Below, piece by piece: positions 1 through 64,000 of a stretch of 64,000 nt of DNA (within the stretch, counting starts at the first letter, position 1; each line of letters starts with the position of its first letter). The stretch is from Amycolatopsis tolypomycina. Lineage in GTDB: Bacteria; Actinomycetota; Actinomycetes; Mycobacteriales; Pseudonocardiaceae. Under the pieces are notes generated by a model. It made no database searches. It was not told where the DNA came from and worked only from the letters and a program-made list of their open reading frames with translations. Where the stretch lies: positions 1,860,001-1,924,000 of the forward strand of contig NZ_FNSO01000004.1 in assembly GCF_900105945.1 (NCBI RefSeq), given 5' to 3'. Position numbers and translations under genes: made by a program.

Positions 1-229
1 AGGAGAGGAACAGCAGGACCATGTAGCCGGCGAACCCGGCCCCGCCGAGCATGCCCGCGCCCTTCGCGGCCTTGCCGGCCTCGGTCTTCACTTCGGCCTT
101 CGCCAGCGCCACTTCCTGCCGCACCAGGGTGGAGAGGTCGTGCATGACGTTGGACATCAGCTCGCCGACGGAGGTATCGGCCACATCGACGGGCTCGCCG
201 CGGCGAGCCGAACCGGGTGCCTCGGTCAT
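1..229 (-). CDS. Phage holin family protein (Holin-X type), 3' part outside window
   Basis: Only the N-terminal 76 residues are in the window; the gene runs off the left edge. The start MTEAPGSARR is followed by an amphipathic stretch (VGELMSNVMHDLSTLVRQEV) and then the first glycine-rich membrane segment (MLGGAGFAGYMVLLFLS). This arrangement is typical of the Actinobacterial Holin-X family, chromosomal membrane proteins of unknown role that are usually not phage genes. Its ATG shares one base with the stop of the upstream coiled-coil gene (TGATG), so the two are probably co-translated. Confidence 0.75.
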   Translation of the reverse strand, partial: MTEAPGSARRGEPVDVADTSVGELMSNVMHDLSTLVRQEVALAKAEVKTEAGKAAKGAGMLGGAGFAGYMVLLFLS

Positions 230-1209
230 CACGGCACCTGCCCCGGCGCGGAGAAGCGGGGGCTCGGCTGCGGCCTGTCTTCGGAAGGCCGGGGTCCGCC
301 GGGGCCGCCGGGCGCCGCGGCCGACCGGCTCGGCTGGGGGAGGCCTTCGCCGGGCTGGGGTGCATGGCCGGGACCCGTGCTGCCCGGCTGGGGTGCGTCG
401 TATCCGCCGCGACCGGCACTGCCCGGCTGGGGTGCGTCGTATCCGCCGGGACCGGCACTGCCCGGCTGCGGGAGGCCTTCGCTCGGCTGAGGCGCGTTGT
501 ACCCGCCGGGACCCGCACCACCTGGCTGCGGGAGGCCTTCGCCCGGCTGAGGCGCGTTGTACCCGCCCGGAGCCGCATAGCCCGGCTGCGGCAGGTCCGG
601 CTGAGCCGCCACCGCGCCGGCGTGCTGCGGAACCGACGGCGTCGCGGCCGGGCCGGCGTGCTGCGGCGGCGCACCCGCCCGGCCGTCCGGCGAGCTCTCC
701 TCCTTCTGCTGCGCCACCACACCGCGCGTCAGCCGCCCGACGAGGGCGCCGGCGACGGCCGCGCCGAGCAGGAACGTGCCCGGGCGGCGGCGGGCGAAGC
801 GCCGCACCTCGTCCAGGAGGTCGCCCGGTTCGCGGTGCTCGAGCCAGTCGGCGACCGACCGGGTCCGGTCCGACACCTGGCGCGCGACGTCGCCGGCGAG
901 GCCGGGGGAGTCCGACTGCTGGGCCATCCGCTCCAGCTGGCCGGCCAGCTGGTGGAGGCTCTCCGCCGCCTTCCGCTGGCCGTCCTTGGCCTGGGCCTGC
1001 AGCTGTTCCCGGCCTTCGCGGACCAGGTCGCGCGCTTCCTGCTGAGCGTGCGCCGCCACGTGCTTGGCCTGGTCCGCCGCCGTCTGCGCGACTTCGCCAC
1101 CCCGTTCGGCGGCGGTGGTGGCCACCTCGCGGGCTTCGTCCTTGGCGGTGTCCGACGGTGATCCGTTGCCATGCTGCGGCGGTGACTGACCGCCGGGTCC
1201 CTGAGTCAT
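229..1209 (-). CDS. Coiled-coil, single-TM protein with Pro/Gly-rich repeat tail
   Basis: 326 aa from an ATG preceded by GGAGGTCGAG. Residues 20-120 are Ala/Glu/Gln-rich with a heptad-like, LEA/apolipoprotein-like character (repeated AA-x-E/Q pattern), and about 144-160 form one hydrophobic segment (GTFLLGAAVAGALVG). The remaining ~155 residues are low-complexity GGYNAPQPGEGLPQPG-type repeats. Such proteins sit directly upstream of Holin-X genes in actinomycetes and are probably envelope or stress proteins anchored with the tail on one side of the membrane; the exact function is unknown. The upstream neighbour (SRPBCC) is a separate unit about 125 bp away. It is an N-terminal-anchor type membrane protein, not an enzyme. 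Confidence 0.7.
   Translation of the reverse strand: MTQGPGGQSPPQHGNGSPSDTAKDEAREVATTAAERGGEVAQTAADQAKHVAAHAQQEARDLVREGREQLQAQAKDGQRKAAESLHQLAGQLERMAQQSDSPGLAGDVARQVSDRTRSVADWLEHREPGDLLDEVRRFARRRPGTFLLGAAVAGALVGRLTRGVVAQQKEESSPDGRAGAPPQHAGPAATPSVPQHAGAVAAQPDLPQPGYAAPGGYNAPQPGEGLPQPGGAGPGGYNAPQPSEGLPQPGSAGPGGYDAPQPGSAGRGGYDAPQPGSTGPGHAPQPGEGLPQPSRSAAAPGGPGGPRPSEDRPQPSPRFSAPGQVP
382..583. repeat. In-gene tandem repeats encoding the Gly/Pro tail
   Basis: Two near-identical 39-bp units (382-420, 421-459; one mismatch) are followed by two near-identical 60-bp units (464-523, 524-583). They encode the GGYDAPQPG and GGYNAPQPGEGLPQPG repeats of the coiled-coil membrane protein. Such repeats are prone to length change by slippage or recombination. 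Confidence 0.8.
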
Positions 1210-1334
1210 CTCGACCTCCTGCGGGAGGGCACTTCCGCGCCTTCGTGGTGCCGGTGGCGGACCACCGGCCTGGTAGGGCGGCTGGCTACCCGGGCGGTCC
1301 GGTGATAAACCGGACACCGCCGCAGCGCGACGGC

Positions 1335-1799
1335 TCAGTTCCCCGGACGGGGAACGTCTCCGCGCCAGGCGCCGGTTTCGCGGCCCCCGCGTTCCTCGAT
1401 GAAGGTCTTGAACCGGCCGAGGTCGCCCTTGACGCGGCGGTCGAGGATGCCGAGCTTGTCGGCGACGTTCTCGACGAAGCCGTCCGGGTCGATGTCGAGC
1501 TGGGCGGTGACCCGGGTGTGCCGGTCGTCGAGGCGGTGGAACGTCACGACACCCGCGTGCGTCGGGCCGGAGTCGGACTTCCAGGCGACCCGCTCGTCCG
1601 GGTGCTGCTCGGTGATCGTCGCGTCGAACTCCCGCGTCTGCCCGCCGACGCTGATCTTCCAGCGGGTGTGGGTGTCGTCGAGCTGCCGGATCTCGTCGAC
1701 ACCCTCCATGAAGTGCGGGAAGGACTCGAACTGCGTCCACTGGTTGTAGGCCGTGGTGACGTCGGTCTCGACATCGACGGATTCGGTGACGGTGCTCAT
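1335..1799 (-). CDS. SRPBCC family protein (START-like cyclase/dehydrase fold)
   Basis: 154 aa starting MSTVTESVDV; a longer frame exists upstream but this ATG has a GAAAGGA ribosome site. The sequence follows the polyketide-cyclase/SRPBCC small-protein pattern: VDVETDVTTAYNQWTQFESF at the N terminus, the characteristic FPHFMEGV, then alternating beta strands (HTRWKISVGG, REFDATITEQ) and a C-terminal helix (LGRFKTFIEERG). Proteins of this sub-type occur widely in actinomycetes next to stress genes; ligand unknown. Monocistronic as far as visible. Confidence 0.85.
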   Translation of the reverse strand: MSTVTESVDVETDVTTAYNQWTQFESFPHFMEGVDEIRQLDDTHTRWKISVGGQTREFDATITEQHPDERVAWKSDSGPTHAGVVTFHRLDDRHTRVTAQLDIDPDGFVENVADKLGILDRRVKGDLGRFKTFIEERGGRETGAWRGDVPRPGN

Positions 1800-1908
1800 C
1801 GCGGCCGGTCCTTTCTTCGGGGTGGATCGTCCGGCCCCGGTTACCCGGCAAATCGATGACAAAACGATGCAACCGATCTAGGGTCGGCAGCGACGGAGAG
1901 GAGTGCCC

Positions 1909-2289
1909 GTGACCGACGACGGGACGCCCGCACTGACCGTGCGCGTCCGCACCGTGCCCGAGGCCGTCGTCGTCGCGGCGGCGGGCGACCTCGACCTCGC
2001 CACCGCACCGGTGCTGCGCGCGCGGGCGTGGGCGGCGCTGGACGGCAGGCCCGGAGCGTTGATCGTGGATCTGGGCGCGATCACCTTCTGCGGCTCGGCG
2101 GGGCTGCAGGTCATCGCCGAGCTCGCCGGCGAAACGACGGCCGCGGACCTGCCGTTCGCGGTGGTCGCCACCGGGCGGCCGGTCCTGCGTTCGCTGCAGG
2201 TCACCCGGATGGACACCACGGTGGCGCTGCACCCCACGGTGGACGGCGCCCGCGCGTGGCTCCGGCGGCGACGCCCCGACGGCGGTTAG
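1909..2289 (+). CDS. STAS-domain anti-sigma factor antagonist
   Basis: 126 aa. A GTG at 1903 is also in frame, but GTG 1909 has a properly spaced GGAGAGGAG. The protein is a single STAS domain: beta strands VVVAAAGDLDLATAP, then the VDLGAITFCGSAGLQ loop in which the serine (residue 63) is in the position phosphorylated in SpoIIAA/RsbV proteins. Such proteins bind an anti-sigma kinase and release a sigma factor when dephosphorylated. No kinase or sigma gene is adjacent, so its partner is encoded elsewhere. Divergent from the SRPBCC gene with a ~110-bp shared promoter region. Confidence 0.85.
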   Translation: MTDDGTPALTVRVRTVPEAVVVAAAGDLDLATAPVLRARAWAALDGRPGALIVDLGAITFCGSAGLQVIAELAGETTAADLPFAVVATGRPVLRSLQVTRMDTTVALHPTVDGARAWLRRRRPDGG

Positions 2290-2319
2290 GCCGGGCCCGC
2301 CGGCGGGTAGTCCTCCGCC

Positions 2320-3129
2320 ATGGAAGCGGAGGCGCTGCTGCAGAGCCTGACCCGGGTCGTGACCGCGCTCGACGGCACGGGCATCCGGTTCGCCGTCGCC
2401 GGCGGGCTGGCCGTGTACGCCCGCGGCGGGCCGCCGTCGGACCACGACGTCGACCTGTTCCTCAAGCCCGGCGACGCCGACCGCGCGGCGGAGGTGCTCA
2501 CCGCCGCGGGCCTGCGCCGCGTGCACCCGCCGGAGGACTGGCTGACGAAGGTCTACGACGGCGACATCCTGGTGGACCTCATCCACGGCCCCAACCACCG
2601 GCCGGTGACCGACGAGCTGCTCGACCGCGCCGCGCTGATGCGGATCGGGTCCACCGCGGCGCCCGTGGTCTGCGGCACCGACCTGCTGGTGGACAAGCTG
2701 CTCGTGCTGAGCGCGCACCGGTGCGACTTCGCGCCGCTGCTGCGGATCGCCCGCGACCTGCGCGAGCAGGTCGACTGGACCGACGTCGCCGTGCAGGTGT
2801 CGGCGTCCCCGTACGCCAGGGCGTTCCTGGCGCTGCTCGGCGACCTGGCCGTGATCGACCCGAAGGAGGCTCTCGTGCCCGAACCACCGCAGTACCTCGT
2901 CGCCCGGCTCAGCCGGGCACTGGCCGAAGACCCCCGCACCGCCGAGCTCGGCGTGCACGTGACCGTGCGGGGCGAGCACGTCCACCTGACCGGCGAAGTC
3001 ACCTGCCCCGCGCGCAAGGCGGAGGTGGATGCCGTCGTCGGCGAGTACCTGACCGGGGAGCTGGTGCACAACGACGTCCGGGTCGCCGACGTCCGCGAAC
3101 CGGCGAGCGCGGAGGAGATCGGCCGATGA
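2320..3129 (+). CDS. Nucleotidyltransferase domain fused to a C-terminal BON domain
   Basis: 269 aa. Residues about 20-60 hold the minimal nucleotidyltransferase signature: a GG motif (VAGGLAVYARGG) then DHDVDLF, giving the two acidic metal ligands; a further DILVDLIHG strand follows. Residues about 190-265 (AEDPRTAELGVHVTVRGEHV, LTGEVTCPARK, VVGEYLTGELVHNDV) fit a BON domain, normally a phospholipid or osmotic-stress module. The fusion is unusual. The stop overlaps the ATG of the metallophosphoesterase (ATGA), so the pair is translationally coupled and could act on the same nucleotide-modified substrate; that is inference. Confidence 0.75.
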   Translation: MEAEALLQSLTRVVTALDGTGIRFAVAGGLAVYARGGPPSDHDVDLFLKPGDADRAAEVLTAAGLRRVHPPEDWLTKVYDGDILVDLIHGPNHRPVTDELLDRAALMRIGSTAAPVVCGTDLLVDKLLVLSAHRCDFAPLLRIARDLREQVDWTDVAVQVSASPYARAFLALLGDLAVIDPKEALVPEPPQYLVARLSRALAEDPRTAELGVHVTVRGEHVHLTGEVTCPARKAEVDAVVGEYLTGELVHNDVRVADVREPASAEEIGR

Positions 3130-3857
3130 GGATCGCCGCGGTCGGGGACGTGCACCTGGGCGAGGACTCCCGCGGCCTGCTCCGGCCGGCCCTGGAACAC
3201 CTCGCGGGCACCGCCGACGTCCTGCTGCTGGCCGGGGACCTGACCCGGCACGGCACCGTCGAGGAGGCCCGCGTGGTGGCCGACGAGCTCGCCGGGCTCG
3301 GCGTGCCGATCGCCGCGGTCCTCGGCAACCACGACCACCACAGCGACGCCGGCGAGATGATCTCGAACCTGCTCCGCGAAACCGGCGTCGACGTGCTGGA
3401 AGGCGACGCGGTCCGGTACGACCTGCCGGACGGCTCCCTCGGCGTCGCCGGCGTCAAGGGCTTCGGCGGCGGGTTCGCCGGCAAGTGCGCCAGCCGGTTC
3501 GGCGAGCGGGAGATGAAGGACTTCGTCGAGCACACGATGGCGTCGGCGGATTCGTTGCGCAAAGCGTTGCAGACGCTCGACACGGACGTCGTCGTCGCGC
3601 TGACGCACTACGCGCCGGTCCCCGGCACCCTGCACGGCGAGCCACCCGAGATCCACCCGTTTCTCGGGTCGTACCTGCTGTGCGAGCCGATCGACGAGGT
3701 GGGCGCCGACCTGGCCCTGCACGGCCACGCCCACTTCGGCTGCGAGCAGGGCGTGACGCCCGGCGGGGTGCGGGTGCGGAACGTGGCGCAGCCGGTGATC
3801 CGGAAGGCCTACGCGCTCTACGAGCTGCACCCGGCCGAGCTGTCCGCGCGCCGCTGA
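3126..3857 (+). CDS. Calcineurin-like metallophosphoesterase
   Basis: 243 aa. All metallophosphoesterase blocks are present in order: GDVHLGE (DxH), LLLAGDLTRHG (GD), VLGNHDHH (GNHD), a central ALTHYAP and the C-terminal HGHAH. These coordinate the two-metal centre that hydrolyses phosphomono- or diesters. The protein is cytosolic, with no signal peptide. It overlaps the nucleotidyltransferase-BON gene by four bases and is its likely functional partner. The substrate cannot be told from sequence. Confidence 0.9.
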   Translation: MRIAAVGDVHLGEDSRGLLRPALEHLAGTADVLLLAGDLTRHGTVEEARVVADELAGLGVPIAAVLGNHDHHSDAGEMISNLLRETGVDVLEGDAVRYDLPDGSLGVAGVKGFGGGFAGKCASRFGEREMKDFVEHTMASADSLRKALQTLDTDVVVALTHYAPVPGTLHGEPPEIHPFLGSYLLCEPIDEVGADLALHGHAHFGCEQGVTPGGVRVRNVAQPVIRKAYALYELHPAELSARR

Positions 3858-3858
3858 C

Positions 3859-3905
3859 ATGAACGACTCTTTCATGACACCAGACGTCATGAAAGGGTCG
3901 TTCAT
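3859..3905. terminator. Bidirectional terminator hairpin between convergent genes
   Basis: A 20-bp inverted repeat (3859-3878 and 3886-3905, one G-T wobble) with a 7-base loop sits two bases after the phosphoesterase stop and 16 bases from the stop of the convergent SARP gene. The arms read ATGAACGACTCTTTCATGAC. Its position suggests transcription termination from both sides. Confidence 0.75.
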
Positions 3906-3921
3906 GACGTTCGGGTGCGGG

Positions 3922-6900
3922 TCACTCGGCCAGGAGCGTCCGCACGGTCGCCAGCACCGGGCGTTCGCCGGCGGCCGCCAGGATCTCCTCGGCCGTGTGC
4001 CAGCACTCGCGCGCGGTGGCGGCGCCGGTCAGGGTCTCCCGGGCCCGGCCGAGCACCACGAACGCGTACGCCACGCCCAGCCGGTGCCCGGTGGCCCGGA
4101 GACCCGCGATCGCCTGCTCCGCCAGGGTTTCCGCGGCGGCCGGGTCGCCCGCGCCCAGTACCGCCCACGCCATGCTGGTCCGCGCCTGCTCGGCCAGCAG
4201 CCGGAAGCCGCCCTGCTCGGCGTCGCGCAACGCGGCCCCGGCGTGCGCGACCGCCTCTTCGGTGTCCACAGTGGACAGGCCGATCAGGGTGGCGATGCGG
4301 CCGCGCAGGTAGCCGATCTTCTCCGCCAGCCGGTGGGCGTCGGTGTACTCCGCCAGCGCCGCCGCCGGGTCGCCCGCCTGGCGGTGGAGGTCGCCGAGCG
4401 CGCCGAGCGCGTCCACCTCGAACCGCTGGTTGCCAGCCTCGCGCGCCACCGTCACCGCGAGCCGCGCGGCCGGCCACGCCCGGTCGAGGTCGCCGGTCAC
4501 CCGGTGCACCGCGGCGAGCCGGACGAGGGCGTCGGCCTCGTCGTCGCGGGAACCCAGCTCCCGCAACGCTTCCAGCGCCTCGGTGAGCACGGCCCCGGCC
4601 CGCGCGAGGTCGCCCGAGACGCGGTAGCCGTACCCGAGGTTGCACAACGCGATCGCCGCCGCGTGCGGTGAGCCGAGCCGGCGGCACAGGGCGAGCGCGC
4701 GCTCGTTGTGCGCGATGCCGTCCGCGAGCCTGCCGTGCTCGATGAGCACGGCACCCAGGTTGATCAGCCCGTTCGCCGCCCGGATCGACGCGCCCGAGCG
4801 CAGCGTGCCTGCCAGCGCCGCGGTGAAGTGCTCGATCGCCTGGTCGAGCCGGCCGAGGTCGAGGTGGACGACGCCGAGCGCGTGCAGGACCGAGTCGGCG
4901 CCCTCGCGGGCCCCGGCCGCGCGGTAGGACGCCTGGGCGGCTTCGAGCTCCGCGAGCGCCGTCTCGTAGTCGCCGCGGCTCCAGGCCAGTGCGCCCAGGC
5001 TGTGCCGCATCGCCCCGGCCGCCCGCTCGTTGCCCGCCCGCCGCGCGGTGGCCAGCCCGGCGGTCGCGGCCGCCTGCCATTCGGCGTCGAGCCGGTGCGA
5101 GTGGAAGAAGCCGCGCAGCAGGTCGGCGGCCCGCCAGGCGAACGACCCCTGGCCTTCCCGGGCGGTCCACCGGATCGCGGCCAGGACGTTGCCGTGCTCG
5201 GCCAGCAGCCAGCGGCGGGCTTCGGCCGGTTCGACGGCGGCCTCGCCCTCGGGCGCGTCGGGCAGGCGTTGCAGGTCGGGGTAGAGCGCGGTCGCCGCAC
5301 CGGCCGCCGCCCGCAGGTAGTACTCGAAAAGCCGGTGCAGCGCGAAGTCCCCGTCGAGCGTCGGCTCTTCGCGGGCCCGCTCGCCGGCGTAGGCGCGGAG
5401 CAGGTCGTGCAGGCCGAACCGGTCGTCACCGCGGGGCTGCACCAGGTGGCTCGCGGCGAGTTCGCGCAGCAGCCGCCCGGCCCGGGCGACGTCCGCCGCG
5501 GCCAGCGCCGCCGCGCCCGCGACGTCGATGTCCGTGCCGGGCACCAGCCCGAGCAGGAGGAAGAACCGGGCGGCGTCCCGCGAAACGGCGTCGAAGGACA
5601 GGTCGAAGGCGCGCCGGACGCCGAGCTGCTCGGCGCCGGGCACGGCGAGCCGCCCGACCAGGTCGGGCCCGGCGAGCTCGGCGAGGTAGCTGCGCAGCGA
5701 CCGGTCCGGCCAGAGCGCGAGGTTCGCCGCGACGATCCGCAGCGCCAGCGGCAGCCCGGCGCACAGCCGCACCAGCTCGCGCGCGGCGTCGTCTTCGGCG
5801 GCGACGCGGTCCGCGCCGACGACCGAGGCCAGCAGCGCGAGCGAGTCGTCCGGCGGCAGCTCGGCCAGTTCGACGAGCCGGGTGTCGACGGTGGCGGTCA
5901 GGCCGCCGAGCCGGTCGCGGCTGGTGACCAGCACCGCGCAGCCCGCGCTGCCGGGCAGCAGCGCGCGCACCTGGTCGGGCCCGGCCACGTTGTCCAGCAC
6001 GATGAGCACCCGCCGGTCGGCGAGCACCGAGCGGTAGAGCGCGGCGGCGTCGGCGAGGTCGGTCGGCACCTGGCCGGGCCGGACGCCCAGTGCGTGCGAA
6101 AACCGGGTCAGCACCTCCAGCTGCGCGAGGGCGGGGACCGTCGAGCAGCCCTGGAGGTCGGCGAAGAGCTGGCCGTCCGGGAAGTGCCGCGCGGCGCGGT
6201 GCGCCCAGTGCACCGCGGCGGTCGTCTTGCCCACCCCGGCCGGCCCGACGAGCAGCGCGATCGCCGGATGCGTGCCCGGCGCCCGGTCCGGGCCGAGCAC
6301 TTCGTCCAAAGTGGACAGCAGGCGGGTGCGGCCGACGACCGCGGCGACGTCCGGCGGCAGCTGCCGCGGCCGGAACTCCGGCTGCGCGACGGCCTCGGTG
6401 GCCTCGGTGGCCTCGGTGGCTTCGGCGGTTTCGGCGGCTTCGTCGGCGAGCACGGCCCGGTGGGCGTGCCGCAGTCGTTCGCCGGGGCCGACGCCCAGCT
6501 CGTCGGTGAACATCCGGTGCACCGCGCGGTAGGTCTCCAGGGCGTCGGCGCGGCGGCCCGAACGGTGCAGCGCCTCCAGGTACAGCGCCCAGAACGCTTC
6601 CCGCCACGGGTGCTCGCGGGTCACCCCGGCGAGCTCGTCGGTGATTTCGCCGGGCCGCCCGAGCTCGAGGCTGACCTCGAAGTAGCGCTCTTGGGCCCGC
6701 AGCCGCTCTTCGGCGGGCTGGTCGACGTCTTCGCGGCCGAGCACCTCGGCCGGGAGGTCGGCGAGCACCGGCCCGCGCCAGCAGGCGAGCGCGGCGGCCA
6801 GCAGTGCGCGTTCGGCGTCCGGCCGCGGCTCGGCCCGGGCGGCGGCGGTGAGTTCGCGGAAGCGCAGCAGGTCGTGCTGCGCCGGCCGCACGCGCAGCAG

Positions 6901-7158
6901 GTAGCCGGTCGGCTGCGTCTCGACGACGCCGTCGCCGAGCGCCCGGCGCAGCCGGACCGCGTGCACCTGGATGCTCTTGCGGGCGGTCTCCGGCGGGTCG
7001 TCGCCCCACAGCAGTTCGGTGAGCCGGTCGAGCGACACGGTCGTGTTCGCCCGCATCAGCAACGCGGCCAGCAGGGCCCGCACCTTGGGCCCGGTGACCG
7101 GCACGGGCACGCCGTCCCGCTCGACCTGCAACGGTCCCAGCACCCCGAAGCTGAGCAA
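3922..7158 (-). CDS. AfsR/SARP-family transcriptional regulator with NTPase and TPR domains
   Basis: 1078 aa. Residues 1-95 form an OmpR-like winged helix (FGVLGPLQVERDG, LLMRANTTVSLDRLTELLWG, YLLRV) and 96-240 a BTAD domain; 241-260 is an Ala/Glu/Thr linker; about 270-560 is an NB-ARC/STAND ATPase with P-loop GPAGVGKT at 305-312 and a VLVTSRDRLGGL sensor; about 600-1078 is a run of TPRs (e.g. YRAAGAREGADSVLHALGVV). AfsR-type proteins activate secondary-metabolite or developmental genes. No biosynthetic cluster lies beside it, so the target is unknown. The TTG start at 7158 lacks a well-spaced ribosome site; GTG seven codons... further in (VLGPL) is an alternative. Confidence 0.9.
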   Translation of the reverse strand: MLSFGVLGPLQVERDGVPVPVTGPKVRALLAALLMRANTTVSLDRLTELLWGDDPPETARKSIQVHAVRLRRALGDGVVETQPTGYLLRVRPAQHDLLRFRELTAAARAEPRPDAERALLAAALACWRGPVLADLPAEVLGREDVDQPAEERLRAQERYFEVSLELGRPGEITDELAGVTREHPWREAFWALYLEALHRSGRRADALETYRAVHRMFTDELGVGPGERLRHAHRAVLADEAAETAEATEATEATEAVAQPEFRPRQLPPDVAAVVGRTRLLSTLDEVLGPDRAPGTHPAIALLVGPAGVGKTTAAVHWAHRAARHFPDGQLFADLQGCSTVPALAQLEVLTRFSHALGVRPGQVPTDLADAAALYRSVLADRRVLIVLDNVAGPDQVRALLPGSAGCAVLVTSRDRLGGLTATVDTRLVELAELPPDDSLALLASVVGADRVAAEDDAARELVRLCAGLPLALRIVAANLALWPDRSLRSYLAELAGPDLVGRLAVPGAEQLGVRRAFDLSFDAVSRDAARFFLLLGLVPGTDIDVAGAAALAAADVARAGRLLRELAASHLVQPRGDDRFGLHDLLRAYAGERAREEPTLDGDFALHRLFEYYLRAAAGAATALYPDLQRLPDAPEGEAAVEPAEARRWLLAEHGNVLAAIRWTAREGQGSFAWRAADLLRGFFHSHRLDAEWQAAATAGLATARRAGNERAAGAMRHSLGALAWSRGDYETALAELEAAQASYRAAGAREGADSVLHALGVVHLDLGRLDQAIEHFTAALAGTLRSGASIRAANGLINLGAVLIEHGRLADGIAHNERALALCRRLGSPHAAAIALCNLGYGYRVSGDLARAGAVLTEALEALRELGSRDDEADALVRLAAVHRVTGDLDRAWPAARLAVTVAREAGNQRFEVDALGALGDLHRQAGDPAAALAEYTDAHRLAEKIGYLRGRIATLIGLSTVDTEEAVAHAGAALRDAEQGGFRLLAEQARTSMAWAVLGAGDPAAAETLAEQAIAGLRATGHRLGVAYAFVVLGRARETLTGAATARECWHTAEEILAAAGERPVLATVRTLLAE
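6391..6426. repeat. 9-bp tandem repeat in the SARP linker
   Basis: The 9-mer GGCCTCGGT is repeated three times and continues as degenerate copies, encoding the EATEATEATEA linker between the BTAD and NTPase domains. Slippage here would change linker length without a frameshift. Confidence 0.7.
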
Positions 7159-7391
7159 ACTCCCGCACCCCCCGCTGACCGGACGAACCGGTCATCCCGC
7201 GGAGAGGGTAGCGGCAATCGATCAGCCCGGCGGGACGGGCCGCACCACCGGCGGCGAGCACCGGCTCGGGTTCGATGATCCGCAGGTCGAAGGCGTCGAG
7301 AGCGCCGGCGCAGTCGAGCACCTTCGTGGCGGGGACGAGGAACGTGCCGGGTTCGGCGGTGGCTTGGCGCGCGGAGGTCTTCCGGGAAAGG

Positions 7392-7423
7392 CCGCGGCCG
7401 GGGTTCGGGGGCCCCGGCCGCGG
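7392..7423 (-). terminator. Hairpin terminator after the small secreted protein gene
   Basis: A perfect 12-bp stem (7392-7403 with 7412-7423, CCGCGGCCGGGG arms) and 8-base loop starts 11 bases after the stop of the 7434-7802 gene. No U-tract follows, as is usual in actinomycetes. Confidence 0.65.
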
Positions 7424-7433
7424 TGGTCACCAG

Positions 7434-7802
7434 TTACCAGCGGAGCCCGATGTTCACGCTCGGGGAACCGCCGGAGACGATGCCGTACACCCACCCGGCG
7501 GACACGTTGTTGCAGACCCAGGACCGCGCCGGGTCCTCGGCGGCGAACCCGGTCTGGCAGACGGTGCCGCCGTTGTCCCTGCGGACGGTCCACGTGGCCG
7601 GGCCGGTGCCGTGCACGTCGGCGTCGACCGAGAGGGTGCCGCCCGGGAACCAGACCGGTGGGTCGATCTGGCAGGTGTTGACGGTGTAGCACGTCTTCGA
7701 AACGCCGGCCTGCGCGGTGGCCGATGCGGCTGGTGCGACGATGGCGAGCGCACTGGCCGCGATGGCGCCCACGATGGCGGCGCGTTGGGTTGATCGGTAC
7801 AT
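7434..7802 (-). CDS. Small secreted four-cysteine protein, function unknown
   Basis: 122 aa from ATG 7802, which has GGGAGAGAGGG upstream; longer in-frame starts lack support. Residues 1-34 form a Sec signal peptide (AAIVGAIAASALAIVAPAAS then ATAQA). The mature ~88-residue chain is beta-rich with four cysteines in two pairs (KTCYTVNTC; TVCQ...WVCNN), suggesting two disulphides, and ends GSPSVNIGLRW. It looks like the small beta-sandwich exoproteins common in Streptomyces and Amycolatopsis. No function is recognised. Upstream 7803-8035 carries its promoter region; no motif was identified. Confidence 0.7.
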   Translation of the reverse strand: MYRSTQRAAIVGAIAASALAIVAPAASATAQAGVSKTCYTVNTCQIDPPVWFPGGTLSVDADVHGTGPATWTVRRDNGGTVCQTGFAAEDPARSWVCNNVSAGWVYGIVSGGSPSVNIGLRW

Positions 7803-8035
7803 GTCTGCCCTCTCTCCCTGATGCGGAAGGGGCGGGCGCTGCAGGCCCCCAGCCGGCAGCGCGCGTCGCGAGCGACGCGGGAAGTGCTCCCCCAGAACCC
7901 CCCTGGCTGCCAGGCGACCGGCACCCTCGACCGGCAAGTCCCCCCGGCCGGTGAGCTCCGGACCCCCAGCCCTCGCTCCGACCGCCTGGCGGAACCGATC
8001 TTGCCGGGCGCCGGTTAAAGCCGGGCAAAACCCCC

Positions 8036-8641
8036 TCAGGCGGCGAGCTGCGCGGCGGCCAGCACGTGCGGGGCCAGGCCGTCGGCGATCACGGCGTAAC
8101 CGGCCGAGGAGGGGTGGAAGCGGTCGGCCGAGAACAGCGCGGGGTCGGCGGCGAAGCGGGCGGCGAGTTCCGGACCGGCCGTGGCCACCGCACCCCCGGC
8201 CCGGATGGCGGCTTCGGCCTGGGCCTGCGCGTAGTGGCCGCTGGCCGCCGAGACCAGCTGCCGGTACGGGCCGGGCACCCGCGCCACGATCCCCAGGTCG
8301 GGTGCCGGTACCACGATGACGCGGGCGCCGGCACGGACCAGCCGCGTCACGGCGTCGTGCAGCTGGCGGGCGCCGATCGCGGGGGCGACGAAGCCGGCGA
8401 GGTCGTTCGCGCCGATCACGATCAGGGCCAGGTCGACGCCCTCGCCGAGAGCGAGGCCCGCCTGGCGGTCGAGGTCGGCCGAGCGGGCGCCGGGGACGCC
8501 GAAGTTCCGCAGGCGCACGACGTGGCCGGCGTCGCGCAGCCGCCGGGTGAGCCGCCGGCCGAGCGTGTCGTCCTCGCGGCTGCTGCCGACGCCGGCCGCG
8601 AGGGAGTCGCCGAGGACGCAGAAACGGAGTGGTGGGGTCAT
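8036..8641 (-). CDS. SGNH/GDSL-type hydrolase
   Basis: 201 aa. The SGNH blocks are clear: GDSLAAGVG (block I with catalytic Ser), the NFGVPGARSADL glycine block II, VIGANDL (block III Asn), and DRFHPSSAGY (block V Asp-His). These enzymes hydrolyse esters of lipids or acetylated carbohydrates. No signal peptide, so probably cytosolic. Start ATG 8641 is preceded directly by an alternative GTG; ribosome site is weak. It is divergent from the membrane-anchored hydrolase with only 51 bp between them, so the two share a promoter region. Confidence 0.9.
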   Translation of the reverse strand: MTPPLRFCVLGDSLAAGVGSSREDDTLGRRLTRRLRDAGHVVRLRNFGVPGARSADLDRQAGLALGEGVDLALIVIGANDLAGFVAPAIGARQLHDAVTRLVRAGARVIVVPAPDLGIVARVPGPYRQLVSAASGHYAQAQAEAAIRAGGAVATAGPELAARFAADPALFSADRFHPSSAGYAVIADGLAPHVLAAAQLAA

Positions 8642-8692
8642 CACGGGGTACAACGTGAGCGGGACGCCGTTGTTTCCCCGTGGAGGTCGCGT

Positions 8693-9508
8693 GTGACCAG
8701 GACCGTGCTCGTGCGGGTGCTGCTGGTGGCCCTCGTGGTCGTGGTGCTGCTGCCGGCCGCCTTCTGGGCGCTCCAGCGGCGGCTGATCTACCTCCCGGAC
8801 CCCGGCCCGGTGCCCGCGGCCGCGAGCGTGCTCCCGGGTGCCGAAGACGTCCGCCTCCGCACCGCCGACGGCCTCGAACTCGGCGCCTGGTACCTGCGCC
8901 CGGCCGGCCGGGATCCGGCGGCGACGGTGCTGGTCGCGGGCGGCAACGGCGGCAACCGCGCGGGCCGGGCGCCGCTGGCCGCGAAGCTCGTCCAGGCGGG
9001 GCTGGCCGTGCTGCTGCTCGACTACCGCGGCTACGGCGGCAATCCGGGCGACCCGAGCGAGGACGGCCTGGCCCTCGACGTCCGCGCCGCGCACCGCTAC
9101 CTGACCGAAGACCGGCGCGTGCCGCCCGGACGGCTCGTCTACTTCGGTGAAAGCCTCGGCTCCGCCGTCGTGACGGAGCTGGCCCTCGAACACCCGCCGG
9201 CCGGGCTGCTGCTGCGGTCCCCGTTCGTGGACCTGGCGGCCGTCGGCGCGGAGATCTACCCGTACCTGCCGGTCCGCCTGCTGCTGCGCGACCGCTTCCC
9301 GGTCAAGGAGCAGGCGGCGCGCCTGCGCCTCCCGGCGGTGGTGGTCGTGGGCGGCCGGGACTCGATCGTCCCGCCTGCCCAGAGCCGCGAGGTGGCGGCC
9401 GCGGCGTCGGCCCGGCTGGTGGAGATCCCGGACGCCGACCACAACGACAGGGTGCTGCTCGACGGCCCGGAGCTGGTCGAGGCGGTGGTGTCGCTGGTGC
9501 CGCGCTGA
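8693..9508 (+). CDS. Membrane-anchored alpha/beta hydrolase (BEM46/ABHD13-like)
   Basis: 271 aa from GTG 8693, with GGAGG six bases upstream. Residues about 4-27 are a single membrane anchor (VRVLLVALVVVVLLPAAFWA), followed by RRLIYLPDPGPVP, a signature of the BEM46/ABHD13-type subfamily. The catalytic region has LLLDYRGYGGNPG, the nucleophile elbow FGESLGSAV, the acid strand VVGGRDSIVP and the terminal DADHND histidine. Likely a surface-facing esterase or thioesterase of unknown substrate. Confidence 0.85.
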   Translation: MTRTVLVRVLLVALVVVVLLPAAFWALQRRLIYLPDPGPVPAAASVLPGAEDVRLRTADGLELGAWYLRPAGRDPAATVLVAGGNGGNRAGRAPLAAKLVQAGLAVLLLDYRGYGGNPGDPSEDGLALDVRAAHRYLTEDRRVPPGRLVYFGESLGSAVVTELALEHPPAGLLLRSPFVDLAAVGAEIYPYLPVRLLLRDRFPVKEQAARLRLPAVVVVGGRDSIVPPAQSREVAAAASARLVEIPDADHNDRVLLDGPELVEAVVSLVPR

Positions 9509-9577
9509 ACCTGGTCCTGGCGGACCCAGGCAGGACCGGGCCTGGTCCGGTCCGCCGGGCCGCCGCAGGCTCGGGGC

Positions 9578-10540
9578 ATGACGAACACCATGCAGGCGGT
9601 CACCATCCCCGAGTTCGGCCCGGCCGAGGTCCTGCGGCTCGACACCGTGGCGGTCCCGGAGCCCGGCCCGGGCGAGGTCTCGATCGACGTCGCCCACGCC
9701 GGCGCCAACTTCGCCGAGGTCCTGTACCGCCGGGGCGTCGTCGACGTCCCGCTGCCCTTCGTCCCCGGTATCGAGGTCTCCGGCCGGATCCGCGCGCTGG
9801 GCGGGGGCGTGACGGGCCTGGCCGTGGGGCAGCCGGTGGCCGCGTTGACGATCGTGGCGGGCGGCGGCTACGCCGAGGTCGTCACCACGTCGGCGGACCT
9901 GGTCGCGCCACTGCCGGAGATCGGGCTGGAGGTGGCGGCCGCGGTGCCGTCCAACAGCACCACGGCGTTCCTCGTGCTGGCGCGGGTGGCCCGGCTCGCC
10001 CCCGGTGAGCGCGTGCTCGTGCACGCCGCGGCGGGCGGGGCCGGCAGCCAGCTCGGGCAGGTCGCCCGCCTGCTCGGCGCGGGCCGGGTGGTCGGCACGG
10101 TCGGCAGCGCGGCGAAGATCGCCGTGGCGAAGTCCTTCGGCTACGACGAGGTCGTCCTGCGCGACGAGGTCGCCGGCACCGGCGAGTTCGACGTCGTGGT
10201 GGACATGGTCGGCGGGCCGTCGCGCCGCGCGAGCCTGGACCGGCTGGCCCCGATGGGCCGCCTGGTGGTCATGGGCAACGCCTCAGGCGCCGAGGACGTC
10301 GGCCTCCCGGCCAACGAACTGTGGTTCACCAACCGGACCGTGTCGGGGTTCAACCTGGCCGCGCTGTCCGCGGTGGCACCGGAAACCGTCGGGCAGGCGC
10401 TGCGCCGTGCGGTGGCGGCCGTCGCGGACGGCACCCTGCGCGTCGACGTCGAGTCCCTGCCGCTGGCGGACGCGGAGTCGGCACACCGCCGCATCGAGTC
10501 CGGGTCGACGACCGGCAAGCTCGTGCTCCGGGTGCGGTGA
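9578..10540 (+). CDS. Zinc-independent quinone oxidoreductase / MDR family
   Basis: 320 aa, the usual length for quinone oxidoreductases. N-terminal GroES-like domain (VPEPGPGEVSIDVAHAGANF) and FVPGIEVSGRI; a Rossmann domain with VHAAAGGAGSQLGQVARLLG (the AAGGVG-type NADPH motif) and VVGTVGSAAK. The structural and catalytic zinc cysteines are absent. It would reduce quinones or enones with NADPH. Substrate unknown. Confidence 0.88.
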   Translation: MTNTMQAVTIPEFGPAEVLRLDTVAVPEPGPGEVSIDVAHAGANFAEVLYRRGVVDVPLPFVPGIEVSGRIRALGGGVTGLAVGQPVAALTIVAGGGYAEVVTTSADLVAPLPEIGLEVAAAVPSNSTTAFLVLARVARLAPGERVLVHAAAGGAGSQLGQVARLLGAGRVVGTVGSAAKIAVAKSFGYDEVVLRDEVAGTGEFDVVVDMVGGPSRRASLDRLAPMGRLVVMGNASGAEDVGLPANELWFTNRTVSGFNLAALSAVAPETVGQALRRAVAAVADGTLRVDVESLPLADAESAHRRIESGSTTGKLVLRVR

Positions 10541-10634
10541 ACGGCGTCAGCGGCCCGTCAGGTAGCCGGTCGCGCCGGTGGCCGGGCTGGGCGACGTCGG
10601 CGACCGGAGCGGCCGGCTGTGACGTGTGTCCGTC

Positions 10635-10687
10635 TTGAGACCTCGGCGGCATCGCGCATAATGGCCCCTGACCGACTGCTTGGTATG
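10635..10687 (+). promoter_or_regulatory. Promoter with TetR-type operator upstream of the SDR pair
   Basis: TTGAGA (10635-10640), 16-bp spacer and CATAAT (10657-10662) form a good vegetative promoter. Just downstream, 10668-10687 reads CTGACCGACTGCTTGGTATG, matching 15 of 20 positions of the perfect palindrome at 33328-33347. Operator placement over the start site suggests repression. Confidence 0.6.
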
Positions 10688-10715
10688 TGCCGGGCACCAC
10701 AGCCGAAGGAGACCC

Positions 10716-11468
10716 GTGAACTCGTTCAAGGATCGCGTCGCGATCGTCACCGGGGCCAGCCGGGGCATCGGCCTCGGGATCGCGAAGACGCTCGTCGAGC
10801 GCGGCGCCAAGGTCTGCCTCACCGCGCGCAAGCCGGAGGCCCTCGAAGAGGCCGTCAGCTCCCTCGGCGGCCCCGACGTCGCCATGTTCGTGGCGGGCAA
10901 GGCCGACGACACCGACCACCAGGACGAGACGGTCGCCAAGACGATCGAGACGTTCGGCCGGCTCGACTACCTGGTCAACAACACGGGCATCAACCCCGCC
11001 TACGGGCCCACGCTCGACATCGACCCGGCCGCCGCGGCGAAGATCCTCGGCGTCAACGTGCTCGCGCCGCTGGGCTGGACCAAGCGCGCCCGCGACGCGT
11101 GGATGGGCGAGCACGGCGGCGCCGTCGTCAACGTCGCCTCCGTCGCCGGTCTCGGCGCTTCGCCGGGCATCGGCATGTACGGCGTCAGCAAGGCCGCGCT
11201 GATCCGGTTGACCGTCGAGCTCGGCGCCGAGCTGGGGCCGAAGATCCGCGTCAACGCCGTCGCGCCGGCCGTGGTCAAGACGAAGTTCGCGACCGCGCTG
11301 TACGAGGGCCGCGAGGAGGAGGTCGCCGCGGCGTACCCGATGAAGCGCCTCGGCGTGCCGTCCGACATCGCGGGCGCGGTGGCGTTCCTGCTGTCCGACG
11401 ACGCGGGCTGGATCACCGGCCAGACGGTGGTCCTCGACGGCGGCGTCACGCTCGGCGGTGGCCTGTGA
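10716..11468 (+). CDS. SDR family oxidoreductase (3-oxoacyl reductase-like)
   Basis: 250 aa from GTG 10716, with GAAGGAG upstream. Classical SDR: cofactor motif TGASRGIG, NNTGINP, catalytic Ser in VNVASVAG and the YGVSK Tyr-Lys pair, then the C-terminal DDAGWITGQTVVLDGG typical of FabG-like enzymes. Likely NAD(P)H-dependent reduction of a 3-oxoacyl or similar carbonyl. Its stop overlaps the GTG of the next SDR (GTGA), so both come from the 10635 promoter, and the TetR-type operator links them to the acyl-CoA genes. Confidence 0.9.
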   Translation: MNSFKDRVAIVTGASRGIGLGIAKTLVERGAKVCLTARKPEALEEAVSSLGGPDVAMFVAGKADDTDHQDETVAKTIETFGRLDYLVNNTGINPAYGPTLDIDPAAAAKILGVNVLAPLGWTKRARDAWMGEHGGAVVNVASVAGLGASPGIGMYGVSKAALIRLTVELGAELGPKIRVNAVAPAVVKTKFATALYEGREEEVAAAYPMKRLGVPSDIAGAVAFLLSDDAGWITGQTVVLDGGVTLGGGL

Positions 11469-12235
11469 CCGGCGTCGTCGTCACCGGGGGCGGCGGCGGC
11501 ATCGGCGCCGCGCTGGCCCGCCGCTTCGCCGCCGACGGCGCCCGGGTCGTCGTGGCCGACCTGGACGGGGACAAGGCCGCGGAGGTGGCCGCCGAAGTCG
11601 GCGGGACGGCGTTCGCCGGCGACGTCGCGAGCCTGGACGGCGCCGCGTTGCTGATCGACAGCGCGCGCGGGACGCTCGGCGAGATCGACGTCTTCTGCGC
11701 GAACGCCGGGATAGCGCCCTTCGGCGGCGCGGAAAGCGGCGAGGAGGTGTGGGCGCGCACCTGGGACGTCAACGTCATGTCGCACGTCCGCGCGGCGAAC
11801 CTGCTGCTGCCCGCGTGGCTCGAGCGCGGCCGCGGCCACTTCATCGCGACGGTGTCCGCCGCCGGCCTGCTGACCAGCCTCGGTTCGGCGCCGTACTCGG
11901 TGACCAAGCACGGCGCGCTGGCGTTCGCCGAGTGGCTGTCGGCGACCTACCGCCACCGCGGCATCACGGTGCAGGCGATCTGCCCGCAGGGTGTGCGCAC
12001 GGCGATGCTGGAGAGCACCGGCACGGCGGGGCAGCTGCTGATGGGCGCGTCGGCGATCGAGCCGGAGCAGGTGGCGGACGCGCTGTTCGCGGCGATGGCG
12101 GACAAGCGGTTCCTGGTGCTGCCGCACCCGGAGGTCGCGGGGTACTACGCGGCGCGCGCCACCGAGACCGACCGCTGGCTCGGCGGGATGAACAAGCTGC
12201 AGCGGAAGGTCGAAGAGGCCGTCGGAGAGCTGTGA
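11465..12235 (+). CDS. SDR family oxidoreductase
   Basis: 256 aa from GTG 11465, coupled to the preceding SDR. N-terminal TGGGGGIGAALARRF cofactor loop, VADLDGDKAAEV (Asp suggests NAD preference), FCANAGIAP, catalytic ATVSAAG serine and YSVTK. The C-terminal half (QGVRTAMLESTG, FLVLPHPEVAGYY) resembles the classical SDRs found in fatty-acid and steroid-degradation operons. Function: dehydrogenation of a hydroxyacyl or alcohol substrate; exact substrate unknown. Confidence 0.88.
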   Translation: MTGVVVTGGGGGIGAALARRFAADGARVVVADLDGDKAAEVAAEVGGTAFAGDVASLDGAALLIDSARGTLGEIDVFCANAGIAPFGGAESGEEVWARTWDVNVMSHVRAANLLLPAWLERGRGHFIATVSAAGLLTSLGSAPYSVTKHGALAFAEWLSATYRHRGITVQAICPQGVRTAMLESTGTAGQLLMGASAIEPEQVADALFAAMADKRFLVLPHPEVAGYYAARATETDRWLGGMNKLQRKVEEAVGEL

Positions 12236-12238
12236 GCC

Positions 12239-12273
12239 GGCGACCGCCCGGCCGCGTGAGCCGGGCGGTCGCC
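12239..12273. terminator. Hairpin between convergent SDR and DHFR-like genes
   Basis: Perfect 14-bp stem (12239-12252 and 12260-12273; arm GGCGACCGCCCGGC), 7-base loop, four bases after the SDR stop and nine before the convergent stop. It probably terminates both units. Confidence 0.75.
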
Positions 12274-12281
12274 GTCGAGCC

Positions 12282-12788
12282 CTAGGAATCGACCCGGTAC
12301 CAGCAAGGACCCACCGACGACAGCCGGACAGGCGGCCCGACCCGCGAGAACACCCGGACCCCGTCGCCGAGCAGAACCGGTACCGGCAAAGCCAAAACCT
12401 CGTCCAGCACCCCGGCTTCGAGGCACTGCCGGGCCACGTCCGCGCCCAGCACGTTGACGTACTTCTCCCCGGCAGCCGCCTTGGCCGCGGACACCGCCGA
12501 CGGCAGGTCGCCGAGGAAAGTCACCCCGGGAGCCGGTTGCGCATTTCGGTGGGTGAGCACGAACTGCGGTCCTTCCCAGCCGCCGCCGAAGGCCTTGCCC
12601 TCGCCCGGACCGTCTCGGTGGGGGTCGTCGCCGTCGTAGGTCCGGCGGCCCACCAGCAGTGCACCGATGCGGGCCGTCAGGTCCACCGGTGGCGGTCCAG
12701 CGAACGGCGTCAGCCAGGACATGTCTCCGCCCGGGCCGGCGATGAAGCCGTCGATCGAGCAGCTGAACGCGTAAAGCAGCTTGGCCAT
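12282..12788 (-). CDS. Dihydrofolate reductase family protein (RibD C-terminal type)
   Basis: 168 aa from ATG 12788, with GGAGGTGGG. Begins LLYAFSCSIDGFIAGPGGD, the hallmark of the bacterial bifunctional deaminase-reductase C-terminal family, followed by ALLVGRRTYDG, FVLTHR and VNVLGADVARQCLEAGVLDE, then a final VRVFSRVG. These stand-alone RibD-C proteins are probably NADPH reductases of unknown substrate. Divergent from the GH2 gene. Confidence 0.9.
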   Translation of the reverse strand: MAKLLYAFSCSIDGFIAGPGGDMSWLTPFAGPPPVDLTARIGALLVGRRTYDGDDPHRDGPGEGKAFGGGWEGPQFVLTHRNAQPAPGVTFLGDLPSAVSAAKAAAGEKYVNVLGADVARQCLEAGVLDEVLALPVPVLLGDGVRVFSRVGPPVRLSSVGPCWYRVDS

Positions 12789-12863
12789 GGGACCCACCTC
12801 CACGAGAACTCCGGACGCGAGTACCGACGAGCGGCACCGGCGAAACTCATCGGTCCGCGGCGA

Positions 12864-12913
12864 GTTCGAAATTATCGAACCCTTTGATTGTCCGGAAACC
12901 TCTGTGCCATAGT
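12864..12913 (+). promoter_or_regulatory. Operator-like palindrome and promoter of the GH2 gene
   Basis: GTTCGA-AATTA-TCGAAC (12864-12880) is a perfect 6-5-6 inverted repeat. It abuts TTGATT (12884-12889), an 18-bp spacer and CATAGT (12908-12913), a plausible promoter for the glycosidase at 12956. The position just upstream of the -35 could serve an activator or repressor such as a LacI or AraC type protein, none of which is adjacent. Confidence 0.45.
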
Positions 12914-12955
12914 GCTTTCCGCCCGCACAACGCCGCGCTGGAAGGGGCCTGCCCG

Positions 12956-15900
12956 ATGCCGGAAGAAGAACCGAGCGGTCTCCGCAGACGGGCCGTGCTG
13001 GGCGGGGTCGGCGCCGCCGTCGCCGTTTCGGCCGTCGCGCCGGTCGCCCGGGCTGCCGACGCGGTCGCGCCGCCGGCGCGAGAAAGCGATTTCACGAGCG
13101 GCTGGCGGTTCGTTCTGGCCAACCCCGACGGCGTCACCGATCCCGGCGGCCGCTTCGCCGACGCGCCCAAGCCCGGCTTCGACGACTCGCGGTGGCAGGT
13201 CGTCGACCTCCCGCACGACTGGAGCATCGAACTCCCGCCCACGGACAAGGGAACCCAGAGCGGGTCCGGCTTCTTCCGCGGCGGGCTCGGCTGGTACCGC
13301 AAGACGTTCTCGCTGCCGCCGTCGCTGGCCGGCAAGCGTGTGTCGGTCGAGTTCGACGGCGTCTATTCGGACGCCCACGTCCACCTCAACGGCGAACTCC
13401 TCGGCAACCACCCGTACGCCTACACCGGGTTCGCCTTCGACCTCACCGGACGCCTGCACACCGACGGGCGCACGCCGAACGTCCTCGCCGTGCGCGCGAC
13501 GAACCCGCTGCCCAGCAGCCGCTGGTACTCCGGCAGCGGCATCTACCGCCGCGTCCGCCTGGTCGTCACCGAGCCGGTGCACGTCGCCCGGCACGGCACG
13601 TTCGTCACCACCCCGGACATCGCCGCCGGCCGGGGCACGGTCCGGGTGGCCACCGACGTCGTCAACGACTCGGCGGCCCCGGTCACCGCGCAGGTCCGCA
13701 CGACCGTCACCGACCCGGCGGGCCGCGTGGTGGCGAACGGCTCGACCGGCCTGCAGCTCCCCGCCGGGCAGACGGTGACAGCGGTGAGCGGCCTGCGCGT
13801 CGACAAGCCCCAGCTCTGGTCGACCGAGACGCCGCGGCTGTACCGGCTGCGCACCGACGTCGTCGTCGGCGGGCGCGTGCTCGACACGACCACCACGGAC
13901 TTCGGTTTCCGCTTCACCGAATTCCATCCGGACAACGGGTTTTCGCTCAACGGCGTGCCGACGAAGCTGCGCGGGGTCAACCTGCACTCGAGCCAGGGAG
14001 CGCTGGGCGCGGTCGTCGACCCGGCCGCGCTGGAGCACCAGATGCGGCTGATGCTCGCGATGGGCGTCAACGCGCTGCGGACCGCGCACAACCCGCCCGA
14101 CCCACAGCTGGTGACGGTCTGCGAACGGCTCGGGATCGTCATGATGGTCGAGGCGTTCGACTGCTGGCGGACCGGCAAGCTCGAATACGACTACCACCGC
14201 GACTTCGACGAGTGGAGCGCGCGCGACATCGCCGAAATGGTGCACGCGGCGAAGAACTCGCCCGCGGTCGTGCTGTGGTCGATCGGCAACGAGGTGCCCG
14301 ACGCCTCGATGGCGGGCGGCCCGCAGATCGCCGCCGACCTGATCGCCGTGGTGCGGGGGATCGACAGCACCCGGCCGATCATCATGGGCTCGGACCGCTA
14401 CCGCGGCGTGCCCGCGCCGGGTTCGCCGCAGGACCTCATCATGAAGCAGCTCGACGGCCTCGGCGTCAACTACAACACCGCCCAGTCCATGGACGGGCTG
14501 CACAAGCAGTACCCGGACAAGTTCTTCTTCGAGTCCGAGTCGTCGTCGGAGACCTCGACGCGCGGGGTCTACCAGGACCCCGACCTGCTCAACACCGGCG
14601 AAAACCACACCCCGGGCAAGCGGGCGACGTCCTCCTACGACAACAACCTGGCCTCGTGGACGTTCAGCGGCGAGTACTCGCTGAAGAAGGACCGCGACCG
14701 CAGGTTCTGCCAGGGCCAGTTCCTCTGGGCCGGGCAGGACTACCTCGGCGAACCGACGCCGTACGACGTCTTCCCGGTCAAGACGTCCTTCTTCGGCGCG
14801 GTCGACAGCGCCGGCCTGCCCAAGGACGCCTTCCACCTGTTCCGCAGCCAGTGGACCACCGCGCCGATGGTGCACCTGACGCCGATGGACTGGACGAACC
14901 ACCGGCCCGGCGAGCCCGTCGCGGTGTGGGTGTATTCCACTGTGGACACCGTCGAGCTGCTGCTGAACGGGAAGTCGCTGGGCACGAAGAAGTTCGACCG
15001 CAAGACCACTGTGGACGGACGGCCGTACCTGGAGACGAGCGAGCCGGCCGGCGACGACAAGAACGACCCCTCCGGCAGCTACACGAGCCCGAACGGCGGC
15101 ACCGGCAAGCTGCACCTGACCTGGACCGTGCCCTTCGCGCCCGGCACGCTGACCGCGATCGGCCGCTCCGGCGGCCGCGAGGTGGCGCGCGACGAGCTCG
15201 TCACGGCCGGGCCGCCGCGCGCGGTCAGGCTGAGCGTGAACACCGTGGACAAGGCGGTGATCGCGGGCGCGATGACGTTCGTGACGGCGTCGGTCGTGGA
15301 CGCCCGCGGTGTCGTCGTCCCGGGCGGCGAGCCGGTGCTGCGGTTCACCGTCGCCGGGCCCGGCCGGGTCGCCGGCGTCGACAACGGGCGGCAGGAACTC
15401 GCCCAGGGCTACCAGCAGCCGACGATCCCGGCGTTCAAGGGGCAGGCCGTCGCCGTCGTCGCGGCGACCGGCGGCCGCGGGCCGATCACGGTGACGGCGA
15501 GTTCCCCGGGGCTGGCACCGGGGAAGCTCACCCTGCCCGGCTCGGCACTCGGGCAGCGCCACGGCCCGGGAGCCCGCGCTGTCGAGGCGCCCGTGAACCC
15601 GGTCGTCTCGACCGCGGACGCGAGCTACTCGGGCGCTCCGGACACGCTGCCGGCGGCGATGCTGGACGGGAACCCGGCCACCGGCTGGTCGAACCACTAC
15701 GTCAAGCAGGCGACGTCGACGCTGGCCGCGGTGAGCAGGCCGCGCGCCGAGGACTGGGTGTCACTGGCCTGGCCGTCGGCCCAGCGGATCAGCGCCGTCA
15801 CGGCGAACTTCGTCGTGGACGAGAAGCTGGCGCTGCCGGTCGCCGTCGAAGTCGCCTGCCGCACGGCCCGGGGTTTCGAGCCGGTGCGGAACCTGCGGAT

Positions 15901-16024
15901 CACGTGGGGGACCGGTTCGAACGACCCGACGTCGTTCGCGTTCGATCCGGTCGTCACCACGGAAGTGCGGGTGACGATGACCGCGAAGGGCTTCCTGCGG
16001 ATCAGCGCGCTGCTGGCCCGGTGA
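12956..16024 (+). CDS. Tat-exported glycoside hydrolase family 2 (beta-galactosidase-like)
   Basis: 1022 aa from ATG 12956 (GGAAGGGG upstream). A twin-arginine signal (RRRAVLGGVGAAVAV, cleavage near VARA) directs export. GH2 domains follow: sugar-binding (WYRKTFSLPPSLAGKR, DGVYSDAHVHLNGE), Ig-like, and TIM barrel with LRGVNLHSSQGALG and ALRTAHNPPDP. The general acid is E446 in WSIGNE; E528 aligns with the nucleophile in the ESxSxxSxRG pattern. The C-terminal third has bacterial Ig-like repeats and a discoidin-like end (AMLDGNPATGWSNHY). Likely cleaves beta-galactosides or glucuronides outside the cell. Confidence 0.9.
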   Translation: MPEEEPSGLRRRAVLGGVGAAVAVSAVAPVARAADAVAPPARESDFTSGWRFVLANPDGVTDPGGRFADAPKPGFDDSRWQVVDLPHDWSIELPPTDKGTQSGSGFFRGGLGWYRKTFSLPPSLAGKRVSVEFDGVYSDAHVHLNGELLGNHPYAYTGFAFDLTGRLHTDGRTPNVLAVRATNPLPSSRWYSGSGIYRRVRLVVTEPVHVARHGTFVTTPDIAAGRGTVRVATDVVNDSAAPVTAQVRTTVTDPAGRVVANGSTGLQLPAGQTVTAVSGLRVDKPQLWSTETPRLYRLRTDVVVGGRVLDTTTTDFGFRFTEFHPDNGFSLNGVPTKLRGVNLHSSQGALGAVVDPAALEHQMRLMLAMGVNALRTAHNPPDPQLVTVCERLGIVMMVEAFDCWRTGKLEYDYHRDFDEWSARDIAEMVHAAKNSPAVVLWSIGNEVPDASMAGGPQIAADLIAVVRGIDSTRPIIMGSDRYRGVPAPGSPQDLIMKQLDGLGVNYNTAQSMDGLHKQYPDKFFFESESSSETSTRGVYQDPDLLNTGENHTPGKRATSSYDNNLASWTFSGEYSLKKDRDRRFCQGQFLWAGQDYLGEPTPYDVFPVKTSFFGAVDSAGLPKDAFHLFRSQWTTAPMVHLTPMDWTNHRPGEPVAVWVYSTVDTVELLLNGKSLGTKKFDRKTTVDGRPYLETSEPAGDDKNDPSGSYTSPNGGTGKLHLTWTVPFAPGTLTAIGRSGGREVARDELVTAGPPRAVRLSVNTVDKAVIAGAMTFVTASVVDARGVVVPGGEPVLRFTVAGPGRVAGVDNGRQELAQGYQQPTIPAFKGQAVAVVAATGGRGPITVTASSPGLAPGKLTLPGSALGQRHGPGARAVEAPVNPVVSTADASYSGAPDTLPAAMLDGNPATGWSNHYVKQATSTLAAVSRPRAEDWVSLAWPSAQRISAVTANFVVDEKLALPVAVEVACRTARGFEPVRNLRITWGTGSNDPTSFAFDPVVTTEVRVTMTAKGFLRISALLAR

Positions 16025-16027
16025 CCG

Positions 16028-16061
16028 CGGGCCCGGCGGGGCGCACCCCCCGCCGGGCCCG
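16028..16061. terminator. Hairpin between convergent GH2 and secreted-protein genes
   Basis: Perfect 14-bp GC-only stem (16028-16041 with 16048-16061), six-base loop, four bases after the GH2 stop and six before the convergent gene's stop. Confidence 0.75.
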
Positions 16062-16066
16062 GGTGG

Positions 16067-16912
16067 TCAGCGGCTACAGGGCGCGAGCGCGTCGAGGCCC
16101 TGCGGCTTGGCCGCGTTGCGGCCGATGGCGGTGGCGATCCGGTTGATCGTCGCCACGCGCTTGTCTTCCAGGGGGCCGAGGATGGCGTTCTGGACGAAGT
16201 TGGGGCCGCCCTGGCCGACGGTCGTCTGCAGGCGGTTGTTGGCTTCGTTGATCTGGGTGTTCAGCAGCTCGAGGTTGCGCTGCACCTCCGCCTGGGCCTG
16301 GGCGGGGATGGCGGGCAGCTGGCCGGCGACGTCGGGGCACGAGATCTTGCCGACCCCACCGGCGTTGCCCGTGTTGCCGGTGTTCCCGTTCTGGCCGTTG
16401 TTCGCGTTGCCGCTGTTCTGGCCGCCGTTGCCGGTACCCTGCGCCGGTGCCGGAGCGGCGGCACCCGCACCGCCGACCGAGCACGTGGCCAGGCTGTCGA
16501 GGCCCTGTGGCTTCTCGGCCCGGCGCCCGATCGAGATGGCGATGCGGTCGATCGTGGACTTCCGCTTGTCCGCCAGTGGGCCGAGGATGGCGTTCTGGAC
16601 GAAGTTGGGGCCGCCCTGGCCGACGGTTGTCCGCAGGCGGTTGTTGGCTTCGTTGATCTGGGTGTTGAGCAGTTCGAGGTTGCGTGTCACCTCCGCCTGG
16701 GCTTGCGCGGGGATGGCCGGCAGTTTGCTCGCCACGTCGGGACAGCTGATCTGGCCGACGGCCGCCTGACCGCCCGAGGCGGCGTTGGCGGCGCCGGGGT
16801 CGCCGAAGGTCGTGGCGACGGTCAGCGCTCCGCCCGCGATCGCGAGGGCGAAGACGCCGGTCGCGATCTTCGTCCGCTTGGATAGGCGGTGTCGTCCACC
16901 GGAAGCAGGCAT
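16067..16912 (-). CDS. Secreted protein with a duplicated ~85-residue domain, function unknown
   Basis: 281 aa from ATG 16912 with GGAG six bases upstream; the longer frame upstream is rejected. Basic N region and signal segment (KIATGVFALAIAGGALTVA) precede two copies of one domain, each beginning ISCPDVA and ending in a cysteine (LATCS, LAPCSR). Shared blocks include LPAIPAQAQAEV, NLELLNTQINEANNRL and GGPNFVQNAILGPL. A Gly/Asn-rich linker (QNGNTGNTGNAGG) separates them. Each copy has two cysteines, likely one disulphide, and is mostly helical. The family appears restricted to actinomycetes; role unknown. Confidence 0.75.
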   Translation of the reverse strand: MPASGGRHRLSKRTKIATGVFALAIAGGALTVATTFGDPGAANAASGGQAAVGQISCPDVASKLPAIPAQAQAEVTRNLELLNTQINEANNRLRTTVGQGGPNFVQNAILGPLADKRKSTIDRIAISIGRRAEKPQGLDSLATCSVGGAGAAAPAPAQGTGNGGQNSGNANNGQNGNTGNTGNAGGVGKISCPDVAGQLPAIPAQAQAEVQRNLELLNTQINEANNRLQTTVGQGGPNFVQNAILGPLEDKRVATINRIATAIGRNAAKPQGLDALAPCSR

Positions 16913-17201
16913 GAATGACTCCGATTTCGTGCGTGAGTTAGCGTGAACATATGAGGTGCTCCGCCGTCTTCGGGGGATACGGCGGGGCTCTGTGATGGGA
17001 CGGACCAATCTGGTCGCCGACGACCATGGTGGCCTCTCGACCAGGGGTTTGTCCAGTGTGATCCGGTCGAAAAAGAAGATATGAACCAATTCGAACCGTG
17101 GTACGTGTACCCCTGTGACGGCGGCATCTGGCTGCATTGTTTTGGCGCGGTTTTCGGCGCGCTGGAATTGTCGTGCGCAATTTCGGGCGGCGGAGCCGGG
17201 C
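16913..17201. other. Divergent intergenic region without a gene
   Basis: The 358 bases between the secreted-protein start and the ligase start hold no supported gene. It is relatively AT-rich around 17040-17190. The ligase promoter occupies its right end; no clear promoter for the secreted protein was found. Confidence 0.6.
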
Positions 17202-17251
17202 TTGACGCGACCCGCCGTGGCCTCCTAGCGTCGGCATACCGACCGGTCGGT
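17202..17251 (+). promoter_or_regulatory. Promoter and perfect TetR-type operator of the ligase operon
   Basis: TTGACG (17202-17207), an 18-bp spacer and TAGCGT (17226-17231) are followed six bases later by the perfect 14-bp palindrome ACCGACCGGTCGGT (17238-17251), over the expected start site. A TetR gene is third in the same operon, so autorepression is likely. Confidence 0.75.
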
Positions 17252-17270
17252 GTCCAAGGGAGGTCACTGG

Positions 17271-18917
17271 ATGAGCTGGTACGACGCGAAGCCCTGGCTC
17301 GCGAGCTACGACGAACGCGTGCGCACCGCGGAGCCGGCGAAGGCGACGACGCTGCCCGAGGCGTTCCGCCGGGCCGTGGACCACGTCCCGGACCGGGCGG
17401 CGATCGCGTACTTCGACGCGCGGCTGAGCTACCGCGAGGTCGACGAGCTCTCCGACGGCGTCGCGCGGTACCTGGCGGCCCACGGCTTCGCCCGCGGCGA
17501 CCGGCTCGCCCTGGTGCTGCAGAACATCCCCCAGTTCGTCATCGCCCTGCTGGGGGCCTGGAAGGCCGGCGGAATCGTGGTGCCGGTCAACCCGATGTAC
17601 CGCGAACGCGAGCTCACGCACGTGCTCACCGACGCCGGAGTGAAGGCGATCGTCTGCTCGCAGCGCGGCTGGAACGCGTTCATCGCGCAGACGGCGGCGG
17701 GCTTGGACATCGCGCTGACCACCAGCGAGCTGGAGTTCCAGACCCGCGACGACGAGCGCGTCCTGGCCAAGGTCGAGAAGGAAGCGACGCCGGGCGCGAC
17801 CGAGCTCCTCGAAGCCGCCGTCACCCCGGGGCCGAAGCCGCCCGAGCCCGCCTTCGCCCTCGACGACGTCGCCCTGATCAGCTACACCTCCGGCACCAGC
17901 GGCACGCCGAAGGGCGCCACCAACACCCACGGCAACATCGGGATCAACGCGGCGGGCCTCGGCTCGTTCAGCGGCCTGCCCGCCGGGTCGACGCTCTTCG
18001 GGCTCGCGCCGCTGTTCCACATCACCGGCATGGTCTGCGAGCTCGGCTCCGCGATCGACATCGAGGGCACGCTGGCCCTGGCCTACCGCTTCGAGCCGGG
18101 TGTGGTGCTCGACGCGTTCCTCGAGCACAAGCCGTCGTACACGGTCGGGCCGTCCACGGCCTACATGGCGCTGATGGCGCACCCGTCGTTCAGCCGGGAG
18201 CACTTCGCGTCGTTCGCGCTGCTGTACTCCGGCGGTGCCGCGCTGCCGCCCGCCGTCGTCGAGGCCTTCCGGGCGAAGACCGGGCACTACATCCACAACG
18301 GCTACGGCCTCACCGAGACCACGGCGGGCTGCGTCGTCGTTCCGGGCACCCTGGAAGCCCCGATCGACCCGGCGTCCGGCACCATCTCGATCGGCCTGCC
18401 GGTGCCGGACACGATCGTGCGGATCCTCGGCGAGGACGGCGAGGAGCTGCCGCCCGGCCAGGCGGGCGAGATCGCCGTCGAAGGCCCGATGGTCGTCTCG
18501 GGCTACTGGAACCGGCCGGACGCCACCGCCGAGGCACTGCCCGGCGGGCGGCTGCTCACCGGGGACATCGGGTTCATGGACGAACGCGGCTGGGTCTACG
18601 TCGTCGACCGCAAGAAGGACATGATCAACGCGTCCGGCTTCAAGGTGTGGCCGCGTGAGGTCGAAGACGTCCTGTACACGCACCCGGCGGTCCGCGAGGC
18701 CGCGGTCGTGGGGATCGCCGACGAATACCGCGGCGAGACGGTGAAGGCGTACGTCAGCCCGGCGCCCGGGGCGACCGCCGATCCCGCGGAGCTGGTCGCC
18801 TGGTGCAAGGAACGGCTCGCCGCCTACAAGTACCCGCGCACCGTCGAAGTCCTCGACGAGCTGCCGAAGACGACCAGCGGCAAGATCCTGCGCCGCGAGC
18901 TGCGGGCGCGTGGCTGA
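17271..18917 (+). CDS. Class I adenylate-forming acyl-CoA ligase
   Basis: 548 aa from ATG 17271 (GGGAGG upstream). AMP-binding core motif YTSGTSGTPKGATNTHGN, then NGYGLTETTAGC (A5), the TGDIGFMDERGWVYVVDRKK hinge region (A8) and the terminal catalytic lysine in PKTTSGKILRREL (A10). It activates a carboxylic acid with ATP and transfers it to CoA; the substrate is probably a medium or aromatic acid but cannot be fixed. First gene of a three-gene operon with a phosphotriesterase-like enzyme and TetR, under a TetR-type operator. Its stop overlaps the next ATG (TGATGA). Confidence 0.93.
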   Translation: MSWYDAKPWLASYDERVRTAEPAKATTLPEAFRRAVDHVPDRAAIAYFDARLSYREVDELSDGVARYLAAHGFARGDRLALVLQNIPQFVIALLGAWKAGGIVVPVNPMYRERELTHVLTDAGVKAIVCSQRGWNAFIAQTAAGLDIALTTSELEFQTRDDERVLAKVEKEATPGATELLEAAVTPGPKPPEPAFALDDVALISYTSGTSGTPKGATNTHGNIGINAAGLGSFSGLPAGSTLFGLAPLFHITGMVCELGSAIDIEGTLALAYRFEPGVVLDAFLEHKPSYTVGPSTAYMALMAHPSFSREHFASFALLYSGGAALPPAVVEAFRAKTGHYIHNGYGLTETTAGCVVVPGTLEAPIDPASGTISIGLPVPDTIVRILGEDGEELPPGQAGEIAVEGPMVVSGYWNRPDATAEALPGGRLLTGDIGFMDERGWVYVVDRKKDMINASGFKVWPREVEDVLYTHPAVREAAVVGIADEYRGETVKAYVSPAPGATADPAELVAWCKERLAAYKYPRTVEVLDELPKTTSGKILRRELRARG

Positions 18918-19897
18918 TGATCGAGACGGTGCGTGGCGCGATCGCGCCGGAAGCGCTGGGCCGGGTGCTGATGCACGAGCACCTCTTCGTGCTGAGCCCG
19001 GAATTCGCCGACAACTACCCGGAGCACGAGGGGTTCCGCGAGGACGAGCACGTTCCCGAAGCGATCCGGCGCCTGAAGGAGCTGAAGGACGCCGGGATCG
19101 ACACGATCGTCGACCCGACGGTGATCGGCCTGGGCCGCTACATCCCGCGCGTGCAGCGGGTGGCGGCCGAGGTCGACGTCAACATCGTCGTCGCGACCGG
19201 GCTCTACACGTACAACGACGTGCCGCACTACCTGCACTTCCGCGGCCCCGGCACGCTCCTGCAGGGCGAGGACCCGCTGATCGGGATGTTCGTCGGGGAC
19301 ATCCGGGACGGGATCCGCGACACCGGCGTCAAGGCGGGCCTGCTCAAGTGCGCCACCGACGAGCCGGGGGTGACGCCGGGCGTCGAACGCGTGCTGCGCG
19401 CGGTGGCGCAGGCCCACGTCGAGACGGGCGCGCCGATCATGACCCACACGCACGCGGGCACCCGGCGCGGGCTGGCGCAGCAGGAGATCTTCGCGGCCGA
19501 GGGCGTCGACCTGACCCGGGTGCTCATCGGCCACTCGGGTGACTCGACGGACCTGGGCTACCTCACCGAGCTCGCCGACGCCGGCTCGCTGCTCGGGATG
19601 GACCGCTTCGGCCTGGACCTGCTGCTGCCGTTCGAGGAGCGGGTGAACACGGTCGCGGCGCTGTGCGAACGCGGCTACGCGGGCAGCATGGTGCTCTCGC
19701 ACGACGCGTCCTGCTACATCGACTGGCTGCCCGCCGCGCAGCTGCCCGCGATCGCGCCGAACTGGCACTACCTGCACATCACCCGGGACGTGCTGCCCGC
19801 GCTGCGGGACCGCGGGGTGTCCGAAGCGGACATCACCACGATGCTCGTGGACAACCCGCGGCGGTTCCTGGCGTGGCGTTATCCTGGTGCGTCCTGA
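18917..19897 (+). CDS. Phosphotriesterase family amidohydrolase
   Basis: 326 aa. A TIM-barrel binuclear amidohydrolase: H20 and H22 (LMHEHLF), carboxylated-lysine position K144 (GLLKCATD), H177/H179 (MTHTHAG), H206 (IGHSGDS) and D263 (SHDASC). These match the phosphotriesterase/PTE-like lactonase family. Many such actinobacterial proteins act on lactones rather than on organophosphates. Genetic coupling to an acyl-CoA ligase suggests it opens a lactone or ester to give the acid that the ligase activates; this is inference. Confidence 0.88.
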   Translation: MIETVRGAIAPEALGRVLMHEHLFVLSPEFADNYPEHEGFREDEHVPEAIRRLKELKDAGIDTIVDPTVIGLGRYIPRVQRVAAEVDVNIVVATGLYTYNDVPHYLHFRGPGTLLQGEDPLIGMFVGDIRDGIRDTGVKAGLLKCATDEPGVTPGVERVLRAVAQAHVETGAPIMTHTHAGTRRGLAQQEIFAAEGVDLTRVLIGHSGDSTDLGYLTELADAGSLLGMDRFGLDLLLPFEERVNTVAALCERGYAGSMVLSHDASCYIDWLPAAQLPAIAPNWHYLHITRDVLPALRDRGVSEADITTMLVDNPRRFLAWRYPGAS

Positions 19898-19911
19898 GAG
19901 GGGGTACTGCG

Positions 19912-20538
19912 GTGACCCGAGCAAGCACCCGCAAGCCGGGCGAGGCCACCGGCGACGACCAGGCCGCCGTGCCCCGGCGGCTGCTGGAGCACGCCACGAA
20001 GCTGTTCGCCAAGAAGGGCTTCGACCGCACGTCGGTGCAGGAGATCGTCGAGGCCGCGGGCGTCACCAAGGGCGCGATGTACCACTACTTCGGGTCGAAG
20101 GACGACCTGCTGTACGAGATCTACGCGCGCGTGCTGCGCGAGCAGACCCGCCAGCTCGAGAGCGTGGCGTCCTCGGCCGCCCCGCTGCGCGAGCGGCTTT
20201 CGGCGGCGGCGTCCGACGTGGTGGTGTCCAGCATCGACAACCTCGACGACAACACGATCTTCCTGCAGTCGATGCACCAGCTGTCCCCGGACAAGCAGAA
20301 GGCGGTCCGGGCCGAGCGGCGCAAGTACCACGAGCGCTTCCGCGGCCTGGTCGAGGAGGGCCAGGCCTCGGGGGAGTTCCGCACCGACAAGCCGGCCGAC
20401 GTCGTGGTGGACTTCTTCTTCGGGTCGGTGCACCACCTGGGCTCGTGGTACCGGCGCAGCGGGTCGCTGACGGCCCGCCAGATCGGCGACCACTACGCCG
20501 ACCTGCTGCTGGACGCCCTGCGGCCGCCGGCAGGCTAG
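19912..20538 (+). CDS. TetR family transcriptional regulator
   Basis: 208 aa from GTG 19912, with GAGAGGGGG upstream. N-terminal HTH at about 20-65: LLEHATKLFAKKGFDRTSVQ, EIVEAAGVTKGAMYHYFGSK. The C-terminal ligand domain is of the KstR2/FadR-like type (RERLSAAASDVVVSS, FFFGSVHHLGSWYRRSG). It is 14 bases downstream of the phosphotriesterase gene and the probable regulator of the palindrome at 17238, and perhaps of 10668 and 33328. The effector is probably an acyl-CoA. Confidence 0.92.
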   Translation: MTRASTRKPGEATGDDQAAVPRRLLEHATKLFAKKGFDRTSVQEIVEAAGVTKGAMYHYFGSKDDLLYEIYARVLREQTRQLESVASSAAPLRERLSAAASDVVVSSIDNLDDNTIFLQSMHQLSPDKQKAVRAERRKYHERFRGLVEEGQASGEFRTDKPADVVVDFFFGSVHHLGSWYRRSGSLTARQIGDHYADLLLDALRPPAG

Positions 20539-20553
20539 AGCGCCTTCCGCCGG

Positions 20554-24740
<4,187 letters not shown>

Positions 24741-24773
24741 GGCTCTCCTCAAGAAAGGGGTCGCGCGAACGGG

Positions 24774-25946
24774 TCAGCGCAGGGTCCACTGCTGGTTGGC
24801 CTGCCCACCGCAGGCCCACAGGATGATCTTCGTGCCGTTGGCCGTGCCGCGGCCGGAAGCGTCGAGGCACAGGTTCGACTGGACACCGGTGATGGTGTTC
24901 GCGGTGACGTTCCACTGCTGGTTGGGCTGCCCGGTGCAGTCCCAGATGATCACCGGTGTGCCGTTCGCCGTACCGCGGCCGGAGGCGTCCAGGCACTTGT
25001 TCCCGTACACCGTCAGCTGCTTGCCCGCGGTGTAGGTCCACGTCTGGTTCGCCTGCCCGGTGACGCAGTCCCGCAGCTGCACCTGCGTGCCGTTCGCCGT
25101 CGAGGCGTTCGGCACCTCCACGCACCGGCCCGACTGCGTGCCCACGATCTGCTTGCCCGTCGGCGGGGGAGTGGTCGTGACCGCGCAGTTCGCGGGGACA
25201 GCCCCGGCGGCGGTCCGGATCCCGCCCAGCAGCAGGCGCAGGAAGTTCGGCTCGCTGAAGCTCGCGACGGTGTGGCCCATGCCGGTGTACCAGGAGCGGC
25301 CGCCGTCGAAGTCGTGGCACCACGTGGTGGGGTGGTCCGCGCCCATCGTGGCACCCGAGTACGTGGACTCGTCCACAGTGGTCAGAACGTGCACGGACGG
25401 ACGCGGGTTGGCCCGGAAGTCGTACCACTCGTCGTACCGGGTGAACTGCGCGGGCAGCCCCTGCGTGGACGGGTGGTTCGGGTCCTCGACCTTCACGAGG
25501 GCGTTCTGCTGCGCGGGGTGCTGCTTGAAGTAGGCACCCACCAGCCGGCCGTACCAGGCCCAGTCGTACCCGCTGTCCGAGGCCGCGTGGACGCCGGCGA
25601 ACCCGCCGCCGCGCTGGATGTACCGCTGGAAAGCGTCCTTCTTGGCCTGCGTGCCGACCGGGTCACCGGTCGTGGACAGGAAGACCACGGCGGCGTACGG
25701 GGCCAGGCCGGCGTCGGTGAACACCGCGTCGTCCTCGGTGGCGTCGACCGCGAAGTCGTTCTGCTGGCCCAGTTGCCGGATCGCCGCGATCCCGGCCGGG
25801 ATGGAGTCGTGCCGGAAGCCCGTGGTCTTGGAGAACACCAGGACCTTGAACGCCGCCGCGGGCGCGGCGGACACGGGCGTCGCGACCGCCAGCAGCGCCA
25901 CGGCGAGCAGGGTGGCCGCGCGCAGAGTACGAGACAGCGTTGTCAC
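24774..25946 (-). CDS. Secreted ThuA-domain protein with RICIN lectin domain
   Basis: 390 aa from GTG 25946 (AGAGGAG upstream). Signal peptide (LLAVALLAVATPVSAA). Residues about 32-240 form a ThuA-like glutamine-amidotransferase fold (FKVLVFSKTTGFRHDSIPAG, FAGVHAASDSGYDWAWYGRL, WYTGMGHT), found in trehalose and sugar-use loci. Residues about 255-390 are a RICIN trefoil, nearly identical in sequence to the one on the dehydrogenase gene. First gene of the trio, reading from the promoter at 26026-26055. The substrate is probably a sugar derivative. Confidence 0.9.
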   Translation of the reverse strand: MTTLSRTLRAATLLAVALLAVATPVSAAPAAAFKVLVFSKTTGFRHDSIPAGIAAIRQLGQQNDFAVDATEDDAVFTDAGLAPYAAVVFLSTTGDPVGTQAKKDAFQRYIQRGGGFAGVHAASDSGYDWAWYGRLVGAYFKQHPAQQNALVKVEDPNHPSTQGLPAQFTRYDEWYDFRANPRPSVHVLTTVDESTYSGATMGADHPTTWCHDFDGGRSWYTGMGHTVASFSEPNFLRLLLGGIRTAAGAVPANCAVTTTPPPTGKQIVGTQSGRCVEVPNASTANGTQVQLRDCVTGQANQTWTYTAGKQLTVYGNKCLDASGRGTANGTPVIIWDCTGQPNQQWNVTANTITGVQSNLCLDASGRGTANGTKIILWACGGQANQQWTLR

Positions 25947-26025
25947 GGGTACTCCTCTTCAGGAGCGCAAGGAGCGCGCCGGGGTGCGCGCTGCGAAGCC
26001 GTCCGGGCACCGAACGGGTCAGGCC

Positions 26026-26055
26026 AAGATAAGTTTTGTCCGGCGGCAGCGTCAA
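26026..26055 (-). promoter_or_regulatory. Promoter of the RICIN-tailed enzyme operon
   Basis: On the minus strand TTGACG (26055-26050), an 18-bp spacer and TATCTT (26031-26026) lie about 80 bases before the ThuA gene start, implying a 5' leader of about 70 bases. No operator palindrome was noticed. Confidence 0.55.
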
Positions 26056-26136
26056 TGCACGATGAAAGTTACGCGCTCGCAACGGATCGCGGGCGAGGGT
26101 GCGACCCCCGGTCAGTCCACAAAGGAGTGATCGGCT

Positions 26137-27015
26137 TCAGTGTCGCTGGACGTGGTCCAGCAGCAGCGCGCTCACCTCGTCCGGGGCCTCCATCGCCATC
26201 CACTGGCTGGCGCCCTCGATGATCTGGAAGCGGTACTCCGCGTCGATGTGGTGGACCGTCTGCTCGGCCGCGCTCTGGCCGAGGTACGGATCCTCGCGGC
26301 CCCACAGGTACAGCGTCGGGACCTTGATGCGGCCCGCCGGGATGTCGAACTCGTCGTTCGTCGCTCCGCGGTACCAGTTCAACGTGGCCGTCAGTGCGCC
26401 CGGTTCGGAAAGGCGGGTCACCGTGCCTTCGACGATGGCCCGCGGAATGCGGCGGTGGTAGACAGCCCGTAATTGCGCGGCTTCGTCGCGTAAGAGGTAT
26501 TTCTCGGCCTTGCCGGCCTCGCGGCGGAAGAAGCGGATGTACCCCAGGTCGTGGGACTGGCCGTCGTCGGTGGCCACCGCGCGCTGGAGGGCCGCCGGGT
26601 GGGGGGTCGAGAGCACCGTCAGTGACCGGAGCCGGTCGGGGTGGGCCGCCGCGAGGGCCCACGCCACCATGCCGCCCCAGTCGCGGGCGACCAGGTGGAA
26701 GCGGTCCGCGCCCTGGCTGCTCGCGAACGCCAGTGCGTCGCCGACCAGGTGGTCCAGCGTGTAGTGCTCGACGCCGACCGGGCGCGCGCCCGCCGCGTAG
26801 CCGCGCTGGTCGACCGCCAGCGCCCGGTAGCCCGCCTCGCCGAGGGCGTGCAACTGCTCGGTCCAGGAGTCGGCGAACTCGGGCCAGCCGTGCAGCAGCA
26901 GGACGAGCTCGCCGCCGGCGGGTCCGGCCGCGAGCGCGGTGTGGCGGTGCTCGCCCACCGTGACGGTCAATCGCTCCAGCGCACCGGCCTCCGCCGGCGC
27001 GACGGCTGTTTCCAT
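26137..27015 (-). CDS. Alpha/beta hydrolase, epoxide hydrolase-like, catalytic His replaced by Gln
   Basis: 292 aa. Has the epoxide-hydrolase oxyanion motif LLHGWPEFADSW, AVDQRGYA and the aspartate nucleophile in ARDWGGMVA, plus the lid YIRFFRREAGKAEKY and the acid region LYLWGREDPYLG. The catalytic histidine expected in the EGxxHW motif is Gln (EGASQWM; codon CAG). This suggests loss or change of activity. A TAGCCT hexamer seven bases before the ATG suggests a leaderless transcript. It stands alone. Confidence 0.85.
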   Translation of the reverse strand: METAVAPAEAGALERLTVTVGEHRHTALAAGPAGGELVLLLHGWPEFADSWTEQLHALGEAGYRALAVDQRGYAAGARPVGVEHYTLDHLVGDALAFASSQGADRFHLVARDWGGMVAWALAAAHPDRLRSLTVLSTPHPAALQRAVATDDGQSHDLGYIRFFRREAGKAEKYLLRDEAAQLRAVYHRRIPRAIVEGTVTRLSEPGALTATLNWYRGATNDEFDIPAGRIKVPTLYLWGREDPYLGQSAAEQTVHHIDAEYRFQIIEGASQWMAMEAPDEVSALLLDHVQRH

Positions 27016-27108
27016 GGCGCACAGGCTAGATCCGTCGGGCGGGGGAAAACCATGGGAAGAAGGGCATTTTTGTCACCCTTTTACCCGTGACGTGGCCTGG
27101 CTCACAAA

Positions 27109-27132
27109 ATTTTCGCTCAGATGAGCGAAAAT
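27109..27132. terminator. AT-rich palindrome after the AAA ATPase gene
   Basis: ATTTTCGCTCA (27109-27119) and its exact complement (27122-27132) form a perfect hairpin 22 bases after the stop of the ATPase gene, also just upstream of the hydrolase promoter. It could be a terminator or an operator. Confidence 0.5.
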
Positions 27133-27154
27133 GTCCGAGAGAACTGAAGGATCT

Positions 27155-28660
27155 TCATGAAGACCGGCACAGCCGGGCGAGGTCCACCACGGCCTTGTCG
27201 AACGTGAAGACGTCGGCGGGGATGTTCTTGGCCGTGTCCCCGGCGAGCAGGGAGACGTAGCAGCCGTAGTCGATCGCGTACCCGTCGTACAGGCGGCCCG
27301 GCCGGCGCGGGTCGACGACCCCGCGCCGGAGGATGTGCAGCAGCCGCGCGTCGCACAGCGTGTCGATCGCCGCCGTGCGGTCGCGCGCGGCGAGCAGGAA
27401 CGTCCGGCACCGGCGCCGGCCGACCACCTCGTCGACCAGGGCGCCGAGGACCCGCTCGGCGTCCTCGTCCCGGCTGATGGCGGACTGCTTGTCCCGCAGG
27501 TACCAGTCCCGCGCCGCCCGGCGCACGTGCGCCGTGGTGATCTTCTCGCCGCGGGCGTGCTGGGCGGCCAGCGCCGCGATGTTGATCGCGTCGCGCGGGA
27601 CGCCCTCGGCGGCCCGGACCAGCTCGGGGAACGCGCCGGCGTGGAAGGCGGCGTCGACGGACTCCCCGGGCACCGCCGTCCGCAGCATCGCGGCGAGGAT
27701 CGGCCGGACGTGGCTGGCGAACAGCGCCCGGAAGAACGCCCGTGCCTCCTCCGGCGACTGGTCGAAGACCAGGGCGTCGTCGAGGCTGACGGCGGACGCC
27801 GCGTCCGAGCCGACCTCGATGCCGAGGTAGTCGTCGTCGAGCGGGACGAAGAAGCGGGCGCGGTGCTCGATCGCGGCGATCTTCACCGTGGCGCCCCGGA
27901 CGGGCAGGACACTGCGGCGCAGCAGGTCGGCCAGGAACGGCTGCAGGTCCAGCGGCACGCTGCTCCACTCGTCGAGCAGCAGCCACAGCCGGGCGGGCCG
28001 GAGGCCGTCGGCCACCGCCTGGACGGCCCGGCTCAGCGGGCCGAACAGCACGCGGTGCCGCTCGACACCGGTGCGCTTCCGGCGGCTCGACGCCGTCGCC
28101 GCCGTCCGGTGCCGCGTCCCGGCCTTGGCGCCGCCTTTCGGCCCGACCGACAATTCCGCCGCCCATTCCCGTTCCACGGCGTCGCCGGAAGTCTGTTCCT
28201 GTTCGGTTTCACCAACGACTTCGACTTCGGTGGCGGCGGACACCAGGGCGTCGAGACCGCGCAGCAGGGCGTCCTGATTCGGGAAACGGCCGTCGACGGC
28301 GAAGGCGAACAGCCGGTCGTGGACGGCTTCGAGGGTGTCCACCAGCAATTGCGTGCCGCGCTGGGCCGGGCTCACCGCGGGGTTGGCGTACAGGCCGCCG
28401 GTGGACCCGATCGTCCGCAGGTCGAGGTAGATCGCCAGGTCGCCGGTGCGTTCGACGAGTTCCTGCAGGTGGAGCAGCGCGTGCGTCTTGCCGGTGCCGC
28501 GGCGGCCGAAAAGGATCTGGTGGTCGGCCGAATTGATCATCGCGGAAAACGATCCGGCGGCGACGTAGGTCGCGGCCAGTGTCGAACGATCGGCACTTTC
28601 GGCCCGCCGGGGAATGCGCATCAGTGCCTGGTTGAGGTGCATCTGGATGGCCGGCGCCAT
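27155..28660 (-). CDS. Solitary AAA/ORC-CDC6-like ATPase, function unknown
   Basis: 501 aa from ATG 28660 (an in-frame ATG at 28642 is an alternative; neither has a good ribosome site). P-loop FGRRGTGKTH at 51-60 and Walker B LWLLLDEWSS at 225-233. A basic insert (residues about 172-200, including SSRRKRTGVERH) lies between them. The C-terminal half is helical with a likely winged-helix (ITTAHVRRAARDWYLRDK) before RTFLLAARDRT. It resembles the ORC-CDC6 family-labelled ATPases scattered in actinomycetes, some of which are in defence islands. Not adjacent to a recognised effector. Confidence 0.6.
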   Translation of the reverse strand: MAPAIQMHLNQALMRIPRRAESADRSTLAATYVAAGSFSAMINSADHQILFGRRGTGKTHALLHLQELVERTGDLAIYLDLRTIGSTGGLYANPAVSPAQRGTQLLVDTLEAVHDRLFAFAVDGRFPNQDALLRGLDALVSAATEVEVVGETEQEQTSGDAVEREWAAELSVGPKGGAKAGTRHRTAATASSRRKRTGVERHRVLFGPLSRAVQAVADGLRPARLWLLLDEWSSVPLDLQPFLADLLRRSVLPVRGATVKIAAIEHRARFFVPLDDDYLGIEVGSDAASAVSLDDALVFDQSPEEARAFFRALFASHVRPILAAMLRTAVPGESVDAAFHAGAFPELVRAAEGVPRDAINIAALAAQHARGEKITTAHVRRAARDWYLRDKQSAISRDEDAERVLGALVDEVVGRRRCRTFLLAARDRTAAIDTLCDARLLHILRRGVVDPRRPGRLYDGYAIDYGCYVSLLAGDTAKNIPADVFTFDKAVVDLARLCRSS

Positions 28661-28712
28661 GGGAGCAAGGGTACGGCAGCCGATACCCGGCCCGGCACAG
28701 CCGAATGAGTTG

Positions 28713-28750
28713 CGGAAACGGCCCGTTCCGAGGGGAACGGGCCGTTTCCG
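28713..28750. terminator. 17-bp hairpin terminator after the acyl-CoA dehydrogenase operon
   Basis: CGGAAACGGCCCGTTCC (28713-28729) pairs perfectly with 28734-28750 around a 4-base loop, 38 bases after the last gene of the operon at 28789. Same design as the hairpins at 3859 and 33361. Confidence 0.75.
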
Positions 28751-28788
28751 GGGCCTCCGCCGCGGGAGGCGGCGGGGGCGTGGCCGGA

Positions 28789-29883
28789 TCAGGCGGGCAG
28801 GTCCACCAGTTCGGCCAGCCGGGCCCGGTGGCGGCCCGGCGTGCCGAGGGCGATCTCGTCCGCCTTCGCCCGCTTCAGGTACAGGTGCGCCGGGTGCTCC
28901 CACGTCATCCCGATGCCGCCGTGCAGCTGGATCGCCTCCTCGGCCGCCTTGACCGCGATCGGCGCGTTGCGGGCCTGGGCCACGGCCACCGCGATCGGCA
29001 CGTCGGTGCCGGTGGCCAGCGCGTCCGCCGCGTTGCGGGCCGCCGCGCGGGCGAGCACCAGGTCCGTGTACAGGTTCGCCAGCCGGTGCTTGAGCGACTG
29101 GAACCCGCCGACCGGGCGGCCGAACTGGTAGCGGCCCTTGAGGTAGGTCACCGTCTCGGTGAGCGCCCACTCGGCGACGCCCGTCTGCTCCGAGGCGAGG
29201 ATGCCCGCGCCGAACAGCAGGGCGTGCTCCAGCGCCGCGGCGGCCTCCGGCCCGGACGCGACCAGCGTGGCCGGGGCGTTCTCCAGCGCGACGTCGGCCA
29301 CCCGGCGCGTCAGGTCGAACGACACCAGCTCCGACACCGTCGCCGCCGACGCCTCGACGACGTACAGCGCCGGGCCGTCGGGGCCGGCCGCCGGGACGAC
29401 CAGCAGGTCCGCCACCGACGCGTCGGCGACCGTGCCCACCCGGCCGGAGAGCGTGCCGTCCGGGGCAGCCGTCACCGAAGACGGGAAGCCCGCGCCCGGT
29501 GCGGTCGACAGCGGCACGGCCAGCGCGCCGATCGCCTGTCCCGCCGCGAGCTTGCCGACGAACTCCCGGGCACCGGCGTGCACCAGCGCCGTCGTCGCCA
29601 GCACGACACTGCCGAGGAACGGCACCGGCGCGACGCTGCGGCCCAGCTCTTCGGCCACGACGGCGACTTCGCGGGCCGAAGCGCCGTGGCCGCCGAGGTC
29701 TTCGGGGACCGCGAGCCCGGCCACGCCGACCTCGTCGGCCAGCGTGCGCCAGAGCTTCAGGTCGTACGGCTCGGCCGTCTCCACTCGCGCCAGCAGCGCT
29801 TCGGCACCCGCCTTGGCCTTGAGCAGGTCGCGGACCGAGGCCCGCAGGTCTTCCTCGACATCGGAATAGAGCAGGTCACTCAT
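28789..29883 (-). CDS. Acyl-CoA dehydrogenase family protein
   Basis: 364 aa from ATG 29883, overlapping the preceding stop by four bases. N-terminal helical domain (EEDLRASVRDLLKAKAG, AVPEDLGGHGASA), middle domain (FLGSVVLATTAL, LSGRVGTVADA) and C-terminal GRYQFGRPVGGFQSLKHRLA and QLHGGIGMTWEHPAHLYLKR. It is one of two small ACADs that in actinobacteria often act as heteromeric partners (FadE-type pairs of steroid or branched-chain pathways). Last gene of the operon. Confidence 0.9.
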   Translation of the reverse strand: MSDLLYSDVEEDLRASVRDLLKAKAGAEALLARVETAEPYDLKLWRTLADEVGVAGLAVPEDLGGHGASAREVAVVAEELGRSVAPVPFLGSVVLATTALVHAGAREFVGKLAAGQAIGALAVPLSTAPGAGFPSSVTAAPDGTLSGRVGTVADASVADLLVVPAAGPDGPALYVVEASAATVSELVSFDLTRRVADVALENAPATLVASGPEAAAALEHALLFGAGILASEQTGVAEWALTETVTYLKGRYQFGRPVGGFQSLKHRLANLYTDLVLARAAARNAADALATGTDVPIAVAVAQARNAPIAVKAAEEAIQLHGGIGMTWEHPAHLYLKRAKADEIALGTPGRHRARLAELVDLPA

Positions 29884-31064
29884 CGGGGGAGGTCCTTCCA
29901 GGCGACGTCCTTGTCGACGCGCGGCTCCGAGGGCAGCCCCAGTACGCGCTCGGCGATGATGTTGCGCAGGACCTCCGAGGTGCCGCCCTCGATGGAGTTG
30001 CCCTTCGCGCGCAGGTAGCGGTAGCCGGCTTCGCGGCCGGTGAAGTCGACGATCGCGGGCCGCCGGAACGTCCAGTCGTCGTAGGCCAGCCCCTCTTCGC
30101 CGAGCAGCTCGACCTCGAGGCCGGTCAGCGCCTGGTTCAGCTCGGAGAAGGCGACCTTCATGGCTGAGCCCTCCGGCCCGGGCGCGCCGACCGCGAGCTG
30201 CTGGCGCAGCCGGGTGCCGGCCAGCCGCAGCGTCTCGGCCTCGACCCAGTGCTTCACCAGGCGGTCGCGCAGCTCCGGCGTGCGCAGCTCGGGCCGCTCG
30301 CGCCAGGTCTTCGCGACGATCCCGATCAGGCCGCCTTCGCGCGGCTGGACGTGCCCGCCGATGGCGACGCGCTCGTTCATCAGCGTGGTCTGCGCGACCT
30401 TCCAGCCCTCGCCGACCGCGCCGAGGCGCTGGGTGTCCGGGATGCGGACGTCGGTCAGGAAGACCTCGTTGAACTCGGCCTCGCCGGTGATCTGGCGCAG
30501 CGGCCGCACCTCGACGCCGGGGGCGGTCATGTCGCACAGGAAGTACGTCATGCCCTGGTGCTTCGGCACGTCCGGGTCGGTGCGGGTGACCAGGATCGCC
30601 CACTGCGACTCGTGCGCACCCGACGTCCACACCTTCTGGCCGGTGACGATCCAGTCGTCGCCGTCACGCACGGCGCGGGTGCCGAGCGCGGCGAGGTCGG
30701 AGCCGGCGCCGGGTTCGGAGAACAGCTGGCACCACACCTCCTCGCCGGTCCACAGTGGACGCAGGAAGTGCTCGCGCTGCTCCGGCGTGCCGAAGGCGAG
30801 GATGGTCGGCGCGGCCATGCCGAGGCCGATGCCGATCCGGCGCGGGTTGTTGTCCGGCGCGCCGGCGTCGGTGAACACCTTGTCCACCACGGACTGCAGG
30901 GCGCGCGGGGCGTTCTGCCCGCCGAGGCCGGCGGGGAAGTGGATCCAGGCGAGGCCGGCGTCGAACCGGGCCCGGAGGAACTCCAGCTGGCCGGTCGACG
31001 CGGGGTCGTGGTTCGCCAGGAACTCGGTGGCCTGGCGGGTCAGGTCTTCGGCGGTGACAGTCAC
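29880..31064 (-). CDS. Acyl-CoA dehydrogenase
   Basis: 394 aa from GTG 31064, overlapping the stop of the upstream ACAD gene (GTGA). Typical FAD-binding loops: [33 protein letters not shown], and the catalytic region [20 protein letters not shown], where the glutamate following IEGG is the expected base. FadE-like heterodimer partner of the 28789 gene. Oxidises acyl-CoA to the 2-enoyl-CoA. Confidence 0.92.
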
Positions 31065-32284
31065 TTCGCGCCCTCCGAGAGGTACTTCTTCAGTTCGCGC
31101 CGGGCCAGCGAGCGCTTGTGGACCTCGTCGGGCCCGTCGGCCAGGCGCAGCGTGCGGTTCCCGGCCCACATGGCGGCCAGCGGGAAGTCCTGGCTGACGC
31201 CGCCCGCGCCGTGCACCTGCACGGCCTTGTCGAGGATCCACTCGACGGTGATCGGGGTGGAGATCTTGATCGCCTGGATCTCGGTGTGCGCGCCCTGGTT
31301 GCCGACGGTGTCCATCAGCCACGCGGTCTTGAGCACGAGCAGCCGCTGCTGTTCGATCTTGACGCGGGATTCGGCGATCCAGTCCTGCACGACGCCCTGC
31401 TGGGCGATCGGCTTGCCGAACGCCTCGCGGGAGATCGCGCGGCGGCACATGAGTTCCAGCGCGCGCTCGGCCATGCCGATGGCGCGCATGCAGTGGTGGA
31501 TGCGGCCCGGGCCGAGCCGGGCCTGGGCGATGGCGAACCCGTCGCCCTCGCCGGCGATGAGGTTCTCGACCGGCACGCGGACGTCCTCGAACAGCACCTC
31601 GGCGTGGCCGCCGTGGTCGCTGTCGTCGTAGCCGAAGACGTGCATGCCGCGCTTGACCGTGACGCCCGGCGTGTCACGGGGGACCAGGATCATGCTCTGC
31701 TGCTTGTGCGGCGCGGCTTCGGGATCGGTCTTGCCCATGACGATGAAGATCTTGCACGCGGGGTTCATCGCGCCGGAGATGTACCACTTGCGGCCGGTGA
31801 TCACGTATTCGTCGCCGTCGCGGCGGATCGCCGTCTCGATGTTGCGGGCGTCGGAGGAGGCGACGTCCGGTTCGGTCATCGCGAAGGCCGAGCGGATCTC
31901 ACCGTTCAGCAACGGTTCGAGCCACTGCTTCTGCTGCTGCTCGGTGCCGAACATGGCCAGCACTTCCATGTTCCCGGTGTCCGGCGCGGCGCAGTTGAGC
32001 GCGGTCGGCGCGAGCCGGATGCTGCGGCCGGTGATCTCGGCCAGGGGCGCGTACTGCAGGTTCGTCAGGCCCGCGCCGTGCTCGCCGGGCAGGAAGAAGT
32101 TCCACAGGCCGCGCTTGCGGGCCTCGGCCTTGAGCTCCTCGACGACCGGCGGGATGGCCCACGGGTCGTCGCGTTCGGCGAGCTGCTGCTCGAACACCGG
32201 CTCGGCGGGGTAGATGTGCGAGTCCATGAACTCGAGGAGCTTCCCGCGCAGCTCCTCGGTCTTCTCGTCGAACGCGAAGTCCAT
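31061..32284 (-). CDS. Acyl-CoA dehydrogenase, ACAD11-like
   Basis: 407 aa. Full-length ACAD with [37 protein letters not shown] (the sub-family motif with Asn-Pro-Ala-Cys), [40 protein letters not shown] and the terminal [14 protein letters not shown]. This subtype matches the ACAD portion of vertebrate ACAD10/11 and bacterial LvaC-type dehydrogenases. It directly follows the APH-type kinase with no gap (TAA then ATG), which is the split arrangement of ACAD10/11. Confidence 0.92.
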
Positions 32285-33301
32285 TTACTTCTCCTCTTTG
32301 AGAATCTCGTTGCCGTGCGCGACGAGCGGCGCGACCCCGGCCCCGACGCCTTCGAAACCCGCCCCGACCGTCTGGCCCTTGCTGAAGCGGTAGTAGATGC
32401 CCTCCAGGATCACGGCGAGCTTGAAGAACGCGAAGCTGACGTACCAGTTCAGCTGCGAGACGTCCCGCCCGGACAGCTCGGCGTAGCGGGCGACGACCTC
32501 GTCGGTGCCCGGGTAGCCCGGCGCCGAGCTGGCGTTGGACACGAACGGCAGCGACACCTTGTCGCGCTCGGCGTAGGCCACCAGCAGCGCGAGGTCGGTC
32601 AGCGGGTCGCCCAGTGTCGACATCTCCCAGTCGAGCACCGCCGAGATCTTGTCGTTCTGGTCGACCAGGACGTTGTCGAGGCGGTAGTCGCCGTGGACGA
32701 TCGACGGCTCGCCGGACACCGGGACCGCCGCCGCGAGCCGCTCGTGCAGCTCCTCGACGCCCGGGAGCTCCCGGCTGCGGGAGGCGTCCAGCTGCTTCTT
32801 CCACCGCCGCAGCTGGCGTTCGAGGAAGCCTTCGGGACGGCCGAAGTCGCCCAGCCCGACCGCCGCCGGGTCGACCGCGTGCAGGTCGACGAGCGTGCCG
32901 ACCAGCGCGTCGGCCATCGCCCGGGTGCGCTCCGGGCCGAGTTCGCGCAGCTGGTCCGCGGTCCGGTAGGGCGTGCCTTCGACGAAGCTCATCACGTAGA
33001 AGGGCGCGCCGACGACGTCGGCGTCCTCGCACAGCAGGACGGCTTCGGGCACCGGCACGGCGGTGTCGCGCAGGCCGGAGATCACCCGGAACTCGCGGCT
33101 CATGTCGTGCGCGGTGGGCAGCACGTGCCCGAGCGGCGGGCGGCGCACCACCCAGCGCGAGCGGCCGTCGCCCACCACGTAGGTGAGGTTCGACCGGCCG
33201 CCCTCCACGACGTCCGCGCTGAGCTCCCCGGCGACCAGGCCGGGCCGCCGCGCGTCCAGGTGGGCGCGCAGGCGGCCCAGATCGAGTCCTGGCGGGTTCA
33301 T
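32285..33301 (-). CDS. APH-family phosphotransferase (ACAD10/11 kinase-like)
   Basis: 338 aa. Kinase-like fold with N-lobe SNLTYVVGDGRSRWVVRRPP and FYVMSFVEGTPY hinge, then catalytic IVHGDYRLDNVLV (HGDxxxxN) and VLDWEMSTLGDPLTDLA (DWE metal-binding). This is the ACAD10/11-N-terminal/LvaA subfamily rather than aminoglycoside kinases. By homology it may phosphorylate the hydroxyl of a 4-hydroxyacyl-CoA so that the dehydrogenase can eliminate phosphate. First gene of a four-gene operon, downstream of the operator at 33328. Confidence 0.9.
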   Translation of the reverse strand: MNPPGLDLGRLRAHLDARRPGLVAGELSADVVEGGRSNLTYVVGDGRSRWVVRRPPLGHVLPTAHDMSREFRVISGLRDTAVPVPEAVLLCEDADVVGAPFYVMSFVEGTPYRTADQLRELGPERTRAMADALVGTLVDLHAVDPAAVGLGDFGRPEGFLERQLRRWKKQLDASRSRELPGVEELHERLAAAVPVSGEPSIVHGDYRLDNVLVDQNDKISAVLDWEMSTLGDPLTDLALLVAYAERDKVSLPFVSNASSAPGYPGTDEVVARYAELSGRDVSQLNWYVSFAFFKLAVILEGIYYRFSKGQTVGAGFEGVGAGVAPLVAHGNEILKEEK

Positions 33302-33327
33302 GCGGCCTCCTCATTCTTTCCGGAGAG

Positions 33328-33347
33328 CATACCGACTAGTCGGTATG
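33328..33347 (-). promoter_or_regulatory. Perfect 20-bp TetR-type palindrome upstream of the kinase operon
   Basis: CATACCGACTAGTCGGTATG is an exact palindrome 27 bases before the kinase start. It contains the ACCGACyrGTCGGT core also found at 17238 and imperfectly at 10668. The -10 and -35 are not clear. Confidence 0.8.
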
Positions 33348-33360
33348 ACGTACAGCGGGC

Positions 33361-33400
33361 CCGGAAAGGGGCACTTTCACGTAAAAGTGCCCCTTTCCGG
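33361..33400. terminator. 17-bp hairpin terminator after the MaoC gene
   Basis: CCGGAAAGGGGCACTTT (33361-33377) and its perfect complement (33384-33400) flank a six-base loop, five bases after the MaoC stop. It separates the SDR-MaoC unit from the kinase-ACAD operon. Confidence 0.8.
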
Positions 33401-33405
33401 CGCGG

Positions 33406-33858
33406 TCACGCGAGGAACCGGGTGACCCATTCGGCGACGCACGCGGGCTTCGCCTCGCCGTCGATCTCGACCGTCCACTTCGACACCGCCTGCTTGCCGC
33501 CGGGGATGTCGGTGATCTCGACGAGCTCGGCCCCGGCGCGCACCTTCGAGCCGACCTTCACCGGCTGCGGGAAGCGGACCTTGTTGAGGCCGTAGTTGAT
33601 GCCCATCCTGATGCCGTTGACCCGGTAGATCTTCGGGCCGAACGCCGAGAGCAGCGACAGCGTCAGGAAGCCGTGGGCGATGGTGCCGCCGAACGGGCCC
33701 GCCGCCGCCATCGGCTCGTCGACGTGGATCCACTGGTGGTCGTCGGTGGCGTCGGCGAACTGGTTGACGCGCTCCTGGGTGACCGTGAGCCACTCGCTGT
33801 ACCCGAGGTGCTCCCCGGCCGCGGCGGCGAACTCGTCGAGGTTCTGGAACTCCCGCAT
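33406..33858 (-). CDS. MaoC-like enoyl-CoA hydratase
   Basis: 150 aa from ATG 33858, five bases after the SDR stop. Hotdog-fold hydratase 2 signature: FADATDDHQWIHVDEPMAA with catalytic Asp and His, then GPFGGTIAHGFLTLSLLSAF and GLNKVRFPQPVKVGSKVRAG. It would hydrate 2-enoyl-CoA to the (R)-3-hydroxyacyl-CoA, linking to the adjacent reductase. Confidence 0.93.
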   Translation of the reverse strand: MREFQNLDEFAAAAGEHLGYSEWLTVTQERVNQFADATDDHQWIHVDEPMAAAGPFGGTIAHGFLTLSLLSAFGPKIYRVNGIRMGINYGLNKVRFPQPVKVGSKVRAGAELVEITDIPGGKQAVSKWTVEIDGEAKPACVAEWVTRFLA

Positions 33859-33863
33859 CGGCT

Positions 33864-34625
33864 TCAGTCCTTCGGTCCGCCGGCGACGTAGATGACCTGG
33901 CCGGAGACGAACCCGGCGCCCTCGCTGACGAGGTACGACGTCAGGTGCGCGATGTCGTCGGGCGTGCCGACGCGCTGCACCGGGATCTGCGACGCGGCCG
34001 CCGCCTTGAAGTCCTCGAAGCTCATGCCGAGCCGCTCGGCGGTCGCCGCGGTCATGTCGGTGGCGATGAAGCCCGGCGCGATCGCGTTGGCGGTGACGTT
34101 GAACTTGCCGAGCTCGATGGCGAGGGTCTTGGTGAAGCCCTGCATGCCTGCCTTGGCGGCGGCGTAGTTGACCTGGCCGCGGTTGCCCAGCGCCGACGTG
34201 CTGGACAGGTTGACGATCCGGCCGTACTTCTGCTCGGTCATGTGCTTCTGCACCGCGCGGGTCATCAGGAACGAGCCCTTGAGGTGCACGTTGAGCACGG
34301 AGTCCCACTCCTGCTCGGTCATCTTGAAGATCAGGTTGTCGCGGGTGATACCGGCGTTGTTGACCAGCACGACCGGCGGCCCGAGCTCGTCGGCGACGCG
34401 CGCGACGGCGGCTTCGACCTGCTCGGCGTCGCTGACGTCGAGAGCGACCCCGACGGCCTTGCCACCCTTGGCGACGATGGCCTCGGCGCCCTGCTTGACA
34501 CCGGCCTCGTCCAGGTCGAGCAGCCCGACGGCGAAGCCGTCATCGGCCAGCCGCGCCGCGACGGCGGCACCGATGCCGCGGCCGGCACCGGTGACCACGG
34601 CGACACGGGAAGGGGAATCGGTCAC
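33864..34625 (-). CDS. SDR family 3-oxoacyl reductase (FabG-like)
   Basis: 253 aa from GTG 34625 (AGGAGG upstream). TGAGRGIG cofactor loop, NNAGITRDNL (a very FabG-like motif), SSTSALGNRGQVNYAAAKAG with Ser-Tyr-Lys, and the C-terminal YLVSEGAGFVSGQVIYVAGG. Acts on 3-oxo/3-hydroxyacyl thioesters. Operon with MaoC. A degenerate palindrome at 34673 lies upstream. Confidence 0.92.
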   Translation of the reverse strand: MTDSPSRVAVVTGAGRGIGAAVAARLADDGFAVGLLDLDEAGVKQGAEAIVAKGGKAVGVALDVSDAEQVEAAVARVADELGPPVVLVNNAGITRDNLIFKMTEQEWDSVLNVHLKGSFLMTRAVQKHMTEQKYGRIVNLSSTSALGNRGQVNYAAAKAGMQGFTKTLAIELGKFNVTANAIAPGFIATDMTAATAERLGMSFEDFKAAAASQIPVQRVGTPDDIAHLTSYLVSEGAGFVSGQVIYVAGGPKD

Positions 34626-34672
34626 GGGGGACCTCCTCGTCGTTGAGAAGCGGGTGCGATGCCCGCGAGCCT

Positions 34673-34686
34673 ACTAAGCGGTTGGT
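34673..34686 (-). promoter_or_regulatory. Degenerate TetR-type palindrome upstream of the FabG-like gene
   Basis: ACTAAGCGGTTGGT, five of seven pairs complementary, 47 bases before the SDR start. It differs from the ACCGAC core, so control by the same regulator is uncertain. Confidence 0.3.
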
Positions 34687-34860
34687 CACAGACGATACGG
34701 CTCGGAGCCGGTATTTCGCTGCCAACGTACGCAGATTCCCGCCGCCGCGCCCGGTCCGGCCCGGTTTGCCGAGGAAGCCGCGACCGGGCGGGGGCGCCGG
34801 TGGCCAACGTCACACGGTGCCGCCGTCGCCAGCCGGCCGGTGAGCCCGCCGCCGGTTCGC

Positions 34861-37800
34861 TCAGAGGGAGCCGGACTCGTCGGCGAGCAGGGCACCGGGA
34901 TCGGGCTCGTACCAGCAACGCGACCCGGCGGCCGCCAACCGGGCCAGCGGGTGCGAACGCCCGAGCTCCCGGCTCAGTGCGGCTCCGGCGTCCGCTTCAG
35001 CCGGCTCCGGCCCTTCGGCGAGGGCAAGGTTCCACCGGGCGACCAACGTGGCGGTGTGCCGCTCACCCTGGGCCCGGGCCGCGATCCGGGCCGTCCGGCG
35101 GTCCAGCTTCACCGCGGCGTCGGGTTGGCCGGTCTCGTGGAGATCAGTGGCGAAGTTGATCGCGCACGCGAGGGTGATCCGGTGTCCTTCCCCGAGCAGC
35201 GCCGTCGCCCGGCCGACGAGGGTGCGGTCGAGCTCGAGCGCCACCCGGGCTTCGCCGCCGAGGCGCCGGGTCAGGGCCAGCTCGCCCAACGCGGCCAATG
35301 TCGCGGGGTGCCCGTCACCGCATTTCCGGCGCAGGCGGGCCACGACTTCTTCCTGGAGCACCCCGATTTCGGCGGCGAGCGGGCGGCCCGCGAGCGCCGC
35401 GGCCAAGCGGGCGGTCGCCGCGAACCCGGCGATGACCGCGATGTCGTCCGTGGCCGGTGCGTGGCCCCCGAGCGCCTCGAACGCCGCTTCGACTTCGCCG
35501 GTCTCCCGCAGGGAGCGCGCCAGGGACACAGCCGGGCCGTAACGCCGGTGCAGCCGGACGGCGCGGGCGCGGTCGCCCCGCAGCCGGCAGGCCACTCCGA
35601 GCTCGGCGGCGAGCTGAGCGAACTGCGGCGTGCCGGCGGCTTCACCCTCCCAGGCACGCAGTGCCGACTCGGCCACCTCGACCGCCGCGGCCAGGTACCC
35701 GAGATCGAGGAGCCGCCTCGTCAGCGCGACGACACCGAGTCGCACGCCCGGATCGGCGCAGTCCACCATGCCCGAGCGCTTCAGGTGCGAAACCACTTCC
35801 CCGGGCGCCAGCGCCGAAGTGTCCTGCGCCAGGACGCGGTGAACGGCGTGCCGTGCCGAGTCCGACGCCGTTGCCCCCAAGCGAGCCAGCACCTCCGCCC
35901 GGACCGGCTCGGGAACGACCAGGACGCCCCGGTCCGGCACCAGCAACCCGCTTTCGAGCAGGGCTGTTCGCGCCTCCTCGGCCTCCGTGGCGACGGTGCC
36001 GCCGGCGACCGGGTCCGGTCCGGAACCCGACAGCCGGTCGAGAAAATACGCGGCCACCCCGCGCGGACCCAGCACGGCGCAGACGTCGAGGAGCGGCCGG
36101 CCGGCGGCGACGTCGTCGAGCGCGTGTCGGAACGGTCCCTCGTCCAGTACCTCCCGGGTGAACCAGCCCGCGGAGAACCGGCGTCGTGGCGCGCGGTGCG
36201 CGAGGTAGGTGACGGTGGCGGCGAGGCCGCCGTGCAGCTCGGCGAGCGACTCGCACTCGGCGTCGTCCAGTGCGGGGGCGCGCCTCAGCAGCAGTTCGCG
36301 GCTCTGCGCGGCCGACAGCCTGCCGACGGGCACCGGGATTCCGTGGTCCCGCCAGGCCGGCTCCCGTGAGGTCACGACGACGTGTGCCGGCCCCGCGGGA
36401 AGGTAGGGCAGCACGTCAGCGGGATCGACCGCGCCGTCGAGCACCAGCAGCCACCGCACCGCACGGGCGCCGGCGAACGCGTCCAGCACGGTGGCCGCGA
36501 CGGCGTCGGCGGCCGCTCCGGGGTGCTGCAGCCCGAGATCGATGGCGATGCGGCCGTAGTCGGTGACGATGTCGGCCGCCTCGCCCGCCCGGACCCACCA
36601 AACCGAGTCGTAGTCGTCGGCGTGCCGCGCGAGGTATTCGCGGACCAGCTCGGTCTTGCCGCTGCCGCCCTCCCCGAGCACCACCACGGGACGGCCGCCC
36701 CCGCCGGTGAGCGACGATCGCACGGCCGCCAGTTCGGCCCGGTCGACGAAGCCCCGGGCGTTGGCCTGCGGGCTCACCGACAACATGGCCGTCGACTCCG
36801 ATGTCACCGACGGAGCCGCACGCTCCAGCTGCTCCAGGCTCGAAGAGGAGTCCGCGCCGGCCGTCAGGCGGCGCGCCCGGGAGAGGTAGGGACCCGACAG
36901 CGCCCGCATTACGGCGCGCTCGACCCGGATGTCGGCAGGATCGCTGGGCAACGACGGCCCGAACGGGTCGGCGACCGCGGCCAGCAGGCGGGCCAGCACC
37001 GGCTTCGCGGCACCGAAGGTCGTGGCCACCTCCCGGATGACGCCCACGGTATCGGTGCGCCGCAACCCGCCGAGGAGTTCCGCCCGCACCCCGGGCAGGA
37101 AGTCGAAACCCTCGCCCGGTTCGCCGTCCCCGTCGGTCAGGAGTCCGCCGTGGAGCACCTCGGCCAGGTGGAAGAGCGCCGACCTCGGGACCATTTCCTG
37201 CTGCACGAACCGCATCACCGCCAGATCGATCGGCACGGCGGACAGCAGTGCGGCGAGGCGGAAGGCGGCCGGGGACGCGGTCAGGTGGAACGCGCGCACC
37301 CGTTCGCGCGCGGAGAGCTCGGCGGGCAGGTCGTCCGGCGCCTCGGCGGACCGGCCGAGAACGGTGACCGGCAGGGTGACCTCGGCCGGGCCCGTTGCCG
37401 TGAGCAGGCCCGCCCAGCGCGCCAGCCAGCCGCCGGACATCTCGAGCACCGGAACCGGGAGCCCCTCGCGGCGGGGTGCCCAGGGCTCGGCGTGGACGTC
37501 GAAGCGCAGCCGCCGGTTGGGTGCGCCGGGTTCGCCGGTCGACAGGTTCGCCAGTTCCGTGGTCAGGTTTCCCAGGCGCCACAGGCGATGCGGGAGGTGG
37601 TGGACCACGGCGAGCGGGTTGTCCTCCCCGAGCGCGGTCAGCCATGACGGGACGGTGTCCGGCCGCCACGCCCGGCCCACGCCGTCGGTCAGCACGAGGA
37701 CGATGCGCCGTCCGGTGGGATCGGCGAGCTCCCGCAGCGGGCGCCGGTCCGGGCGGCCGGCGACGCGGTAGGTCTCGGGGACGTCCTGGTCGGTGTCGAG

Positions 37801-38373
37801 CTGGACGGTCCGGACGTCGCGGAACGCGCCCTGGCGTTCGAGCAGGTGGACGAAGTCGGCCGCGGTCGCTCGCCAGAGCGCGGTCGAGCGGCCGGTGTCG
37901 CACACGACGACGACGTCGAACCGCCGGGTGGCCGCAGGCCGGGTCACCGGCAGCCACAACCCGGTTTCGGCCGCGGTCGTCGCCACGCGGACCTCGTCGA
38001 GCTCCTTGTCCCGGCGGGACGGGACGCGCCGGGACAACGGCCGCAGTGCTCGTTCGATCGCCCGCGGGTTCGTCAGCTGCGAGCCGAAATCCCGGTCGCC
38101 ACCGGCCCTGCCCGGCCCGGACACGGCCGGATCGGGCGACGGCGCCACCCCGGCTGTGTCCGAGATCGGCTCGGGCTCCTCGAACGCCTGACGTGGGCTC
38201 GGCGGCTCCCCGACCGGCTCCGGTGCGCGCGTCCGGTCCAAGGGAGGTTCTTCCGGGTGGCCAGGCCTTCCCGACTGCTGCAGCACGTTGACGAGCCAGA
38301 GCATGTCCGCGACCTCTTGCCAGGACAGCTCGCCCGCCGGTATCCGGGTCGGCGTGTCGTCCGGCTCGCTCAT
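34861..38373 (-). CDS. vWA-like (SAV_2336-type), STAND NTPase and TPR protein of a MoxR conflict cassette
   Basis: 1170 aa. Residues 14-33 (ELSWQEVADMLWLVNVLQQS) match the start of SAV_2336-type proteins; 55-95 is Pro/Asp-rich. About 150-340 is a vWA-like domain, with D159-x-G-x-S163 (CDTGRS) where the MIDAS DxSxS lies and VLTDGVG at 228-233. A STAND/NB-ARC ATPase has P-loop GEGGSGKT at 567-574, Walker B WLLVLDG and the VVTSRE sensor. About 850-1150 holds TPR-like repeats. It forms a three-gene set with the MoxR ATPase, 16 bp away, and the HTH-VMAP gene. Probable sensor or regulator of the cassette. Confidence 0.8.
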   Translation of the reverse strand: MSEPDDTPTRIPAGELSWQEVADMLWLVNVLQQSGRPGHPEEPPLDRTRAPEPVGEPPSPRQAFEEPEPISDTAGVAPSPDPAVSGPGRAGGDRDFGSQLTNPRAIERALRPLSRRVPSRRDKELDEVRVATTAAETGLWLPVTRPAATRRFDVVVVCDTGRSTALWRATAADFVHLLERQGAFRDVRTVQLDTDQDVPETYRVAGRPDRRPLRELADPTGRRIVLVLTDGVGRAWRPDTVPSWLTALGEDNPLAVVHHLPHRLWRLGNLTTELANLSTGEPGAPNRRLRFDVHAEPWAPRREGLPVPVLEMSGGWLARWAGLLTATGPAEVTLPVTVLGRSAEAPDDLPAELSARERVRAFHLTASPAAFRLAALLSAVPIDLAVMRFVQQEMVPRSALFHLAEVLHGGLLTDGDGEPGEGFDFLPGVRAELLGGLRRTDTVGVIREVATTFGAAKPVLARLLAAVADPFGPSLPSDPADIRVERAVMRALSGPYLSRARRLTAGADSSSSLEQLERAAPSVTSESTAMLSVSPQANARGFVDRAELAAVRSSLTGGGGRPVVVLGEGGSGKTELVREYLARHADDYDSVWWVRAGEAADIVTDYGRIAIDLGLQHPGAAADAVAATVLDAFAGARAVRWLLVLDGAVDPADVLPYLPAGPAHVVVTSREPAWRDHGIPVPVGRLSAAQSRELLLRRAPALDDAECESLAELHGGLAATVTYLAHRAPRRRFSAGWFTREVLDEGPFRHALDDVAAGRPLLDVCAVLGPRGVAAYFLDRLSGSGPDPVAGGTVATEAEEARTALLESGLLVPDRGVLVVPEPVRAEVLARLGATASDSARHAVHRVLAQDTSALAPGEVVSHLKRSGMVDCADPGVRLGVVALTRRLLDLGYLAAAVEVAESALRAWEGEAAGTPQFAQLAAELGVACRLRGDRARAVRLHRRYGPAVSLARSLRETGEVEAAFEALGGHAPATDDIAVIAGFAATARLAAALAGRPLAAEIGVLQEEVVARLRRKCGDGHPATLAALGELALTRRLGGEARVALELDRTLVGRATALLGEGHRITLACAINFATDLHETGQPDAAVKLDRRTARIAARAQGERHTATLVARWNLALAEGPEPAEADAGAALSRELGRSHPLARLAAAGSRCWYEPDPGALLADESGSL

Positions 38374-38389
38374 AGCGTGTACTCCCCAG

Positions 38390-39448
38390 TCAGTCGACGG
38401 GCGCCGACAGCTGCCGCCACAGCGCGTCGACCAGCCGCGGCCACGACTCGTCGTGCGCGTCGTAGTTCCCGGATGTCACCAGGTAGAGGGCGTTCAGCAG
38501 CTGGTCGACCGGCAACCCGGGCTCCGCCGCGGCGGACCGTTCGGCGAAGGCTTCGATCAGCTCGGCGGCCGCGGTCCCGACCCCTCGCGGCAGATGTGCG
38601 GCGACGATGCCTGCCAGCTGCTCCACGTCCGGGTTCGGCAGGTCCAGCCGGATGCAGCGCCGGAGGAACGCGGGCGGGAACTGGCGTTCGCCGTTGCTCG
38701 TGATCACGATGATCGGGAAGGCGCGGCAGCGCACGACGCCGGAGCGGACCACCGCCGACTCGCCCAGGTCGTGGGTGAACACCCGGACTTCCGGCGTCCT
38801 GCTCGCCAACCGGGCCAGCTCCGGGATGAAGTACTCGCCTTCTTCCAGCACGGCCAGCAGATCGTTGGGCAGGTCGATGTCGCTCTTGTCGAGTTCGTCG
38901 ATCAGCAGGACCCGCGGTTTCTCGTAGGCCAGCAGCGCGGTGCCGAGCGGCCCGAGCCGCACGAAGTCGCCGACATCGGCGGCCGAGGCCGGGTTCCCGT
39001 CCCGGACGGCAGCCAGCGCACTGGCCGCCTGGACACGGCCGATCGCGTCGTACTCGTACAGGCCGTTCCCGAGCGAGCTCCGGGTGGAAATCGGCCAGTA
39101 CAGGACCGGGCCGAGCCGCAGCTCCTGTGCGATCCGGTAGGCGAGCGACGACTTCCCCGTTCCCGGCGCGCCCGTGACCAGCAGCGGGCGGCGGAGGCAG
39201 ATGGCCGCGTTGATCAGCTCGACCTGCTGCGGATCGGAGCGCATCGGCACCGGGCCGGGCCGGCCGAGCCGCCGGGCGAAGCCGGCGTCCTTCGCCGGCG
39301 GCACCGGCAGTACTGGTTCTCCGTCGAAGGCCCGCCACGGCGGGGGTGGTGGGAGCAGTTCGGCGATGTCCTCCGTACGCTGCTCTCCCGTTCCGCGGTA
39401 GATCCACCACGGGGGCACCGGGGAAGCGGCTTCCTGGCCAGAACTCAT
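38390..39448 (-). CDS. MoxR-family AAA+ ATPase
   Basis: 352 aa. Walker A TGAPGTGKSS at 92-101, Walker B VLLIDELDKSDIDLPND at 180-196 (with the Asp-Lys extension typical of MoxR), sensor 1 ITSNGE and the LRRCIRLDLPNP arginine region. The N-terminal 60 residues are Pro-rich. MoxR ATPases act as chaperones loading metals or remodelling vWA partners. Its ATG overlaps the stop of the HTH-VMAP gene (ATGA), and it precedes the vWA protein by 16 bp, so the three are co-expressed. Confidence 0.93.
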   Translation of the reverse strand: MSSGQEAASPVPPWWIYRGTGEQRTEDIAELLPPPPPWRAFDGEPVLPVPPAKDAGFARRLGRPGPVPMRSDPQQVELINAAICLRRPLLVTGAPGTGKSSLAYRIAQELRLGPVLYWPISTRSSLGNGLYEYDAIGRVQAASALAAVRDGNPASAADVGDFVRLGPLGTALLAYEKPRVLLIDELDKSDIDLPNDLLAVLEEGEYFIPELARLASRTPEVRVFTHDLGESAVVRSGVVRCRAFPIIVITSNGERQFPPAFLRRCIRLDLPNPDVEQLAGIVAAHLPRGVGTAAAELIEAFAERSAAAEPGLPVDQLLNALYLVTSGNYDAHDESWPRLVDALWRQLSAPVD

Positions 39449-41139
39449 GACCGACCTTCCTTCGAGTGTTGGCGCACACCGACCGGCCCGGACGGCTCGA
39501 CGAGCCGGCCCGGGTCATCCCACAACAAAGTCACATGACTGCCGACGTGTGTTTCAGGGTCGTCGGCACCGAACGCCGCGCCCCGGAGCAACCGCACGCT
39601 CTCCGGCAGGTTCCCGCCGGTTTTGAGCAGGGACGGGACGATCTCCCGGAATTCGGCGGAGAACCGCCGGTCGCGCAGCCACAGCATCGCCGGGACGCCG
39701 GCCCGCAGCCCGACGGCCACTTCGTCCCCGGCGATGCTTGCCGCTTCCACCAGCGGGTGAGCCAGCACCAGCAGCACCGGGTCGCTCGTGGCCAGCACCG
39801 CGTCGAGGCGCCGCACGTCGGCCTGGTCGCGGGCATCGGTCCACCGGACCTGGTCGTCCGCGAGGGAGCCGACCTGGGCCAGGCTTTCCCACCGGCGGCG
39901 CCAGGAGCGGTGCCAGTGAGGCGAGCGCATGCGGTCCAGGCTGCGCACGACGACCTGGTGCCGCAGGCCCAGCGGCTGCGGCGACTCGCCGGGGAGTTCG
40001 CCCGGCCACTGGTCGATCGGCAGGCCGAGCAGCGCCCGCGGCAGCAGGAACTCCACCCGGATGGCCGCCGTGTCGGCGGCCCAGCCCGCTTCCGCCTGCC
40101 GGACCAGCCCGGCGACCTGCTCCCGCACCTCGGCCAGTCCGCCTTCGAATTCCTCGCCCGCCCGCAGCCCATCGGAGCCGAGCTGGGTCCAGGAGCGCGC
40201 CTGGAGCCGATCGGGCGCCACGAAGTCCGGCTCGAGCCGGATGACCAGGTACGCGCTCGCGGGTGCCGCGGCGCCCGCCTGCTCGGTCACCGCGGGCACC
40301 GGCACCTGGAGCCGGGCAGCCAGATCGCGGTTCCACTGCCGCAACCCGTCCGCGAGGCGGGGTTCGGCCTGGGCGGCCAGCCGTTCGACGAACACCAGTG
40401 CGGGCGGGATTCCGCTGGGCGGCGCGTTCAACCGCTCCAGTTCTTCGAAGTACCCGCGGGGCCCGGCCGGCGGCTCGTCCGGCTCGGGAGCGTACGGACC
40501 GGCCGCGGCGCGGTAGTCCTCCTCCAGCCGCACCCACCGCCCGGCGGCGAACAGCCGGAACAGCTGCGCCCGCTCGTCCGACGGCAGCAGCCCGATCGGG
40601 CTCAGTTCCGCCGCTGCCGTCCGGACGCTCTCCACCCCGCTCGGATCCGGCTCGAGCTCCTCCAGCACGTCCAGCAGAGCCTGGATCCCGTAGGGGTGGC
40701 GCTCGCAGGCGACCACCAGCGCGTAGAGGTGCAACCGGAACGAGGGCTGCTCGGGCACTTCGAACTCCGCGCCGAGCTGCCGCCGGAGCAGATCGATCGC
40801 CAGCGCCCGGGCCGACGGAGCGCGCAGGACTTCGGTGCGCGCCAAGGCGTCGACCAGCGGAGCGAGCGAGCCCGCCGCCGCGGGCGGGCGCTGATTCTCG
40901 TCACCCGGGGCCAGCAGCTCGGCCGGCGTGACTTCCAGCGCTTTCGCGAGCGCGGCGATCTCGTCGGCCGTCACCGTCTTCCGGACACCGGATTCGATCT
41001 TCGCGATGGTGCCGCGGGTGAGCGCCGGCTGGCCGGCGTCGGCGCAGGCTCTCGCCAAGCGATCGGCCGACCACCCGCGCTCCCGCCGAAGGCGGCGAAC
41101 GTGGGCGGCAACCAGCCGCGCGATCGGCTCAGGCCCCAT
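39445..41139 (-). CDS. XRE HTH, EAD2 and VMAP-C-like protein (first gene of the cassette)
   Basis: 564 aa from ATG 41139 with GGGAGG upstream; a longer frame begins at 41211. Residues 5-75 are an XRE helix-turn-helix (VAAHVRRLRRERGWSADRLA, TRGTIAKIES). Residues 92-170 fit the effector-associated domain EAD2 (PLVDALARTEVLRAPSARAL, ACERHPYGIQALLDVLEEL). Residues about 305-560 match the VMAP C-terminal pattern: AYLVIRLEPDF, FLLPRALLGLPIDQWP and HQVVVRSLDRM. VMAP proteins accompany MoxR and vWA genes in proposed NTP-dependent conflict systems. The HTH suggests it also controls its own operon. Confidence 0.75.
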   Translation of the reverse strand: MGPEPIARLVAAHVRRLRRERGWSADRLARACADAGQPALTRGTIAKIESGVRKTVTADEIAALAKALEVTPAELLAPGDENQRPPAAAGSLAPLVDALARTEVLRAPSARALAIDLLRRQLGAEFEVPEQPSFRLHLYALVVACERHPYGIQALLDVLEELEPDPSGVESVRTAAAELSPIGLLPSDERAQLFRLFAAGRWVRLEEDYRAAAGPYAPEPDEPPAGPRGYFEELERLNAPPSGIPPALVFVERLAAQAEPRLADGLRQWNRDLAARLQVPVPAVTEQAGAAAPASAYLVIRLEPDFVAPDRLQARSWTQLGSDGLRAGEEFEGGLAEVREQVAGLVRQAEAGWAADTAAIRVEFLLPRALLGLPIDQWPGELPGESPQPLGLRHQVVVRSLDRMRSPHWHRSWRRRWESLAQVGSLADDQVRWTDARDQADVRRLDAVLATSDPVLLVLAHPLVEAASIAGDEVAVGLRAGVPAMLWLRDRRFSAEFREIVPSLLKTGGNLPESVRLLRGAAFGADDPETHVGSHVTLLWDDPGRLVEPSGPVGVRQHSKEGRS

Positions 41140-41160
41140 CGAGCCTCCCGGGTCACTGTT

Positions 41161-41210
41161 CGGAGCAACTCTATCAGTTTTCTTCCAAATCGGAGCATAA
41201 TGACGGAGCA
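41161..41210. promoter_or_regulatory. Divergent promoter region with three CGGAGCA repeats
   Basis: The AT-rich spacer between the HTH-VMAP gene and the small membrane gene contains CGGAGCA at 41161, 41191 and 41204, and a CATAAT at 41196-41201 that could be the -10 for the plus-strand gene. The repeats are candidate sites for the XRE protein. Confidence 0.45.
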
Positions 41211-41252
41211 ACGCAGGTCCGATGAGTCTTCGACAGACGCAGGGGGTAGGCG

Positions 41253-41549
41253 ATGCCTACCAGGCCACCACCGCCCGACAACTTCCTCGCTCTCGTCGCG
41301 GCCATCATTCGCGACCGCAAACAGACGATGAACGTGGCGTTCCTGGTGGTCTGCATCGCGTTTGCGGCGGCCGTCGTCCTCGCTCCGGCACTGGTGATCA
41401 TGCTGCAGTTCGGACCCACCGGCGCGGCCGCTGTCGGGGGTGTCGGCGCGCTGGCCACCGCCGGCGCCGCGGCCCGCCGGGCCCGGCGGCGATCGAGCAG
41501 GCAACCGGTGGAGCCGCCCGGGCCGGCAGGAGAGATCGACCGTCCCTGA
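41253..41549 (+). CDS. Small two-helix membrane protein beside the conflict cassette
   Basis: 98 aa from ATG 41253 with AGGGGGTAGG upstream. Two hydrophobic segments (VAFLVVCIAFAAAVVLAPAL and AAAVGGVGALATAGAAA) are followed by an Arg-rich, Pro-rich tail (RRARRRSSRQ). No family is recognised. It is divergent from the HTH-VMAP gene with a shared 113-bp promoter region. Small membrane proteins often act as effectors in conflict systems, but no direct evidence links it here. Confidence 0.6.
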   Translation: MPTRPPPPDNFLALVAAIIRDRKQTMNVAFLVVCIAFAAAVVLAPALVIMLQFGPTGAAAVGGVGALATAGAAARRARRRSSRQPVEPPGPAGEIDRP

Positions 41550-41614
41550 CCACTGCCATCACGGCTCGGCCCGGCTTGCGGTCGCCGGATTCCACACCGG
41601 CGTCACCGCCGTCG

Positions 41615-42748
41615 TCAGCCGGACTGGGCGAGCGGCATCGACCGGTACTTGTCCAGGACCGCGGGGTCCTGCAGCGACATCCACTTCGTGACTTCCGCGT
41701 AGGTGGCGCAGACCGTCTCGGGCTTGGTGCACACCTCGCCCATGAAGCCTTCCGCGGCGCGGGAGAACGCCCCGCCGGCCCAGTCGTTGAAGTGGTTGCC
41801 GATGACGAGTGGCGCCCGGTTGCCGTCGAAGGCGGCCCGGTAGGCGCCGCGGTAGGTGTCGAGGGTGGCCTGGGTGTACCGCCCGGCGTCGTTCTTGCTG
41901 TGGCCGAGCTGGTACCAGAGGTTGTAGTCCATCATGATGACCTTCTTGTGCAGCGCGGGCACCTGCACGTAGGGCATCCAGAACTCCCAGATCCCGTCCA
42001 GCTTCGTGGGCCACTTGACGCCGTCGGAGGGCTGGCTGGAGTCGAAGGTGTAGCCGGCGGCGCGCATGGCGGGGAAGGCCTGCGCCCAGTTGCCTTCGAG
42101 GCACGGCGTCCGGCCGCCGGTGACGTCCGTGGCGGACAGGTGCAGCCCCAGGTGGTCGCGGGCGTCGTCGACGAAGCGGCTGAACTGCCCGATCTCGTCG
42201 GTCCAGCCCGCCGTGGTCCACCGCCCGACCCCCGGCTCGGCCCCGGCGCAGAAGTGCCCGTTGTAGTGCGTGCCGATCTGGTGCCCCGCGGCGACGGCCG
42301 TGTTGAGGTCCTGGACGCGGGTGGCGACTTCCGCGGCACTGCCCCCGAAGCCGATCGAGGCCGCGCCCGGCTTGTGCCCGGGCCCGGTGTAGCGCGACCG
42401 CTGCTCGTCGGTCAGCAGGTAGATGCCGGAGAGGAACCCGCTGAAGTGCGCGTGGACCGACTGGGCGAGCGAGAGGTAACGGCTCCAGTGTTCGTGCGAG
42501 CCGGCCCCGTCGAAGGAGAAGAGCACGAACTGCGGCGGCTTTTCGCCCGGCCGCAGCGGACGCATCCAGTCCGGGTCCTTGACCGGCACGGGGGCCGTGG
42601 TGGAGGCCGAGGGCGGAGGCGATCCGGCGGCCGCCGTGCCGGGCCGCGCGTTGCCGCGGCCGAGGGCGGCGATCAGGACGCCGGCCAGCACGAGGGCGAG
42701 GGCGACGGTGAGCCAGGTCCCCGGCCGCCGTGTCCATCGAGCACTCAT
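41615..42748 (-). CDS. Membrane-anchored polysaccharide deacetylase-like protein
   Basis: 377 aa from ATG 42748 (GGGGGAGG upstream; GTG 42754 is too close to it). Residues about 10-32 are an N-terminal anchor (TWLTVALALVLAGVLIAALG), followed by a Pro/Ser-rich linker. The NodB-type domain begins VLFSFDGAGSHEHW, with the aspartate of motif 1, and has IGTHYNGHF (motif 2 HxxxH) and DYNLWYQLGHSKNDA. Related deacetylases act on peptidoglycan or chitin-type polymers; this divergent version may act on a cell-surface glycan. Monocistronic. Confidence 0.8.
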   Translation of the reverse strand: MSARWTRRPGTWLTVALALVLAGVLIAALGRGNARPGTAAAGSPPPSASTTAPVPVKDPDWMRPLRPGEKPPQFVLFSFDGAGSHEHWSRYLSLAQSVHAHFSGFLSGIYLLTDEQRSRYTGPGHKPGAASIGFGGSAAEVATRVQDLNTAVAAGHQIGTHYNGHFCAGAEPGVGRWTTAGWTDEIGQFSRFVDDARDHLGLHLSATDVTGGRTPCLEGNWAQAFPAMRAAGYTFDSSQPSDGVKWPTKLDGIWEFWMPYVQVPALHKKVIMMDYNLWYQLGHSKNDAGRYTQATLDTYRGAYRAAFDGNRAPLVIGNHFNDWAGGAFSRAAEGFMGEVCTKPETVCATYAEVTKWMSLQDPAVLDKYRSMPLAQSG

Positions 42749-42949
42749 CGTCACGCCTCCCCCTGCTACGGACCGTCACAAGGAGGACGTCGAAGGGGGG
42801 ACCCGGGGTGGGTCGGGGTGAGATGCGTGACCCAAAAGCAACCCGGCTGGGAACGGAGAGTTACCGGGGGAGGACCGGTCGTGCGAGCGCTGCGTCAGCG
42901 CCGGGCGATCAGGGCACGGGTGGGCCGGCCAGGCGAGTGCGGCGGGCGT

Positions 42950-43405
42950 GCCGGGTTCGCCTGGCTGCGGGCGTTCGCGGCTCACCCTTGCCGCCGTCGA
43001 CCCTGGCCACGACGCGAGCGCGCACCGCAGCGCACCGGCTCGTTCGGCGGGTTCGGCCGGCTGCCGGGCCGAGCCGGCCGGCGTTCGGAACCGGTGGACG
43101 TCGATGCAGTCCGGGTCGACTTCGGTCAGATAGCCGTTGTCCTGGGCGAGCAGCCGGATTCCGTCGCTGCCGGCGCCGTCCGGATCGAGCGTGGCGCGAA
43201 GCCGGGAGCCGGCGCGCGCCTTCGGCGGGGCGTCGCCGTCCCACAACGGGTCCAGCAGGCGCTCCACCCGCACCAGCCGGCCGGCTTTCCGGCAGCAGCA
43301 ACCCGGGCAGGCACCGCTCCCGGCGGCGGCCCAGGTCGACCGGGACGCCACCGCGGTCCGCTTCGACGGTACCCGGAATTCCCCTTGCACCCGGCACTTC
43401 CCGCC
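42950..43405 (-). pseudogene. Decayed SARP/AfsR-type regulator gene
   Basis: The minus strand carries SARP-like segments in two frames: GTVEADRGGVPVDLGRRRER-like start in one, then GRLVRVERLLDPLWDGDAPP, IRLLAQDNGYLTEVDPDCID and PAERAGALRCALASW in another. This order is the N-terminal winged helix and start of BTAD of a SARP protein, with at least one frameshift. The rest is missing. Remaining sequence of this 813-bp interval (42749-43561) holds no other gene. Confidence 0.65.
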
Positions 43406-43561
43406 ACCCCGCACCGCCTGGCCGAGACGTCAAGGCTGGTGATCCGGCAGCGGCAAGGGGAACGGCAAGGTGGCGGGCCGAGCTTGTGGCTGTCGGCCGG
43501 AAAACTTCGTCATCGCTCCGGATCGCACCGTCTTGCACGTCTGGCCGGGCAGCGCCCCGAT

Positions 43562-44008
43562 TCACTCCTTGCACGGTCCGAAATAGCGGCACTCGATCAG
43601 GGCCCGCGGGTCCAGGGCTTGCGCTCGCGGCTCCCAGCTCTCGAGCAGCGGGGCGATCCCCGCCAGGTCGACGGTTCCGTCGGCGGTGAACGGGAAGAAG
43701 CGCTCGGTGGTGTCGTGCTCGGCGCAGCCGCTGCCCTGCAGGTTGCCCGCGGGGACCACGGTGAACACCTCTTTGCCGTCTTCGCCGAACGTGAAGTAGG
43801 CCTGCAGCCGCACCGGTGTCGTGTCGCCGACGTCGTTGATCTTGGTGCCGCCGTAGCTGGCGGGGTAGCGCCAGCCGGCCCGGGGATCGTTGGCGAACCA
43901 GGTTTCGCCGGGTTCGCGGGCGCCGTCGAGGGTCCAGCCCCGCGCGGTGAGGAACTCGTGGACGCGGAGCTGGCGTTCGAGCGCCTGGTCGGTCGGCGGC
44001 GTGGTCAT
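43562..44008 (-). CDS. Conserved actinobacterial hypothetical protein
   Basis: 148 aa from ATG 44008 (GAAGGG upstream). Not recognised. The sequence is soluble and acidic, with a GWTLDGAREPGETWFANDPR segment, two Cys near the C-terminus (ECRYFGPCKE) and one central Cys (GSGCAEHDTTERF). No signal peptide. The preceding SARP remnant lies downstream. No domain can be assigned. Confidence 0.6.
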   Translation of the reverse strand: MTTPPTDQALERQLRVHEFLTARGWTLDGAREPGETWFANDPRAGWRYPASYGGTKINDVGDTTPVRLQAYFTFGEDGKEVFTVVPAGNLQGSGCAEHDTTERFFPFTADGTVDLAGIAPLLESWEPRAQALDPRALIECRYFGPCKE

Positions 44009-44104
44009 CGTGCATCCCTTCGGACGAGGCGGACTACCCAAGTCAGTGTCGCGCTTGGGCGACTTTCACGACCGGGTGACCTGCGTCCGTGCGCCGTGAC
44101 GGGG

Positions 44105-46096
44105 CTAGACGATGCCGGCCGCGATCAGCTGCTGCCAGATCTCGCCCTGGTCGACGACCTCGACGCCGTGCTTCTCGGCCTTGGTCAGCTTGCTCGCCCC
44201 GACGTCCGCGCCGGTGATGAGCAGGTCCGTGTTCGCCGACACCGACGTCGCCGTGGTGGCGCCCGCCTTCTCGCACAGGCGCTGGAACGTCGGGCGCGGC
44301 ACCTTCTCGCCGGACCGCGGGTCGCTGATCGAGCCGGTGACCACCACCGTCTTGCCCGCCAGCGGCGCGCCCGCCGCGACCACCGGCGGGAGGTCCTCCT
44401 CACGGACGTCCAGCGAGACGCCCGCCGCGCGCAGGCGCTCGAGCTCGGGGCGCAGCCGCGTGAGGTGCTCGATCAGCGAGGCGGCGACCTTCGGGCCGAT
44501 GTCCTCCACGGCCACGAGCCCTTCGACGCCCGCCGCCACGACATCCTCCAGCGAGCCGAACCCGGCCCGGCACAGGCGGGCGGCGGTGCCTTCGGACGCC
44601 ATCGGGATCGCCAGCCCGATCAGCGCCCGGCGCAGGCCGACCGCGCGGCTCGCGTCGATCGACTCGATCATCCGCGTGGCCGAGACCTCGCCGATGCGGT
44701 CGAACTCGAGCAGCTTTTCCTTCGTCAGCCCGTAGAAGTCCGACGGGTGCTCCAGGATCCCGGCCTCGGCCAGCCGCTCGATCCACACGCCGCCGATGGC
44801 GTCGATGTCCGCCGCCGCCCGCGACGCCCAGTGGATCAGCCGCCGCACTGTCTGCGCCGGGCAGGACACGTTGGTGCAGAACAGTTCCCGGCTGTTGCCC
44901 TGCTCGGTCAGCGGCTGCCCGCACGACGGGCACTCGCTCGGCGGCACGATCTCCCGCTCGGCGCCCGTGCGCTTCGACTCGTCGAGCACGCCCGCGACGA
45001 ACGGGATCACGTCACCGGCGCGGCGCACCAGCACGGTGTCGCCGATCCTGATGCCGCGGGCGCGGATCACCTCCTGGTTGGCCAGCGTCGCGCGGGTGAC
45101 CGTGGTGCCGCCGACGAACACCGGTTCGAGCCAGGCGACCGGGGCGATCTTGCCGGTCTTGCCGACGTCCCAGACCACATCGGACAGTACGGTGGTCTTC
45201 TCCTCGGCCGCGAACTTGAACGCCAGCGCGCCGCGCGGCGAGCTCGACCGGGTGCCGGCCGCCGCGTAGGCGTCGCGGCTCGCCAGCCGCAGCACCGCGC
45301 CGTCGAGGTCGTAGTCGAGGTCGTTGCGCTGCCGCTCGATCTCGCCGATCACCTCCTGCGCCGCCGCGGCGTCGGCGCAGCGCCGCATGTCTGCCGCGGT
45401 GAAGCCGAGCGTGTGCAGCGCGCTGCCGAGGTCGGTCTCCGCGCTGTCGGGCTCGGTGTGCAGGTCGAAGGCGAAGAACCGCAGCCGCCGCTCGGCGACC
45501 GTGGCCGGGTCCTTGGCGCGCAGCGTGCCCGCGGCCGCGTTGCGCGGGTTGATCAGCGGCTTGTCCGGGTGGGCCGTGTTGTAGGCGGCGAAGGTGGACC
45601 GCAGCATCACGGCCTCGCCGCGGACCTCGACACGGCCCGGCGCGTCGACCCGCTCGGGGATCCCGTCGGTCAGGGCCCGCACGAGCACGGTGACGTCGTC
45701 ACCCGTCGTGCCGTCGCCGCGGGTGACCGCCCTGGCCAGCCGCCCGTTTTCGTAGACCACGGCCAGCGACAGGCCGTCGAGCTTCGGCATGACGACCACC
45801 GGCTGGCCGGGGAAGCGGTCGAAGAACGCCTCGACCTGCTCGGGTTTGGTCGCCTTTTCCAGCGACAGCATCGGGCGCGAGTGCCGGATCGGCGCGTGCA
45901 GCACCGCGGGCGCGCCGACCTGGTCGAGCGGGTTCGGGTCGGGCGTGTGCTCCGGGTGCGCCTCGATCAGGCTCCGCAGCTCGTCTTCGACAGCGTCGTA
46001 CTCCGCGTCGGCCACCAGCGGCGAGCCCCGGTAGTAGGCGTCGCGCAGCACCATGACGCGGTCGGCGAGTTCCTGGATGCGTTCCTGAGCGTTCAC
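44105..46096 (-). CDS. ligA: NAD-dependent DNA ligase, divergent LigA-type
   Basis: 663 aa from GTG 46096; a TAACGT hexamer seven bases upstream suggests a leaderless start. Domain Ia (AYYRGSPLVADAEYDAVEDE), catalytic lysine in MPKLDGLSLAVVYENG (KxDG), ALINPRNAAAGTLRAKD, OB fold, four-cysteine zinc finger (CPSCGQPL...CTNVSC), HhH region and a C-terminal BRCT (LAGKTVVVTGSISD). It seals DNA nicks using NAD+. The divergent Ia and active-site surroundings (MPKLDG not EPKIDG) suggest an accessory LigA copy with the housekeeping gene elsewhere. Confidence 0.9.
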   Translation of the reverse strand: MNAQERIQELADRVMVLRDAYYRGSPLVADAEYDAVEDELRSLIEAHPEHTPDPNPLDQVGAPAVLHAPIRHSRPMLSLEKATKPEQVEAFFDRFPGQPVVVMPKLDGLSLAVVYENGRLARAVTRGDGTTGDDVTVLVRALTDGIPERVDAPGRVEVRGEAVMLRSTFAAYNTAHPDKPLINPRNAAAGTLRAKDPATVAERRLRFFAFDLHTEPDSAETDLGSALHTLGFTAADMRRCADAAAAQEVIGEIERQRNDLDYDLDGAVLRLASRDAYAAAGTRSSSPRGALAFKFAAEEKTTVLSDVVWDVGKTGKIAPVAWLEPVFVGGTTVTRATLANQEVIRARGIRIGDTVLVRRAGDVIPFVAGVLDESKRTGAEREIVPPSECPSCGQPLTEQGNSRELFCTNVSCPAQTVRRLIHWASRAAADIDAIGGVWIERLAEAGILEHPSDFYGLTKEKLLEFDRIGEVSATRMIESIDASRAVGLRRALIGLAIPMASEGTAARLCRAGFGSLEDVVAAGVEGLVAVEDIGPKVAASLIEHLTRLRPELERLRAAGVSLDVREEDLPPVVAAGAPLAGKTVVVTGSISDPRSGEKVPRPTFQRLCEKAGATTATSVSANTDLLITGADVGASKLTKAEKHGVEVVDQGEIWQQLIAAGIV

Positions 46097-46184
46097 GGGG
46101 AGGACGTTACCGGGCACCACCGACACTGGGACATTCGACAGAAAACGGATTGCCGCCGGTCCCGCGGGTCGCCGACGATGGCAG

Positions 46185-46424
46185 GCATGGGGAGCCGACG
46201 AGCGCACCACGCCGGCCGAGTCCCTGCGCTGCCCGCGCCGCACGCTGGAGCTGAAGGGCGCCGGCCTCGACGCCACGGCCGAGGATCCCGCCAATCAGCA
46301 CGGCAGCGGCGGCGGATCGATGTCGGTGCGCGAAGTGGTGGTCGGGATGATCGAGGAATACGCCCGCCACCTGGGGCACGTCGACCTCCTGCGCGAACGG
46401 ATCGACGGCAGGCCCGGTCAGTGA
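46185..46424 (+). pseudogene. DUF664/DinB-type gene remnant with internal deletion
   Basis: The frame ending at TGA 46424 reads ADERTTPAESLRC and RTLELKGAGLDATAED, the start of DUF664-type DinB proteins, then jumps over the middle of the domain to EVVVGMIEEYARHLGHVDLL and RERIDGRPGQ, its end. The metal-binding middle is missing and no start codon lies in frame. It shares the 359-bp interval between ligA and the LLM gene. Confidence 0.7.
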
Positions 46425-46455
46425 GATCGCGTTCTGGAGTTCCTCCAGGTTTACG

Positions 46456-47304
46456 ATGAAGATCATGCGATTCGCCATCAAGACCTCGCCCCAGAACACC
46501 GAATGGGCCGACATGCTCGCCGTCTGGCAGGCCGCGGACGAAATCGAACTGTTCGAGTCCGGCTGGACCTTCGACCACTTCTACCCCATTTTCTCCGATT
46601 CGACCGGCCCCTGCCTGGAAGGCTGGGTGACGCTGACGGCGCTCGCGCAGGCGACCAAGCGGCTGCGGCTGGGCACGCTGGTCAGCGGCATCCACTACCG
46701 GCACCCCGCGCTGCTGGCGAACATGGCCGCCACGCTCGACATCGTCTCCGGCGGACGGCTGGAGATCGGCGTCGGCGCCGGCTGGAACGAAGAGGAATCC
46801 GGCGCGTACGGCATGGAACTGGGCACGGTCAAGGAGCGCAGCGACCGGTTCGAGGAAGCCTGCGAAGTCCTCGTCGGGCTGCTGACGCAGGAGACCACCA
46901 CGTTCCAGGGCGAGCACTACCAGCTGACGGACGCCCGCTGCGAGCCCAAGGGCGTGCAGCGGCCGCACCCGCCGATCTGCATCGGCGGCAGCGGTGAGAA
47001 GCGCACCCTGCGCACCACCGCGAAGTACGCCCAGCACTGGAACTTCGTCGGCGGCCCGCCCGAGGAGTTCGCCCGCAAGCGTGACGTCCTGCACCGCCAC
47101 TGCGCGGACATCGGCCGCGACCCGGCCGAGATCACGCTGTCCTCGCACGTCCGCCTCGACCCGGACCTCGACTACGCGAAGGTCGCGGCCGAGGCGGCGG
47201 CGCTCGGGGAAGTGGGTCTCGACCTGGCGATTGTCTACCTGCCGCCGCCGCACACGCCGGCTGTGCTGGAGCCGCTGGCGAAGGCGCTCGAGCCGCTGCG
47301 CTGA
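46456..47304 (+). CDS. LLM class F420-dependent oxidoreductase
   Basis: 282 aa from ATG 46456 (ATG 46465 is an alternative). TIM-barrel luciferase-like fold: FAIKTSPQNTEWADML, FESGWTFDHFYPI, LRLGTLVSGIHYRHPALLAN (LxLG and cofactor-phosphate region), DIVSGGRLEIGVGAGWNEEE and PPICIGGSGEKRTLR. This pattern is that of F420-dependent LLM enzymes, which reduce or oxidise diverse metabolites. Likely cytosolic. Substrate unknown. Confidence 0.92.
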   Translation: MKIMRFAIKTSPQNTEWADMLAVWQAADEIELFESGWTFDHFYPIFSDSTGPCLEGWVTLTALAQATKRLRLGTLVSGIHYRHPALLANMAATLDIVSGGRLEIGVGAGWNEEESGAYGMELGTVKERSDRFEEACEVLVGLLTQETTTFQGEHYQLTDARCEPKGVQRPHPPICIGGSGEKRTLRTTAKYAQHWNFVGGPPEEFARKRDVLHRHCADIGRDPAEITLSSHVRLDPDLDYAKVAAEAAALGEVGLDLAIVYLPPPHTPAVLEPLAKALEPLR

Positions 47305-47309
47305 GCCGC

Positions 47310-47420
47310 GCTGCGGCTGACCTGCTGGGCCTGGCAGGCGGCGCCTGCCCGCAGCATCAGACCCACGGCGCCTGACCTGCTGGGCCTGACCCGCGGCGCC
47401 CGACCCGCGGCGTCCGACCT
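47310..47420. repeat. Short imperfect repeats in the spacer
   Basis: GACCTGCTGGGCCTG occurs twice (about 47319 and 47375), with further GACC(T/C)GC and CGGCGC(C/T) echoes. The local palindrome GGCAGGCGGCGCCTGCC at 47333-47349 could be a terminator for the LLM gene. No gene is present. Confidence 0.55.
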
Positions 47421-47426
47421 GCTGCG

Positions 47427-47885
47427 TCAGGCGGGGGCGCCCAGCGCGGCGACGGCCGCGGCGATGCCCGCCCGGTCGTAGCCGGCGGTGGGCAGGGCTG
47501 CGCTGTGCGCGTGCCGGACGATCCCCTCGGCGTCGACGAGGACGCTGCCGGACCGCTGCAGCGCGCCGAAGACCGCCCGGCCCAGCCCGACCAGTTCGTG
47601 CGGCGTGCCGCGGCGGCCGGTGAGGACCGGGAACGGGATCGCGTGCTTCGCCCGCCAGGCGGCCGCCGTCGCCTGGTCCTCGGGGACGGCGATCAGGACG
47701 CGGACGCCGGCCGCCTCCAGCGTGGCGGCGTCGTCGGCGAGGTGGCGGACGTGCCGTCGGCAGACCGGGCAGGTCGTCGACCGCATGAAGTAGAGCAGGA
47801 CCGCGTGGTGGTCGGGCAGGTGGACGGTCTGCCCGTCGGTGTCTTCCAGCACCAGCTGCGGTGCGGGCGATCCGGCTTCGAGCAC
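47427..47885 (-). CDS. Peroxiredoxin / redoxin-domain protein
   Basis: 152 aa from GTG 47885 (AGGA upstream). AhpC/TSA-type thioredoxin fold beginning AGSPAPQLVLEDTDGQTVHL. The peroxidatic motif region is MRSTTCPVCRRHV, with C39 and C42 in a CxxC arrangement rather than the classic VCxT, so it is of the redoxin/BCP-like type. The LGLGRAVFGALQRSG segment and VLVDAEGIVRHAH fit the fold. Probably reduces alkyl or lipid peroxides. The IS110 copy lies immediately upstream. Confidence 0.9.
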   Translation of the reverse strand: MLEAGSPAPQLVLEDTDGQTVHLPDHHAVLLYFMRSTTCPVCRRHVRHLADDAATLEAAGVRVLIAVPEDQATAAAWRAKHAIPFPVLTGRRGTPHELVGLGRAVFGALQRSGSVLVDAEGIVRHAHSAALPTAGYDRAGIAAAVAALGAPA

Positions 47886-47889
47886 GGTG

Positions 47890-49257
47890 ATTCCTAATCA
47901 GTTCGGGGAGTGAGCCATCCGGCAGACTCCTGGTCGGTAGCTGGCTGGCAGGTGAGCACTCGTGGTTCGTGGACGTGTGAGTTCTGCTGAGAGACCGTGC
48001 CCCTGCTGGTTGGCTGGGAGAGTTGATCGCTGCTGGGATGTCGTGTCCCGCGTACCGGCGGGAGCGCTGTTTGGTTAGGTCGCTGATGGTTCTCCCGCCG
48101 GCTGCTCGAAGGCGTGACGGGGATGACCCGGCTGCACACGATGATCGGTGAGCTGGCCGGGGACGACGCTGACGCGCTCGGGGTACTGGTCGGGATCGAG
48201 ACCGACCGAGGTCCCTGGGTCGCGGCGCTGGTCGCCGCCGGATACTCGGTGCTGGCGGTCAACCCGTTGCAGGCGGCCCGCTTCCGTGATCGGCTGGGAG
48301 TCTCGGGCGCCACAAGCGACGCCGGCGACGCGCACGTGCCGGCGGACATGGTGCGCACCCACGGCCACGAGTTGCGGCCGGTCGCCGGGGATTCCGCACG
48401 GGCCGAGGCCGTCAAGGTCGTGACCCGCACGCATAAAACCCTGATCTGGGAACGGACTCGCCACACTCAACGGTTGCGGGACGCGCTGCGGGACTACTTT
48501 CCCGCCGCCCTGGTCGCTTTCACCGACCTCGACGCCGCCGACACGCTGGAATTGCTGGCCAAGGCCCCCACCCCGGCTCAGGCCGCCCGGCTGACGACCG
48601 CCCAGATCAGCGGCGCGTTGAAGCGAGCGCGCCGCCGCGACATCGCCGGGAAAGCCGCGGCGATCCAGGCCGCGCTGCGCGCCGAGCACCTCACCCAGCC
48701 CGAGGTCGTGACCGCTGCCCACGCCGCCTCGGTTAGGGCACTGATCGCGGTCCTGACCGTCCTGGACTCCCAGGTCAAGACCTTGCAGGGGCAGGTCGAG
48801 GCCTATTTTGGGCAGCACCCGGCCGCTGAGATCATCGCGTCCCAGCCTGGTCTGGGACCGATCCTCGGCGCCCGGGTGCTCGCAGAATTCGGCGACGATC
48901 CCGACCGCTATGCCACCGCCAAGGCCCGCAAGAACTGCGCCGGGACTTCTCCGATCACCCGAGCTTCGGGAAAAAAGAAGGTCGCGCCGGCCCGGTTCGT
49001 CCACAACGACCGGCTCATCGACGCCCTGCTGACCCAGGCGTTCAGCGCACTCAGACGCTCGCCCGGCGCACGCGCCTACTACGACCGGCACCGAGCCCGC
49101 GGCGCCGGCCACAACGCCGCCCTGCGCCAGCTCGCCAACCGACTCGTCGGCATCCTGCACGGCTGCCTCAAAACCGGCACCCTCTACGACGAGACAACCG
49201 CCTGGTCGCATCACCCCAAAAACATCGCTGCTTGACATCTACGCTCCTGGGATGTCT
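47890..49257 (+). mobile_element. IS110-family insertion sequence, probably defective
   Basis: The 237-bp left non-coding part (47886-48122), the transposase and a short right end fill the space between peroxiredoxin and sigma-factor genes. IS110 elements have no terminal inverted repeats, so the exact ends cannot be read. In IS110 elements this left non-coding part can carry the bridge RNA. The transposase start region is deleted. Confidence 0.7.
48114..49235 (+). CDS. IS110-family transposase, N-terminal deletion
   Basis: 373 aa if read from GTG 48114; an in-frame TGA lies at 48084-48086. Recognisable blocks: VGIETDRGPWVAAL (DEDD glutamate), the SDAGDAH aspartates and the Tnp_20 domain with ASQPGLGPILGARVLAEFGD and AGTSPITRASGKKK holding the serine. 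The expected first ~25-30 residues (the MFVGDDWAEDHHDV-type start with the first DEDD aspartate) are missing. The codon string before it (WFSRRLLEGVTGM) resembles the following part of the domain. Loss of the catalytic aspartate predicts inactivity. Confidence 0.85.
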   Translation: MTGMTRLHTMIGELAGDDADALGVLVGIETDRGPWVAALVAAGYSVLAVNPLQAARFRDRLGVSGATSDAGDAHVPADMVRTHGHELRPVAGDSARAEAVKVVTRTHKTLIWERTRHTQRLRDALRDYFPAALVAFTDLDAADTLELLAKAPTPAQAARLTTAQISGALKRARRRDIAGKAAAIQAALRAEHLTQPEVVTAAHAASVRALIAVLTVLDSQVKTLQGQVEAYFGQHPAAEIIASQPGLGPILGARVLAEFGDDPDRYATAKARKNCAGTSPITRASGKKKVAPARFVHNDRLIDALLTQAFSALRRSPGARAYYDRHRARGAGHNAALRQLANRLVGILHGCLKTGTLYDETTAWSHHPKNIAA

Positions 49258-49258
49258 T

Positions 49259-49774
49259 TCAGGGGGTGTGGAGCCGGGCGCGGACCGCGTTCCGGGCCCG
49301 GTGCAGGTGGGACTTCATCGCGGCGGTGCTCAGCCCGAGCGCGTCGGCGACCGTCCGGCCCGGCTGCCCGAGGACGTCCCGCATGACGAGCACGCGGCGC
49401 TGGACGTCCGGCAGCGGCCGGATGGCGTCGGCGACGCGCTCGGCTTCGAGCCGCCGGAGGACCTCGTCTTCGGCCGACGCGGCGAGGCTGGGCTCGGGGG
49501 TGTCCTCGAAAAGGCGCCGGGCCCGGCGGAGGCACTCGTTGCGGACGATCCGGAACATCCAGGAGGCCAGTGCCGCCGTGGCCCGGAGGGAGCCGATCTT
49601 GCGGTAGAGGACGAGGAGGGCTTCCTGTGCCGCGTCCTCGGCGTCCTGGGGTGACGCGCAGAGGTGGTCGGCGAAGCGGCGGACGTGGGGGTGGGCGCCG
49701 TGGATCACCGCCGTCAGTGATTCTGGGTCGCCGTCCTGTGCCGCTTTGACCAGGTGGTCGCTGATCCAGCCCAT
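49259..49774 (-). CDS. ECF-type RNA polymerase sigma factor (sigma-70 family)
   Basis: 171 aa from ATG 49774 (GGAAAGAG upstream); GTG 49801 is in frame but its AGG lies too close. Region 2: ADHLCASPQDAEDAAQEALL and RKIGSLRATAALASWMFRIV. Region 4: AIRPLPDVQRRVLVMRDVLG and TVADALGLSTAAMKSHLHRA. Directs RNA polymerase to a specific regulon in response to a signal. No anti-sigma gene is adjacent. The 3' end borders the IS110 copy, which may have displaced former neighbours. Confidence 0.92.
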   Translation of the reverse strand: MGWISDHLVKAAQDGDPESLTAVIHGAHPHVRRFADHLCASPQDAEDAAQEALLVLYRKIGSLRATAALASWMFRIVRNECLRRARRLFEDTPEPSLAASAEDEVLRRLEAERVADAIRPLPDVQRRVLVMRDVLGQPGRTVADALGLSTAAMKSHLHRARNAVRARLHTP

Positions 49775-50299
49775 GGGTCTCTTTCCGGTTGACGTCGTCA
49801 CACCTCATAAGAGGGTTTGGGCTCCCGGAAGGATTCAGGGGGTGAGTTCCGGTGGGGGACCGGCCTGGCTCGGCGGCGCTGACCTGGTTGTTTGTCGTCG
49901 GCAGGGGGTGTGGTCGGTGGCTTGGTCCGGGGGTGGGTTGCGGTTGGCTCCGGCCTGCCCCTTCTGGGCCCGCCGTGCCCAGCCCAGCCGTTCACGTCCC
50001 GAACCCGGCGCGCGGGGACGTTGCAAGCCGCCGAACAGGCGATGGCGCTGGCGAGCTTCCCGTCGCTGAGCGTGTCCGCGACCCCGTCGCTTCCGGCCTC
50101 CCGCACCCGCGTCGGACGTCGCCCGGCGCGCGACGTCTGTCCGGCCCCTCGTGTCGTGGCTTTTCCCGCGGGCTCCCGGCAATGCCGAACATCGAATTCC
50201 GGCGCTTAGTGATCAAAGAACATGGTCACTTATTTCTGTTACGAGCCGAAATTTGTTTCACTCGATCGTGTGATGCTGAAATTGGAGCTCCGGTGCTTG
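49775..50299. other. Intergenic region without a supported gene
   Basis: The ~630 bases between the sigma-factor start and the roadblock gene hold frames on both strands that have no recognisable protein features. The right part (about 50190-50340) is AT-rich and contains the roadblock promoter. Confidence 0.6.
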
Positions 50300-50328
50300 T
50301 TGGCGAAAAGTAATGGTGCCGGTAAGGT
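50300..50328 (+). promoter_or_regulatory. Promoter of the roadblock operon
   Basis: TTGGCG (50300-50305), a 17-bp spacer and TAAGGT (50323-50328) in an AT-rich stretch, about 78 bases before the TTG start at 50406. Confidence 0.55.
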
Positions 50329-50405
50329 TCGCGCCGTGCAGAGCAACCCGAATGGTTGATTATCGCCACTCGCCTCGCGCAATTCCGGAGTAGAAAGAAA
50401 GCGTC

Positions 50406-50774
50406 TTGGACTTCGAAGCACTGGCCGGCGAGCTGCGGAGCCTGCGGGAAACCGTCGCCGGGGTGACCGATACCGTGCTCGCCGCCGTTGATGGTATTCC
50501 GATCATTGCCGATGCTGCCGATGACATCGACCCCGCCAAGGTCTCCGCGCTCGCCGCGGCTGATCTGGGGATCGCGCGGCAGGCCGCCGAAATCACCGGT
50601 AAGGGCACGCTGAACCAGACCGTCGTGTTCGGCAGTGAAGGCTACATGGCCGTCTACGCCATCGGGCGGCTCGCGCTGATGGTCGTGCTGGGGGACAAGG
50701 GCCTCAACGTCGGGCGGCTCCTTTTCGAAGCCCGGCCCGTCATCGAGCGGATCGGCTCGATCCTGGCCGCGTAG
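50406..50774 (+). CDS. Roadblock/LC7 domain protein
   Basis: 122 aa from a TTG start with GAAAGAAAG upstream. Single LC7/roadblock fold: LRETVAGVTDTVLAAVDGIP, ADAADDIDPAKVSALAAADL, LNQTVVFGSEGYMAVYAIGR, LALMVVLGDKGLNVGRLLFE. Roadblock proteins are usually GAP-like partners of small GTPases (MglB type), often in conservons. No GTPase or DUF742 gene is present here. First of three co-directional genes. Confidence 0.85.
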   Translation: MDFEALAGELRSLRETVAGVTDTVLAAVDGIPIIADAADDIDPAKVSALAAADLGIARQAAEITGKGTLNQTVVFGSEGYMAVYAIGRLALMVVLGDKGLNVGRLLFEARPVIERIGSILAA

Positions 50775-50813
50775 CACCGGCCGACCACCCGTCCACGGAA
50801 AGGATGCAGCACC

Positions 50814-51188
50814 ATGATGAACATCGACACGGCACTCAAGGAAGCCATGTCCATCAGCGGCGCCGTCGGCGTCGCGCTGGTCGACTACGACAGCGGCATG
50901 TCGCTCGGCACCAGCGGGGGCGGCGACTGGCTCGACCTCGAAGTCGCGGCGGCCGGCAACACCGAGGTCGTGCGGTCGAAACTGCGGGTCATGTCCTCGC
51001 TGGCGCTCAACGACACCATCGAGGACATCCTGATCACGTTGCACCGCCAGTACCACCTGATCCGGCTGATGAACTCGGTGAGCTCCCGGAACTCGCTGTT
51101 CCTGTACCTGGTGCTGGACCGCGACCGGGCCAACCTGGCGCTGGCGCGGCACTACCTCAAACGCATCGAAGCGGATCTGCAGGTGTAG
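50814..51188 (+). CDS. Roadblock-like hypothetical protein
   Basis: 124 aa from ATG 50814 (ATG 50817 is an alternative; AAGGATG upstream). Begins ALKEAMSISGAVGVALVDYD, GMSLGTSGGGDWLDLEVAAA, followed by LNDTIEDILITLHRQYHLIR and SLFLYLVLDRDRANLALARH. This pattern is that of roadblock/LC7-fold proteins, and the pair may form heterodimers with the first protein. No other family recognised. Confidence 0.7.
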   Translation: MMNIDTALKEAMSISGAVGVALVDYDSGMSLGTSGGGDWLDLEVAAAGNTEVVRSKLRVMSSLALNDTIEDILITLHRQYHLIRLMNSVSSRNSLFLYLVLDRDRANLALARHYLKRIEADLQV

Positions 51189-51194
51189 CCGGGG

Positions 51195-51860
51195 ATGAGC
51201 GGAGGCGGCTCCCGCGCCGCACTCGTCATCGGCTCGGCTTTCGTGCACGACATCGGTTCCCTGTTCCCCGTGACGATGACCCTCGCCGGCGACGAGCTGG
51301 CATTCACCTTCGTGTCGTCCTGCCCGTCGCCCGACGCCGTCGAAGAATGGGTGCGGCGGCGGTCGGGCACCGTCGTGGCCGGGCGGGTGCCGCGCTTCTT
51401 CGTCGACGCCGGCGGGCGGCGGATCCGGGTCGAGCTCGCCGGGTCGCCGATCCGGGCCCTCGTCGTGCTCGCCGACGAGGTGACCGCGGCGCCGGCCGTC
51501 CCGCGGCTCGGCCGCTGGCAGGACCAGATGCCCTGCCGCGTGCGGGGAGCGATGGACGAGCTCGCGCGGATGCTTTCGCGCTGCCACCACCACGCCGGCG
51601 GTGCGGCGCCGCTGATCGACCTCGAACTGGCCTACCGGCCGGACCGCGAGTACGAGACGCGGCTGGCCGGCGCGCACGAACGGGTGCGGGCCTACATCGC
51701 GCCGGTCCGCCCGGTGCTGGCCATGCGCTGGCGCTCGGCGACGTCGGCGCAGCGCAAGGCGTTCCTCGCCGAGGTGCCCGACGGCACGCCGGCCCGCGGC
51801 TGGCTCCGGCGCCGCCGCACCACGCGGATCATGGGAATGGAGGTGGAAGTGTCGCCCTGA
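51195..51860 (+). CDS. Hypothetical protein of the roadblock operon
   Basis: 221 aa, six bases after the preceding gene's stop. N-terminal half is beta-rich (AALVIGSAFVHDIGSLFPVT, ELAFTFVSSCPSPDAVEEWV, VVAGRVPRFFVDAGGRRIRV), the C-terminal half helical (MDELARMLSRCHHHAGGAAP, RKAFLAEVPDGTPARGWLRR). No family is recognised. Genomic position implies a role with the roadblock pair. Confidence 0.6.
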   Translation: MSGGGSRAALVIGSAFVHDIGSLFPVTMTLAGDELAFTFVSSCPSPDAVEEWVRRRSGTVVAGRVPRFFVDAGGRRIRVELAGSPIRALVVLADEVTAAPAVPRLGRWQDQMPCRVRGAMDELARMLSRCHHHAGGAAPLIDLELAYRPDREYETRLAGAHERVRAYIAPVRPVLAMRWRSATSAQRKAFLAEVPDGTPARGWLRRRRTTRIMGMEVEVSP

Positions 51861-51866
51861 CCGGGC

Positions 51867-52079
51867 TCAGGCCGGGGCCAGCAGCTGGTCGAGCACCCCG
51901 GCCTTGATGTCGGCGACCAGGACCTCGAGCTGCTCGACGCTCATCTCGATCTTCTGTCCGAAGTCGTCGGTGATGACGATCCGGCGCTCGGCCGGGGCGT
52001 CGTCGGCGACGTGCAGTTCCGGGCAGCCGCAGTTGCACTGCCCGCAGAACGTCGCGATGTGGCGCCAGGGTGCGTTCAC
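51867..52079 (-). CDS. Small Cys-cluster protein, function unknown
   Basis: 70 aa from GTG 52079 (GAGGAG upstream). The N-terminal part holds CGQCNCGCPELHV, a dense four-cysteine cluster (C-x2-C-x-C-x-C), followed by a conserved-looking AERRIVITDDFGQKIEMSVE and a helical tail. Such short proteins are common in actinomycetes; the cysteines could bind zinc or an iron-sulphur cluster. Converges with the roadblock operon, six bases away. Confidence 0.65.
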   Translation of the reverse strand: MNAPWRHIATFCGQCNCGCPELHVADDAPAERRIVITDDFGQKIEMSVEQLEVLVADIKAGVLDQLLAPA

Positions 52080-52243
52080 GGCCGGTCTCCTCTTCGCCGT
52101 CGGGTGCCGACAGCCCAGTAGTCGGCCGGGAACCCGCCCCGGTTCCCGGATCAGCCGATCCGGTGACGGTGGCCCGCCGCGGCGCGGTGCGGCGGGCTGC
52201 CAGACTGCTCCGGTACGCCACGTCGTCGGATCGAGGGACTCGC

Positions 52244-52804
52244 ATGAAGATCGCCCGGTTGTTCGGAGCCCTGGTGCTCGCGCTGTCCGGCGTGCTGCTG
52301 GTGGCCGGCCCCGCGTCGGCGCACACCGAGCTCAAGTCGAGCTCGCCCGCCGAAGGGGCCAGCTTGGCCGCGCCGCCGCGGAAGATCGAGCTCACCTTCG
52401 AGGAACCGGTCACCCTGCAGCCGGACCCGATCTCGATCACCGGCCCGGACGGCGCGAAGTGGAGCGTCGGCACCCCCTCGGTGGTCGACGCGGTGATCTC
52501 CGCCCCGGTCACCCCGTCCGGTCCGGCCGGTGCCTACACCCTCACCTACAAGGTCGTGTCCGGCGACGGCGACAAGGTCACCGCCGCCGTGCACTTCACC
52601 CTCACCGCGCCGGTCTCGTCCAGCGCGGCGGCGCCCACGTCGTCGTCGGCCGCACCGGCCGCCACCACCGAGTCCGCGGCACCGGCGCCGGCGAGCGATG
52701 TCGCCGCCGGCGTTCCGGCGTGGGTGTGGATCCTGGTCGCCGTCGTGGTCGTGCTGGCCGCGCTCGTCGTCGCGCTGCGCTTGCTGCGGCGGCCGCGGCC
52801 GTAG
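52244..52804 (+). CDS. CopC-domain copper resistance protein with C-terminal TM
   Basis: 186 aa from ATG 52244 (GAGGGAC upstream). Signal peptide (LFGALVLALSGVLLVAGPAS) and an AHTELKSSSPAEGASL mature start with the first copper-binding His, then LTFEEPVTLQPDPISITGPD and the VVSGDGDKVTAAVHFTL end of the CopC domain. A Ser/Ala/Thr-rich linker (about 120-150) leads to a C-terminal membrane helix (VWILVAVVVVLAALVVALRL) as in YcnI/YobA-type surface CopC. Likely binds copper outside the membrane. No CopD follows. Confidence 0.9.
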   Translation: MKIARLFGALVLALSGVLLVAGPASAHTELKSSSPAEGASLAAPPRKIELTFEEPVTLQPDPISITGPDGAKWSVGTPSVVDAVISAPVTPSGPAGAYTLTYKVVSGDGDKVTAAVHFTLTAPVSSSAAAPTSSSAAPAATTESAAPAPASDVAAGVPAWVWILVAVVVVLAALVVALRLLRRPRP

Positions 52805-52806
52805 CG

Positions 52807-54159
52807 TCACCCGGAAGCGGCGCCGTAGTTCCGCAGGAACAGCGCTTCGGCCAGTGCCATCGCCGCGATCTCCTGCGGGGCCACGCTTTCGTTGGGCGCG
52901 TGGATGTTCGCCTGCGGCTCCTCGACGCCGACGAGCAGGATCTCGGCGTCGGGGTAGGTCTCGGCGAACACCGTGCACAGCGGGATCGAACCGCCCTGGC
53001 CGAGCCGGCTCACCGGACGGCCGTACGCGGTCTCCAAGGCCTCCTCCATCGCCTGGTGGGCGGGGCCGCCGGTCGCCGCGTGGAACGGCTCGCCGATCGC
53101 CTCCACCTCCACCGAGACGGCCACGCCCCACGGCGCCGCGGCCATCAGGTGCTCGCTCAGCGCGGCCGCCGCCTGGTACGGGTCGACACCCGGTGGGACA
53201 CGCAGGTTCAGCCGCGCCCGGGCGCGCGGGGCCAGCGCCGCCGTGGAGCCGACGACCGGCGGGCAGTCGATGCCGAGCACCGTCAGCGCCGGGCGCGCCC
53301 ACAGCGTGTCCGCGACCTCGCCGGTGCCGAGCAGGACGGCACCGGGGGACAGGCCCGCGTCCGCCCGGAACCGCGCCGCCGGGTACGGGGCGCCGGACCA
53401 GCGGCCGTCGCCGGGCACGCCGTGGATCGTGGTGTCGCCCGCCTCGTCGCGCAGGGTGCCGAGCACCGTCACCAGCGCGGCGAGCGCGTCCGGGGCGGGG
53501 CCGCCGAACATGCCGGAGTGCAGTTCGGCCGGCAGCGCGTCGACCTGGACGACGACGTTGACCAGGCCGCGCAGGCTGACCGTCACGGCGGGGTGCCCGA
53601 CGGCGGCGTTCCCGGTGTCGCCCACCACGATGGCGTCGGCGCGCAGCTGCTCGGCGTGCGCGGGGACGAACGCCTCCAGGCCGCCGGTGCCCTGCTCCTC
53701 GGACCCCTCGACGACCACCTTGAGGTGCACCGGCACGTCGTCTCCGAGCGCCCGCAGCGCGGTGAGGTGCATCAGGATGCCGCCCTTGCAGTCGGCCGCG
53801 CCGCGCCCGTACCAGCGGCCGTCTGCTTCGGTCAGCCGGAACGGCGGTGTCCGCCACTGGTCGTCCGCCAGCGGCGGCTGGACGTCGTAGTGCGCGTACA
53901 GCAGCACGGTCGGGGCGTCTTCCCGGGGGCACCGCCGGGACCCGAGCACGGCCTGGCTGCCGTCCGGGGTCTCGGCGAGGTGGGTGGCGAACCCGGCTTC
54001 GGTGAACGCGTCGGCCACCCGGACCGCGGCGCGGTGGCATTCTTCGGGCGGGAACTGCCGCGGGTCCGCGACCGAGCGCAGCGCGACGAGTTCGGCCAGT
54101 TCTTCGCGGGCCCGCGGCATCAGTGCGTCGACCCGCTTCCGGAGGTCCACCGCGCTCAC
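52807..54159 (-). CDS. M20-family metallopeptidase (dipeptidase/CNDP-like)
   Basis: 450 aa from GTG 54159, overlapping the small membrane gene's stop (GTGA). M20 motifs: LYAHYDVQPP (first metal His), GRGAADCKGGILMHL (bridging Asp), VEGSEEQGTGG (catalytic Glu and Glu ligand), VVGDTG and a C-terminal ANIHAPNE histidine, plus the dimerisation lid. Cleaves dipeptides or aminoacyl amides in the cytosol. In an operon with an amino acid permease, probably for uptake and use of peptides or amino acid conjugates. Confidence 0.92.
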   Translation of the reverse strand: MSAVDLRKRVDALMPRAREELAELVALRSVADPRQFPPEECHRAAVRVADAFTEAGFATHLAETPDGSQAVLGSRRCPREDAPTVLLYAHYDVQPPLADDQWRTPPFRLTEADGRWYGRGAADCKGGILMHLTALRALGDDVPVHLKVVVEGSEEQGTGGLEAFVPAHAEQLRADAIVVGDTGNAAVGHPAVTVSLRGLVNVVVQVDALPAELHSGMFGGPAPDALAALVTVLGTLRDEAGDTTIHGVPGDGRWSGAPYPAARFRADAGLSPGAVLLGTGEVADTLWARPALTVLGIDCPPVVGSTAALAPRARARLNLRVPPGVDPYQAAAALSEHLMAAAPWGVAVSVEVEAIGEPFHAATGGPAHQAMEEALETAYGRPVSRLGQGGSIPLCTVFAETYPDAEILLVGVEEPQANIHAPNESVAPQEIAAMALAEALFLRNYGAASG

Positions 54160-54425
54160 CGGGCCTTCTCGGGGCAGTGGGCCAGCAGCACGCGCAGCTG
54201 CGCGTGGCGCACGGCCTCCGGCGGAGGCATCCCGGGGCCGCCGGCACTGACGTTCGCCGCCCGGACGAGCGCGGCGTAGGGGTCGGCGCAGACCGCGGCG
54301 GCGTCCACCCGCGCCGGACGGTGGAGCAGGTACCCGGCCACGAGCAGGCCGCCCAGCACGAGGCCCACCAGCACGTAGACCGAGATCCGCTGCGTGCGGG
54401 TCGATCGTTCGTCCACAGTGGTCAT
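54156..54425 (-). CDS. Small single-TM protein between permease and peptidase
   Basis: 89 aa from ATG 54425, overlapping the permease stop (ATGA) and the peptidase start. One membrane helix (ISVYVLVGLVLGGLLVAGYL) followed by a ~45-residue outer segment with two cysteines (AVCADPYAALVRAANVS and LLAHCPEKAR), which may form a disulphide. No family recognised. Tight coupling suggests it assists the permease. Confidence 0.65.
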   Translation of the reverse strand: MTTVDERSTRTQRISVYVLVGLVLGGLLVAGYLLHRPARVDAAAVCADPYAALVRAANVSAGGPGMPPPEAVRHAQLRVLLAHCPEKAR

Positions 54426-55894
54426 GACGCGCTCACCTCCGGCTGCCGCCACGACGGTTTGCGCAGGCGGTGGAACAGGAACGGCACCAGCAGGCCGAGC
54501 CCGAGCGCGCCGCCCGCGACGATCCCGAGGTACACCCACGGGCTGCCCGCCCCGAACTGCGACGGCGGGACGAACCCCACGAGCAGCGCGGCCAGCGACG
54601 CGCAGAACCCGATGCCGCACAGGCCGAGCAGCATCGGCGCGCGAAACCCGCGCGGGTGGCCGGGGAACTTGCGCCGCAGCCGCACCGCCGCGACGAACAT
54701 CAGCAGGTACATGATCAGGTACACCTGGGTGGTGATCACCGAGAAGATCCAGTACGCGCTCGACACGTCCGGGATGAACGCGTAGCAGAGCGCGATCAGC
54801 GTGGTGACGGCGCCTTGCGTGACGAGGATGTTCTGCTGCACGCCCCGGCCGTTGAGCCGCTGCAGGAACGGCGGCAGGTACCCCTCCTGCCGGGCGATCA
54901 GGAGCAGCCCCTTCGACGGGCCGGCCAGCCAGGTGAGCATCCCGCCGAGCGACGCCAGCACCAGCAGGACGCCGATCAGCGGCGTCAGCCACTGGATGCC
55001 GAAGCCCGCGAGGACCGTGTCGAAGGCCTGCATCACCCCGGCCGTCAGCGACAGCTGGTCGGCCGGGACGAGCCAGCTGATCGCCAGCGCGGGCAGGATG
55101 AAGATCAGCAGCACCAGCCCCATCGCCAGGAACATCGCGCGCGGGAACTCCTTGCCCGGCTTGCGCAGCGACGACACGTGCACCGCGTTCATCTCCATTC
55201 CGGAGTAGGACAGGAAGTTGTTCACGATCAGCACCAGGCTGGCCAGCCCGGCCCACGCGGGGAGCAGGTGGCTCGCCGACATCGGCGCCGCGGACGGGTT
55301 TCCCTTCCCCAGGAACACGATGCCGAGGACCACCAGCAGCGCGCCGGGCAGCAGCGTCCCGAGGACGAGCCCGCCGCCGGCCAGCCCGGCCACGCCCTTC
55401 GTGCCGCGCGAGGAGATCCAAACCCCCGACCAGTACGCGACGACGATCACCGCGGCCGTCCACCACCCGCTGGTCGCCAGGTCCGGGTCCACCACGTAGG
55501 CGAGCGTGCCGGCGACGTACCCGAGCAGGCTCGGGTAGTAGAAGATCGTCATCGCGAACTGGCACCAGACGGCCAGGAAGCCCATCGGCTTGGAGATCCC
55601 GAGCGCCACCCAGTTGTAGACCCCGCCGGGCCAGCCGGACGCCAGCTCGGCCGAAACCAGCGACGTCGGCAGCAGGAACACGACCGCCGGGACGACGTAG
55701 AGGAAGACGGCCGCCAGGCCGTACACGGCCATCGTCGGCGAAGGGCGCAGGCTCGCGACGGACCCGGTCGTCATCAGCGCGAGCGCGACCCAGGAGATCC
55801 ACGCGGCGGCCGGTGGGCGGGTGTGCCTGCCCCCTTCGGCGGGTGGTGGTCCCGCGGGTTCCGGGGACCGGCTCGGTCTGTTGGTGGTGGTCAT
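54422..55894 (-). CDS. APC-family amino acid permease
   Basis: 490 aa from ATG 55894 (GGAGG upstream). About 12 membrane segments, with the N-terminal WISWVALALMTTGSVASLRP, LASGWPGGVYNWVALGISKP and VNNFLSYSGMEMNAVHVSSL blocks of the glutamate:GABA-antiporter (GadC-like) branch of APC transporters. It would import or exchange an amino acid or small amine at the cytoplasmic membrane. First in an overlapping three-gene unit with a small membrane protein and M20 peptidase. Confidence 0.92.
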   Translation of the reverse strand: MTTTNRPSRSPEPAGPPPAEGGRHTRPPAAAWISWVALALMTTGSVASLRPSPTMAVYGLAAVFLYVVPAVVFLLPTSLVSAELASGWPGGVYNWVALGISKPMGFLAVWCQFAMTIFYYPSLLGYVAGTLAYVVDPDLATSGWWTAAVIVVAYWSGVWISSRGTKGVAGLAGGGLVLGTLLPGALLVVLGIVFLGKGNPSAAPMSASHLLPAWAGLASLVLIVNNFLSYSGMEMNAVHVSSLRKPGKEFPRAMFLAMGLVLLIFILPALAISWLVPADQLSLTAGVMQAFDTVLAGFGIQWLTPLIGVLLVLASLGGMLTWLAGPSKGLLLIARQEGYLPPFLQRLNGRGVQQNILVTQGAVTTLIALCYAFIPDVSSAYWIFSVITTQVYLIMYLLMFVAAVRLRRKFPGHPRGFRAPMLLGLCGIGFCASLAALLVGFVPPSQFGAGSPWVYLGIVAGGALGLGLLVPFLFHRLRKPSWRQPEVSAS

Positions 55895-55987
55895 GGCAGT
55901 CGGCCTCCAGGGCTCGCCTCGACGGGTGCCTCATCGTGTTCCGGGTGACGGCCGGCCGGGTCACCCGCGGCGGGCGAGACCGGTTCC

Positions 55988-57802
55988 TCAGCCGAGGGCG
56001 GCGTCGAGGGTCACGGCGGCGTCGATCAGCGCCAGGTGCGTGAACGCCTGCGGGAAGTTGCCCAGCTGCTCGCCGGTCGGGGAGATCTCCTCGGCGTACA
56101 GCCCGACGTGGTTGGCGTAGGTGAGCATCTTCTCGAACGCCGTGCGGGCCTCCTCCAGCCTGCCGGCGCGGGCCAGCGCGTCGACGTAGGTGAAGCTGCA
56201 CAAGGAAAACGTGCCTTCGGAGCCGGCCAGGCCGTCCGGGGACGCCGCCGGGTCGTAGCGGTAGACCAGGCTGTCGGTCACCAGGTCCGCCTGGATCGCG
56301 TCGAGCGTGGAAAGCCACAGCGGGTCCTGGGGCGGCAGGAAACCCGTGCGGGGCATGCGAAGCAGCGACGCGTCCAGTTCCTCGCCGGTGTCGTGCTGGA
56401 CGAAGGCGTTGCGCGTCCGGTGCCAGCCGCGGGCGAGGAGCTGGCCGTGGATGCTGTCGCGCTGCCACGTCCAGTCCTCCACCGGCGCCGGCCGGCCGTG
56501 CGCGGCGGCCAGGCGGAGGCCGCGGTCGAACGCGACCCAGCTCATCAGGCGGCCGTAGGTGAACCGCTTGCGGCCGCCCCGGGTCTCCCAGATGCCTTCC
56601 TCGGGCTGGTCCCAGTGGTCGCCGAGCCAGTCGAGGGTCGCGCGCAGGGCCGTCCAGCCCTGGTGGGGGAGCTCGAACCCGGCGCGGTCGGCGGCGAAGA
56701 CGCTGTCGAGGGCTTCGCCGTAGATGTCGAGCTGCAGCTGCCCGGCCGCGTCGTTGCCGATCCGGACCGGGCTCGAGCCGCGGTGGCCCGACCAGTGCGC
56801 GAGGCTCTCCTCCCGCAGGTCCGTCGTGCCGTCCACCCGGTACAGCACGGCGAGCGGCCCGCTCGGCCCGCCGCTGCCTTCGCGGATGCGGTCGCCGAGC
56901 CAGGTCCCGAACCGGGCCGCCTCCTCCGTGAACCCGAGTGACAGCAACGCCGACACCGAAAACGACGCGTCCCGGACCCACGTGTAGCGGTAGTCCCAGT
57001 TGCGCTCGCCGCCGAGCCGCTCGGGCAGCCCGAGGGTGGGCGCGGCGACCAGGCCGCCGGTCGGCGCGTAGGTCAGCAGCTTGAGCGTGATCGCCGAGCG
57101 CGCCACGATCTCCCGCCAGCGGCCGCGGTAGGTGGCGCGGGCCAGCCAGGCGCGCCACCAGTCCACAGTGGACCGCAAAAGCGCCTCGAACTCGGCGACG
57201 CGCATCTCCCGCGGCGGCTCGGCGGCGTCGGTCTCGAGCACGACCCCGCGGACCTGGCCGGCGGACAGGGTGAGGCTCAGGTGCACGTCACCGCCTTCGG
57301 CGCGCACCTCGGCCAGGTGCTCGTCGCCGGGCTCGCGGACCGCCTGCAGCGTCAGGGAAGTCTCGCGCGCGACGAACACGGCCCCGTTCGCGACGAGCAT
57401 CGCCTGGTGCGGCCGTCGCCCGTAGTCGAACCGGGGCGCGACCACGAGGTCGAACGTCATCCGGCCGCGGACGCAGCGCACGAGCCGGGCGATCCGGTGC
57501 CGGGTCGTGGCCGTGCCCTCGCACGGCGGCATGAAGTCGACCACCTCGCCGAGGCCGTCCGGGCCGGCGAACCGGGTGATCAGCACCGCGGTGTCCGGGT
57601 GGTACATCTGCGAGCTCGCGCACGCGCCGGCCGGGCGGATCCGGAACCGGCCGCCGCGCTCGTCGTCGAGCAGGGCGCCGAAGACCGACGGCGAATCGAA
57701 GCGCGGGGCGCAGAACCAGTCGATCGACCCGTCGGTCGTCACCAGCGCGGCGGTCTGCAGGTCACCGATCAGCCCGTGCTCGGCGATCGTGGTCTCGGTC
57801 AT
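55988..57802 (-). CDS. Glycoside hydrolase family 15 (trehalase-like)
   Basis: 604 aa from ATG 57802 (GGAGG upstream). N-terminal trehalase-like domain (TIAEHGLIGDLQTAALVTTD, DWFCAPRFDSPSVFGALLDD), then GH15 (alpha/alpha)6 barrel: LGGERNWDYRYTWVRDASFS, the general acid region DQPEEGIWETRGG and the base YAEEISPTGEQLGNFPQAFT. Related to mycobacterial/actinobacterial GH15 trehalases. It lacks a signal peptide, so cytosolic hydrolysis of trehalose or alpha-glucans is likely. It stands 93 bp before the permease gene and may be separately transcribed. Confidence 0.92.
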   Translation of the reverse strand: MTETTIAEHGLIGDLQTAALVTTDGSIDWFCAPRFDSPSVFGALLDDERGGRFRIRPAGACASSQMYHPDTAVLITRFAGPDGLGEVVDFMPPCEGTATTRHRIARLVRCVRGRMTFDLVVAPRFDYGRRPHQAMLVANGAVFVARETSLTLQAVREPGDEHLAEVRAEGGDVHLSLTLSAGQVRGVVLETDAAEPPREMRVAEFEALLRSTVDWWRAWLARATYRGRWREIVARSAITLKLLTYAPTGGLVAAPTLGLPERLGGERNWDYRYTWVRDASFSVSALLSLGFTEEAARFGTWLGDRIREGSGGPSGPLAVLYRVDGTTDLREESLAHWSGHRGSSPVRIGNDAAGQLQLDIYGEALDSVFAADRAGFELPHQGWTALRATLDWLGDHWDQPEEGIWETRGGRKRFTYGRLMSWVAFDRGLRLAAAHGRPAPVEDWTWQRDSIHGQLLARGWHRTRNAFVQHDTGEELDASLLRMPRTGFLPPQDPLWLSTLDAIQADLVTDSLVYRYDPAASPDGLAGSEGTFSLCSFTYVDALARAGRLEEARTAFEKMLTYANHVGLYAEEISPTGEQLGNFPQAFTHLALIDAAVTLDAALG

Positions 57803-57941
57803 CGTTCCTCCATGGGGGCACCGGGATCTCCTCGGTGCACCGTCGCCCGGGCCCGGCCGCGCTGCCTCATCCCCGCCGGGTGAGGTGGCCCGGCCGCCGC
57901 GCGGGCCACGGTGGGCGCCACCCGAGCAGGAAGGCGCGCCG

Positions 57942-59285
57942 ATGATCGTGCTGCCACTGGCCCTCGCCCAGTTCGTCGCGAGCTACGCGGCCACCACCAT
58001 GACGGTGGCCGTCAGCGCCATCGCCGCCGACCTCGGCACCACGGTGATCGGCGTGCAGACGGCGATCACGGTGTTCACCCTGACGATGGCGTCGCTCATG
58101 GTGCCCGGCAGCAAGCTGAGCGACCTGCTGGGCCGCAAGCGCTGCTTCCTGGCCGGGCTGGCCGTGTACGGCACCGGCGCGCTGCTGGCCTCGGCCACGC
58201 CCGGCCCGGGGCTGCTGATCGTCGGCTACTCGCTGCTCGAGGGAATCGGCTCGGCGCTGATGATCCCGCCGATCTACATCCTGGTCACCGTGACCAGCCG
58301 CGACCTCACGGGCCGCGCGCGGGCGTTCGGCGTGGTCAGCGGCGCGGGCGCGCTGGGCGCGGCCGCCGGGCCGCTCGTCGGCGGCCTGGTGACGACGTGG
58401 CTCGGCTGGCGCGCGTCCTTCCTCCTGCAGGTGGTCCTGGTCGGCGTGATCGTCCTGCTGGCGCTGCGGATCGTCGAACCGCCGTCCCCGCCACGCGAAC
58501 GGCGGTTCGACGTCACCGGCGCGGTGCTGTCGGCGGCCGGGCTGTTCTGCGTCGTCTTCGGTGTCCTGCAGGCGGGCACCCAAGGCTGGCCGGCGTCACC
58601 GGTGTGGCTGTTCGCCGGGCTCGGCGCCGCGTTCCTGATCGTGTTCTTCGCGCACGTCCGGGCCAGGGAGCGGAGCGGCCGGGAGCCGCTCGTGCCGTCC
58701 GGGCTCTTCCGCGACCGCGGTACCGGGCTCGGCCTGCTGACCCAGCACGTGCAGTGGCTCGTCCTGCAGGGGTCGTTCTTCGTGGTGGCGGTGTTCCTGC
58801 AGCAGGTCCGCGGTTACGACGCCGTCGAAACCGGGCTGATGCTGACCCCGGCGACGATCGGCATCCTGGGCGCCTCGGCGGCCGCCGGGCGGCTGGCGCG
58901 CCGGCATTCGCAGCGTGGGCTGGTCCGGGCCGGCTTCCTCCTCACCGTCGCCGGCCTGGTCCTCGTGCTGCTGCTGGTCCGTGCCGATTCCGGCGTGGCG
59001 AGTGCGGTGCCCGGCCTGTTCCTGCTCGGCGCCGGTGTCGGGATCATGCTGACGGCCTCGGTGAACCTGGTGCAGTCCCGCTTCCCGGATGCCGCGCAGG
59101 GCGACATCTCGGGCGTGTCCCGCAGTGTGTCGAACCTCGGCTCGTCGGTGGGGACGGCGCTGGCCGGGTCCGTCCTGGCCGGCACGCCGCACCTCGGCGG
59201 GCGCTCCTTCGCGCTGGCTCTCACGACACTGGCCGTCGCCGCGCTGGCCGGGCTGGTCGCGGCCCTGCTGCTGCCGTCCGAGTGA
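57942..59285 (+). CDS. MFS transporter (DHA2-like drug exporter)
   Basis: 447 aa from ATG 57942 (AGGAAGG upstream). About 14 hydrophobic segments beginning VLPLALAQFVASYAATTMTV. Signature motif A (GSKLSDLLGRKRCFLAG) and motif C-like SGAGALGAAAGPLVGGLVTT place it in the major facilitator superfamily, DHA2-type proton-coupled exporters. A long antisense frame of the K+ channel gene crosses its 3' half. No drug-target gene or regulator is adjacent except the LAL gene further along. Confidence 0.9.
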   Translation: MIVLPLALAQFVASYAATTMTVAVSAIAADLGTTVIGVQTAITVFTLTMASLMVPGSKLSDLLGRKRCFLAGLAVYGTGALLASATPGPGLLIVGYSLLEGIGSALMIPPIYILVTVTSRDLTGRARAFGVVSGAGALGAAAGPLVGGLVTTWLGWRASFLLQVVLVGVIVLLALRIVEPPSPPRERRFDVTGAVLSAAGLFCVVFGVLQAGTQGWPASPVWLFAGLGAAFLIVFFAHVRARERSGREPLVPSGLFRDRGTGLGLLTQHVQWLVLQGSFFVVAVFLQQVRGYDAVETGLMLTPATIGILGASAAAGRLARRHSQRGLVRAGFLLTVAGLVLVLLLVRADSGVASAVPGLFLLGAGVGIMLTASVNLVQSRFPDAAQGDISGVSRSVSNLGSSVGTALAGSVLAGTPHLGGRSFALALTTLAVAALAGLVAALLLPSE

Positions 59286-59774
59286 GGTGTCCTTTGTGGA
59301 CCGAACCGCCTGGACGATCACCCGCAGGACCACGCCGAGGACGACCAGGTCGGCGATCATCTGCAGGGTGACGAGCACCCGGGCGCCGGTGGCGATCGGG
59401 GTGATGTCGCCGAAGCCCACGGTGGTGAAGACGGTGACCGTGAAGTACAGGGCGTCGGTCCGGCTGAGCGTCGTGCCGAACGCGCCCGCGCCGTCCTGGG
59501 CGAGCACGTAGTAGCCGTCGGCGAACAACAGCAGGAACAGCGGGAGGATGAGGGCCAGCGCCTGGACGCCCTGCCAGGCCGGGAAGGGCGAGCGCAGGAT
59601 CATCCGGACCTCGCCGACGACCAGCAGCACCACGACGGCGAGCCCGGCGGCGAAGAGGACGACCGTCCACGGTCGCAGGGGTTGGTCGACCGGGAGCAGG
59701 TAGTAGAGGCAGACCAGCGCGGTGACCGTGAGCAGCGGCCGGAGCACCGCGAGGTGGACGAAGCGCCGGGTCAC
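58596..59774 (-). CDS. Two-TM pore potassium channel, stop codon lost into antisense of MFS
   Basis: Conserved part is 59284-59774 (from GTG 59774): hydrophobic segments VLRPLLTVTALVCLYYLLPV, PWTVVLFAAGLAVVVLLVVG, a pore with TVTVFTTVGFGDITP (K+ filter) and ADLVVLGVVLRVIVQA. It ends near VRSTKDTS, where a stop would be expected, but the frame stays open until 58596, adding ~230 low-complexity residues antisense to the MFS gene. It overlaps the SHOCT gene's stop (GTGA). Confidence 0.75.
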   Translation of the reverse strand: MTRRFVHLAVLRPLLTVTALVCLYYLLPVDQPLRPWTVVLFAAGLAVVVLLVVGEVRMILRSPFPAWQGVQALALILPLFLLLFADGYYVLAQDGAGAFGTTLSRTDALYFTVTVFTTVGFGDITPIATGARVLVTLQMIADLVVLGVVLRVIVQAVRSTKDTSLGRQQQGRDQPGQRGDGQCRESQREGAPAEVRRAGQDGPGQRRPHRRAEVRHTAGHARDVALRGIREAGLHQVHRGRQHDPDTGAEQEQAGHRTRHAGIGTDQQQHEDQAGDGEEEAGPDQPTLRMPARQPPGGRRGAQDADRRRGQHQPGFDGVVTADLLQEHRHHEERPLQDEPLHVLGQQAEPGTAVAEEPGRHERLPAAPLPGPDVREEHDQERGAEPGEQPHR

Positions 59775-60133
59775 CGTGCGAGAGCTTTCCGCTTGAGCGC
59801 CTGGTATTCCGCGTCGTCGATGACGCCCTCCTCCAGCAGCCGCCGCGCTTCGGCGATCTGCGCGGCGCCGGTGGTGCCGGACGCGGCTTCCCGCGCCCGG
59901 TGCCGCTCGACGAGGTGCCGGCCCTGGGTGACCAGGTAGAGCAGGATGCCGAGGAACGGCAGGAGGATGAGCAGCACCGTCCAGCCCGCCTTGCCCCAGC
60001 CGGAGACGTCGGTGCGGCGGAACAGGTCGCCGAAGGCCACGAACAGCAGCCAGAACCAGGCGATCCACAGGAAGAACACCAGCATGGTCCACATGAGGTT
60101 CAGGAAGGGGTACTCCGCGCTCGCCAGTGCCAT
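59771..60133 (-). CDS. PLDc_N/SHOCT-domain small membrane protein
   Basis: 120 aa from ATG 60133 (GAGGAGATG upstream). Two membrane segments (WTMLVFFLWIAWFWLLFVAF; WTVLLILLPFLGILLYLVTQ) and a C-terminal SHOCT helix pair (AEARRLLEEGVIDDAEYQAL). Typical actinobacterial superinfection/stress-type membrane protein of unknown role. Its stop overlaps the GTG of the ion channel, which suggests a joint membrane function. Confidence 0.9.
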   Translation of the reverse strand: MALASAEYPFLNLMWTMLVFFLWIAWFWLLFVAFGDLFRRTDVSGWGKAGWTVLLILLPFLGILLYLVTQGRHLVERHRAREAASGTTGAAQIAEARRLLEEGVIDDAEYQALKRKALAR

Positions 60134-60291
60134 GACATCTCCTCGTCCGGGATCGGGGGCCGGGCACGTTCGCACGTGCCCGGCCCACTCGACCGGATCC
60201 CGGAGGCGCCCGCCTCACCCGCGCCGGGTGGGGCGAGCGCGGTCGGCCGGCAAGGCGCCCCGGACTCACGGCCGGCGGCCGCCTCCGCCGC
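60134..60291. other. Intergenic region between SHOCT gene and minisatellite
   Basis: Part of a 446-bp gene-free stretch between the SHOCT gene and the LAL regulator's 3' end (60580). The remainder is occupied by the 30-bp repeat. No promoter was identified with confidence; the SHOCT gene's own promoter must lie here. Confidence 0.55.
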
Positions 60292-60560
60292 GAGCGGCTC
60301 GGCTGACCGCGCGCCATCCGGGAGCGGCTCGGCTGACCGCGTGCCATCCGGGAGCGGCTCGGCTGACCGCGTGCCATCCGGGAGCGGCTCGGCTGACCGC
60401 GTGCCATCCGGGAGCGGCTCGGCCGACCGCGCGCCATCCGGGAGCGGCTCGGCCGACCGCGCGCCATCCGCGAGGGCCTCGGCCGACCACGCGACACCCG
60501 CGAGCGTCTTGGCCGACTGCGCCACACCCGCGCGCCTCGGCCAACCACGCGCGACCCGCA
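60292..60560. repeat. 30-bp minisatellite, about nine units
   Basis: A 30-bp unit of the type GAGCGGCTCGGCTGACCGCG plus TGCCATCCGG repeats in perfect phase: six nearly identical copies (60292-60471) and about three decaying ones up to 60560. All six reading frames stay open across it (encoding e.g. GSGSADRVPS on the plus strand). It lies immediately 3' of the LAL regulator gene. Confidence 0.9.
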
Positions 60561-60579
60561 ACCGGCCGCGAACCGCCGC

Positions 60580-63240
60580 TCAGACCGTGAAGTCGGCGAC
60601 CTCGGCGTCGAGCAGCCCGCGTTCCTGCGCGGTCGCCACGGCCTCGCGCCTGCTGCGGACGTCGAGCTTCGCGTAGATGCCGCGGACGTGGGTCTTGACC
60701 GTGTTCGGCGAGACCGTCAGGTCCTGGGCTATCTCGTCGATCGACCGTTGCGTGGGCAGCAGGCGCAGGACGCTGCGCTCGCGTTCGGTCAGCGGTGCCG
60801 GCATCGGCGGGGTGCGCAGCCGTTGCCGCACCGCCAGGATCTCGCCCGCGAACCGCTCGCCCGCGCCCAGGCCGCCCAGCCTGCTGGTCAGGAAGCCGAT
60901 CAGCTCGGGCGGGGCGAACACGAACGGGAACCGGACGCCGGTCGGTTCCGCGGCGCGCAACGCCTCGTCCAGCAGCCGGGCCGCGCGCTCGGCCGCGCCG
61001 GCCGCCAGTGCGGCCTGCACCCCGAGCAGGGACACCTCGATCGCCGCCCACGCCGGCTCCATCGGTGTCTCGTCGTCCGAGAGTGACCGCAGCACCGAGG
61101 TCGCCGCGTGGTGGCGGCCGAGCCGCAGCTGGGTGCGGGCGCGCATCAGCAGCAGCTCACCCGAGCCGGCGAGGATCGGCAGGGCCCAGCGGACCGTCTC
61201 CCGCGCCTGGCCCGCCGCGCCCAGCCGCAGGGCGGCGCGCTGCTCCAGCACCGCGCACAAGGCCGCGTGACCGGCCGGGCAGGCGCGTCCGGTGCCGAGG
61301 CGGGTGCGGGCGCGGCGCATCCGCCGCAGTCCCGCGTGCCAGCTGCCGAGCTCGAACTCCGCGGCGCCCCGCAGTGTTTCGGCGAACAGCCGCAGCTCCC
61401 TGGCCGCCCGGGCCGGCGCGTCCCCGAGCAGCTGCCCGACCCGCTTCGCGTGCTTGAGGCAGTCGGCCGGCTCGCCGCGGAGCAGGGCCCCGTACGCCAG
61501 CAACGCCCCGGCCTGGGCGCCCTGGAGCGACCGCGGCGGGTCCTGGTGCGGCAGCCGGGCGCCGGCCCGGCGGGCCAGCGTCTCCATCGCCCGGTAGTCG
61601 CCGTCGTGGCAGGCCAGCTCGGCCAGCAGGGTCAGGCACTGGGCGACCGTGAAGTCCTGGTGGACCCGTTCGGCCGTGCCGAGGACCTGCAGCAGGGCTT
61701 CCCGGGCGGCCTCGCGCTCGTCGCGGGCGACGAGGACGCCGGCCCGGTGCAGGGTCGCGAGGCTGCCCAGCCCGGCGTCGGCGGCCAGCTCTTCGTCGAC
61801 CTGCCCGGCCTGCCGGGCCGCCGGGGGGTGGTCGAGCCGGTCGAGCCAGGAGTACGTCAGCTGCCGCAGCACGGTCAGCTCCGCCGTCGGCCGCTCCGGC
61901 CACGCCGCCTCCGCACGGGCCAGCTGCAGGGCGGCCGCCGACGTCTCGGCGGCCTCCAGGCACAGCCCGGCCGAAACCAGCGCGGCCGGCGGGTCGACGG
62001 CGATCCGGCGGTCCGCCAGCAGGGACAGCGCCAGCCGCAGGACGTGGTGCTCACCCGCGAGGAACAGCGTCACGGCGTGCTCGCGCAGCAGCTCGCGGAC
62101 CCGTTCGGGCCGGCCCGAACGGACGCTGTGCAGCAGCGCCGGCCCGGGCCGGTCGTGCTCGGCGAACCAGCGGGCCGCCTTCGCGTGCAGGGTCCGCGTC
62201 CGGTCCGGTGCCCGCCGCTGCAGCTCCGCGCGCAGGTAGGTGCGCAGCACCGGCAGCACCGCGTGCCGCGGCGGGGTGCCGCCGGAGTCGACAACCTGGG
62301 TGGCCGGCTCGCCGAGTTCGCGCAGCATGGCCTCGGCGTCCACCCGGCCGGACAGCTCCGGCGCCAGCCCGGCCGGGACCTCGTCGCAGATGCTGATCGT
62401 CCGCAGCAGTTCCCGCTGCGCCGGGGTGAGGGCGGCGAGCACCTCGTCGGTCAGGTAGCCGAGCACGGAGCTGTCACGGCCGGCGCAGAAGTCCCGCAGG
62501 CTGCCGTGCCGGGCCGCGGACGCCGCGGCGAGCCGCAGCCCGGCCGGCCAGCCCCCGGTCCGGGCGACCAGGTGGGCGACCTGGTCCCGCGGGATCGCCG
62601 AGCCCGCCGTGGCCAGCAGGGCGTCCGCCTCTTCGGCGGTGAACCGCAGCCGGGCGGCGCCGACTTCGACGAGCCGGTCCGCGAGCCGGGCCCGGCCCAG
62701 CGGCAGCGGGGGTTCCCGCCGGCTGGCGACCGCCAGGCACAGGCTCGCCGGCTGGTGGCGGACCAGCGCCCGCAACCCCTGCCACGGACCGGCGGAGGTG
62801 ATTTCCTGCGCGTTGTCGAGGACGAGCACCACGGGTTCGGGCAGCGTGTCGAGCGCGTCGGCGACCTGGGCGAGGAAGGCGAGGTCGGTGCTCGGCGCGT
62901 CGGGGACCGCCAGCCGCCGCAGCGGGTTGCCGTCCGGGATCCGGCGGCAACGGCCGAGTGCTTCGAGGACCGCGCTCCAGAAGAGCCGGTCGTCGTTGTC
63001 GTCGGTGTCGGCCGACAGCCAGGCGACCGCGCCGCCGTCGCGGTGCCGCGCCCACTCGGCCAGGAGCAGCGTCTTGCCGAACCCGGCCGGGGCCCCGACG
63101 AAGACCAGGGCCGCTTCGCCCGCCGCGTCGAGGACGGCACGCAGCCGCGGCCGCGAGACGAAGTCCGCCGGCGGGCCGGGCACGGTGATCTTGGCCCTCG
63201 GTACCCGTCTTCGGGCCGGGACGTCGTGGCATTGCCGCAT
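60580..63240 (-). CDS. LAL-type (MalT-like) LuxR family transcriptional regulator
   Basis: 886 aa from ATG 63240 (GAAGGAGAAC upstream). P-loop GAPAGFGKT at 49-57 and Walker B LVLDNAQE in an N-terminal MalT-type STAND ATPase (AVAWLSADTDDNDDRLFWSA, TGGWPAGLRLAAAS), then a long helical TPR-like middle and a C-terminal LuxR HTH at about 820-886 (PLTERERSVLRLLPTQRSID, TVSPNTVKTHVRGIYAKLDV). LAL proteins are ATP-dependent activators. The target is unknown; candidates are the nearby MFS and channel genes. Confidence 0.93.
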   Translation of the reverse strand: MRQCHDVPARRRVPRAKITVPGPPADFVSRPRLRAVLDAAGEAALVFVGAPAGFGKTLLLAEWARHRDGGAVAWLSADTDDNDDRLFWSAVLEALGRCRRIPDGNPLRRLAVPDAPSTDLAFLAQVADALDTLPEPVVLVLDNAQEITSAGPWQGLRALVRHQPASLCLAVASRREPPLPLGRARLADRLVEVGAARLRFTAEEADALLATAGSAIPRDQVAHLVARTGGWPAGLRLAAASAARHGSLRDFCAGRDSSVLGYLTDEVLAALTPAQRELLRTISICDEVPAGLAPELSGRVDAEAMLRELGEPATQVVDSGGTPPRHAVLPVLRTYLRAELQRRAPDRTRTLHAKAARWFAEHDRPGPALLHSVRSGRPERVRELLREHAVTLFLAGEHHVLRLALSLLADRRIAVDPPAALVSAGLCLEAAETSAAALQLARAEAAWPERPTAELTVLRQLTYSWLDRLDHPPAARQAGQVDEELAADAGLGSLATLHRAGVLVARDEREAAREALLQVLGTAERVHQDFTVAQCLTLLAELACHDGDYRAMETLARRAGARLPHQDPPRSLQGAQAGALLAYGALLRGEPADCLKHAKRVGQLLGDAPARAARELRLFAETLRGAAEFELGSWHAGLRRMRRARTRLGTGRACPAGHAALCAVLEQRAALRLGAAGQARETVRWALPILAGSGELLLMRARTQLRLGRHHAATSVLRSLSDDETPMEPAWAAIEVSLLGVQAALAAGAAERAARLLDEALRAAEPTGVRFPFVFAPPELIGFLTSRLGGLGAGERFAGEILAVRQRLRTPPMPAPLTERERSVLRLLPTQRSIDEIAQDLTVSPNTVKTHVRGIYAKLDVRSRREAVATAQERGLLDAEVADFTV

Positions 63241-63359
63241 GTCCGTTCTCCTTCGTGATCGGTGCACAAGACAATCCCGGCGGATCCTGCCACGCAATTG
63301 CCCCGGCTCACCCGCTGCGGGCGAAGAGAACAACAGGGGCCGGCACAATCGTGGGCCGG

Positions 63360-63692
63360 GTGAAAAATCGTGGAGATTCTGCGGGGAAAGAACGATTCGC
63401 CGTTTCCCGGTTCAGCTGGCTCGGACCGGCCGAGGTCGTGGTCTTCGACGTGGTCCGGACCGGCCGGGTCGGGGCCGGTTCGGTGCTGCTCGGGCTGGCC
63501 GTCGCGCTGTCGGCGCTGAGCCCGGTGCCCGAGCTGCGGACCGGCGTCCGCGCCGGTGCGGACCTGGTCGCCCGGCTGGTCTTCCTGCCGGCCCGCGGCT
63601 GGTCGGCGGTCGTGCTGCTGCTCGACGCGGCGCTCGTCGCCCGCGCGTGGTTCTCCGCGGGCCGTCCCCGGCGGCGCCGGGACGCCCGGTGA
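63360..63692 (+). CDS. Small membrane protein, function unknown
   Basis: 110 aa from GTG 63360 (GTG 63351 is also in frame; ribosome site unclear). Contains a hydrophobic segment GAGSVLLGLAVALSALSPV and a second, WSAVVLLLDAALVARAWF, and a basic end (RPRRRRDAR). No family recognised. Divergent from the LAL regulator; its stop overlaps the GTG of the following gene. Confidence 0.5.
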   Translation: MKNRGDSAGKERFAVSRFSWLGPAEVVVFDVVRTGRVGAGSVLLGLAVALSALSPVPELRTGVRAGADLVARLVFLPARGWSAVVLLLDAALVARAWFSAGRPRRRRDAR

Positions 63693-63928
63693 GCCGGGCG
63701 GGCGTGGCCGCGGCGAATTACGTCTTCCGCGGCGGTGGCGCCATTCCGGAACGGGCCGCCGAAGGTGTCGAGGATTTCCGTGGTGTGCTCGTCGTGCCGG
63801 TGCCGCCGGATACGATAGTTTTCGGAACCGTTGCCCATCCCGGAAGCCTTCCGCGGATCCTGCGGCGCCTGGAAGCGCTCGGGATGCACGTGCAATCCGT
63901 GCACCGGGTCCGGGAACTGCCGTCATGA
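63689..63928 (+). CDS. Small hypothetical protein, coupled to preceding gene
   Basis: 79 aa from GTG 63689, overlapping the previous stop (GTGA). Soluble: EGVEDFRGVLVVPVPPDTIV, HPGSLPRILRRLEALGMHVQ, ending SVHRVRELPS. Not recognised. Its 3' end overlaps the end of the convergent DUF2252-like gene by six bases. Confidence 0.5.
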   Translation: MSRAGVAAANYVFRGGGAIPERAAEGVEDFRGVLVVPVPPDTIVFGTVAHPGSLPRILRRLEALGMHVQSVHRVRELPS

Positions 63929-64000
63929 CGCGGCGGCCGCCGTGACGTGCCCGGCCCGGATCGCCTGCCGCAGGGCCGCGTGGTCGCGTTCGTTCTGGTT
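63923..64000 (-). CDS. DUF2252-like protein, C-terminal end only
   Basis: The last 25 codons (NQNERDHAALRQAIRAGHVT and AAAAS) before TGA at 63923-63925 enter from the right edge. The QNERDHAAL motif is the typical C-terminus of DUF2252 proteins. Only the 3' end is visible, so this call is tentative. Confidence 0.5.
   Translation of the reverse strand, partial: NQNERDHAALRQAIRAGHVTAAAAS

What the first reader, a model, noticed from the sequence alone, without database searches (positions are those of the whole stretch)
34861..41549. Possible MoxR/vWA/VMAP conflict cassette with XRE control and a divergent membrane partner
Three overlapping or closely spaced genes encode an XRE HTH-EAD2-VMAP-C protein (39445-41139), a MoxR AAA+ ATPase (38390-39448) and a vWA-STAND-TPR protein (34861-38373). 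This is the triad described for NTP-dependent conflict systems by Aravind and colleagues. The HTH at the front of the VMAP protein, the EAD2 domain (normally shared with an effector) and the STAND domain on the vWA protein make this a compact variant. No classic toxin was seen; the divergent 98-aa membrane protein at 41253-41549 is the most visible candidate effector, but EAD2-bearing effectors elsewhere in the genome could be recruited.
Basis: partly seen in the sequence, partly recalled or inferred. Interest (0 to 1): 0.8.

Follow-up and report, generated by a model that had tools for sequence, protein, structure and literature searches.

The report
Portable gene switch on immune cassette
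A mobile bacterial immune gene cassette carries its own DNA-binding switch and a small membrane protein read from the opposite strand; related switches sit on several unrelated immune machines, which suggests a shared way of arming them.

Summary
The triad is real: a VMAP-type MoxR-vWA ternary conflict system (Kaur et al. 2020) in an Amycolatopsis-like genome (HTH-EAD2-VMAP-M0-VMAP-C; MoxR; vWA-STAND-TPR) in canonical gene order. Empty sites in three relatives show that the insert is the triad plus the divergent 98-aa membrane gene. In a fourth, the same site holds other genes, including an EACC1-caspase conflict pair.

What looks new is the front end. The XRE HTH belongs to a rare module also fused to NB-ARC-TPR, WD40, EAD1 and, more weakly, nSTAND, E2 and GTPase cores. 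Upstream of these genes lies a shared palindrome, TGYTCCR-N3-YGGARCA (12 of 16 loci; 0 of 347 control upstream regions), and in 9 of 16 a divergent small hydrophobic ORF (3 of 332 controls, one being a second fetch of a case locus). The HTH is most likely an autorepressor built into the immune core, controlling the operon and, I propose, the membrane protein (candidate effector).

VMAP-C is predicted to have a CHAT/separase-like fold without conserved His or Cys. Nothing is bench-tested, thresholds were partly set after seeing the data, and the window's own operator is weak. New variant of a known kind.

The parts
34839..41614 (.). Inserted cassette: triad plus divergent membrane gene. Left homology to empty sites ends at 34838; right homology resumes at 41593-41615 depending on the relative. 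Imperfect repeat CAGCCGG[C/A]C at both junctions (34830-34838 and 41616-41624).
   Evidence: tblastn and blastn against L090, L092 and L098, where the two flanking genes are neighbours
34861..38373 (-). vWA-STAND-TPR protein, 1170 aa: vWA about residues 147-327, STAND about 539-717, TPR toward the C-terminus
   Evidence: individual STAND and TPR Pfam matches are below cut-off
38390..39448 (-). MoxR-type AAA+ ATPase, 352 aa, with the two N-terminal motifs of VMAP-type MoxR
39445..41139 (-). HTH-EAD2-VMAP-M0-VMAP-C protein, 564 aa; overlaps the MoxR gene by 4 nt
40897..41130 (-). XRE HTH module (residues 4-81)
40612..40854 (-). EAD2 (residues 96-176)
40300..40587 (-). VMAP-M0 (residues 185-280)
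39511..40209 (-). VMAP-C (residues 311-543), predicted CHAT/separase-like fold
   Evidence: AF2 and re-ranked PDB matches
41181..41197 (-). Candidate operator TGCTCCGATTTGGAAGA, 11 of 14 on the strict palindrome, 13 of 14 on the widened one
   Evidence: alone it is not exceptional in the window (13 such sites, 9.9 expected)
41161..41168 (-). Half site TTGCTCCG
41204..41211 (-). Half site TTGCTCCG
41253..41549 (+). TM98: 98-aa hydrophobic small protein, divergent from the VMAP gene across a 113-bp gap

Best explanation
A mobile VMAP-type MoxR-vWA ternary immune system whose VMAP subunit carries an XRE DNA-binding head. In the resting cell the head binds TGCTCCG-type operators in the 113-bp gap before the divergent membrane gene and holds down its own operon and, I propose, TM98. 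Sensing of an invader by the vWA-STAND-TPR protein drives MoxR to remodel the VMAP, whose C-terminal domain looks like an inactive CHAT/separase fold. The head lets go; TM98 and more of the system are made, and TM98 acts on the membrane of the infected cell. Shown by computation: ternary membership, exact mobility of triad plus TM98, the HTH module on several cores, the shared palindrome, and the divergent-ORF association. Inferred: binding, repression, release on sensing, TM98 as effector. Part confidences: ternary membership 0.95; HTH as operator-bound autoregulator 0.8; TM98 a functional partner 0.7; TM98 the killing effector 0.4.
For: Domains and motifs. Empty sites bound the insert to triad plus TM98. 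TM98 relatives lie divergent beside the HTH genes of G072, G089 and G020. The palindrome was derived on nine loci and tested on seven others: 3 of 7 reach 12/14 or more, 4 of 7 reach 11/14, against 0 and 13 of 347 control upstream regions. Widened motif: 12 of 16 loci against 0 of 347. A TANNNT box lies 16-18 nt downstream of the palindrome in six loci, so it would cover a -35 region. Divergent small hydrophobic ORF: 9 of 16 against 3 of 332. XRE fold like SinR and CapH.
Against: No experiment. The window's own site is 11/14, a level reached by 13 of 347 controls, and 13 such sites occur in the window where 9.9 are expected; only the cluster of three of the window's 19 TGCTCCG within 51 bp is unusual. 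Seven of 16 HTH loci lack the divergent ORF and four lack a 13/14 site on the widened motif. TM98-like ORFs in six genus genomes have no HTH-module gene beside them. Thresholds and the widened motif were set after seeing the loci, and window and L040 are close relatives. Perfect palindromes are at chance level across 390 genomes (21 genomes; 18 for the reversed control by my count).
Confidence: 0.5

Rival explanations
1. Classical ternary system: EAD2 recruits a signalling enzyme, perhaps the cyclase-like EAD2 protein of the second system, and the STAND-TPR part of the vWA protein is the effector. The HTH only sets the level of the operon and TM98 is an accessory.
For: Kaur et al. assign effectors to the vWA C-terminus and adaptor roles to EADs. 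One EAD2 protein with a cyclase-like front exists in the genome.
Against: The cassette carries no signalling enzyme or adjacent second EAD2 gene of its own; TM98 moves with it and pairs with the HTH.
Confidence: 0.27
2. TM98 is not a toxin but a membrane anchor, sensor or antidote that works with the HTH-bearing protein.
For: Small and hydrophobic; found beside HTH genes with different cores. Nothing in its sequence says toxin.
Against: No positive evidence for binding. In five of the nine loci the small ORF shows no similarity to TM98 at E below 1e-5 by tblastn, which fits an exchangeable effector as well as an anchor.
Confidence: 0.17
3. The HTH is a protein-protein adaptor, like an EAD, and does not bind DNA.
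For: It sits at the N-terminus of many conflict cores, as EADs do.
Against: A palindromic site lies upstream of 12 of 16 of these genes and of 0 of 347 controls; the fold matches known DNA-binding repressors.
Confidence: 0.06

Closest known systems
[quoted passage not shown] 2020, PMC7159879)
   Same: VMAP-C, VMAP-M0, EAD2, MoxR motifs, vWA with C-terminal STAND-TPR, gene order VMAP-MoxR-vWA
   Different: The VMAP starts with an XRE HTH, which is not among the N-terminal classes in the text I read; the locus has an operator and a divergent membrane gene, and no second EAD2 gene or peptide-processing genes beside it
FxSxx / SAV_2336 proteins of Actinobacteria (NCBIfam NF041121, NF040586)
   Same: The vWA protein has the SAV_2336 N-terminal domain and a STAND-TPR region related to the FxSxx-system TPR protein
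   Different: Below the NF040586 cut-off; the genome's one mod_HExxH protein found is beside the second system
XRE repressors of immune operons such as CapH; CapK/CapS as shared regulators (PMC13373217, abstract and outline seen)
   Same: XRE fold like CapH; one type of regulator serving diverse immune systems
   Different: Here the regulator is part of the immune core polypeptide, not a separate gene
XRE-repressor toxin-antitoxin pairs (recalled, no call)
   Same: XRE head, palindrome in a divergent promoter, small membrane partner
   Different: The repressor is a subunit of an ATP-driven sensor; toxicity of the partner is untested
CHAT/separase caspase-like peptidases (Craspase TPR-CHAT, separase)
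   Different: No conserved His or Cys in 28 VMAP proteins; no sequence-level match

Membership tests
VMAP ternary system | VMAP-C domain | tested here: met
   PF20028 4e-47, 161.5 bits against cut-off 27
VMAP ternary system | MoxR with N-terminal WxhapG and PsWRxa motifs | tested here: met
   WWIYRG and PPWRAF read in the sequence against the motifs in the paper
VMAP ternary system | vWA domain with the two metal-binding aspartates | tested here: met
VMAP ternary system | N-terminal [D/E]xxx[D/E]xxxa motif of the vWA protein | tested here: inconclusive
   By eye a related ExxDxxW lies there in the window; the spacing differs from the printed motif
VMAP ternary system | Gene order VMAP, MoxR, vWA | tested here: met
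VMAP ternary system | Second copy of the EAD on an adjacent gene ('usually', Kaur) | tested here: not met
   No EAD2 beside the cassette; the two other EAD2 copies found are about 5 Mb away. The paper words this as usual, not required
RxD/acidic peptide-processing subtype | mod_HExxH protein beside a vWA-fused AP-ATPase | tested here: not met
   The only match in the genome lies beside the second system
XRE autorepressor (works like) | XRE-type HTH fold | tested here: met
   Pfam and structure
XRE autorepressor (works like) | Palindromic operator in its own upstream region | tested here: met
   For the module: 12 of 16 loci against 0 of 347 controls. The window's own site is weak
XRE autorepressor (works like) | Measured DNA binding and repression | not testable with these tools
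   Needs bench work
CHAT/separase peptidase | Fold | tested here: met
CHAT/separase peptidase | Catalytic His and Cys | tested here: not met
   No invariant or nearly invariant His or Cys in 28 rows; the sites were not superposed residue by residue

The most novel reading that the evidence does not exclude
Actinobacteria own a portable arming unit (an XRE head, its palindromic operator and a divergent small membrane gene) that is swapped onto unrelated immune cores: VMAP ternary systems, NB-ARC-TPR proteins, WD40 proteins, EAD1 proteins and perhaps nSTAND, E2 and GTPase cores. The activation step of each core doubles as derepression of a membrane effector, so one transcriptional output serves many sensors. 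The VMAP core itself works through an inactivated separase-like domain.
Probability: 0.38. Interest if true: 0.88.

Novelty: new variant of a known kind. Interest (0 to 1): 0.73.

Why it matters
Ternary conflict systems are predicted from sequence; in searches I met no experiment on a VMAP-type system. This variant offers a handle: an operator and a reporter. If the core protein is itself the repressor, activation by phage could be read as transcription from a divergent promoter, which would make the open question of what these systems sense directly testable. One type of switch on unrelated immune cores would be a new layer of modularity in bacterial immunity. A CHAT/separase-like fold for VMAP-C would place a domain that Kaur et al. 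could not unify with any known one.

Tried and rejected
EAD1 in the own genome: no match, and no control genome rang, so uninformative. Third VMAP-C hit (L003): below cut-off, 2 in-frame stops, not followed. HTH on plasmids: no match. HTH-alignment search over 394 class genomes: 6 genomes at E 1e-16, own included; the other five at 3e-20 to 5e-17 are not the module by score; 14 candidates per genome were scored, so sensitivity was low. Family search, 249 genomes: 7 matches, 3 of them the module by score. A wider regulon of the operator: not supported; perfect palindromes in 21 of 390 genomes against 18 for the reversed control (my count), and 2 of the 21 sit at HTH-module genes. Sigma-70 and terminator scan of 40900-41700: nothing. 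TTGCTCCG in the window: 3 copies, no more than shuffles give. Sequence profile of VMAP against the PDB: no CHAT or separase hit, so that relation rests on predicted structure. The plain Foldseek list for the vWA model is headed by HGPRT rows, best E 6e-3; vWA domains lead only after re-ranking. Tree of 37 HTH modules: starred branches force at least 3 changes between VMAP and other cores, but the AU test does not reject one VMAP clade (p 0.162), so repeated swapping is likely, not shown. The 1745-aa ORF at 41222-46459 runs antisense to better candidates and was disregarded. Absence from print was judged from searches (open-licence PMC only; one search listed 10 of 1,246) and from word searches in the Kaur main text (no 'operator', 'promoter' or 'xre'). 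Kaur's source data, which list 71 VMAP architectures, could not be read and may hold HTH fusions.
Full report

The genome. The window lies in a 10.36 Mb genome. The closest HTH-VMAP proteins are from Amycolatopsis (93% and 85% identity; A. kentuckyensis 87%), so I take it for an Amycolatopsis. It holds a second ternary system at C4:6.88-6.89 Mb: vWA-NB-ARC-TPR, MoxR, EAD2-M0-VMAP-C, an EAD2 protein with a cyclase-like front (by eye; no Pfam match besides EAD2 up to E 0.5), and the only mod_HExxH protein found in the genome. Kaur et al. [quoted passage not shown] The window system has the fused STAND but no such genes beside it.

Exact mobility. The flanking SDR gene and 379-aa gene are neighbours, about 200 nt apart, in G035, G072 and G089 (L092, L090, L098). 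BLAST of these empty sites puts the left break at 34838 and the right resumption at 41593-41615, with an imperfect CAGCCGG[C/A]C repeat at both ends. The insert is therefore the triad plus TM98. G072 and G089 carry the HTH-VMAP cassette, TM98 included, at other places. In G091 the site holds about 7 kb of other genes, among them an EACC1-associated caspase (NF047832, 2.2e-66) and an EACC1 protein (8.3e-29), the pair that Kaur calls System 4, beside transporter-like and regulator-like ORFs (by eye). The flank search covered 80 genus genomes; 11 had the 379-aa gene, own included, and regions were fetched for the other 10. In six of these ten (L091, L093, L094, L095, L096, L097) the SDR gene was not in the fetched stretch, so they say nothing about the site.

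The HTH is a shared module. A search with residues 1-90 gave 47 proteins; 18 carry VMAP-C by my count of the Pfam column, others carry EAD1, NB-ARC or AAA, TPR, RES or other domains, and many carry none besides HTH. A genome-contig scan, whose patterns fell on the HTH motif, gave 19 loci; ten actinobacterial ones (L040-L049) have HTH identity of 56-98%. Pfam on ten HTH proteins: NB-ARC above cut-off (with TPRs) in L043, L045, L048, L083 and L084; NA-iREase3 with WD40 in L044; EAD1 in L047; VMAP with two EAD2 in L080; below cut-off nSTAND5 in L046 and a ubiquitin-conjugating domain in L047; none in L049, where a second scan gave a weak DO-GTPase2 match. Within 80 Amycolatopsis genomes, own included, at least six have HTH-VMAP (G000, G072, G089, G032, G088, G098). 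In G032, G088 and G098 no MoxR or vWA relative (E 1e-6) lies in the 17-19 kb fetched, so HTH-VMAP proteins also occur apart from the triad; these genomes have other VMAP matches elsewhere. Kaur reports VMAP as not found outside these systems. The exact HTH motif occurs in 10 of 390 family genomes, so the module is rare; G032 shows that exact matching misses some.

The divergent membrane gene. In 9 of 16 HTH-module loci a divergent ORF of 80-150 codons with a strongly hydrophobic stretch starts 80-201 nt upstream. Among 332 control genes of the same loci it is 3, one of which (L082) is a second fetch of case locus L042. Thresholds were fixed, and window and L040 are close relatives, so the Fisher value (1e-11) is only indicative. 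TM98 has detectable relatives beside the HTH genes of G072, G089 and G020; the G020 gene is an NB-ARC-TPR core. In the other five loci the small ORF has no tblastn match to TM98 at E below 1e-5. TM98-like ORFs in G066, G013, G064, G016, G008 and G019 (E 5e-7 to 1e-3) have no HTH-module gene in the fetched stretch.

The operator. The gaps before these genes share TGCTCCG-N3-CGGAGCA or variants. Derived from nine loci, it was tested on the seven others: L049 14/14, L080 and L083 12/14, L081 11/14, L044 10/14 with three half sites, L045 9/14, L041 8/14. Of 347 control upstream regions none reaches 12 and 13 reach 11. With the motif widened to TGYTCCR-N3-YGGARCA after seeing all loci, 12 of 16 have at least 13/14, against 0 of 347 controls and 2 sites in 699 kb of other loci. 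In six loci a TANNNT box follows at 16-18 nt. In the window the site is 11/14 and is flanked by two TTGCTCCG half sites inside 51 bp; the 64 kb holds 19 TGCTCCG in all. By total counts the window shows no excess of either pattern. Perfect palindromes over 390 genomes are at control level, so a wider regulon is not supported.

How it may work. As the 2024 paper on hypermutated sensors tells it (PMC10907252, passages), Kaur et al. take VMAP as the invasion sensor that frees vWA-linked effectors, and its authors propose the reverse: the vWA component senses and the VMAP N-terminus is the output. The second view fits here, since the VMAP N-terminus is a DNA-binding head with a site of its own. Repressors that serve diverse immune operons are known (CapK/CapS, PMC13373217, abstract and outline). 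A repressor built into the core is the difference. Release on activation and a killing role for TM98 are inference.

Verdict. Observation confirmed; interpretation partly supported; new variant of a known kind, with a possibly general HTH-operator-membrane unit that deserves a bench test.

Noticed in passing
L089 (G091:C22), 8145-10206: The same chromosomal gap holds an EACC1-associated caspase and an EACC1 protein in another genome of the genus: a shared insertion site for different conflict systems.
   Followed up: partly
window 39511-40209: VMAP-C is predicted to have a CHAT/separase-like fold without conserved His or Cys.
   Followed up: partly
L080, L081, L042/L082: HTH-VMAP genes with no MoxR or vWA relative in the fetched stretch; all three have TGTTCC-type rather than TGCTCC-type palindromes, and by eye Ile or Leu where the other HTHs mostly have Val after RK[STY].
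   Followed up: no
L080 8670-11135: HTH-EAD2-VMAP protein with a second EAD2 stretch at its C-terminus.
   Followed up: no
L007 (own genome C4:6880500-6897500): Second ternary system with a cyclase-like EAD2 protein and the mod_HExxH protein; a phage-integrase gene lies about 4 kb beyond.
   Followed up: partly
L079 7427-9153 (G089): The HTH-VMAP gene is read in two frames in this assembly (residues 2-293 and 285-554); it may be broken or a sequencing error.
   Followed up: no
L041, P0006, P0011, P0013: HTH-VMAP proteins with a nucleotide-cyclase-like stretch (by eye) between HTH and VMAP parts, similar to the front of the second system's EAD2 protein.
   Followed up: no
G021:C104:19623-20111: A 206-aa frame matches query residues 5-168, that is HTH plus EAD2 without VMAP (37% identity): a possible stand-alone HTH-EAD2 protein.
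   Followed up: no
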